Below are positions 1 through 34,909 of a DNA stretch of 34,909 nt, in pieces. How positions within the stretch are numbered: the first letter of the stretch is position 1; each line of letters begins with the position of its first letter. Origin of the DNA: an uncultured Pseudomonadota bacterium (GTDB taxonomy: Bacteria; Pseudomonadota; Alphaproteobacteria; UBA3830); the NCBI GenBank assembly GCA_902761495.1, contig CACWKL010000006.1:1-34909 (forward strand). The letters run 5' to 3'. The notes under the pieces are model-generated. The model saw only the letters and a program-made list of their open reading frames with translations, searched no databases and was not told the origin of the DNA. The translations under genes and the position numbers were made by a program.

Positions 1-41
1 TTATCTGATATGTCGTGTCTGTGTACGCTTTCGTCTTCCAT
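1..41 (-). CDS. 5' end of a minus-strand gene cut by the window edge
   Basis: An ATG at 41-39 reads leftward off the window and gives only 13 complete codons (MEDESVHRHDISD). An AGGA element lies about 7 bases upstream of the ATG, and a good sigma-70-like promoter sits further upstream at 71-98 on the same strand. Together these make a real gene start more likely than chance. The fragment is too short to name. It is divergent from mutS. Confidence 0.4.
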   Translation of the reverse strand, partial: MEDESVHRHDISD

Positions 42-70
42 TTTTTTCCTATCACAACTTTTCTCAGTAT

Positions 71-98
71 ATCATAACTTTTGTGACGACACTGTCTA
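71..98 (-). promoter_or_regulatory. Putative sigma-70 promoter for the truncated minus-strand gene
   Basis: On the minus strand, TAGACA (98-93) is separated by 16 bases from TATGAT (76-71). Each hexamer matches the consensus at 5 of 6 positions. A transcript would start near base 64 and leave a short leader before the ATG at 41. The near-identical direct repeats at 51-62 and 71-82 overlap the -10 and the start region. Confidence 0.45.
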
Positions 99-249
99 AA
101 AAAGTTCGATTTGTTGTTTTTTTTATTTCTGTTGCACAAAACCTCCGTAAGTTCAATATTTTCATACATTGGTTAATGAAAGGTAAATAATGTTTCCGAA
201 AATTGTAGTGGTGCGAGGAGAGGGCAGAATATTCATTTGCAAAATAAAC

Positions 250-278
250 TTTAAAACCTTTGGCATTTTTTCTATACT
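250..278 (+). promoter_or_regulatory. Possible mutS promoter
   Basis: TATACT at 273-278 matches the -10 consensus at 5 of 6 positions. TTTAAA at 250-255 (4 of 6) lies 17 bases upstream. Transcription would start near 285, just before the ATG at 304. This supports 304 rather than 190 as the mutS start. Confidence 0.35.
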
Positions 279-303
279 TAATGCATCGCGTTTAGGTAGT
301 ATT

Positions 304-2913
304 ATGGAAGATAACCTCCTTTATTATAAGGCTTTGAAAGATTCGACGCCTATGATGTCTCAGTATATTGCGGCGAAATCCGAATGCCAAGATTGCTTGC
401 TCCTGTTTCGATTGGGAGATTTTTATGAATTATTTTTTGAGGATGCAAAAATTGCTTCATCCGTACTAAACATAGTATTAACCCACAGGGGGAAGGTTAA
501 AGGGGAAGACATTCCCATGTGTGGAATTCCTGTCGCTACCATAGATAACTATGTTAGCAGATTGATAAAAGCCGGACATAAAGTGGCCGTTTGCGAGCAG
601 TTGGAAAATCCGAAAGATGCGAAAAAAAGAGGGTATAAAGCTGTTGTAAAAAGAGCGATTACGAGAATTATTTCCGCGGGAACTTTAGTGGAAGATAATC
701 TGCTTACATATAACAAAAATAACTATTTGATGTCGTTGGTTCCGGTTTGCAAAAAGAAAAAAGATAAAATCGACCAAGTAAGCTTTGCGTTGATTGATAT
801 TTCCACGGGTGAATTTTTGGTGAATACCATAGATTATTCGGAAATTAGTTCCGTATTGGAAAATTATTCTCCGAAAGAGATTTTGATATCCTCTGAGTTC
901 GAAGATTTCGCAAAATATGTCAATAAATTTACGGACGCGAGTATCACGAAATTGCCGTCATCTAAATTTAATTCCAAAATCGAAAAGGCTCGGCTGGAAA
1001 AATATTTTAATGTTTCGACTTTAGACAGCTTCGAGTTGGGATGCGATGCTGAATTTTCCTGCTGCGGATCGGTTCTGGAATATCTGATTATAACTCAGAA
1101 GGACAATCTGAAAGTTCTTCCGATTCCGAAGAAAATTTTGATGAATAACTACCTTGTCATAGATTCGGATACGAGCAAGAGTTTGGAGATCATGAATACT
1201 AACGGCTCGGAGTCGAAATACACACTGATTCAGGCGTTGGATAAGACAAAAACAGCATTTGGTGCCAGGATGTTGGCTTCTCGCGTTGCCATGCCGATAG
1301 TCGATATCGATATGCTGAAAAGGAGGCAGGAATGCGTAAAATTCTTTATCGAAAATAAGGAGTTGTTGAATAATCTTCGGGAAATTTTAGCTCAATGTCC
1401 TGATTTTGAGAGATCCATAAACAGAATAAGATTCAATAAATTTTCGCCCAAAGATATGGAAAATGTTCGAGACGCGTTGGTCGTAAGCGAGCAAGTAAGG
1501 GAAATGGTGTTCGGAAAAAATATCCCGCATGAAGGAAGTTGTGATTTTGAATCTCTGCGTGATTTTTCCGAGTTGAGAGATCGTTTGAAGAATGCGCTTG
1601 TGGAAAAGTTTCAACAAAACGGAGAATTGATCGCCGAAGGATATTCCCAGGAGCTGGATGAACTGCGGTACATAAAAAATCACAGCGAAGATCTCATAAT
1701 GCGGCTGCAGGACAGATATATATATCAGACAGGAATAAATACCTTAAAAATACGGAATAACGCGATAATTGGTTGGTATATCGAAATTCCTCTCTCTCAA
1801 AAAAATAAAGTGTTGCCGGAATTTATGCATCGGCAGACTTTGGTAAGCAATATTCGATACACTACCGAAGAAATGCTGGAGCTGCAAGATAAAGTGATGA
1901 AAGCTTCCGAAGATTTCGCTCAAATGGAGCGATCGATATACAATGAATTGGTTGAGATTGTTTTACAAAATTATGAATCAATTTCTGAGATCATAAGGCT
2001 TTTGGCTTTGTTGGATATTTATACAAATCTCGCGTTGATCGCCACGGAACGCAATTATGTGTGTCCTGAAATTGTGACTGATGCGGTGTTGGATATAGAA
2101 AATGGTCGCCATCCGGTGCTGGAACTTCTGCAGGATGATTTTACCGGCAATGATTGCGATCTGACTCCTGATTCTAGAGTCTGTTTGCTGACGGGGCCGA
2201 ATATGGCGGGAAAAAGTACTTATTTGAGACAAAATGCGCTGCTCATTGTTATGGCTCAAATCGGAAGTTTTATTCCGGCGAAGAATGCGAAGATCGGAAT
2301 TGTCGACAGGTTGTTTTCGCGCATAGGGGCTTCCGACGACCTGGCTCGCGGGCGGTCGACTTTCATGGTAGAGATGATCGAGACGGCGACGATTTTAAAT
2401 CAAGCGACCGAACGTTCCTTTGTTATTTTAGATGAGGTAGGGCGGGGGACATCTACCTACGATGGTTTGTCGATTGCATGGGCAGTGATAGAAAGTCTTT
2501 ATAAAAATAATAAATGTCGTGTGCTGTTCGCGACTCATTATCGAGAACTGACCGCACTGAGCGAAAAATTTAAGAATATAAAATGTAAAACTTTGAAAGT
2601 TCAGGAGTGGGAGGGAAAGGTAATTTTTTATCACCGCATTATCGACGGAATAGCTGACAAATCCTACGGTATTCATGTCGCGAGTTTAGCAGGAGTTCCG
2701 AAAAATGTGATAAGACGGGCGAAGGATCTTCTTGTCAAGTTGGAATCCAAAAGTGGTGCGCGAAACTTTCCGGTTGAACCCTCTGATCAGATTGAGCTGA
2801 GTTATGCGCAAGCTTCTCCGGTAGAAGAAAAATTGAAAAATCTGGATTTGAACGAATTAACTCCTTTGGATGCCCTGAATTTTTTATTTGATCTGAAAAA
2901 AATGATGAATTAA
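304..2913 (+). CDS. mutS: DNA mismatch repair protein MutS
   Basis: MutS recognises base mismatches and small loops, then recruits MutL in an ATP-dependent way. The mismatch-wedging motif GDFYE is at residues 38-42 (Phe40, Glu42). The Walker A motif GPNMAGKST is at 631-639, and the Walker B region ILDEVGRGTSTYDG follows. The 869-residue length and full domain order (mismatch-binding, connector, lever/clamp, ATPase) are normal for the family. The frame stays open back to an ATG at 190. That would add 38 residues with no resemblance to MutS N termini, and a promoter-like sequence lies inside the extension, so I place the start at 304. The ATG at 190 has a reasonable AAAGG element, so the longer form cannot be excluded. 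The next gene starts 50 bases downstream on the same strand. Confidence 0.97.
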   Translation: MEDNLLYYKALKDSTPMMSQYIAAKSECQDCLLLFRLGDFYELFFEDAKIASSVLNIVLTHRGKVKGEDIPMCGIPVATIDNYVSRLIKAGHKVAVCEQLENPKDAKKRGYKAVVKRAITRIISAGTLVEDNLLTYNKNNYLMSLVPVCKKKKDKIDQVSFALIDISTGEFLVNTIDYSEISSVLENYSPKEILISSEFEDFAKYVNKFTDASITKLPSSKFNSKIEKARLEKYFNVSTLDSFELGCDAEFSCCGSVLEYLIITQKDNLKVLPIPKKILMNNYLVIDSDTSKSLEIMNTNGSESKYTLIQALDKTKTAFGARMLASRVAMPIVDIDMLKRRQECVKFFIENKELLNNLREILAQCPDFERSINRIRFNKFSPKDMENVRDALVVSEQVREMVFGKNIPHEGSCDFESLRDFSELRDRLKNALVEKFQQNGELIAEGYSQELDELRYIKNHSEDLIMRLQDRYIYQTGINTLKIRNNAIIGWYIEIPLSQKNKVLPEFMHRQTLVSNIRYTTEEMLELQDKVMKASEDFAQMERSIYNELVEIVLQNYESISEIIRLLALLDIYTNLALIATERNYVCPEIVTDAVLDIENGRHPVLELLQDDFTGNDCDLTPDSRVCLLTGPNMAGKSTYLRQNALLIVMAQIGSFIPAKNAKIGIVDRLFSRIGASDDLARGRSTFMVEMIETATILNQATERSFVILDEVGRGTSTYDGLSIAWAVIESLYKNNKCRVLFATHYRELTALSEKFKNIKCKTLKVQEWEGKVIFYHRIIDGIADKSYGIHVASLAGVPKNVIRRAKDLLVKLESKSGARNFPVEPSDQIELSYAQASPVEEKLKNLDLNELTPLDALNFLFDLKKMMN

Positions 2914-2963
2914 CTTTTTTTTAATCTTCTTCTTTTAAAATTTTATGGAAGTTAGGAGTTAAA

Positions 2964-3695
2964 ATGGATAAAACAGCAAAAGTTACCTTTATTGTCGGGT
3001 TATTTGTCTCTGTAGTATTTCTATGGGGATTTAAAATTATAAGCAAAGCAATAAAGAATTCTGGTCAGCATATTAGTATTCTAACAGCGGGTTCGGCTGA
3101 AAAAATGGTAAAATCTGACATAGTTGAAGTTAAAATAACGATTAAAAATAAAGATGAAGATTTTTCAAAATTGAACGAAAAACGAATTGCTGACAAACAG
3201 CAGGTTTTGGATTTTTTGAAAACTTGCGGATTAGATGAAAAAGATATAATTTCAGTGACGATAAAGAGTGAAAACAGGGGAGAAAGGGAGAAGCGAGGAT
3301 CAATAAAGATTTCTCACAAAGAGCAAGCTTTTGCCGCTGAAGATACTGTTTTCATTCGGACCAAGAATTTTGAAAGCATAGATAATATGAAAAAACAAAT
3401 TATACAATTGGCATCCAAAGGTCTGATTATTTCGTACAATTGTGTTTACAAGCTCTTGGATTTAGAGAGCATAAAAGCTGAATTAATGAAGGAAGCGGCG
3501 AAGAATGCGGAAAGAGATGCGAACATTTTGCTTTCTCCTTTTAACAAAAAAGTAAAAAGACTTATTTCGATAAGTTGTCCATCTAACCCGTCAATTATGG
3601 ATGAAACAGCTCAATACAGTTGGAGATCTAGCGGAGAAAGTTCCTTGATGAAAAAGGTGAAACAAAGGGTTTCAGCAAAGTTTTCTTACGAATAG
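2964..3695 (+). CDS. SIMPL (DUF541) domain protein, membrane anchored
   Basis: This 243-residue protein has an N-terminal hydrophobic helix (about residues 7-27) and then a SIMPL-type domain. Family features are the early strand around SDIVEVKITI, a helix leading to a KTCGLDEKDI turn, a central FESIDNMKKQI segment and the closing KQRVSAKFSYE strand. SIMPL proteins are periplasmic or membrane-bound and mostly uncharacterised. Stress-related and envelope roles have been proposed for a few. An AGGAG element precedes the ATG. It could be cotranscribed with mutS (50-base gap), and a strong terminator follows. There are no catalytic residues to assess, so no specific function is assigned. Confidence 0.85.
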   Translation: MDKTAKVTFIVGLFVSVVFLWGFKIISKAIKNSGQHISILTAGSAEKMVKSDIVEVKITIKNKDEDFSKLNEKRIADKQQVLDFLKTCGLDEKDIISVTIKSENRGEREKRGSIKISHKEQAFAAEDTVFIRTKNFESIDNMKKQIIQLASKGLIISYNCVYKLLDLESIKAELMKEAAKNAERDANILLSPFNKKVKRLISISCPSNPSIMDETAQYSWRSSGESSLMKKVKQRVSAKFSYE

Positions 3696-3710
3696 ACTCC
3701 TATACGCAAA

Positions 3711-3742
3711 AAGTCTCGACTTGGTCGAGGCTTCTCTCTTTT
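3711..3742 (+). terminator. Rho-independent terminator, probably bidirectional
   Basis: A 10-bp stem (3711-3720 with 3724-3733, one G-U pair, 3-base loop) is followed on the plus strand by TCTCTCTTTTTT. On the minus strand the same stem is followed by CTTTTTG, so it may also end the M16 array transcript coming from the right. It separates the convergent SIMPL gene and the last M16-like gene. Confidence 0.85.
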
Positions 3743-3774
3743 TTCAAGATGATTTAATCTCGGACATCAAAATA

Positions 3775-5028
3775 CTACTTCGACGAGATAGATACAATGC
3801 AGCGATTTTTTGGTTGCTTAATCTTATCCAAAACTTGTTGATAAGTTTCGTTTGAGCAATCCGAAAACGGCATAGCCGAGAAAGTCAGGGAATTATGTAT
3901 GGATCGCAGCGATTTTATTTTTTGTTTTTGGGTTAAATAGTTTTTAGATAACTCCAAATTTTTTAATTGCGATAAATCTAATTTAGAGAGAAAGTCATTT
4001 AGCTTTTTCATATATTTGTCTGCATCCTTTTGATGAACAAACGACGATAAAATCAGCACAGTGGAAAGTTGGCGATTATTTATCGTGTAAGAAAAATTCA
4101 TTGGGAATTTATCGTTCAAAAATTCTCCATAGTTCTCATTAAATAGCGCATATGTGATAATCAAAAGAGCGGCTTTTTCTTGTTTAGAGAGTTTATCAAA
4201 ACGTATTCCCGCTGTTATGCCGCAAATGTCTCGTACATTGTCGTTTGAGATTTTTTCATCCGAGTTATCGCCCTCAATATTTTTTAAATCAGCGATTTTG
4301 TGTTGATTTGATTCTTTCGACAAATATTTCGAAAGTTCATCGGTTAAAATTTTTAATTTTCTCTTGGAGTAACTTCCTGCATAATAAATTTTTAAATTAT
4401 TTTGCGCAAAATTATTTTTCAGAAAACTATCGATATCGTTTAATGTAATTGAGCTGATCGCAACGGAGGAACCGGTGGAATTTTTTCCGTATATGTGGTT
4501 GGGATACAACTTTTGATACAGCTTATCAATTAGAATTTCGTTGGGGCGGGAATTTTCTCTGCTCACTTGAATCGGAAAAAATTCTTTTGCGAAAGATAAG
4601 TCGTTCTCCGAAAATTTTGCGTTTAATCCCGAAAGTAAAAATTTTACGGCGGGCTCGAATTGATCTTCTATCACGCTGAATGAGATTAAAAAATTGTCAG
4701 TTATTCCGTTTAACGATAAATTTGTAATACCTATTTGCCGAATTTTTTCTACGGTTTCTTCCGCGGACAAATCTCCGATTTTTCGGAACAATAGTTTAGA
4801 TAATAATGGCGATATTCCATGTTTGTCCTCCGAATTATGCAACACCCCTGCGTTTTTGAATTTCAAAGTTATATAGATCTGTTTACTGTTCGGTTCGTTA
4901 AAAACAACAGTTTCATAGGGAGTCTCAAAACGAATTAGATGCAATTGGTTCCGAATTTTTTTGTTGTAAATCAGAAAAGCCAGAAGAATTAGGAGAATGG
5001 TAATGGCTATGCTTAAAATCTTTTTCAT
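3775..5028 (-). CDS. M16-type peptidase homologue without zinc site (array gene 4)
   Basis: This 417-residue protein starts with a hydrophobic helix (about residues 4-22) that looks like a membrane anchor rather than a cleaved signal. The rest has the M16 layout, but where active enzymes carry HxxEH it reads GISPLLSKLL, so both His and the Glu are replaced (P, S, K). The later R/Y substrate-binding motif is also not recognisable. It is therefore a non-catalytic, highly diverged M16-fold protein. It is the last gene of a four-gene minus-strand array, starting one base after the preceding gene ends. A structural or chaperone-like role within an M16 complex is inference. Confidence 0.7.
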   Translation of the reverse strand: MKKILSIAITILLILLAFLIYNKKIRNQLHLIRFETPYETVVFNEPNSKQIYITLKFKNAGVLHNSEDKHGISPLLSKLLFRKIGDLSAEETVEKIRQIGITNLSLNGITDNFLISFSVIEDQFEPAVKFLLSGLNAKFSENDLSFAKEFFPIQVSRENSRPNEILIDKLYQKLYPNHIYGKNSTGSSVAISSITLNDIDSFLKNNFAQNNLKIYYAGSYSKRKLKILTDELSKYLSKESNQHKIADLKNIEGDNSDEKISNDNVRDICGITAGIRFDKLSKQEKAALLIITYALFNENYGEFLNDKFPMNFSYTINNRQLSTVLILSSFVHQKDADKYMKKLNDFLSKLDLSQLKNLELSKNYLTQKQKIKSLRSIHNSLTFSAMPFSDCSNETYQQVLDKIKQPKNRCIVSISSK

Positions 5029-5029
5029 A

Positions 5030-6232
5030 TCAATTTTCTGTCTTGTATTGGGTGGATATTTTCGTAATTAAATTATTTTCTATAACTTGTTCTATGAAAT
5101 TTCGGATATCATCAGGTGACACCGTTAGTATTTCTTTGGAAGTGTCGTTTTTTGATTGAAAATGCGTGATATATCGATCTTTGATAATACGATATTTTGC
5201 GGAAATATCCTCGTCCATGTTGATTTCTGAAAATTTCTGAAGTTTTGATATGGATTCCAATTTTTCATGAGAAAAATTCATTTTTTTAAGATAAGAAAAG
5301 AAACTTTTCAGGCTGATTTCAAAAGATTTTTTTGATATATCTCTTTTCGGTGTAAATCCAAACAGAATGAAATCAGGTTTCGCAAAATTTGTTATGAAGA
5401 AATTATCAGCCAATTGCGAATATTTTTTGAAATAATCAAACATTTCATGACTCAGTATAGTGGAAATAGCGCTTTGCTTCTCGCGGAGTTTGGAGGAATC
5501 CATTTTGTATATATAATACAAAGAGCGACCGAGGAATTTGCTTCTTGCTTCAATGAGTTGTTTCGAAGGATTTTGAAACATAATTGTATTTTGGTCGGCA
5601 TTTACACTCGCCGCATCGCCAGAAGATAATTGTTTCAAATGTAGCTTTTCTGCAAGTTGTTTTGTATCAAATCTTCCGCAGATAATAATATTAAGGCGAG
5701 CTTTTCTATATTTATTTAAGGAGTTTTTTAAATCATTCTCCGTAATATTATCCAAGATTGATTCGTTAAAAATGTATTTGGAATCCACCTTGGAATAAAT
5801 CTCGTTATCAACAAAATCAGTCTCAAAATAATCGGATAGTTTATATTCCAATTTTATCTTGTCTTTTATCAATGGGAGATCAGTTACGTCAGTTTTGTTG
5901 TTAAGTATTATTTTTATGATATTCGGAATTTGTTCATTTGCTACGATTGCGCTAATCTCTGAAAAATTATCATGTATGCCGAAATCAATATCTGTTCCTA
6001 GGTTTCCAGCAGATTTTTTCGATGTTTCACTTAAAAAGGTTTTTCCTATTACCTCAGCTTCGGAAATATTTTTTAATTGATTCAGTCCGACGGAGTAAAA
6101 CACTCCCACTTTGGCGATCGGAAGAAAGAAATCATCGCAAACAATTACTCGCGCATCTTCTAATTTATATTCCTGAATCGACGCAAAAAGAGTCTGAAAA
6201 CACAAAAATAACAGAATTATTGTTCTTTTCAT
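5030..6232 (-). CDS. Highly diverged M16-type homologue, secreted, no zinc site (array gene 3)
   Basis: This 400-residue protein has a Sec signal peptide (MKRTIILLFLCFQTLFA, cleavage about residue 17). M16 relatedness rests on the N-terminal pattern (bad-tempered strand IVCDDFFLPIAKVGVFYSVG, then a helix), on length, and on position in an M16 array. The HxxEH region reads SEAEVIGKTF, with no metal ligands. The half-domain boundary near RLNIIICGRFD resembles the usual M16 'vvGdf' strand. Its start overlaps the stop of array gene 2 by four bases (ATGA), which implies translational coupling. It is the most diverged member of the array, and the family call is less certain than for genes 1 and 2. 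Confidence 0.65.
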   Translation of the reverse strand: MKRTIILLFLCFQTLFASIQEYKLEDARVIVCDDFFLPIAKVGVFYSVGLNQLKNISEAEVIGKTFLSETSKKSAGNLGTDIDFGIHDNFSEISAIVANEQIPNIIKIILNNKTDVTDLPLIKDKIKLEYKLSDYFETDFVDNEIYSKVDSKYIFNESILDNITENDLKNSLNKYRKARLNIIICGRFDTKQLAEKLHLKQLSSGDAASVNADQNTIMFQNPSKQLIEARSKFLGRSLYYIYKMDSSKLREKQSAISTILSHEMFDYFKKYSQLADNFFITNFAKPDFILFGFTPKRDISKKSFEISLKSFFSYLKKMNFSHEKLESISKLQKFSEINMDEDISAKYRIIKDRYITHFQSKNDTSKEILTVSPDDIRNFIEQVIENNLITKISTQYKTEN

Positions 6233-7530
6233 TCGTTTCCTCCTACAATGACGATAGGAATGTTTTCTTCATCAAGAATTTGATTGGCCAGCGAATTTAC
6301 CTGATCCAAAGTTACGGCATCTATTCCGCGTAAAACCTCATCTAAGGCATTTGTGGAGTGTCCTTGTAACTTTTTCATTATATAGAAATTGCACAAATCC
6401 CTGGATGTCCTTAAATTTACAAGAAATTTCCCTTTTATATTGTTTTTCGCAAAATCGAGTTCTTTTTGAGAAATCCCTTTTTCTTTCAGATTCTTTAGCA
6501 AAGATTTGATGCTATCGACAGCTGCGGCCGTATTGTTATTCGAGGTTTGCAACAGACCTATTTCAAAACAAGAATGTTTCTTTTCGATTTTACTTACACC
6601 TCCGTAGTAAATAAGCCCCAGTTCTGATCGAAGCTTTTTTATGATATAACTTCTAAAGCCGCCATCTCCGAATATTAGATATAAGACAGACGCAGCAAAC
6701 TTTTGTTCGGGATTTTTTAGTATATTGGGTAAAGCAAAAACTATATAACTCTGCGGACCTTCGATGTAATACTTTTCGCTAAAATTTTCCAATGTCGGTT
6801 TTGTGTCTGGAATGTTGTCTTGCGCCTTTTCTCCCTTTGGAATTGAAGATAAAATTTGATCTGCTAATTTCACGGCTTCTTTTTCTGATATATCTCCGAA
6901 AATACATAGTTCAACATTACTTCGCACAATGTATTTTTTGTGAAATGATTTCAGATCGGCATCATTTAATTTCAGAACATTTTCAGAGGTAGCGACGCTA
7001 TCCCCATATGGGTGATTTTTAAACAGAAGTTTCGGAAACAGGACATTTTCGCACCAGGATATGGGAGCAACCTGATAATTTTCTAACCTATAAGAGATGG
7101 CATTTTTCATTTTTTCGATTTCCGCTTTTGGAAACTTAGGAGAACTAAAAAAGGTTTGTATCAAATTTGTAGCCTCGGCGGAAACGATTTTGGGATATTC
7201 AAAAAAGAACAAGACATTATCAAAATTGCTGTGCCCATAGAATATTGCCGAAATATCTTCTGTTTTTTCCTGAAATTCTTCCTTGGAATAACTTCCGCAG
7301 CCGCAAAAAATGGTGACTACAAATAAATTCGGGACAGAAGTCTTTGTTTTATCCATATGCGCTGAACCGCAGTTTTTAAAGGTGACGACAATATTAATCA
7401 ATGGATCGCTGTTGTCACGGGAATACCAAAATTTTATACCGTACGAGCAGGTCAACTCTTTCACTTCTGCCTCGGAAATTTCCGATATTAAAAACAAGAT
7501 TGCGAATAAAATTTTTCTAATCACGATCAT
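6229..7530 (-). CDS. Non-catalytic M16B partner subunit with R/Y motif (array gene 2)
   Basis: The 433-residue protein has a signal peptide (cleavage near SEA-E, about residue 21). M16 family features include NHPYGDSVATSENV, the LCIFGDIS strand at the middle of the chain and a C-terminal FRSYIIKKLRSELGLIYYGG segment. That segment corresponds to the SRLYxxLRExxGLAYS consensus, whose Arg and Tyr bind substrate. The HxxEH site is missing (VPNLFVVTIF at that place). In known bacterial M16B heterodimers one subunit has HxxEH and the other the R/Y pair. This is the R/Y partner of the upstream gene, with which it overlaps by 14 bases. Confidence 0.88.
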   Translation of the reverse strand: MIVIRKILFAILFLISEISEAEVKELTCSYGIKFWYSRDNSDPLINIVVTFKNCGSAHMDKTKTSVPNLFVVTIFCGCGSYSKEEFQEKTEDISAIFYGHSNFDNVLFFFEYPKIVSAEATNLIQTFFSSPKFPKAEIEKMKNAISYRLENYQVAPISWCENVLFPKLLFKNHPYGDSVATSENVLKLNDADLKSFHKKYIVRSNVELCIFGDISEKEAVKLADQILSSIPKGEKAQDNIPDTKPTLENFSEKYYIEGPQSYIVFALPNILKNPEQKFAASVLYLIFGDGGFRSYIIKKLRSELGLIYYGGVSKIEKKHSCFEIGLLQTSNNNTAAAVDSIKSLLKNLKEKGISQKELDFAKNNIKGKFLVNLRTSRDLCNFYIMKKLQGHSTNALDEVLRGIDAVTLDQVNSLANQILDEENIPIVIVGGNE

Positions 7531-8845
7531 ATCCTTTCGGTAAAGTTTTCATAACGTATATCGGAGATGTCGAGAATACTTCTTTCAGTACATCATTGCA
7601 TTCTTTTACAGTTATCGATTGTATCGTATCGTCTAGAGATAAAATTTCTTTCACGGATAATTCCGACATCAAATTCCAGCCGAAGTATTCCGCAATCTGT
7701 TGTACATCCTGTTTTTTATATGCAAGAGAAATGAGTTTTCTCTTTTTTATCTTTTTCAGATCGCTCTCGCTTATACAATTAGCTAATATTTTCTTTTTTA
7801 AATAAGGCCACGCGATTTCAACTTTATCCAAATTATCAATTGAGTTTGCATGGAAAGTTATATCCAGAATATCGAACTGATGAGTAGAGTCCACATACGA
7901 AAAATTGACATTTGAAATGATATTGCTCATTTGTTTTAGAATGGTTTCTGTGAAAGAGGTAGGTTGTCCTAATATTTCTAAAGCCAAGCTTAACGAAAGG
8001 GATTTTCTCAAATTATTTTTCGATAAAAACGGAACTTTCAACACATACGTTATTGCCGAAGAAGGGCCGTTTTCGGTAGATCGGCACTCAATTAATTTTT
8101 TGTTGAATTCTTGGTTGTTTAAGGAAAATATTCTTTGCGAATCTCCCGGAGAAACGATACCAAAGTATTTTTCAATGAGTTTTCGGGCGGATTCCTTTTC
8201 AAAATCTCCTACCAAAATCAGAATGGCGTTGTTGGGAGTTATCCATTTTTTGTAAAATGCTTGCAAGTCTTCTACCTCTATGGACTCTATCTCGTGTTTC
8301 CATCCGATTACTTCGATACCGCCTATCTGTCGATTAAAAATATTGGATAAAAATACTTCCCCGTACCTTCCTTGGACATCTGCGTCTACTCGCATGCCTC
8401 TTTCTTCTAAAATAGATTTTTTTTCGTTTTGAAAAACTTTATCTTCAATTTCCAAACTTTTCATTCGTTCAGATTCGAATGACAAAACTTTTTCGAGACA
8501 ATCCTCGGGAAAAATTTCATAGAAACAAATCGTGTTAAAAAACGTAAAGGCATTATGTTCCGCGCCGATTTCCTCCAGGTAATTTCTGAATTCACGTTTG
8601 TGATTTTCGCAAGCCAGATGTTCTAGAAAATGTGCTGCTCCGGATTTCGAAAGCATATCACACTTGGAACCGCATTTGTACCAGACTGAAAGAGAAACAA
8701 TAGGGACAGATTTTTTTTCTATCATTATCACTTTCATTCCGTTTTTCAGAGAAAATTCATCCGCTTTAAAATCGGCATTCGCGGTGAACATTAAAAAAAT
8801 GAAAAAAAATAACAATCTTCTCAAAAAATTTCCGATCAAATACAT
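7517..8845 (-). CDS. Zinc-dependent M16 family peptidase, catalytic subunit (array gene 1)
   Basis: The 442-residue protein has a signal peptide (two Arg at residues 9-10, hydrophobic core, cleavage near ANA-D about residue 24), so it is exported. The zinc/catalytic motif is intact: His72, Glu75 and His76 in AAHFLEHLA. The distal zinc-ligand Glu falls in the ILEERGMR segment (about Glu148). Its own R/Y region is not conserved (QPTSFTETILKQM), as in catalytic subunits of M16B heterodimers. It likely degrades peptides in the periplasm together with the next gene's product. It is first in the array. No clear Shine-Dalgarno precedes the ATG, and TATAAT lies only 3 bases upstream of it, so the start or promoter usage is uncertain. 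Confidence 0.93.
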   Translation of the reverse strand: MYLIGNFLRRLLFFFIFLMFTANADFKADEFSLKNGMKVIMIEKKSVPIVSLSVWYKCGSKCDMLSKSGAAHFLEHLACENHKREFRNYLEEIGAEHNAFTFFNTICFYEIFPEDCLEKVLSFESERMKSLEIEDKVFQNEKKSILEERGMRVDADVQGRYGEVFLSNIFNRQIGGIEVIGWKHEIESIEVEDLQAFYKKWITPNNAILILVGDFEKESARKLIEKYFGIVSPGDSQRIFSLNNQEFNKKLIECRSTENGPSSAITYVLKVPFLSKNNLRKSLSLSLALEILGQPTSFTETILKQMSNIISNVNFSYVDSTHQFDILDITFHANSIDNLDKVEIAWPYLKKKILANCISESDLKKIKKRKLISLAYKKQDVQQIAEYFGWNLMSELSVKEILSLDDTIQSITVKECNDVLKEVFSTSPIYVMKTLPKGYDRD

Positions 8846-8848
8846 TGC

Positions 8849-8854
8849 ATTATA
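8849..8854 (-). promoter_or_regulatory. TATAAT just upstream of the M16 array
   Basis: A perfect TATAAT (minus strand 8854-8849) ends three bases before the ATG of the catalytic M16 gene. No convincing -35 lies 16-18 bases upstream. Used as a -10, it would start transcription at or inside the first codons. It may therefore be a chance match in AT-rich DNA, or it may mean the true start lies further in. Confidence 0.2.
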
Positions 8855-8922
8855 CTAGAAGTTACAACAATTTTCTTTGTGTGCCAAGATTTGATTTTTC
8901 CTTAATTAGATAACAAAAATAG

Positions 8923-8948
8923 AAAAAACCGCCCGAAGGCGGTTTTTA
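8923..8948 (-). terminator. Rho-independent terminator of hppA (UUCG tetraloop)
   Basis: On the minus strand this reads ACCGCC-TTCG-GGCGGT. It is a 6-bp GC-rich stem closed by a stable C(UUCG)G tetraloop, extended by A/T pairs and ending in TTTTTT. It lies directly downstream of hppA and upstream of the M16 array, so the two are separate transcription units. Confidence 0.9.
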
Positions 8949-8970
8949 TAACCAAAATTTAAAACAGCAA

Positions 8971-11067
8971 CTAGGCCATCAATTTTGCAAGCGAAGCCAA
9001 AAGCAAAATTGCGACAATATTCGTAATTTTGATCATAGGATTAATCGCTGGGCCAGCGGTGTCCTTGTAAGGATCTCCGACAGTGTCTCCGGTAACAGCT
9101 GCTTTGTGAGCATCCGATCCTTTTCCACCGAAATTTCCGTCTTCGATGTACTTTTTCGCGTTATCCCAAGCTCCACCTCCGGAAGTCATGGAAATAGCCA
9201 AGAACAGACCCGTCAAAATAGTTCCTAAAAGCATAGCTCCGACACTGATTAACCCGGCTTCGTGTCCGGCGACGATTCCGATTGCGAAGTATAGAACCAC
9301 AGGAGCTAATACCGGCAACAAAGATGGAAGAATCATTTCTTTGATCGCTTCTTGAGTTAGAATGTCGACCGCCGTTTTGTAATCCGGTTTCGCTTTTCCT
9401 GTCATAATTCCCTTGATGGTCTTGAACTGGCGGCGTACCTCCAGAACGATCGCTCCACCGGCTCTTCCGACAGCCATCATTCCGCATGCTCCGAAGAGAT
9501 AAGGCAACAGACCACCACAGATCAATCCGATAACTACATAAGGGTTACCCAGATCGAAGTGTACGTTCAAATTTTTGAAGTAGAATTCTACGTCCTGAGT
9601 GTAAGCAGAGAACAAAACCAAAGACGCCAAACCTGCGGATCCGATCGCATATCCCTTGGTGACGGCTTTTGTCGTGTTTCCGACAGCGTCCAGCTTGTCT
9701 GTAACGTTACGAATGCCTTCCGGAAGCCCCGACATTTCGGCGATGCCACCGGCATTATCCGTCACTGGACCATAAGCGTCTAAAGTAACGATAATTCCTG
9801 CCAAAGCAAGCATGGAAGTTGCAGAAATTGCAATTCCGTAAAGGCCTGCACTCATATATGAAACCAAAATTCCGGCACAAATTATCAAGGCAGGAACAGC
9901 CGTTGCTTCCATCGAGATGGCCAAACCCTGAATAATATTTGTTCCGTGTCCGGTCGTAGAAGCTTGCGCAATACTCTTAACAGGCCTGTAGGAGTAAGAT
10001 GTATAATACTCTGTGATAAACACCAAGAGCAAAGTAATAACCAATCCAACCAAGGCACAAACAAAAATGTCAGATCCAGTGAAAGCTAAACTTCCAATAT
10101 TGTAAACGGAACTCAGATCCCCAAGCATTTTCTTCGTAACCATGTAAATGAAAACGATAGAAAAAACAATGGTGGCAAACAATCCCTTATACAAAGCGTG
10201 CATGACTTTACCGCTCTTACCTAATTTTACGAAAAAGGTTCCCAGGATGGATCCCAGAATGCAAACTCCGGAAATCGCTAAAGGATACAGCATGAATAAA
10301 TTCTTCATAGAATCTGTAAAGAAAATTCCTGCTAAGACCATTGTTGCCGCGATGGTCACGACGTAGGTTTCAAATAAGTCGGCTGCCATACCGGCGCAGT
10401 CCCCGACATTGTCTCCCACGTTGTCCGCGATAACGGCAGGATTTCTCGGGTCATCTTCAGGAATTCCCGCTTCAACTTTTCCGACCAAATCGGCTCCGAC
10501 GTCAGCTCCTTTTGTAAAGATTCCTCCGCCGAGACGTGCGAAAATCGAAATCAAAGAAGCTCCGAATCCCATTGCGATCAGCGACTCAGAAATAAGTCTT
10601 TCATCGGACAAAAACGCTTTCAAATAGAAGAAGTAGAAGGAAACTCCCAATAATCCTAATCCTACAACTAAAAATCCGGTAACAGATCCCGATTTATAAG
10701 CGACTGACAATGCATAATTAATTCCTTTTTTGGCGGCCTCAGTAGTACGAACATTTGCTCTGACGGAAATGTTCATGCCGATATAACCGGCGATTCCCGA
10801 CAAAACTGCGCCCAGCACAAAACCCACAGCAGGATAAATTCCCATGAAGGAAGCGACAAGTGCGGCGATAATTACACCAACTATCGATATAGTTGTGTAC
10901 TGCCTATTTAAATATGCTGAAGCTCCACTCTGTATTGCTCCTGCAATCTCTTGCATTTTTGCATTTCCAGCGCTGAGTTTGAGCATATTCATGGTATTGA
11001 CCGCTCCGTATATCAGAGCGAGTACGCCCGATATCACAACGATACATTCAAAAGTACAACATTCCAT
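8971..11067 (-). CDS. hppA: Membrane-bound proton-translocating pyrophosphatase, K+-independent type
   Basis: The protein couples hydrolysis of pyrophosphate to H+ pumping across the inner membrane. It is a 698-residue, strongly hydrophobic, multi-helix protein. The signature acidic region spans about residues 189-235 ([35 protein letters not shown]). Lys467 in GNTTKA is the known marker of the K+-independent class; K+-dependent enzymes have Ala there. The C-terminal motif [18 protein letters not shown] is intact. The frame continues 11 codons upstream, but the ATG at 11067 has a GGAG element at ideal spacing, so I use it. It is monocistronic, with its own promoter and terminator. Confidence 0.97.
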
Positions 11068-11102
11068 AAATACTCTCCAAATACATATAACCAAACGCAT
11101 GT

Positions 11103-11131
11103 ATTATCTCATAATACAGAATAAAATCCAA
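11103..11131 (-). promoter_or_regulatory. Possible hppA promoter overlapped by an inverted repeat
   Basis: On the minus strand, TTGGAT (11131-11126) is separated by 17 bases from GATAAT (11108-11103). The -10 matches 5 of 6 and the -35 only 3 of 6. A transcript would start near 11096, 29 bases before the ATG. A perfect 7-bp inverted repeat with a 3-base spacer (11101-11117) covers the -10. Confidence 0.35.
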
Positions 11132-11236
11132 TTTATAAAAATGAGAAAAGTATTTAAATCATGAATTATGAGATAAATTTTCAGAATGTTTTAACCTGTT
11201 TTGTTGTAAAATCTTTTGATTTGAAATTTTGTGATA

Positions 11237-11944
11237 ATGTCTGATTTTTTGAAAAAAATAAAAGATGCGTTGTTACCTCCGAGATGTATATGTTGTAAGG
11301 AATATGTCGAAAGAGTAGGGGTTTGTGATAATTGTTGGAAGGAAATCAAATGGATATCCGAACCCAAGTGCAAAATTTGCGGCCAGCCTATGGAGGATGA
11401 AAGTTGCAGATATTGCATTAGGGATGAGAACTTTTTTGACAGAGCGGTATCTGCCATGGTGTATGAGGGACTGGCTCGGCATTTGATTCTCAAATTCAAA
11501 GATGGTGAGGCTACTTTGTATGCACCGATTTTCGCTCAATGGCTCAATAGAATAGTTCAGGATTTTTGGGGCGAAGTTGATTTTCTTGTGCCCGTTCCGA
11601 TAAGTCTGAAACGCAGATTTAAAAGGAAATATAATCAAACAGAGTTGCTGTGTATCGAATTGCAGAAATTGTCGGGCTTGAATTATGTTCCTGAAATTCT
11701 GAAAAAGTCGAAAGAAACGGCCATGCAAAAATCTCTCAACAAAGAAAGACGGAGAATAAATTTAAGAAAAAGCTTCTCTGTAAATGAAAAAATTTCAGTT
11801 AAAGATAAAGTCGTTTTGTTAGTGGATGATGTTATCACGACTGGTGCAACCGCCAATGCCTGTGCTGAGTTATTGAAAAAAGCAGGGGCTTCCAAGGTAT
11901 ATGTAGCTACTATGGCCAGGGTAATTCTAAAAAATACGATATGA
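11237..11944 (+). CDS. comF: ComF family phosphoribosyltransferase-like protein
   Basis: ComF proteins are cytoplasmic PRTase-fold proteins linked to DNA uptake/competence or to phosphoribosyl metabolism. This one (235 residues) has the N-terminal zinc-finger-like cysteines: CICC at 17-20, CDNC at 30-33, CKIC at 45-48 and CRYC at 57-60. The PRPP-binding loop VLLVDDVITTGATANA lies in the C-terminal third. VPVPISLKRRFKRKYNQTE is the usual ComF segment. A GTG two codons upstream (11231) is an alternative start, and neither has a clear Shine-Dalgarno. It converges with the lipoprotein gene, 10 bases apart. No other competence genes are in this window. Confidence 0.93.
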   Translation: MSDFLKKIKDALLPPRCICCKEYVERVGVCDNCWKEIKWISEPKCKICGQPMEDESCRYCIRDENFFDRAVSAMVYEGLARHLILKFKDGEATLYAPIFAQWLNRIVQDFWGEVDFLVPVPISLKRRFKRKYNQTELLCIELQKLSGLNYVPEILKKSKETAMQKSLNKERRRINLRKSFSVNEKISVKDKVVLLVDDVITTGATANACAELLKKAGASKVYVATMARVILKNTI

Positions 11945-11954
11945 AATTCACAGA

Positions 11955-12302
11955 CTATTTATTGAAAGGACTTTCTATACACGGTTTATAATCGCAAGAG
12001 CAAACTCCTCCGCGTACCAAATCTTGCATATCTTTTACAGATTCTTGTATTGTGTCATTCCCATATATAAGGACATCAGCATATGAATCAAACTTGTTCG
12101 CGAGTCCATTCAATTTTAATGACTTTAATCGATATGATATGCCCCGAGTTTCCGAAATCAGGGTCGAGACATCTTCAGACACATGCCCCATAAAATGACT
12201 TCTTATTTTTTCCGCGTGATTCCGTGCATCTCTCAATGTAGTTAGTTCCTCATTGCTGCAACAAGCCGTCACAATTAGGAATATTCCCAACAACTTTTTC
12301 AT
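11955..12302 (-). CDS. Small putative lipoprotein, function unknown
   Basis: This 115-residue protein has a lipoprotein signal peptide, MKKLLGIFLIVTAC, with lipobox VTAC and Cys14 as the predicted lipidated residue. The mature part is mostly helical (TLRDARNHAEKIRSHFM, MKDLVRG-like amphipathic stretches) and ends in a short Cys-containing tail (CSCDYKPC). I do not recognise the family. The ATG at 12302 is chosen because GGGAG sits five bases upstream. An in-frame GTG four codons earlier overlaps that element. It is encoded convergently with comF. Confidence 0.7.
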   Translation of the reverse strand: MKKLLGIFLIVTACCSNEELTTLRDARNHAEKIRSHFMGHVSEDVSTLISETRGISYRLKSLKLNGLANKFDSYADVLIYGNDTIQESVKDMQDLVRGGVCSCDYKPCIESPFNK

Positions 12303-12395
12303 AAAAACTCCCACTATCTACTATCAAATTATCATCAAAAATTTTAAAAAAGATTAATTCCTGAATTTTTTTTAGCGTTTGTGTGCTCTTTTTTA

Positions 12396-12401
12396 TATAA
12401 T
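12396..12401 (+). promoter_or_regulatory. -10 element upstream of the PotG-like gene
   Basis: A perfect TATAAT lies 40 bases before the ATG at 12442. The region 17-18 bases upstream (around 12372) has only a poor -35 match (TTAGCG). A GGAAG ribosome-binding site precedes the start codon. Confidence 0.35.
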
Positions 12402-12441
12402 GAGGGGCGTCATGAAAAATATCTGAGTTGATGAAAGGAAG

Positions 12442-13596
12442 ATGACGACGGTGCAACCAAACCAGAAAAGCAGATTGAATAATCCAGAACCTTGGCAAGA
12501 TCCGAAGATTAAGCCGTATGTTAGTATCAAAAATCTTACGAAAACTTTCGGAGAAAAGGTTGCGGTCAATGATGTATCACTTTCCATATATAAGGGCGAG
12601 CTTTTTTCTTTACTTGGTCATTCCGGATGCGGAAAAACAACTTTGTTGAGAATGTTGGCGGGTTTCGAGTCACCGACTTCGGGAAAAATTTTCATCGACG
12701 GAGTGGATATGACTGACACCCCGGCCTATAAGCGTCCTGTAAGCATGGTTTTTCAATCTTATGCTTTGTTTCCGCATATGTCGGTGGAGCAAAATATTGC
12801 CTTCGGATTGATTCAGGAGGGAATGAACAAAAGTGAAATCCAAGATAGGGTCAATTCATATTTAAAGCTGGTTCAGATGAGCGGATACGAGAAACGACGG
12901 CCGCATCAGCTTTCGGGTGGTGAAAGGCAGCGAGTTGCTTTGGCGAGAAGTCTTGTGAAACAGCCGAAATTGGTCTTGTTGGATGAGCCTTTGGCTGCGT
13001 TGGATAAAAAATTGAGAGAAAGAACCCAGCTGGAATTGGTGAATATTCAAGAAAAAGTCGGAGTTACGTTCGTAATGGTTTCGCACGACCAGGAAGAGGC
13101 GATGACCATGTCTACTCGTATCGGTGTTATGAATGAAGGGCGTATATTTCAAGTGGGGGAACCGACGGAGGTTTACGAATATCCGAATTCACGGTATGTG
13201 GCGAATTTTATTGGGTCGGTGAATTTGTTCGAAGGATTAATAATCGAAGAAAAATCCGATCACGTAATTGTAAAATCCACAATGTTGGAAAAGAATCTCT
13301 ATGTGAATCATTCTGCTTCAGTGCCTGTGGGAGCACAGATCTGTGTAGCTATTCGGCCTGAAAAAGTCATGTTATCTTTAGATGAGCCGAAAGGAGAATA
13401 CAACTGGACGAGCGGAATTGTCCAAGATATAGCCTATTTGGGAGATGTTTCGATATATTATGTGAAATTGACATCTGGGGCTGTTGTTTTGGCAACAGTT
13501 GCAAATTTGGTTCGAGCTGCTGAAAGACCTATACAGTGGGATGATCAGGTTTATTTGCACTGGAAATCTGAGAGTGGTATAGTCCTAGCAGTGTAA
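12442..13596 (+). CDS. potG: PotG-like polyamine ABC transporter ATP-binding protein
   Basis: This is the cytoplasmic ATPase subunit of a spermidine/putrescine-type importer. The 384-residue chain follows E. coli PotG closely along its length as I remember it. Walker A is GHSGCGKTT (59-67), the Q-loop is in MVFQSYALFPHM, the signature is LSGGERQR, Walker B is LVLLDEPLAALD, and the switch His is in MVSHDQEEAM. The C-terminal TOBE-like regulatory part includes VAIRPEKVML and IAYLGDVSIYYVKL. Normally potG sits with potF, potH and potI, but neither a binding protein nor permeases lie beside it here. It must use permeases encoded elsewhere or has been separated from them. Confidence 0.92.
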   Translation: MTTVQPNQKSRLNNPEPWQDPKIKPYVSIKNLTKTFGEKVAVNDVSLSIYKGELFSLLGHSGCGKTTLLRMLAGFESPTSGKIFIDGVDMTDTPAYKRPVSMVFQSYALFPHMSVEQNIAFGLIQEGMNKSEIQDRVNSYLKLVQMSGYEKRRPHQLSGGERQRVALARSLVKQPKLVLLDEPLAALDKKLRERTQLELVNIQEKVGVTFVMVSHDQEEAMTMSTRIGVMNEGRIFQVGEPTEVYEYPNSRYVANFIGSVNLFEGLIIEEKSDHVIVKSTMLEKNLYVNHSASVPVGAQICVAIRPEKVMLSLDEPKGEYNWTSGIVQDIAYLGDVSIYYVKLTSGAVVLATVANLVRAAERPIQWDDQVYLHWKSESGIVLAV

Positions 13597-13723
13597 CTCC
13601 TGCGGAATAGCCCTGATAATATGGTCTCGGCAGTGCGGATTTGAGTAAAAGTTCCATAAAATAATTGAAAAATTGTATATTTGTTTGATTTTTTCCTGTT
13701 GGGGGTGTACGATAATATACGAT

Positions 13724-13729
13724 TATAAT
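13724..13729 (+). promoter_or_regulatory. -10 element of the phasin gene
   Basis: A perfect TATAAT sits 17 bases before the ATG at 13747, with AAGGAG in between, giving a very short leader. The best -35-like sequence is TTGGGG 19 bases upstream, which is poor. TACGAT occurs twice in the spacer, in tandem. Confidence 0.4.
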
Positions 13730-13746
13730 GCATTAAGGAGAAAGTT

Positions 13747-14166
13747 ATGGGTACACCAAATAACAGTGGAGCAAGTGAGAAAGCAGGGACAACAACGTTT
13801 CCGAATTTTAAGATGCCGAATATTGATATGAATGCAATAATGGAATCTTACAAAAAAAATTTGGAGGTTTTGGGTTTGATTAACAAAATGTCAATTGAGG
13901 TATGCAACGGTATCACAAAGTTGCAGTCTGCATTTATCAAGCAAATGATGACCGACATGGGATCCGTTTGGGAAAAGGCCAATAAACCTTCGGACATGAT
14001 GACGAAGTTCAATGAAGTTACTCGCGATACTGTTGAAAAAGCAATCGGAAACAGTAAGCAGATTTCCGAAATGATAGTTTCAACAAATAAAGAGTTGTCA
14101 GCTGCTATCACCAAGAGAGTGAAAGATTGTGTTGAAGAAGCTAAGAATATAGTAAATAAGAAATAA
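13747..14166 (+). CDS. Phasin family protein
   Basis: Phasins coat polyhydroxyalkanoate granules; related proteins also occur in bacteria without obvious granules. The 139-residue protein has a disordered, Pro/Gly/Thr-rich start. A long amphipathic helical region from about residue 26 (DMNAIMESYKKNLEVLGLIN) to the end then fits the phasin-2 family pattern. There is no signal peptide. A strong AAGGAG site, a TATAAT -10 and a terminator make it a well-defined single-gene unit, typical of an abundant protein. A 3-hydroxybutyryl-CoA dehydrogenase gene at 28480 is consistent with, but does not prove, storage-polymer metabolism. No phaC synthase is in the window. Confidence 0.82.
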   Translation: MGTPNNSGASEKAGTTTFPNFKMPNIDMNAIMESYKKNLEVLGLINKMSIEVCNGITKLQSAFIKQMMTDMGSVWEKANKPSDMMTKFNEVTRDTVEKAIGNSKQISEMIVSTNKELSAAITKRVKDCVEEAKNIVNKK

Positions 14167-14189
14167 TCATTGAATAAGATCTTATTTGG

Positions 14190-14217
14190 AGCGTCGAGGT
14201 TTACTCGGCGCTTTTTG
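14190..14217 (+). terminator. Rho-independent terminator after the phasin gene
   Basis: A 9-bp stem AGCGTCGAG/CTCGGCGCT (one G-U pair) with loop GTTTA is followed by TTTTTG. It lies 24 bases after the phasin stop codon. Confidence 0.9.
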
Positions 14218-14229
14218 TATTTACATAAC

Positions 14230-14273
14230 CTTGAAAACTTCAGCTTTCAAGATAACGAAATTTACTGTATACT
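14230..14273 (+). promoter_or_regulatory. Possible yidC promoter with overlapping inverted repeat
   Basis: TATACT at 14268-14273 could be a -10 with TTTCAA at 14245-14250 as a weak -35 (17-base spacing). An inverted repeat CTTGAAA-N8-TTTCAAG (14230-14251) covers the -35 position, a usual place for an operator. Confidence 0.3.
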
Positions 14274-14301
14274 CAAAAAGTTTCTTTAGTTGGGAGTTTA
14301 T

Positions 14302-16020
14302 ATGCAGGAAGATCAGGAACAAAAACGCAATGTTATGCTGTTTTTCGCGATTTCGCTAATTGTTATGCTTGGGTATCCTTATGTTTTTAAGTCTTCGACA
14401 CCGGTACAAGTTAGTGATCTGAATAATCAGAGTCAGGAAATATCAACAATTTCTTCTAAGGCTCAAAGTTCTGACACAAGATTGGCGTCCAAGAGAGAGA
14501 ACACCGTTCCGCAGGCGGAAGTAAAAACGATTGAAATTCGCGCTCCGAGAATTTCCGGAACCATTTCAACTAAAGGGTTGAAATTCAGTGATGTTAATTT
14601 AAATGATTATACTCAGGAGTATGATAATCAGGATAAAGTTTCAATTTTCGGAAAAGAAAATTATTTTGCTGCTTCCGGCTGGAAATCGGATGATAAATCG
14701 CTGATTTTGCCTGATGAAAATTCGTGTTGGGAGACAGACAGTACTAAATTAACTCCCGAGTCGCCGATTACTCTGACCTGGGATAACGGTTCAGGATTGA
14801 TCTTCACGAAAAAAATCTCCGTTGATGAAAATTTTGTATTCACAATCACCGATGAAGTGAAAAACAACGGTGCTGAGGCTGTTCGGGTAAAAAATACCAC
14901 TTTGATTTATCGTGAAGTGGGTAAGGACAAGTCCGAATCCATAGGGTTTTACCATGGTCCTATCGGATATTTCGACGGAAAATTACGTGAAGTCGGATAT
15001 GAGGACATCGATAAGGAAAAGGAAATATCGTACAAGTCCAAAGGCGGATGGTTCGGTATTACCGATAAGTACTGGCTGGTATCTTTCATTCCCGAGCACA
15101 ATTCTTCTTATTCCGTAAATTACAAGTCGTTGGGGAAAGGCAATTACGCAATCGAAAGCAGTGAGGATTGGTCGGTTGTGAATCCATCTTCGAAATTTTC
15201 GAAAGATTATCATCTGTTTATAGGAGCGAAAGAGATAAACACCCTCGACATGTATGAGGAGAAGTTGAATGTGCCGCATTTGGATTTGGTCATCGATTTC
15301 GGATATCTCTACATTCTCACGAAGCCTCTGCTGTACGCGATGTCCTACGTCAAGGGGTTGGTTGGAAATATGGGGTTCGGGATTCTTCTGATAACTTTGT
15401 TGCTGAAGCTGCTTCTGTTCCCGCTCGCCAATAGAGCTTATCGTTCCATGAACAGAATGAAGACGATCCAGCCGAAGATCAAAGCTCTGCAGACCAAGTA
15501 TGCGGGTGATCAGATGAAATTGGGGCAGGCGGTTTCCGAACTCTACAAAAAGGAGAAGGTAAATCCGTTGGGCGGATGTTTGCCGATGTTCCTTCAATGG
15601 CCGATTTTGTTTGCGCTGTACAAAGTGTTGTACATTTCGATCGAAATGAGGCAAGCTCCTTTCATTTGGTGGATTCACGACTTGTCAGTAGCTGATCCGT
15701 GGTCGATTTTAAATCTGGGCGGACTGATTCCCGTCACTTTGCCGGGCTTTCTGCAGATCGGAATTTGGCCGTTGTTGATGGGATTGTCTATGTGGATTCA
15801 GCAAAAGATGGGGCCGGCTCCTGCGGATCCTTCTCAGGCGAAAATGATGATGATAATGCCGATAATGTTTACGTTGATGTTCTCGCGTCTGCCGTCTGGA
15901 TTGATTATTTACTGGACTTTCAGCAATTTGTTCGCGATCGTGCAACAGTACGTGATCAGAAAGGTTGATGAGAAAAACGCTTTGGCGAAATCTGAGGTAA
16001 AATCCGGGGCGAAAAGTTGA
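14302..16020 (+). CDS. yidC: Membrane protein insertase YidC
   Basis: YidC inserts and folds inner-membrane proteins, alone or with SecYEG. The 572-residue protein has an N-terminal transmembrane helix (about 12-28). A large periplasmic beta domain follows (to about residue 340), then the conserved insertase core with FPLANRAYRSMNRMKTIQPK, EKVNPLGGCLPMFLQWPI and MPIMFTLMFSRLPSGLIIYW. The family's hydrophilic-groove Arg (R366 in E. coli) is replaced by Lys369 in LLLKLLLFPL, which keeps the positive charge. The start at 14302 has GGGAG six bases upstream; a TTG four codons earlier is not needed. Its stop overlaps the engB start, a typical alphaproteobacterial order. Confidence 0.97.
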   Translation: MQEDQEQKRNVMLFFAISLIVMLGYPYVFKSSTPVQVSDLNNQSQEISTISSKAQSSDTRLASKRENTVPQAEVKTIEIRAPRISGTISTKGLKFSDVNLNDYTQEYDNQDKVSIFGKENYFAASGWKSDDKSLILPDENSCWETDSTKLTPESPITLTWDNGSGLIFTKKISVDENFVFTITDEVKNNGAEAVRVKNTTLIYREVGKDKSESIGFYHGPIGYFDGKLREVGYEDIDKEKEISYKSKGGWFGITDKYWLVSFIPEHNSSYSVNYKSLGKGNYAIESSEDWSVVNPSSKFSKDYHLFIGAKEINTLDMYEEKLNVPHLDLVIDFGYLYILTKPLLYAMSYVKGLVGNMGFGILLITLLLKLLLFPLANRAYRSMNRMKTIQPKIKALQTKYAGDQMKLGQAVSELYKKEKVNPLGGCLPMFLQWPILFALYKVLYISIEMRQAPFIWWIHDLSVADPWSILNLGGLIPVTLPGFLQIGIWPLLMGLSMWIQQKMGPAPADPSQAKMMMIMPIMFTLMFSRLPSGLIIYWTFSNLFAIVQQYVIRKVDEKNALAKSEVKSGAKS

Positions 16021-16613
16021 GTTCCATAAATTCGCTGTTCAGCTCCGAGTGCAAATTTTTGGCGGGAGCTGCGACATTTTTTCAGATTCCCTTTCTGAAA
16101 TTTCCCGAGGTAGCTTTCGTCGGAAGATCAAATGTCGGAAAGTCATCTCTGATAAATTCTCTAACGGGGAAAAATACCGCTCGGGTGTCCAAAACCCCCG
16201 GGCGTACCCAGCAGATCAATTTTTTTTCGTTGGGAAATAAAATTTCGCTGGTCGATCTTCCCGGATACGGATACGCCGCCGTTTCCAAGCAGACTCGCAT
16301 GCAGTGGGACGAACTCATCCTTGGCTACTTGCGATATCGAAAAAATTTGCGGAGAATTTTTTTGCTGATCGACTCAAAACTGGGTATAAAGCAGAATGAC
16401 GCCGAGATCATGGAAATATTCGATTCTCTCGGGCTGGTGTATCAAATAGTCTTGACAAAATCGGACAAAAAATCGGCAGGAGTGGAGGATTCCGTTTCCC
16501 AAATTCTTCAATTTCATCCGTCGGCTTTTCCGAAAATTATTTCCACCAGTTCCAAGAAAGGCGAGGGGATAAAGCCGCTGCAGGCGGAGATTTTTCAGAT
16601 AATTTGTCAATAA
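16017..16613 (+). CDS. engB: Ribosome biogenesis GTPase EngB (YihA/YsxC)
   Basis: EngB is an essential GTPase involved in large ribosomal subunit assembly. The 198-residue chain has all G motifs: G1 GRSNVGKSS (36-44), G3 DLPGYG (80-85), G4 TKSD and G5 STSSKKGEG. The switch-I region TPGRTQQINFF is typical of the family. The start is a TTG whose last two bases form part of the yidC stop (TTGA overlap), so translation is probably coupled to yidC. The only other option would be an internal start that would lose the conserved N-terminal strand. A signal-free, cytoplasmic protein. Confidence 0.96.
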   Translation: MSSINSLFSSECKFLAGAATFFQIPFLKFPEVAFVGRSNVGKSSLINSLTGKNTARVSKTPGRTQQINFFSLGNKISLVDLPGYGYAAVSKQTRMQWDELILGYLRYRKNLRRIFLLIDSKLGIKQNDAEIMEIFDSLGLVYQIVLTKSDKKSAGVEDSVSQILQFHPSAFPKIISTSSKKGEGIKPLQAEIFQIICQ

Positions 16614-16714
16614 ATTTTTATATAAATTTCAAAAATTAATCAATTTTTTACGGCAATTAATCTTTTCTTAACTTTTCCAACTTATAATTAACTTATTGAG
16701 TAGGAGATTACGAA

Positions 16715-17878
16715 ATGAAAAAAATAATATCAGCAATGGCGATGGTTTGCTTGTCTTTCAGCTGTTTCGCGGAATTTGTAAAAGTCGCCGACAATGAATA
16801 CGTGCTGCAGCATGTAAAAGCATCCAAAGATCTCGGGACCTACAACATTGGTATAGGAAGACCAGTAGCGGCCGTCGATGCGGTTTACACTCCGACTCAT
16901 ATATTTACCTATCCCGACGGAACTCCCTCTCTATTCCGAAATATTCAGAGAATAGAATACACCGAGAGCAAAGTTACTTTTTATAAAGACATCAAAAGCA
17001 GAAAATGTTGCATCGACATATACGACGATGGAAAAAATCCAAATAAATGTCGAATTATCGGTGTAAATGGTCACAATATCACTGGAAAGGGCAATAATAA
17101 TTTTGAAGTTTATGATGTTGCAGAAGAAGCCAACAGTTTTACCGACAGCAAACAACGGTTGATCTATGTAGACCATTCTGGTTTGTATATTGTAGAAAAA
17201 GATAAAAATGCTGTCGAAGATATTTCCAAAAATTATATCCCGAACGGAAAATTCGACTTTAAAGGGGAAATTATCAAAATTTCAGCAATTGACGGAAAAC
17301 GCGAAATGTTAGGATTCGATAAAAACAAGAAAGCAATATTCGCATTTAACTGTCCGAGTGATATGCCTGTATCTTTTGGAATAGAAGCTACTCCTTTCAT
17401 GAAGCAGATTGAAAAGATAACGGGCGTGAAATTAGTCACTCCTCCTCCAAGTAAAGAGGTTGCCTTGGAACGTATGGCTGAAATATTGGATATTGTTCCT
17501 GTAGAATTGCTTGTTTTTGACGATGGAATGGTGAAACTAGCAAACAAAGTGAAAATAATCTCAAGTACTGCACTTCCGAGCTTTGGCATGGGAACGAAGT
17601 GGTCGAGTACTGAAGCCCCGAAATTTAGATTTGATAGCTCTACAAGTGGTACTACAACTACAACACCCAATGTGAGCGACATTACGAAGAACTTTGGTAG
17701 TGATGTTTTGGCAGATAACCCCCTCATTGATAAGCTAAAGGGAATTATCGATATATCGGCGAAGAAAACCGCAATCACTGAGGAAATGTTCGAAAAAGTA
17801 CGCAATTACAAATTCGACACCTCGCCCGAAGCTCAACAGCGCCGCAGAGAAATTGCCTTAAAACCGTGGGATGAATAA
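16715..17878 (+). CDS. Secreted protein of unknown function
   Basis: This 387-residue protein has a clear Sec signal peptide (MKKIISAMAMVCLSFSCFA, cleavage about residue 19). Family not recognised. The N-terminal half looks beta-rich with repeated turns (IGVNGHNITGKGNN, GLYIVEKDKNAVED). The middle has a helical stretch ending in TGVKLVTPPPSKEVALERM. A Ser/Thr-rich linker (about residues 309-318) leads to a charged helical C terminus. AGGAG precedes the ATG, a TATAAT lies at 16684-16689, and a strong terminator follows, so it is an expressed single-gene unit. A lineage-specific envelope or exported protein is the most I can say. Confidence 0.75.
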   Translation: MKKIISAMAMVCLSFSCFAEFVKVADNEYVLQHVKASKDLGTYNIGIGRPVAAVDAVYTPTHIFTYPDGTPSLFRNIQRIEYTESKVTFYKDIKSRKCCIDIYDDGKNPNKCRIIGVNGHNITGKGNNNFEVYDVAEEANSFTDSKQRLIYVDHSGLYIVEKDKNAVEDISKNYIPNGKFDFKGEIIKISAIDGKREMLGFDKNKKAIFAFNCPSDMPVSFGIEATPFMKQIEKITGVKLVTPPPSKEVALERMAEILDIVPVELLVFDDGMVKLANKVKIISSTALPSFGMGTKWSSTEAPKFRFDSSTSGTTTTTPNVSDITKNFGSDVLADNPLIDKLKGIIDISAKKTAITEEMFEKVRNYKFDTSPEAQQRRREIALKPWDE

Positions 17879-17903
17879 AAGTTTTCTCTGTTTTTCTATC
17901 AAT

Positions 17904-17930
17904 GCGCAGAGTCTTCGGGCTCTGCGTTTT
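17904..17930 (+). terminator. Rho-independent terminator (UUCG tetraloop)
   Basis: A 9-bp stem CGCAGAGTC/GGCTCTGCG closed by TTCG is followed by TTTT. It lies between the secreted-protein gene and the convergent tyrS. The minus strand lacks a T-run after the stem, so it acts mainly for the plus-strand gene. Confidence 0.88.
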
Positions 17931-17946
17931 AGTTATTCGAAACCTT

Positions 17947-19179
17947 TCAGTTTTTGATTTCCAAAATCACGGTTTTCTTCTTGCCGCAGGACAACTTAAG
18001 CAGATCTCCGTCGGACAAATCTTGCGGAAGTTTGTAGTCCTCGGTGATCGCCTCATTGTTCACGTAGACGCCCTTGCCTCGGATCATCCTTTTCGCATCG
18101 CCTCGGCTGGAGCACAATTGAGTTTTCACCAAAATATCGATAATTGACGCGCTTTTCTCCGTCGGAAATCTGTTCACCGAGTCGATTTTGGCCAAATCTT
18201 CGCAGGACTGATTGAAAATTTGCTCAGCGGATTGATGAATGGATGCGAGCGAATCTTTTCCGTGCACGATGGATGTAATTTCGTCCGCTAAAATGACTTT
18301 CAGCGCGTTTATTTCGCTTCCCTTGACGGATTCCATTTTTTTGATCTCGTCGATCGGCAAATCCGTGAATAAATACATCAAGTTAATGACATCTGCGTCG
18401 GCGACATTCCTCCAGTACTGCCAGAAATCGTAGGCGGACATGAAGTTTTCGGACAGCCAGACTGCTCCGTTGGCCGTCTTCCCCATCTTTTTTCCGTCGC
18501 TGGTTGTCAGCAGCGGATTGGTTAGCCCGAACGCTTCGGCTTCGCACTTCTTTCTTATTAATTCGACACCGCAAACAATGTTGCCCCACTGGTCCTGTCC
18601 GCCCAGCTGGATTCGGCAGTCTTTGTCACAGAAAAGTCTGTAGAAATCGTAAGCCTGTAAAATCATGTAGTTGAATTCCAAAAAGCTCAGCGAATTGTTT
18701 TGCGATAGCTTGGTTTTGACTGAATCAAACCCGATCATGCGGTTTATCGAGAAATATTTTCCGATGTCGCGCAGAAATTCCAGGTAATTGATGTTATCCA
18801 ACCATGCAGCGTTATTCACCATGATTGCTTTATCGTCCCCAAATTCCAAAAACGGTTCGAGGCAGGATTTTATCCCTTTCAGATTTTCCTTGATTTGCTC
18901 ATTCGAAAGCATCGGGCGGGTAGTATTGCGGAAAGAAGGATCTCCGACTTTTGTCGTGCCGCCTCCGACCAAGATAACCGGCTTGTGTCCGTGCTTCTGG
19001 AACAGCCGCATCGTAAATATCGGAATCAAATGCCCTACATGCAGACTTTTTGCGGTGATATCGAAGCCCACATATCCGTGTCGTCCTTTTGTCGACAAAT
19101 ATTCGTCGATTGCTTCTAAATTTGTGGTTTGGTACACAAAACCCCTGGCCACAGCCTCATTCAAAAAGGACGATTTCAT
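17947..19179 (-). CDS. tyrS: Tyrosyl-tRNA synthetase
   Basis: TyrRS charges tRNA-Tyr with tyrosine. The 410-residue protein has the HIGH-type motif HVGH (47-50), tyrosine-pocket segments YMILQAYDFYRL and QLGGQDQWGN, and the KMSKS-type motif KMGKT (231-235), all normal for bacterial TyrRS. An S4 RNA-binding domain follows from about residue 345 (RGDAKRMIRGKGVYVNN). GGAG lies seven bases before the ATG. It is 26 bases downstream of the alpha/beta-hydrolase gene, on the same strand, and is probably cotranscribed with it. Confidence 0.97.
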   Translation of the reverse strand: MKSSFLNEAVARGFVYQTTNLEAIDEYLSTKGRHGYVGFDITAKSLHVGHLIPIFTMRLFQKHGHKPVILVGGGTTKVGDPSFRNTTRPMLSNEQIKENLKGIKSCLEPFLEFGDDKAIMVNNAAWLDNINYLEFLRDIGKYFSINRMIGFDSVKTKLSQNNSLSFLEFNYMILQAYDFYRLFCDKDCRIQLGGQDQWGNIVCGVELIRKKCEAEAFGLTNPLLTTSDGKKMGKTANGAVWLSENFMSAYDFWQYWRNVADADVINLMYLFTDLPIDEIKKMESVKGSEINALKVILADEITSIVHGKDSLASIHQSAEQIFNQSCEDLAKIDSVNRFPTEKSASIIDILVKTQLCSSRGDAKRMIRGKGVYVNNEAITEDYKLPQDLSDGDLLKLSCGKKKTVILEIKN

Positions 19180-19205
19180 TATTTTCTCCCGTAATTTTTC
19201 GATAA

Positions 19206-19859
19206 CTAGACGACTTTACGCATTTCTCTCCTGGAGTTCAAGTATTCAGTGACATATTGCTTGATGGTGTCCAGATGTCCCGTGAAAGAATGATCGCAAT
19301 TCGGAATTACGCGATAATCGATTGAAATTCCCCGCTGACCGTTCAATTTCTCGACCAATTTGTCCACATGCTCTGTCGGGCACACGATATCATCCGCGCC
19401 GTTTATCATCATGCCGGAAACAGGGCAGGGCGCTAAGAAAGAAAAATCATTGAGGTTCGCCGGCGGACAAACAGAGATGAAACCCGAAATTTCAGGACGT
19501 CGCATCAAAAGCTGCATTCCGATCAAAGCTCCGAACGAAAATCCTGCTATCCAAATTTCGCGATGGCCTTTGTTTATGTCTCGAATCCAGTCGAGCACCG
19601 AAGCGGTGTCGTTGAATTCTCCTTCGCCCTTGTCGAATTCACCTTCCGATTTTCCGACTCCTCGAAAATTAAATCGAATTACGGAAAAACCGTTTTCCAC
19701 GAAAGCATTGTACAGACTTACGGTGACTCGGTTGTTCATGGTTCCGCCCTGCATAGGATTCGGATGCAACACCATAGCCAAAGGTGCTCCGGTTTGTCTA
19801 CTGTGATGATATCTCGCCTCGATCCGTCCTGCGTGACCTGTTAAAACAATAGCTGGCAT
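19206..19859 (-). CDS. Alpha/beta hydrolase (COG2945-like)
   Basis: This cytoplasmic alpha/beta-hydrolase-fold protein (217 residues) has the nucleophile elbow GFSFG with Ser108, an acid in NGADDIVCP (Asp156 or Asp157) and a His in CDHSF (His190), so the triad is complete. HPNPMQGGTMNN and RFNFRGVGKSEG are signatures of a conserved proteobacterial family of unknown substrate. GGGG precedes the ATG, and an extended -10 promoter lies upstream. It is the first gene of a two-gene unit with tyrS. Confidence 0.88.
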   Translation of the reverse strand: MPAIVLTGHAGRIEARYHHSRQTGAPLAMVLHPNPMQGGTMNNRVTVSLYNAFVENGFSVIRFNFRGVGKSEGEFDKGEGEFNDTASVLDWIRDINKGHREIWIAGFSFGALIGMQLLMRRPEISGFISVCPPANLNDFSFLAPCPVSGMMINGADDIVCPTEHVDKLVEKLNGQRGISIDYRVIPNCDHSFTGHLDTIKQYVTEYLNSRREMRKVV

Positions 19860-19886
19860 AATAGTCCCCTACCTGATAAAAAATCC

Positions 19887-19895
19887 ATTATATCA
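19887..19895 (-). promoter_or_regulatory. Extended -10 promoter of the hydrolase-tyrS operon
   Basis: The minus strand reads TGATATAAT (19895-19887), an extended -10 (TGnTATAAT). There is no good -35 at normal spacing, as is usual for extended -10 promoters. The transcript would start near 19880, 20 bases before the ATG at 19859. Confidence 0.55.
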
Positions 19896-19940
19896 AATAA
19901 TGGCTTTGAATGCTTTTTACAAGGGGGGAGACGAAAAAAG

Positions 19941-19969
19941 TTCATAATATTTTAAATCTATGATAGAAT
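19941..19969 (+). promoter_or_regulatory. Promoter of pgk
   Basis: TTCATA (19941-19946, 4 of 6) is followed by a 17-base spacer and TAGAAT (19964-19969, 5 of 6). The predicted start near 19976 leaves a 70-base leader. That leader contains a weak inverted repeat (GTAAATT ... AATTTAC) before the GAGGGAG ribosome-binding site. Confidence 0.5.
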
Positions 19970-20048
19970 ACAGCGCGATTGTTAGTAAATTTATTAACTA
20001 AGAATTTACGGTTTTTGGATAGTTCTGAAATAATAGAGGGAGTAGAGT

Positions 20049-21224
20049 ATGGAATTGTCTGACAAAGTGGTTCTGGTTCGAGTGGATTTTAATGTCCCGA
20101 TGGGAAATGGCATCATAATGGATGATGCTAGGATAAGAGTTCCTGTCGCAACCGTGAGAGATTTGCAGAATAGAGGAGCGAAAGTTGTTTTGATATCTCA
20201 TCTCGGTAAGACTTCAGACCAAACAGAGGTAGAGAGTTTGAGACAATTAATTCCTCATATAGAGAAGATTTACAAGAGTTCCGTTTTGTTTATAGAGAAC
20301 TATTTGAGTGAAAATACCCGATCTTTGATAAAGAAAGCTCCTCAGAATAGTTTAATCCTTTTTGAGAATCTCAGATTCCATCCGCAGGAGGAAAGTTGCG
20401 ATTTGGCTTTTGCCGAAAAATTGGCGTCATTAGGGGATTTTTTCGTGAACGAGGCATTTTCGGTATCTCATCGTAAACATGCTTCGGTTTTCGGAATACC
20501 TCAGTTTTTGCCGTCAGATTTGGGTGAGAATTTTAAGAAAGAAATTAAAAATATAGAGAGATTTTTTAATTATTCTTCCGGGAAAAGAATGGCTATTATC
20601 GGAGGTTCGAAGTTATTAACGAAGATAAAATTGCTCAAGCGGCTAGTTACTAAGGTAGATAAGTTGGCTCTTGGAGGAGGAATTGCGGGTGCTTTTCTTT
20701 CCTATTTCAAGAATGACATATCGGAGGTTTTTGACTTTGGAGAGTACGAAGCAGATGTTAAAGAAGTTACGGAAAATGCAAAAAAATTTGGATGTGAATT
20801 AATTGTCCCGACTGATTTTTCCGCTTTGATTTCGACAAAAAGCGAGCATGCAATTATGCGGTCCGAGGATTCCAATACAATGGTTTTCGATATAGGACCT
20901 GATTCCGTAAAGTTGCTGGAAGATCATATCTTGACCAGCGACATGGTATTGTGGAACGGTCCGGTGGGGTTGTTCGAGCGAAGTCCGTTTGAGTTTGGAA
21001 CAAAGGCGATTGCCGAATTTATTGCCGAAAGAACGCAAAATCATCAGTTGATTTCGATTATCGGAGGAGGCGATACAGGGTTTGCCATGAAAAAATTCGG
21101 CGTCGCGGATAAGATGACATGCATATCTACAGCAGGCGGTGCTTTCCTGAATTATGTCGAAAATGAAGATTGTCCGGCCTTGGAGGCGATACGTATCAGT
21201 CACAGTAAATTCGGAGAATTGTGA
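20049..21224 (+). CDS. pgk: Phosphoglycerate kinase (diverged sequence)
   Basis: Pgk interconverts 1,3-bisphosphoglycerate plus ADP and 3-phosphoglycerate plus ATP. The 391-residue chain keeps VRVDFNVP, the substrate-binding Arg in ENLRFHP and the His/Arg region SHRKHAS. It also keeps the paired Lys of GGSKLLTK, plus VLWNGPVGLFE and the nucleotide loop GGGDTGFA. It differs from typical Pgk in SHLGKT (usually SHLGRP, so Arg to Lys) and FSVSHRKHAS (usually FGTAHRAHAS). No other glycolytic gene (gap, fba) is adjacent. It appears functional but evolves faster than usual. Confidence 0.93.
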   Translation: MELSDKVVLVRVDFNVPMGNGIIMDDARIRVPVATVRDLQNRGAKVVLISHLGKTSDQTEVESLRQLIPHIEKIYKSSVLFIENYLSENTRSLIKKAPQNSLILFENLRFHPQEESCDLAFAEKLASLGDFFVNEAFSVSHRKHASVFGIPQFLPSDLGENFKKEIKNIERFFNYSSGKRMAIIGGSKLLTKIKLLKRLVTKVDKLALGGGIAGAFLSYFKNDISEVFDFGEYEADVKEVTENAKKFGCELIVPTDFSALISTKSEHAIMRSEDSNTMVFDIGPDSVKLLEDHILTSDMVLWNGPVGLFERSPFEFGTKAIAEFIAERTQNHQLISIIGGGDTGFAMKKFGVADKMTCISTAGGAFLNYVENEDCPALEAIRISHSKFGEL

Positions 21225-21282
21225 AAAAAGAAATTAATTTTTTTGTTACTGAGATTTTGGATTGTTTCAAAAAAAAGAGGTT

Positions 21283-21325
21283 ACGAATTTCGAGACAGGT
21301 GAGGTTTCAGAAAATTCGTTATTTT
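21283..21325 (+). terminator. Possible weak terminator between pgk and a convergent gene
   Basis: ACGAATTTC (21283-21291) and GAAAATTCGT (21310-21319) can pair with one bulged base. TATTTTAAT follows on the plus strand. The loop is long (18 bases) and the tail only moderately T-rich. Confidence 0.3.
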
Positions 21326-22058
21326 AATATTCTGTGTTTCTTTCCGGAAAAAATGAATCTCCGGATGGATTTCTCTTTGTTTGTTGAGACAATTTGTTAT
21401 TTTTGATACCTAGGCTATCTTCTACTTCCGTTTTGTAGGCAGATACTATATATTTTACGTCTTCAAAAAGGTCATATGAGACATAGAATGACGAAGCGAG
21501 CATCGTTATTATTCTGAAATTTTTTACTTTCTCCTCAAATAAGATTTGCGTACGACCACAAAATCCGGAGAAATATTTCTCTTCTATTGAGAAGGTTTTA
21601 TCTAAGTCGTTTTTCCAATCAGCGAATTTAAATTCCGCTTTTGGGCATTTTTCGTTAAATATGTGGACATTATCTGGTATTTCAGGTAAAGATCGTTCAT
21701 TTGAGTCTTGAATAAATACAAATACTGCGGTATCACAGTTGCTAAAAGAAGTTCCTTTCGGCCACAGCACACCCACCAATCCATTGTTTCCCTTGAAAGT
21801 TCTGTAAGCCCAACCACTTGGAGCCCTTATTACAAATCGGCTACGCTCAGGTTGATCGGGTGTTTCGATCGGAAGACATCTTGGTTTGCGATTTGTTTTA
21901 TTCTTTGAACGACGAAATTGACGTTTATTGTAATTTGGCTTCCCTTTTTGATAATAGGACTGATCTTCCATTTCAATCGGATCATCATATTCCGATTCGT
22001 AATCTCCGAAAGATTCGAAAAAAAACAGCAAAGCTAATAAACAGCGTAATATCTTCAT
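21324..22058 (-). CDS. Secreted protein of unknown function
   Basis: This 244-residue protein has a Sec signal peptide (MKILRCLLALLFFFESFG, cleavage about residue 18). An acidic stretch (DYESEYDDPIEMED) comes next, followed by a strongly basic linker rich in Arg/Lys/Asn (about residues 37-61). A globular domain then begins at RFVIRAPSGWAYRTFKG. The pattern of GW, 'GLVGVLWPKGTSFSNCD' and a helical C-terminal half recalls small beta-barrel-like periplasmic proteins of proteobacteria, but I cannot name the family. The 16-bp palindrome at 22080-22095 lies just upstream. Confidence 0.7.
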   Translation of the reverse strand: MKILRCLLALLFFFESFGDYESEYDDPIEMEDQSYYQKGKPNYNKRQFRRSKNKTNRKPRCLPIETPDQPERSRFVIRAPSGWAYRTFKGNNGLVGVLWPKGTSFSNCDTAVFVFIQDSNERSLPEIPDNVHIFNEKCPKAEFKFADWKNDLDKTFSIEEKYFSGFCGRTQILFEEKVKNFRIITMLASSFYVSYDLFEDVKYIVSAYKTEVEDSLGIKNNKLSQQTKRNPSGDSFFPERNTEY

Positions 22059-22079
22059 ATCTTCCTACGTAACAATATC

Positions 22080-22095
22080 GAAACTCGCGAGTTTC
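22080..22095. repeat. Perfect 16-bp palindrome GAAACTCGCGAGTTTC
   Basis: The sequence equals its own reverse complement over 16 bases with no spacer. It lies 22 bases upstream of the ATG at 22058 (minus). It could be an operator bound by a dimeric regulator, or a 6-bp RNA hairpin with a CGCG loop in the leader. Confidence 0.8.
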
Positions 22096-22344
22096 TTTCC
22101 TTACTACGACTAAATTCTATCATTAAATTATCAACAAATTGTTAAATTTAAGATAAAATTGCTTGCAAAGTGTTATTAACGGTCAGAAAAAATTCAAAAA
22201 CACGAGGTCGAATGAGTTAAAGATTCTTAACAGAGATTATTTTTCATTAATTTAGAGGGTAAATTATCGAGAAATTACTTTGTTTTTCCGATTTGTTTAT
22301 TTCTGAAAATTTGTGAAAATGAGGGCAATTATCCGTCTTTTTTG

Positions 22345-22374
22345 TTGATTCGGTTTCAATCAAAGTGATAGTAT
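22345..22374 (+). promoter_or_regulatory. Weak candidate promoter of the galU operon
   Basis: TTGATT (22345-22350) and TAGTAT (22369-22374) are separated by 18 bases; each matches the consensus at 4 of 6 positions. It would drive galU and probably the five genes behind it. Confidence 0.3.
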
Positions 22375-22399
22375 CTTGTGAGTAATTTGCGAGGGGTGA

Positions 22400-23218
22400 A
22401 TGAGGATTCGTAAGGTAGTTTTTCCTGTTGGAGGTTTGGGGACACGATTTTTTCCGATTACTCGGGCTATTCCAAAGGAAATGCTGGGCATTATTGATAA
22501 GCCTCTGATTCACTATGCTTTTGAAGAAGCGATTAATGCGGGTATCGAGCAGTTTATATTTGTTACCCGGCACGGGAAGGATTCTATCGAGGATTACTTC
22601 GACTATATGTTTTCCCATCCTGATTATTTCGACATAAATATGGGGAGCGTCTGTTATGTTCGTCAAAATGAACCGAAAGGTCTCGGACACGCTGTGCTGT
22701 GCGCTAAAGATCTTATAAATAACGAACCGTTTGCGGTTATGTCGGCGGATGATTTTATTCTGAGTCCGAAGTCTTGTATCGGAGAAATGATAAAGAATTA
22801 CAACGGCGCAAATATGGTAGCGACAATGCCTGTCGATCGGAAACATGTCAGTCGTTATGGTATTCTGGACGTTGAGCATCAGGAAGGAAAGTTGGTCTAT
22901 GCGAAGTCGGTGGATGAAAAGCCTTCTCCGGAGAAAGCGAAGTCTAATATCGCGATAGTCGGGCGTTATTTACTGTCCGCGGATGTTTTTAAGGTTCTGG
23001 AACATCTTGGGCCGGGAGTAAACGGAGAAATCCAGTTAACTGATGCGCTGTTGAAGATGATTCCGTCTTACGGATTGGTAGGATTCAATTTTGAAGGACA
23101 AAGATTTGATTGCGGCTCCAAAGGCGGATTGTTGGCAGCTATTTTGCGAGTAGCCAGCAATACAGAGAAGCTGAAACACGTGATAGATGAATTTATAAAA
23201 GAAAATAAGGAAAAGTAA
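22400..23218 (+). CDS. galU: UTP-glucose-1-phosphate uridylyltransferase
   Basis: GalU makes UDP-glucose from UTP and glucose-1-phosphate. The 272-residue protein has the nucleotide-binding start FPVGGLGTRFFPITRAIPKE, the pocket Lys in DKPLIHYA, the VMSADDFIL metal-site region, VDEKPSPEKA and the late FDCGSKGG motif. It is slightly shorter than common GalU (about 290 residues), but the core is complete. A GAGGGG site precedes the ATG. Its TAA stop overlaps the ugd ATG (TAATG), so the product UDP-glucose passes to the next enzyme in the operon. Confidence 0.96.
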   Translation: MRIRKVVFPVGGLGTRFFPITRAIPKEMLGIIDKPLIHYAFEEAINAGIEQFIFVTRHGKDSIEDYFDYMFSHPDYFDINMGSVCYVRQNEPKGLGHAVLCAKDLINNEPFAVMSADDFILSPKSCIGEMIKNYNGANMVATMPVDRKHVSRYGILDVEHQEGKLVYAKSVDEKPSPEKAKSNIAIVGRYLLSADVFKVLEHLGPGVNGEIQLTDALLKMIPSYGLVGFNFEGQRFDCGSKGGLLAAILRVASNTEKLKHVIDEFIKENKEK

Positions 23219-24522
23219 TGAATATAACGGTAATTGGTACAGGTTATGTAGGATTGGTTTCCGGAGTTTGCTTTGCGGAGTTCGGATTTGATGTTACATG
23301 TGTGGACAACAACTTGGCGAAAGTTGAATCTTTGAAAAAAGGTGAAGTGCCGATCTACGAGCCGGGTCTTGATAAGTTGATGAAAAAAAATATGGTAGCA
23401 GGACGTCTCGGTTTTTCTTCTAGCACCAAGGATTCGGTAAAGGATGCCGATATCATATTCATTGCGGTGGGAACTCCGAGCAAAGAGGATGGTAGTGCCA
23501 ATTTGGATTACGTATATTTGGCAGTTGCGGAATTGGCTGGTTCGGTAAATCCGAATACTGTGTTGGTTATCAAGTCTACGGTGCCTGTCGGAACAACGAA
23601 ATCCGTGAAAAAATTCCTGCAAGATCGAGGAGTTGAGATTGATGTCGCGTTTAATCCTGAGTTTTTGAAAGAGGGAGCGGCGATTGATGATTTCATGCAT
23701 CCGGACAGAGTCATTCTCGGAGTTGAAAGCAAAAAAGCGAAAAAAGTTTTGTCTCAAGTTTACAGACCGCTTTACGTATTTAACGTTCCGATTGTATTCA
23801 CGAATTTAGAAACCGCAGAGTTGTCCAAATATTCTTCCAATGCTTTTTTGGCGATGAAAGTTACTTTCATAAATGAGATTGCAAATTTGTGCGAAGTTTG
23901 CGGGGCAGATGTCAATGACGTGGCTCTTGCCATGGGACTCGACAAAAGAATCGGAGATAAGTTTTTGTTGGCGGGCCCGGGGTACGGCGGCTCTTGTTTC
24001 CCGAAGGATACATCGGCACTGGCTGATTTTGCAAAAGATTTCGGTGTCAACATGAATTTAGTGGAGGAGACGATTTCTTCCAATGATAAGCGGCGCGCCA
24101 AAATGGTAAAAAAGATTCTTTCCGCTTGCGACGGGGAGGTCAAAGGTAAAGATATTTCAGTACTTGGCGTTACTTTCAAAGCGAATACCGACGATATGAG
24201 AGACAGTCCGAGCATTGAGATTATTCAGGCTTTACAGGAGGCTGGCGCGAACATAAAAGTTTACGATCCTTCCTTTTCTCAGCAAGCGAAAAGAATTTTC
24301 AATAATGTTTCGTGGGAAAAAAATCCTTACGAATGTTGTAACGATGCCGATGTTGTATTAATTTTGACAGACTGGAGTGAATTTCGAGCTCTCAATTTGA
24401 AAGAACTGAGAAAAAGGGTAAAAAATCCGTTATTGATCGATCTCAGAAATATTTATTCGGTGGATGAAGTTAGGGCTTCAGGGTTTTCGTACTGTTCTGT
24501 CGGAAGGGTATTTTGTAAGTAG
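23218..24522 (+). CDS. ugd: UDP-glucose 6-dehydrogenase
   Basis: Ugd oxidises UDP-glucose to UDP-glucuronate with two NAD+ and supplies precursors for LPS or exopolysaccharide. The 434-residue protein has the NAD-binding start VIGTGYVGLVSGVCFAE, STVPVGTT, FNPEFLKEGAA, the catalytic Cys260 in GPGYGGSCFPKD and the C-terminal NAD/UDP-binding Rossmann fold (VLGVTFKANTDDMRDSPS). It is translationally coupled to galU. The envC-like gene starts 16 bases after its stop. No glycosyltransferases that would use its product lie in the window. Confidence 0.97.
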   Translation: MNITVIGTGYVGLVSGVCFAEFGFDVTCVDNNLAKVESLKKGEVPIYEPGLDKLMKKNMVAGRLGFSSSTKDSVKDADIIFIAVGTPSKEDGSANLDYVYLAVAELAGSVNPNTVLVIKSTVPVGTTKSVKKFLQDRGVEIDVAFNPEFLKEGAAIDDFMHPDRVILGVESKKAKKVLSQVYRPLYVFNVPIVFTNLETAELSKYSSNAFLAMKVTFINEIANLCEVCGADVNDVALAMGLDKRIGDKFLLAGPGYGGSCFPKDTSALADFAKDFGVNMNLVEETISSNDKRRAKMVKKILSACDGEVKGKDISVLGVTFKANTDDMRDSPSIEIIQALQEAGANIKVYDPSFSQQAKRIFNNVSWEKNPYECCNDADVVLILTDWSEFRALNLKELRKRVKNPLLIDLRNIYSVDEVRASGFSYCSVGRVFCK

Positions 24523-24537
24523 AGTGTTTTATAGGTA

Positions 24538-25554
24538 ATGAAACTTTTTGTGGTAGCTTTTTTCGTTTCTTTGTTACTGTTTCAAACGGGAAGTTGCTCT
24601 TTTGTCCAGTCGTCGGAGATACGAAAGTTATGCAGAGAGGCTCAAAAGCAGGAATCGATTCTTTCTAAGGTTCAGGCAGCATTACAGGATGTAAATAAAC
24701 GAGAAAAGATGTCTTTGCCGACAATGATAAATGTTTACGAAATCTTGTCCAGATGTTGCACTGTGCTGTCCAGTATCCAGAGATTTTCGAATATGCTGAT
24801 AATCAGTAAATATCAGAGTAAGAATGATTTTATTCGTTGTTCGATTGTTATAAAAAGCTTCGCGGATTATTTCAAAAATATGAGTCTTAGGTTGGGAAGG
24901 GGTAATGCGGAATTAGTAAAGCTTCAGCGTGAGAAGAGCAATTTGGATAGGGATTATACTCAAGCTTCGGAAAAATACAGGGATGTTTGTAAGAAAATAG
25001 ATGAGGAATCCAAGAAACTTGCGGAAACCAGAGAGGAAAATGTAATTCAAAATGATGTGGTTTACCATATTGCGACTAAATCCGAATCTATTGAGGAGTT
25101 GGATGCCGAGTTGGAAGCAGAAAATGTAGTTGGGGTTTTAAGGAATAACAAAGTTTCAACAGATTTGTCCTTAGCTTATCCGGTAAATGGAAAAATTGTT
25201 GCGGAATTCGGAGATCGCGGGGATGATGGTTCGATGATTTGTTACATAGGATTTGAAACAAATCAAGAGGCGATTGTCACTTCTCCGGCGAAGGGTCTTG
25301 TAGTATTTTCCGGAAATTTTCTGAATTATCAGAATATGGTGATTATCAGTAACGGCGAATATCGGATATTCCTGTACGGCATTAATAAGATTTTTGCGGC
25401 GACGGGAGATGTTGTTGAAATTGGCGATTATATAGGTCAAATGGATGACAAGTCAAAGGATCCTCCGATCTTGAAAATGGAATTGAGAAGATCTGGAGAA
25501 CCTCTTGATCCGAGACATTGGCTTATGCAGACTATAGAGAAAGGGAAAAAATGA
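24538..25554 (+). CDS. envC: EnvC-like murein hydrolase activator (degenerate M23/LytM domain)
   Basis: The 338-residue exported protein has a signal peptide (about residues 1-20; GSC at the end is a poor lipobox). A long coiled-coil region follows (about 25-180), then a C-terminal LytM/M23 fold beginning near SLAYPVNGKIVAEFG. The metal-binding residues of active LytM peptidases are missing: the usual HxH before the last strand reads LKMELR. As in E. coli EnvC, the domain is probably inactive and stimulates a cell-wall amidase during division. The position before an S41 protease, a divergent polysaccharide deacetylase and rppH is the standard alphaproteobacterial order. Its stop overlaps the next start (ATGA). 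Confidence 0.85.
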   Translation: MKLFVVAFFVSLLLFQTGSCSFVQSSEIRKLCREAQKQESILSKVQAALQDVNKREKMSLPTMINVYEILSRCCTVLSSIQRFSNMLIISKYQSKNDFIRCSIVIKSFADYFKNMSLRLGRGNAELVKLQREKSNLDRDYTQASEKYRDVCKKIDEESKKLAETREENVIQNDVVYHIATKSESIEELDAELEAENVVGVLRNNKVSTDLSLAYPVNGKIVAEFGDRGDDGSMICYIGFETNQEAIVTSPAKGLVVFSGNFLNYQNMVIISNGEYRIFLYGINKIFAATGDVVEIGDYIGQMDDKSKDPPILKMELRRSGEPLDPRHWLMQTIEKGKK

Positions 25555-26981
25555 TGAAAAAGTTGTGGGTTTTGCCTTTTTTGCTTTCATTGGTGGCTTG
25601 TAATTCAGGTGGAACGAAGTCAGAAGGTAAGGCAGAAAAAATTGAAAAGACTGAAGTTTTAGCCCAGGAGAGAGATAAAGCCGCAGACATAGCTGGTCGC
25701 GAATTGCAATTCGTTTGCGCTTGCATAAAGTATGAATATGTCAATGAAATGACAGATGAAGACATAATTCGCAAGGCAATCGAAGGAATGATGTCCACTC
25801 TGGATTTGCATTCTCGTTATTTGAATGAAAAGGCTTTTAATTCTTTGAAAAATTTAACGGAAGGAGAATTTGGTGGACTCGGTATAGAATTTATCATGGA
25901 TGACGACGGATACATTCGGGTTATTTCTGCAATAGATGACACTCCGGCCTATAAAGCAGGGTTGAAAAACGGAGACCTTATTGTCGGGGTGGACGGCGAG
26001 TATCTCGGAACGAACATTACAGATGTGGAAGTTGTTGAAAAATTGAGGGGAAAGCCAGGAACTTCGGTAAAACTCAAGATTGTTAGGGAAAGACAGGCTC
26101 CGTTTGATGTGACAATCAAGAGAGATTTGATAAAGGTTAAATCGGTTAAAGCTGAAGTGTTGGATGATATAGGGTATATCAGAATTTCCACCTTCGATAA
26201 AAACACTAGCGCGGACATCAAGAAGTTTATACAAGAAAATAAAAAGCTGAGCGGTATCATATTGGATGTGAGAAACAATCCGGGAGGTCTGTTGGATGAA
26301 GCTGTTGCTGTTTCGGATTTGTTTCTCAAAAAATGCAAAATCGTATCGACCAGAGGCAGAACCAAAGATAACTCCATGGAGTTTTTTGCAAACGATGAGG
26401 ATATTACTAATGGACTTCCGATGGCTGTGTTGATTAACAGCGGAACGGCTTCAGCCCCTGAAATTTTAGCAGGTGCTCTACGTGATAATAAACGCGCCGT
26501 TATCATCGGAACTCGTTCTTTCGGAAAAGGTTCGGTGCAGAAAGTTATTCCTCTTTCGGACAAAACTGGAATTAAATTGACCATCGCGAAATACTATACT
26601 CCGAGTGGCGAATGTATCCAGGGGAATGGTATAAGCCCTGACATTGAGGCGGGTTACGCCAGCATCAAAAAAGTTGAAGGAGTATTTTCCCTGCGTGAGG
26701 AAATCTTTAAAAATGCTCTGGATAGAAAAGAGACTGAGAAGAAACACCCCGATTCCAATAAGTTGCCAGATTCTCCGATTGTTAAAAAGGGTGATAAAGA
26801 CAAAAAAGAAAATGAGGAACCTGATTTCAGAAAAATGTCTCTCAGAGAAAGAGCAGAAAAGGATTACCAGTTAAATAAGGCTTTTGATACTTTAAAGGCG
26901 ATAAATGTTTACAACAAAATAAACGGTAAAAAAGATGAAGTGAAAGATAAAATGAACGGTGAAAAGAATAATGCAAAATAA
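25551..26981 (+). CDS. ctpA: Carboxy-terminal processing protease (S41A), lipoprotein form
   Basis: This is a periplasmic serine protease with a PDZ domain. In the 476-residue chain the N terminus MMKKLWVLPFLLSLVAC is a lipoprotein signal with lipobox LVAC, lipidated Cys17. The PDZ domain begins at GGLGIEFIMDDDG and contains PAYKAGLKNGDLIVGVDG. The S41 catalytic dyad is Ser301 (GTASAPE) and Lys326 (SFGKGSVQ), with the expected 25-residue spacing. The C-terminal ~90 residues are very Lys/Glu-rich and probably disordered. The ATG at 25551 overlaps the envC-like stop, and an ATG at 25554 is equally possible. Lipidation of CtpA is less common than a cleaved signal. Confidence 0.94.
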   Translation: MMKKLWVLPFLLSLVACNSGGTKSEGKAEKIEKTEVLAQERDKAADIAGRELQFVCACIKYEYVNEMTDEDIIRKAIEGMMSTLDLHSRYLNEKAFNSLKNLTEGEFGGLGIEFIMDDDGYIRVISAIDDTPAYKAGLKNGDLIVGVDGEYLGTNITDVEVVEKLRGKPGTSVKLKIVRERQAPFDVTIKRDLIKVKSVKAEVLDDIGYIRISTFDKNTSADIKKFIQENKKLSGIILDVRNNPGGLLDEAVAVSDLFLKKCKIVSTRGRTKDNSMEFFANDEDITNGLPMAVLINSGTASAPEILAGALRDNKRAVIIGTRSFGKGSVQKVIPLSDKTGIKLTIAKYYTPSGECIQGNGISPDIEAGYASIKKVEGVFSLREEIFKNALDRKETEKKHPDSNKLPDSPIVKKGDKDKKENEEPDFRKMSLRERAEKDYQLNKAFDTLKAINVYNKINGKKDEVKDKMNGEKNNAK

Positions 26982-27873
26982 GATTCGTTGGCTCGTATTT
27001 TTTGGAGGATTCGCTGTTTTTGTGTCGGGAGTCGAGTTGTGGCATAGACATGTCCAAGATAGGAATTCTGTTTATCAATGCAGGATATTAATAGACAAGG
27101 ATTTTTCCGTAGATGAGTCAAATTCTGATGAGGAAACAAAAAATGAACCGATAAGTTTGTACGTAAGAACAAAATACGGAATTCTTCCTCGGAAGCAATC
27201 TGATCCTTCTAAGATATTTGACGCTTATTCGGCCACCATTGATTATGAGGAAGATTGCTTAAAGAACGGGTATTTAAAATTAGCTGTTTTGGTTCCAAAT
27301 GCAACTGAAGGAAATATACAAAACATCATGGCTCGTTTTTATGATGCAAAAGTTTCGTTTATTATTCCGCATTATGTAGATAATCTAAGTAAGATTGCTG
27401 AAATTATAGTATCTTCCGGGCATGAGTTCTTTATTCAGTTGCCAACTCAATCTTCGATTCCTTTGGATAAAAAAGAGACAGTTTCTCCGTTTTTAGCGAA
27501 TGCTTCTTCGGATGAAGTCAGAGATAAGCTGTACTATTTGATGTCTTCGACAAAATATGCCATAGGAATAGCAAATACTTGCGATTCTCTTGTGACGAAA
27601 TCCGGTAAAGATATGGAAATCATTGCTAAGGAGCTTTCGCAACGTGGGATGGCATTCCTGAATATCGAGGATGATAGCGATGTCATCGATGAAATATCAG
27701 AGAGGATTAGTTTGAAAACCTTGCGAGCAAAGGTTTTTCAAGGTTCTGATCAATTGAAAGAAAAAGACACGATTATCGTAAGTTCAAAACAGCTGGATGA
27801 TGTCATGAAAGCTCTTCCTAAAGGGGTAAAGCTGGTTCCTGTTAGTTTCGGTAAAAAAAATGCTTCCCTATAG
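26971..27873 (+). CDS. Divergent polysaccharide deacetylase family protein (degenerate)
   Basis: This 300-residue protein has an N-terminal hydrophobic anchor (about 6-22). Its middle follows the divergent polysaccharide deacetylase (YibQ/DUF610) pattern: LKLAVLVPNA, VSFIIPHYVDN, SSGHEFFIQLPTQSS, KYAIGIANTCDS and ELSQRGMAFLNIEDDSDV. The usual metal-binding Asp pair (family 'IDDLG') is replaced by PNATEG, and the NNHMGS segment reads ANTCDS. Enzyme activity is therefore doubtful. Identification rests partly on position between ctpA and rppH, where this family is normally found. The ATG at 26971 (GGTGA upstream) overlaps the ctpA end by 11 bases; GTG at 26959 is an alternative. Confidence 0.75.
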   Translation: MQNKIRWLVFFGGFAVFVSGVELWHRHVQDRNSVYQCRILIDKDFSVDESNSDEETKNEPISLYVRTKYGILPRKQSDPSKIFDAYSATIDYEEDCLKNGYLKLAVLVPNATEGNIQNIMARFYDAKVSFIIPHYVDNLSKIAEIIVSSGHEFFIQLPTQSSIPLDKKETVSPFLANASSDEVRDKLYYLMSSTKYAIGIANTCDSLVTKSGKDMEIIAKELSQRGMAFLNIEDDSDVIDEISERISLKTLRAKVFQGSDQLKEKDTIIVSSKQLDDVMKALPKGVKLVPVSFGKKNASL

Positions 27874-28321
27874 AAAATGCGTTGCAATTGTTTTGAAAAA
27901 GGATAACCTGATCTTTGTCGCTGAAAGGTTAGATACCAAGAATGCCTGGCAGCTCCCACAGGGAGGAGTGGATGGCGGCGAGTCTTATTTAGATGCGGCC
28001 AAAAGGGAATTATTAGAGGAAACAGGTGTTTCTTCAATAAAGTTTTTGGATCAGACGCGTAACTTATACAAATATGATTTTCCTCAATATTCTCAAGATC
28101 GAATGATGAAGAAATACGGAGCGCTGAAGTATAGAGGGCAGGAGTTATGTTTTACATTGTTTGAATTTGCCGGAAATGATTCTGAGGTGAATTTAAATTA
28201 CAATACGCAGGAATTCTGTCGCTGGAAATGGGAATCCGCAGAGAGAATTTTGAATTCCATCGTTGACTTTAAATACAAATGCTACAAAGCAGCTTTTTCT
28301 GAATTAAATTTGTTACGTTAA
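27860..28321 (+). CDS. rppH: RNA 5'-pyrophosphohydrolase (Nudix)
   Basis: RppH removes pyrophosphate from 5'-triphosphorylated RNA and so starts decay. The 153-residue protein has the full Nudix box at 35-57 (G-x5-E-x7-REULEE-x-GV form, with Glu41, Arg49-Glu50 and Glu53-Glu54). It also has the RppH-typical AWQLPQGGVD and YKYDFP segments. It overlaps the preceding gene by 14 bases and ends the six-gene run that began with galU. No terminator is visible directly after it. Confidence 0.95.
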   Translation: MLPYRKCVAIVLKKDNLIFVAERLDTKNAWQLPQGGVDGGESYLDAAKRELLEETGVSSIKFLDQTRNLYKYDFPQYSQDRMMKKYGALKYRGQELCFTLFEFAGNDSEVNLNYNTQEFCRWKWESAERILNSIVDFKYKCYKAAFSELNLLR

Positions 28322-28479
28322 AATTTTGTTAATAGTTTGCGTTTCATAATATCGATATGTTGCGGAATTCTATGGAAAAAGTGTAAATATTTGCAATGAA
28401 AAAACTCGGTAAAATTCAGAATTAACCGCATGCATGAATAAAATAGTTCCGGAAGAGTGATAAGGATGGAGATGAAAAT

Positions 28480-29370
28480 ATGAGCAACATGACAGCGGTT
28501 ATCGGCGCAGGGCAAATGGGCAGTGGAATAGCTCAGGTGTTCGCTACGGCAGGGTTTAAAGTTTCAATTTATGATATTTCTTCGCAAATTTTGTATAAAT
28601 CGAAAACGCGAATGGAATATTCACTTGCGAGATTAGCTGAGAAGGGACATTTGGAAGAACCCGTCGAAGCGATTATCGGCAGAGTGAAGTTTGTCGAAAA
28701 GATGGATGATCTTGCTGACAGTCAGATTTTTATAGAGTCGGCTTTTGAAAGTTTCGATATTAAGACGAATATACTGTATAAGCTTGCGCAATATTTATCT
28801 GAAGATAGCTACGTAGCCAGTAATACTTCCTCTTTATCCATAACTTCGTTGTCTCAAATGTTGCCTTATCCTGATAAATTTATAGGGTTTCACTTTATGA
28901 ACCCGCCTCCGATTATGCAATTGGTTGAAGTGATAAGGGGATATCACACAAGTGACGAAACCTATAATTATTTTTGGAATCTTGCCAAGCAATTAGGTAA
29001 ATACCCGATTTATTCAAAGAATGCCCCGGGATTTGTACTTAACAGAGTTCTGATTCCTATGATTAATGAGGCGATATATGCCTTATATGAGAATATATCG
29101 ACAGCAGAACACATAGATGAAGCCTTAAAATTAGGGGCAAATCATCCAATAGGTCCTCTGGCTCTTGCCGATTTGATCGGATTGGATACGGTGCTGGCTA
29201 TTCTTAAAACTCTGCAAAAAGAGCTAGGAGAAAAAAATAAGTACAAGCCATGTCCGTTGCTGGAGGAATATGTCGAAAAAGGATTTTTGGGCAGAAAATC
29301 CAAAAAGGGATTTTATGAATACGACGACATTGCAATGATAAGCCGAAAAGTGACAAGAAAAGAACGCTAA
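28480..29370 (+). CDS. hbd: 3-hydroxybutyryl-CoA dehydrogenase
   Basis: This NAD(P)-dependent enzyme interconverts acetoacetyl-CoA and 3-hydroxybutyryl-CoA. The 296-residue protein has the Rossmann motif GAGQMGSG (9-16), SNTSSLS (114-120) with the substrate-binding Ser, and the catalytic His138 in GFHFMNPPP. The C-terminal domain has NAPGFVLNRVL, GPLALADLIGLD and GFLGRKSKKGFYEYD. Length and motifs are those of stand-alone Hbd/PaaH enzymes, not of the large FadB fusion. GGAG precedes the ATG. It may serve butyrate/PHB-type metabolism or beta-oxidation; the phasin gene at 13747 favours the former only weakly. Confidence 0.93.
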   Translation: MSNMTAVIGAGQMGSGIAQVFATAGFKVSIYDISSQILYKSKTRMEYSLARLAEKGHLEEPVEAIIGRVKFVEKMDDLADSQIFIESAFESFDIKTNILYKLAQYLSEDSYVASNTSSLSITSLSQMLPYPDKFIGFHFMNPPPIMQLVEVIRGYHTSDETYNYFWNLAKQLGKYPIYSKNAPGFVLNRVLIPMINEAIYALYENISTAEHIDEALKLGANHPIGPLALADLIGLDTVLAILKTLQKELGEKNKYKPCPLLEEYVEKGFLGRKSKKGFYEYDDIAMISRKVTRKER

Positions 29371-29400
29371 TTTTTAAATTAACAAAGTTCTAAGTTAATG

Positions 29401-29444
29401 AAACAAAAAAAGAGAGGAGGGCCGGCATAAAGCGACGGTCCTCC
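29401..29444 (-). terminator. Terminator of the acidic lipoprotein gene
   Basis: On the minus strand a 9-bp GC-rich stem (29444-29436 with 29424-29416, one G-U pair) is followed by TCTCTTTTTTTGTTT. The loop of 11 bases can pair further. The plus strand lacks a T-run after the stem, so it serves the minus-strand gene. Confidence 0.8.
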
Positions 29445-29471
29445 AAAGGTCATAAAATGTATAAACCTTAT

Positions 29472-30269
29472 TTAATTTTTGGTTTTGCTAACAACCTCTG
29501 GAACAGGGGCTTCATCCATGACCGGAGCTGGTTCCGATTCACTAACAACCTCTGGAGCAGGGGCTTCATCCATGACTGGAGTTGGTTCCGAATCTAAACT
29601 GACTTCCGCAGAAGATTTGTTTTCAACTGGTTCTTCCGAAATCACCGGAACTTCAGATTCTACAGAAACTTCCGGAGTTTTACCTAAATTTTCTGTATTT
29701 TCCTCGTTTGCAGCAACAGCAGGTACTTCTGCAGCAATGGATGTCTCTACATTATTTAGCGCCTCTGCCGATTGGACTTCTTCGTTTTTCAGCTCGTTAT
29801 TTACAATATCTGTAGGTTGAGTTTTCTCAACTTTTGGATCTTTCTCCTGAGTTCTCTTTTCTGTATTAGATTCTGGTGTTGAATCGACAGTTATTTCACT
29901 TGCAGATTCGGTATTCGCGACAGGTTTTTTATTATGAGGAGGAACAGTAACATCTTCCTCAGTTTTTAATTCTTCTATGTTGACAGTATTATCCGCTTCT
30001 ATATCGCCTTTAACCTCCCAGCTTGAGAGATCCGATTCAATAGGTTTGTTTATATCTGCGTAGATATCGTCCCCTTTTGTTGCTGACTTTGTCTGGTCCT
30101 TTGAAGAAATTTCTTTAACTGGTTCGGTTTCCTCATTTTGTATATGTGTTAACTTTTGAGGTTCATTGGCTTTTTGTTTTCCATTAGTCGCCTTCTCATC
30201 ACCATTGTCACATGCTGCTAACAGAAGCAGAGCACCTAAACCGAATATATACGAAAAATTTTTATACAT
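29472..30269 (-). CDS. Acidic, repeat-bearing putative lipoprotein
   Basis: This 265-residue protein has a lipoprotein signal (LLLLAAC, Cys20 lipidated). Asp follows directly after the Cys, which in E. coli disfavours transfer to the outer membrane. The mature chain is almost free of hydrophobic clusters and is rich in Glu, Ser, Thr, Pro, Ala and Val, so it is probably disordered. Its C terminus has two copies of an 18-residue unit (SEPxPVMDEAPxPEVVS), encoded by the 54-bp tandem repeat. No enzyme domain is visible. A surface-exposed or periplasm-spanning spacer protein is inference. It is divergent from groES and followed by its own terminator. Confidence 0.75.
   Translation of the reverse strand: MYKNFSYIFGLGALLLLAACDNGDEKATNGKQKANEPQKLTHIQNEETEPVKEISSKDQTKSATKGDDIYADINKPIESDLSSWEVKGDIEADNTVNIEELKTEEDVTVPPHNKKPVANTESASEITVDSTPESNTEKRTQEKDPKVEKTQPTDIVNNELKNEEVQSAEALNNVETSIAAEVPAVAANEENTENLGKTPEVSVESEVPVISEEPVENKSSAEVSLDSEPTPVMDEAPAPEVVSESEPAPVMDEAPVPEVVSKTKN
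29488..29595. repeat. Two tandem copies of a 54-bp unit
   Basis: Bases 29488-29541 and 29542-29595 are near-identical direct repeats with a few substitutions. They encode two 18-residue units at the C terminus of the acidic lipoprotein. The length is a multiple of three, so copy-number change keeps the frame. Confidence 0.85.
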
Positions 30270-30359
30270 TTATCACCTACTAATTCAATAAGGGTAAGTC
30301 TATACTGGAAATCCTTAAAATTAAGTTAATTTTATAGAACTATTTTCCGGTTTTTTTTA

Positions 30360-30387
30360 TTGAACTTTTTAGGGTAAGTGATATCAT
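30360..30387 (+). promoter_or_regulatory. groESL promoter
   Basis: TTGAAC (30360-30365, 4 of 6) and TATCAT (30382-30387, 5 of 6) are separated by 16 bases. Transcription would start near 30394. The spacer contains AGGGTAAGT, which is repeated 80 bases upstream. There is no CIRCE (TTAGCACTC-N9-GAGTGCTAA) element between 30270 and 30417. Confidence 0.5.
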
Positions 30388-30417
30388 GATTCAAGATCAA
30401 TATATTAGGAGTTGTAA

Positions 30418-30720
30418 ATGAGTAATACAGTGAATTTTGTGCCTTTAAAAGATAGGGTTTTGCTCAAGAGAGTGGATCAAGAGGAAAAGACTCCTGGCGG
30501 TATAATTATTCCGGACACTGCGAAGGAAAAGCCTGTTGAAGGAGAGGTTTTGGCGGTAGGAAGTGGTGTTCGTGATGAGCAGGGTAACCTTTATCCGTTG
30601 GAAGTAAAGGTTGGCGATAAGGTTTTGTTCTCCAAGTGGGGAGGAAATGAGGTAAAGATAGATGGTTGTGATTATGTAATCATGAAAGAGTCTGATATTT
30701 TAGGAATTTTGAATAAATAA
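30418..30720 (+). CDS. groES: Co-chaperonin GroES
   Basis: GroES is the heptameric lid of the GroEL folding chamber. The 100-residue protein has the family start [21 protein letters not shown], the mobile loop around [15 protein letters not shown], and the closing [19 protein letters not shown] precedes the ATG. groEL starts 12 bases downstream. The pair is transcribed from the promoter at 30360. Confidence 0.98.
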
Positions 30721-30728
30721 GGGGATAG

Positions 30729-32369
<1,641 letters not shown>

Positions 32370-32401
32370 AATTCAAAGGTCGTAAAAGAATTGTAATTCG
32401 C

Positions 32402-32436
32402 AAAAACCCATCGGCAATTGTCGGTGGGTTCTTTGT
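32402..32436 (+). terminator. Rho-independent terminator of groESL
   Basis: A 10-bp stem ACCCATCGGC/GTCGGTGGGT (32406-32415 with 32420-32429, two G-U pairs) has loop AATT and tail TCTTTGTG. The T-run is interrupted, so termination may be partial. Confidence 0.75.
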
Positions 32437-32502
32437 GTGATTTTCCCAAGTTTTATATGCATTCGATACCGTTATTCTCCGTTATAAAACGATGTCGTCG
32501 CT

Positions 32503-32775
32503 TTAGTAGAGGTGTTCTTTTGGATTTTTTTTGTAAATTTTTCTCCAGCACCAGATAGTTACACACCAAACAATCCAAGAAAAACTCAATTCTGTGAGTA
32601 AGGAAAATTTGAAGATAATTACATCCAGAAGCCACGAAATAAATGATATGAAGATCATGGATTTTACAAAAATGCGTATCCAGAGAATTTTTCTATAACT
32701 AACCTTTGCGTATTTGGGCTCTTTGTAAGACGCATAGATGGATTTGTATCCTAGGAACAACTGAAAGACAGACAA
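32503..32775 (-). CDS. Possible small two-helix membrane protein
   Basis: This open frame encodes up to 90 residues and starts with TTG; the first in-frame ATG is at residue 40. Two hydrophobic stretches (about 38-56 and 64-77) separated by a short loop suggest two membrane helices, and the flanks are Lys/Arg-rich. I recognise no family. It lies downstream of the kinase gene on the same strand, after a repeat-rich spacer able to form alternative hairpins. It could be a remnant of a longer gene, a small accessory or toxin-like membrane protein, or spurious. No good ribosome-binding site is visible before the TTG. Confidence 0.3.
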   Translation of the reverse strand: MSVFQLFLGYKSIYASYKEPKYAKVSYRKILWIRIFVKSMIFISFISWLLDVIIFKFSLLTELSFSWIVWCVTIWCWRKIYKKNPKEHLY

Positions 32776-32776
32776 G

Positions 32777-32864
32777 CTAGCGGTATCAATAAAACCAGAT
32801 TTACTAGCGTTATCTCAAATACAAGGACACCCCTGAGATTAAAATCTGGTTAAAAAGAACCAGA
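32777..32864 (-). promoter_or_regulatory. Attenuator-like set of three complementary segments
   Basis: Reading the minus strand: segment 1 is TCTGGTT (32864-32858), segment 2 is AACCAGATTT (32851-32842) and segment 3 is AAATCTGGTT (32802-32793). Segments 1 and 2 form a 7-bp hairpin directly followed by TTTT. Segments 2 and 3 form a 10-bp alternative. An 11-base direct repeat with one mismatch (GATAnCGCTAG, 32814-32804 and 32787-32777) flanks segment 3. It lies between the kinase stop and the small open frame. Confidence 0.4.
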
Positions 32865-32893
32865 AAAGCTAACGTCAAAATTGCCGTACATCC

Positions 32894-34669
32894 TTATTTG
32901 CGGATATCTCCGAATTTTTTCTTAGCATTACCAAAATCAGCCATTGGAAATTTTACCAAGAATTTAGTTCCTTTGCCTTCGACAGAGATTATATCCAGTT
33001 CCCCATTATAGTGTTTGATCGTTTCCAATATCTGAATCAAACCCAAACCGAAGCCATTTTGTTTAGTACTTTTGGGAGCAATATTATTTCGGATCTGATT
33101 CATCATTTCCTTCGACATTCCTCGTCCATTGTCTTCAATTTCTATAATCAAGTCTTTCCACAAGCAAGAAAGTGACAGTTTAATTGAGGCTCTATCTTTA
33201 TATTGGCAAGATTCTACGGAATTATTTATAAAATTGGATATCATTCTTTTGAAGTCGGATATATTCACATTTACAATTGTCGATTTTGCTGATGGATTAC
33301 ATGAGAGCTCTATATTCACATTTTTGTCTTTGTATTCCAATTTCTTTTGTTTAACTTCGTCCTGTAAGATCGAAAAGACCGGGACACGGCGATTATCCTG
33401 ATATTCCAAATTTTCCTTGCAACGTTTGTTCTCTTGTAAAAGATCGTTTGATATACAGCTAATATCCTTTGTAATATTTGTTAAAATTTTTTGCTGTTTT
33501 TCCGTGAGGTTGGAACAACTATGGGTAAAAACTCTCAAACTTGCGAGCGGAGAGGCGATGTCATGAGCCATTTGTGAAGTAAATTGACTAAATTCCGTCT
33601 GAAGATCGATTTTTGCCTGCTGAATCTTATTCAAAAATTCAAGTTTTATGATTTTTTCTTTTTCTTGCTCAATTTTTTTCGAATCGGTGATATCTATGGA
33701 TAATCCTATTACTCCCTCAATTTCGTTATTCACTATGAGAGGAGATTTTACCGATAGAAAAAATCTTCCTTTATCTGCTTCTTCTACGACGATAGTTGAT
33801 TGGGTATTGATTACTTCGAGGCTGTTTTGCCATGTCTTTGGGTTCAATGCAGTAGCATCAGTATCTGAGACAATTTTTCCCAGGGATTCATTCTTATAAA
33901 CAATAGTGCCATCCTTGTTTATGACAAAAAAATTTATGTTTTTCGCAACTTTCGTGATGAATTCGATTATTTCGCAATTTACCTCGTTTCTGTCCAGAGA
34001 GCGATGTTGGCGACGTTGTGCGTTGTTCGACATAGTGTAAGGCAAGTGCGTGATATTCGACTGATAATGCTGAATTATATTAGCGATTGGCGGAGAAAGT
34101 TTTGTCGGATATATGATAACGCTATTCTTGAAATAGAGACATGTGTAGGCACATTCTTCCAAAATAAAACTGATATTTTGAGCAAAGGTTCCGTTGGCTC
34201 TGATTGCAGCCTTTTCCGCTTCCTTTAAAACTGTCTCGCGGAAGTCAGGAATAATTCCGTTTCCGGTTTCATCGCCGGCGAATGCAATTTTTACTTTTTT
34301 GAGCCATTTTGCAAACAACGGACTGTCCAGGCCTTCAGTCCAAGAGTGTAAAGTATAAGGTAGCGTCAACTTGTTAATGATTTTTTCGTTCGCTTTAAAC
34401 CATTTGGTTTTGATTTTGGGATTTGAGTATTGCTCAAACTCCGAAATCGAGTGGCGGTAGAGATATGACGTATCCCAAATATGAACGTGAGAAATTTTTC
34501 TACTGATCAATTCACTATTCAGGGAGTTAATCAGCTCCTCAAAACCTTCACCCGATTGGCTTCGACAGCTGTAAGATGCCACAACATTTGGGGATATGCT
34601 TTTTTCGCTCGCTTCTTCCCAAAAATTCCCGACCAATTTAGACCATCTCACAACTCGTTCTGTAGACAT
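32894..34669 (-). CDS. Cyclodipeptide-synthase-like domain fused to PAS sensor histidine kinase
   Basis: This 591-residue protein has no transmembrane helix, so it is cytoplasmic. Residues 1-215 resemble tRNA-dependent cyclodipeptide synthases. The early strand VVASYSCRS places Ser34 where AlbC has the nucleophile Ser37. VHIWDTSYLYRHSI corresponds to AlbC's VYVDTHIDEMLI. SFILEECAY puts Glu172 at the place of Glu182, with Phe168 where Tyr178 is expected. VIIYP (Tyr187-Pro188) is the YP mark of the XYP subfamily. A PAS domain follows (about 237-330), then a coiled linker, an H-box with phospho-acceptor His369 (MAHDIASPLA), an N-box (ISNFINNSVES), DNGRGM and FGLGL. All kinase boxes are intact. 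The ATG at 34669 has AAGGAG seven bases upstream. No response regulator or receiver domain is in the window. Confidence 0.8.
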   Translation of the reverse strand: MSTERVVRWSKLVGNFWEEASEKSISPNVVASYSCRSQSGEGFEELINSLNSELISRKISHVHIWDTSYLYRHSISEFEQYSNPKIKTKWFKANEKIINKLTLPYTLHSWTEGLDSPLFAKWLKKVKIAFAGDETGNGIIPDFRETVLKEAEKAAIRANGTFAQNISFILEECAYTCLYFKNSVIIYPTKLSPPIANIIQHYQSNITHLPYTMSNNAQRRQHRSLDRNEVNCEIIEFITKVAKNINFFVINKDGTIVYKNESLGKIVSDTDATALNPKTWQNSLEVINTQSTIVVEEADKGRFFLSVKSPLIVNNEIEGVIGLSIDITDSKKIEQEKEKIIKLEFLNKIQQAKIDLQTEFSQFTSQMAHDIASPLASLRVFTHSCSNLTEKQQKILTNITKDISCISNDLLQENKRCKENLEYQDNRRVPVFSILQDEVKQKKLEYKDKNVNIELSCNPSAKSTIVNVNISDFKRMISNFINNSVESCQYKDRASIKLSLSCLWKDLIIEIEDNGRGMSKEMMNQIRNNIAPKSTKQNGFGLGLIQILETIKHYNGELDIISVEGKGTKFLVKFPMADFGNAKKKFGDIRK

Positions 34670-34909
34670 ACGAAGACTCCTTTCTTTCAATCTCAAAATT
34701 ATTTGCGCAGTTATGTACAAACAATCTAATCTAGATTTTATTATTATTAATTTTAAACTTCAACAGTCAAATATCCAGTTGTTTAAGAAAACGCTCAGAA
34801 ACGTCACCGGTGTCCACGTTCACCAAAAAGTGAGACAAAAGAGACGAAGTGAACTAGAGAGAGAAAACAAGAGAAATAGCAGAACAGAGCAAGAGAAAAA
34901 GAGTAGTCT
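34670..34909. other. Non-coding right end of the window
   Basis: No coding frame is evident. Near the kinase gene the DNA is AT-rich with a 10-bp palindrome (AATCTAGATT, 34728-34737). A CACCGGTG palindrome lies around 34805-34812. From about 34825 to the window end the plus strand is mostly A and G, with only scattered C/T, unlike the rest of the window. Confidence 0.5.

What the first reader, a model, noticed from the sequence alone, without database searches (positions are those of the whole stretch)
32894..34669. Cyclodipeptide synthase-like domain fused to a PAS histidine kinase
Seen: a single uninterrupted 591-codon frame with a good ribosome-binding site. Its first ~215 residues follow the layout of aminoacyl-tRNA-dependent cyclodipeptide synthases; the rest is a PAS domain plus a complete histidine kinase. 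Known: cyclodipeptide synthases take two aminoacyl-tRNAs and make diketopiperazines, and usually stand alone or next to tailoring enzymes. Inference: the kinase may respond to charged tRNA, to a cyclodipeptide made by its own domain, or use the fold purely as a sensor of aminoacyl-tRNA levels. I know of no characterised protein of this design. In a host-associated bacterium it could link amino-acid supply to gene regulation.
Basis: partly seen in the sequence, partly recalled or inferred. Interest (0 to 1): 0.88.

Follow-up and report, generated by a model that had tools for sequence, protein, structure and literature searches.

The report
tRNA-fold sensor fused to histidine kinase
A symbiont-like bacterium carries a signalling kinase whose sensor half has the fold of an enzyme that uses amino-acid-loaded tRNAs, and the same design recurs in unrelated bacteria from termite and ruminant guts, which suggests that these bacteria may sense amino-acid supply through charged tRNA.

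Summary
Confirmed. Window 32894-34669, minus strand, encodes an intact 591-aa protein: a cyclodipeptide-synthase (CDPS) domain, a PAS-like segment, then a histidine kinase. Pfam's CDPS model misses the domain, but a homologue profile matches only CDPSs below E 0.5 in the PDB (best 9e-9), and its AlphaFold model (pLDDT 91) superposes on XYP-type CDPSs at Z up to 20. The domain recurs in 24 of 40 genomes of the host's family (Holosporaceae-like; full-length kinase fusions aligned from 17) and in 17 of 198 sampled Elusimicrobiota genomes (some only fragments), with an interleaved tree that implies cross-phylum transfer. The same kinase chassis carries two further CDPS types: a canonical one (Pfam E 1e-57, in one frame with the kinase) and one recognised only by predicted fold (Z 20). 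Twenty of 23 full-length homologues extend into a receiver-like segment; 12 of 60 loci have a PQ-loop membrane gene upstream; the window copy has neither. Catalytic Ser, Glu and Tyr-Pro are kept, but the catalytic Tyr178 position is Phe in 52 of 53 domains. Best reading: an aminoacyl-tRNA-reading input domain, probably a poor synthase. A self-sensed cyclodipeptide is not excluded. Ligand, turnover and target genes are unknown. My literature searches listed no such design.

The parts
32894..34669 (-). CDPS-PAS-histidine kinase fusion gene, 591 aa (P0001)
   Evidence: Open frame; Pfam kinase domains; orthologues with same architecture L021, L022
34677..34681 (-). AGGAG ribosome-binding site, 7 nt before the ATG
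   Evidence: Sequence read directly; similar stretch before the orthologous ATGs
34010..34669 (-). N-terminal XYP-type CDPS-derived domain, residues 1-220
   Evidence: phmmer 5ocd E 1.5e-5; profile hits only CDPSs below E 0.5; AF2 pLDDT 91.4; VIA Z 20.4 to XYP CDPSs
34574..34576 (-). Ser32 codon, equivalent of the catalytic Ser (Rgry S29, AlbC S37)
   Evidence: HMMER alignment to 5mlp; S in 49 of 51 aligned domains, C in the other 2; codon checked
34166..34168 (-). Phe168 codon at the position of catalytic Tyr (Rgry Y181, AlbC Y178)
   Evidence: Alignment to 5mlp, 5ocd, 9i5m, all Tyr; Phe in 52 of 53 kinase-family domains; codon checked
34154..34159 (-). Glu171-Glu172 codons; Glu172 is the equivalent of AlbC E182
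   Evidence: E171 53 of 53; E172 48 of 53 (Lys in 5)
34106..34111 (-). Tyr187-Pro188 codons, the XYP signature (Y202-P203)
   Evidence: Y187 51 of 52, P188 52 of 52
33677..33973 (-). PAS-like segment, about residues 233-331
   Evidence: PAS_4 E 0.012 in this protein; PAS_4 at E up to 0.05 in 12 of 23 full-length homologues, window included; E 1.1e-14 in the NYH-type paralogue L057
33461..33589 (-). HisKA match (residues 361-403) with phospho-acceptor His369
   Evidence: HisKA E 1e-5; H369, D370, S373, P374 invariant in 23 of 23 full-length homologues
32939..33259 (-). HATPase_c catalytic domain, residues 471-577
   Evidence: Pfam E 1.4e-16; N479, N483, D513, G515, G517, G539, G541, G543 conserved in 90% or more of 23

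Best explanation
The gene encodes a soluble sensor histidine kinase whose input domain is an XYP-type cyclodipeptide-synthase domain. Shown here: the domain order, the CDPS fold (by prediction and profile), the intact kinase motifs, the retention of most of the CDPS active site, and the wide recurrence of the design. Inferred: the CDPS domain docks the acceptor end of aminoacyl-tRNA in the pocket that CDPSs use. Occupancy of the pocket, or of Ser32 as an aminoacyl-enzyme, is passed through the PAS-like segment to the kinase, which changes its autophosphorylation at His369. Phosphate then goes to a receiver: in most relatives one at the C-terminus, in the window protein one elsewhere in the genome. 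The cell thus reads the amount of a particular charged tRNA and adjusts transcription. Because Phe replaces the catalytic Tyr178, I expect synthase turnover to be slow or absent. Different copies would read different aminoacyl-tRNAs.
For: Fold and homology to XYP CDPSs, enzymes that bind aminoacyl-tRNA. Ser, Glu and Tyr-Pro of the active site kept across 53 domains from Holosporaceae-like bacteria, Endomicrobia and one Prevotellaceae bin, while Tyr178 is Phe in 52 of 53. The AlbC Y178F change impairs activity and formation of the first aminoacyl-enzyme (PMC5935735 section 10). Basic residues at 5 (48 of 49), 8 (46 of 49), 58 (52 of 52) and 212 (36 of 50; Thr in the window) are compatible with the basic tRNA-contacting strands reported for XYP CDPSs (PMC7566563, passages); that these positions lie on those strands is my inference. 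The kinase motifs are intact. The CDPS domain is under purifying selection. The same chassis carries three different CDPS types, so what is shared is the CDPS fold, not one sequence family. Of the recurring neighbour clusters printed none looked like a CDPS tailoring enzyme by eye (neighbours were not annotated one by one). The Holosporineae are said to depend on their hosts for amino acids (PMC11909080, passages).
Against: No binding, phosphorylation or expression data exist. Tyr202, which in AlbC acts in cyclisation and not in forming the aminoacyl-enzyme (PMC5935735 passages), is kept in 51 of 52 domains; a pure tRNA sensor would not obviously need it. The NYH-type relatives keep Ser37, Asn40, Tyr178, Glu182 and Tyr202 (for L057; read by eye for L051) and may be active enzymes. 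Glu172 is Lys in 5 of 53 domains, which weakens any single binding model. The PQ-loop partner could equally export a product. The receiver partner of the window kinase was not identified.
Confidence: 0.5

Rival explanations
1. The CDPS domain is an active synthase. It makes a cyclodipeptide from two aminoacyl-tRNAs, the PAS segment or a partner senses that product, and the PQ-loop protein of some relatives exports or imports it: a self-produced signal wired directly to its receptor kinase.
For: Ser, Glu172 and Tyr-Pro kept. The NYH-type relatives L057 (fused) and L051 (separate gene beside the kinase) keep the four catalytic residues and score 9.6e-58 and 2e-55 to Pfam CDPS. The isolated CDPS half of a CDPS-P450 fusion makes product (PMC5816076 passage). 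Cyclodipeptides are reported as signals (PMC13220807 passages). A PQ-loop membrane gene lies just upstream in 12 of 60 CDPS-domain loci.
Against: Phe at the Tyr178 position in 52 of 53 XYP-type domains; the same change impairs AlbC. The window genome and its two nearest relatives gave no hit to the PQ-loop profile, though these assemblies are only 63 to 78% complete.
Confidence: 0.28
2. The CDPS fold has been turned into a receptor for another small ligand (a free amino acid, dipeptide or cyclodipeptide from the host), with no tRNA involved.
For: The types depart from the canonical active site: F168 in the XYP type, Lys at the His203 position in L057 (alignment). Type 3 has no detectable sequence similarity to CDPSs in the PDB or to Pfam CDPS (two members) although its predicted fold is one.
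Against: The catalytic Ser and several basic positions are still conserved in the XYP type, which a plain small-molecule receptor would not need.
Confidence: 0.15
3. The fusion is an assembly artefact or a decaying gene with no function.
For: The gene lies 240 nt from the end of its contig (contig length), and many Endomicrobia copies are broken.
Against: Intact orthologues with the same neighbours in G003 and G005; dN/dS 0.03 to 0.13 against L021; full-length fusions aligned from 17 assemblies of the family (23 rows).
Confidence: 0.02

Closest known systems
XYP-subfamily cyclodipeptide synthases (Rgry-, Fdum-, Nbra-, Cglo-CDPS; PDB 5mlp, 5ocd, 5mlq/9i5m, 6y4b)
   Same: Fold (Z 16.5 to 20.4 to these four), catalytic Ser, Glu-Glu, Tyr-Pro signature
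   Different: Fused to a PAS-histidine kinase; Phe at the Tyr178 position; below Pfam CDPS detection. The Parcubacteria XYP enzyme (7qau) scores only Z 11.0
CDPS fusions to tailoring or transport domains (methyltransferase, P450, ABC transporter; PMC5816076, passages)
   Same: A CDPS domain in a longer protein
   Different: The partner there is a biosynthetic or transport domain, here a signalling kinase
PAS-containing (hybrid) sensor histidine kinases
   Same: PAS-like segment, HisKA and HATPase_c, receiver-like segment in 20 of 23 full-length homologues
   Different: The input domain is a CDPS fold; the window copy and its two orthologues lack the receiver
GCN2 (eukaryotic Ser/Thr kinase with a HisRS-like domain; recalled, not searched)
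   Same: Would work alike: a kinase gated by a degenerate tRNA-binding enzyme domain
   Different: Not homologous: class II HisRS-like domain, Ser/Thr kinase, senses uncharged tRNA

Membership tests
Cyclodipeptide synthase (XYP) | Match to Pfam PF16715 | tested here: not met
   No hit for the window protein at E up to 10 or for any of 29 homologous domains
Cyclodipeptide synthase (XYP) | Sequence homology to solved XYP CDPSs | tested here: met
   phmmer 1.5e-5; profile 9.4e-9 to 1.3e-6 for six CDPS sequences of four enzymes, next hit 0.56
Cyclodipeptide synthase (XYP) | CDPS Rossmann fold | tested here: met
   AF2 pLDDT 91.4; the 35 Foldseek matches with E <= 0.001 are all CDPSs; VIA Z 20.4, 200 aa, rmsd 2.8
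Cyclodipeptide synthase (XYP) | Catalytic Ser (AlbC S37) | tested here: met
   S32; 49 of 51, Cys in 2
Cyclodipeptide synthase (XYP) | Catalytic Tyr (AlbC Y178) | tested here: not met
   Phe168; Phe in 52 of 53; Tyr in the three solved XYP CDPSs shown
Cyclodipeptide synthase (XYP) | Catalytic Glu (AlbC E182) | tested here: met
   E172 in the window protein; 48 of 53, Lys in 5
Cyclodipeptide synthase (XYP) | Tyr202-Pro203 signature | tested here: met
   Y187 P188; 51 of 52 and 52 of 52
Cyclodipeptide synthase (XYP) | Makes a cyclodipeptide from two aminoacyl-tRNAs | not testable with these tools
   Needs expression and LC-MS
Sensor histidine kinase | HATPase_c domain with N, G1 and G2 boxes | tested here: met
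   E 1.4e-16; 23 of 23 homologues match; conserved boxes
Sensor histidine kinase | HisKA dimerisation domain with phospho-acceptor His | tested here: met
   His369 in an HDxxSP motif, invariant in 23 of 23; HisKA E 1e-5 but 1 bit under the curated cut-off; HisKA at E up to 0.05 in 12 of 23
Sensor histidine kinase | PAS domain | tested here: inconclusive
   E 0.012 here; 12 of 23 homologues at E up to 0.05
Hybrid histidine kinase | C-terminal receiver domain | tested here: not met
   Absent in the window protein, L021 and L022; no convincing receiver remnant near the three genes (short hits only; the best in the window, 1.4e-4 over 22 residues, overlaps the kinase end itself)

The most novel reading that the evidence does not exclude
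A bacterial two-component system that senses charged tRNA directly: a histidine kinase gated by a repurposed cyclodipeptide-synthase domain, a functional counterpart of GCN2, in several sequence-diverse versions shared by horizontal transfer among unrelated gut symbionts, each copy reading its own aminoacyl-tRNA.
Probability: 0.4. Interest if true: 0.93.

Novelty: new variant of a known kind. Interest (0 to 1): 0.86.

Why it matters
No two-component kinase known to me takes aminoacyl-tRNA or a CDPS domain as its input. If the sensor reading is right, bacteria have a further route to amino-acid sensing beside (p)ppGpp/RelA and T-box or attenuation RNAs, built like GCN2 (comparison from general knowledge). 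If the enzyme reading is right, it is a signal synthase and its receptor in one chain. Either way the family, whose commonest type Pfam misses, makes signalling in uncultured gut symbionts testable with one purified protein. The repeated exchange of the gene between Alphaproteobacteria and Elusimicrobiota recovered from termite and ruminant guts points to an ecological function.

Tried and rejected
Pfam CDPS model: no hit for the window protein, so membership rests on profile-to-PDB and fold evidence. Mobile-element origin of the window gene: no relative in IMG/VR by the pattern search, PLSDB plasmids or phage records. Rfam families or tRNAs in the window: none. Assembly chimaera: rejected by orthologues. 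Spread in the class: in a sample of 289 class genomes only the window genome matched; that sample held only four genomes of the family among the rows shown (its own included), so the family was searched separately. PF16715 in 398 sampled genomes of the phylum gave no hit, and none in the 14 control genomes either, so that result shows nothing about absence (the same control was silent). Profile-profile comparison of type 1 with type 3 and with the NYH-type domain, and of type 3 with the NYH-type domain, gave no reliable alignment; the type 1/type 3 link rests on predicted folds. I could not place the catalytic Ser and Tyr202 positions in type 3. The type 3 profile against the PDB by sequence gave nothing better than E 0.047.

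Literature: searches for cyclodipeptide synthase with histidine kinase and fused, with sensor kinase or two-component, CDPS domain with histidine kinase, Endomicrobium with cyclodipeptide and with histidine kinase listed no paper whose title or abstract start describes such a fusion. Of one search's two papers neither was opened;'s 15 listed (of 3,735 papers) I looked only at passages of PMC13220807. The library holds open-licence PMC papers only.

Rows dropped: I left out 22 genome-contig loci that duplicate unnamed-genome loci already held, and also 19 short search loci replaced by longer stretches; also L038 (N-terminus cut by the contig end) and fragments covering under 150 profile positions; one row under 170 aa; A1 and A2 leave out truncated copies (A1 29 rows, A2 23).

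Checked at the end: codons of the named residues, the PQ-loop count, the receiver count, and Pfam for two type 3 domains and three neighbours.

Full report
1. What is there. The reported interval holds an intact gene on the minus strand, 34669 to 32894, 591 residues, with an AGGAG 7 nt before the ATG. It begins 240 nt from the end of its contig, which is exactly the window (G000:C6, 34909 bases), so its upstream neighbourhood is mostly unknown. The genome is an incomplete assembly of 1.09 Mb, 76% complete. Its closest relatives in named records are 'Alphaproteobacteria bacterium' RGIG9754 from yak omasum (91% identity in the CDPS domain) and 'Holosporaceae bacterium' UBA3830 (83%), so I call the host family Holosporaceae-like.

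2. The kinase half. HATPase_c matches at E 1.4e-16 and HisKA at 1e-5, one bit under its cut-off. H369, D370, S373 and P374 are invariant, and the N and G boxes conserved in 90% or more, in 23 full-length homologues. The PAS segment is weak here (E 0.012), is seen at E up to 0.05 in 12 of 23 homologues and is strong in the paralogue L057 (1.1e-14). The highest 19-residue hydropathy mean is 1.1, so I infer a cytosolic protein.

3. The CDPS half. Pfam's CDPS model does not hit. A single-sequence search of the PDB hits 5ocd, a CDPS, at 1.5e-5. A profile of 29 homologues hits six distinct CDPS sequences of four enzymes at 9.4e-9 to 1.3e-6 and nothing else below 0.5. The AlphaFold2 model of the domain has mean pLDDT 91.4. 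All 35 Foldseek matches with E <= 0.001 are CDPSs. VIA-align gives Z 20.4 (about 200 residues, rmsd 2.6 to 2.8) to Nbra- and Fdum-CDPS, 19.2 to Rgry- and 16.5 to Cglo-CDPS, 11 to 12 to AlbC and the Bacillus and Staphylococcus enzymes, and about 11 to tyrosyl-tRNA synthetases; the Parcubacteria XYP enzyme is also only at 11.0. The domain is a CDPS domain of the XYP type by descent and fold.

4. Active site. The alignment to 5mlp, with the Rgry residue numbers of PMC7566563 (passages), gives these equivalents: S32 = catalytic Ser (S29/S37), F168 = catalytic Tyr (Y181/Y178), E172 = catalytic Glu (E185/E182), Y187-P188 = Y202-P203. In 53 domains (33 from Holosporaceae-like records, 19 Endomicrobia, 1 Prevotellaceae bin; selection given under Tried and rejected) the counts are S 49 of 51 (Cys in 2), F168 52 of 53, E171 53 of 53, E172 48 of 53 (Lys in 5), Y187 51 of 52, P188 52 of 52. 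The only Tyr at 168 is in L093, which has also lost Y187. In AlbC, Y178F impairs activity and formation of the first aminoacyl-enzyme (PMC5935735, section 10). The family thus keeps the nucleophile and the cyclisation Tyr but changes the residue that positions the first aminoacyl group. Conserved basic residues, position 5 in 48 of 49, 8 in 46 of 49, 58 in 52 of 52 and 212 in 36 of 50, are compatible with the tRNA-contacting strands of XYP CDPSs; the window itself has Thr at 212.

5. How widespread. In the bacterial family 24 of 40 genomes have this CDPS type, 9 of 40 the third type and 2 of 40 a Pfam-recognised CDPS; together 30 of 40 by my union of the three lists. These searches find the domain, not the fusion; full-length fusions to the kinase from 17 family genomes, the window's included, are in alignment A2 (23 rows). 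In a sample of 289 genomes of the class only the window genome matched. In Elusimicrobiota 17 of 198 sampled genomes have the first type, some only as fragments, and 16 of 198 the third; the named loci are all Endomicrobium or Endomicrobiellum. There the fusion is shown for L068 (HATPase_c 2.3e-14, Response_reg 3.4e-10); L074 and L085 continue into the kinase by eye. One Prevotellaceae bin has a single copy of the domain in a 229-residue frame (L102); 1 of 149 sampled family genomes matched, and mis-binning is not excluded. A tree of 52 domains interleaves Holosporaceae-like and Endomicrobia rows: 9 changes for either label, at least 3 forced by starred branches (quick method, SH-aLRT only). 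That indicates repeated exchange across phyla.

6. Three sensor types on one kinase chassis. Searching relatives with the whole protein also brought in kinases with other N-termini. L057 (G013) is one open frame of 746 residues with PF16715 at 9.6e-58, PAS_4 at 1.1e-14 and HATPase_c at 2.5e-17; its alignment to a solved CDPS shows Ser37, Asn40 (Thr in that solved enzyme), Tyr178, Glu182 and Tyr202 in place and Lys at the His203 position (AlbC numbering assigned by me). In L051 (G023) a PF16715 CDPS (2e-55) is a gene of its own between a PQ-loop gene and a PAS-kinase-receiver gene. Eleven further kinases share a third N-terminus (A4) that no PDB sequence matches (best E 0.047, six-row profile A3) and Pfam does not name in two members tested, but whose model (pLDDT 87.4) superposes on an XYP CDPS at Z 20.2 over 207 residues (best Foldseek E 1.4e-8). 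I take this as strong evidence that CDPS-type domains are a standard input module of these kinases. Kinases of the same chassis without any CDPS domain in their frame also exist (L056, L124, L125).

7. Surroundings. A gene of 90 to 115 residues, PQ-loop by Pfam in the four tested (E 7.7e-6 to 3e-8) and with hydrophobic segments in the one tested, lies upstream on the same strand (overlap of 55 to gap of 345 nt) in 12 of the 60 CDPS-domain loci, 56 of which hold at least 400 nt upstream. It also precedes the CDPS and kinase genes of L051 and the kinase of L054. The window genome and its two nearest relatives, all incomplete, have no hit to its profile. The window copy and its two orthologues instead lie convergent to groEL (Pfam) and groES (by eye). 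Twenty of 23 full-length homologues extend past the kinase into a receiver-like segment, which Pfam calls Response_reg at E up to 0.05 in 10 of 23; the window clade does not. Other neighbours were clustered but not annotated one by one.

8. How it probably works. I favour a sensor of aminoacyl-tRNA (0.5). The domain descends from enzymes that bind charged tRNA, keeps most active-site residues, is under purifying selection, and CDPS-type domains are joined to these kinases in three sequence-diverse versions. The F168 change predicts poor catalysis. Against it stands the strict retention of Tyr202, which only cyclisation is known to need, and the apparently complete active site of the NYH-type versions; so a synthase that makes a signal for its own kinase remains a serious rival (0.28). 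No step from ligand to phosphate was shown.

9. Novelty. I found no report of a CDPS-kinase fusion in the listings. [quoted passage not shown] I file it as a new variant of a known kind (sensor kinases), with a CDPS-derived domain that fails two membership tests (the Pfam model and the catalytic Tyr) and passes five.

Noticed in passing
L105:6432 (G11), L106:8451 (G14), L107:8417 (G9); L087:5967 (G7): Poly-G tracts inside CDPS-domain coding sequence of Endomicrobia coincide with frame breaks. L087 and L107 are 99.4% identical over about 5 kb, with G7 in frame in L087 and G9 out of frame in L107. Of 4 tracts of 8 or more G/C in 32 non-Holosporaceae loci (331 kb), 3 lie in CDPS domains (about 0.001 under a uniform model, chosen after the fact). 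Possible phase variation; assembly error not excluded.
   Followed up: partly
Endomicrobia loci among L067-L115; Endomicrobia genomes hold many copies and broken fragments of the CDPS-kinase gene (up to 10 matching pieces in one genome), several ending at contig edges, as expected of a multi-copy, rapidly turning-over family.
   Followed up: partly
L063:1174-2367, L066:3-755, L074:7029-7967 (also L028, L056, L058): Tyrosine recombinase genes lie near some CDPS-kinase or related kinase genes (cluster 3; Phage_integrase by Pfam in L063 and L074), a possible vehicle for the transfers.
   Followed up: partly
L102:7944-8630: A Prevotellaceae bin carries the CDPS domain as a 229-aa frame, closest in the tree to an Endomicrobia copy (L105); recent transfer or mis-binning.
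   Followed up: no
L030:1842-4055, L042:1993-4364, L028:7308-9518: Some Holosporaceae-like copies are split into two frames within or before the kinase part; decay or sequencing error.
   Followed up: no
L056:5834-7711, L125:2189-4069, L124:1246-2790: Related PAS-kinase proteins in the same bacterial family have no CDPS domain in their frame, so the chassis also exists without it.
   Followed up: no
window 190-2910, 8974-11100, 14290-16017, 20049-21221, 30732-32366: Ordinary housekeeping genes by Pfam: MutS, H+-pyrophosphatase, YidC, phosphoglycerate kinase, GroEL.
   Followed up: yes
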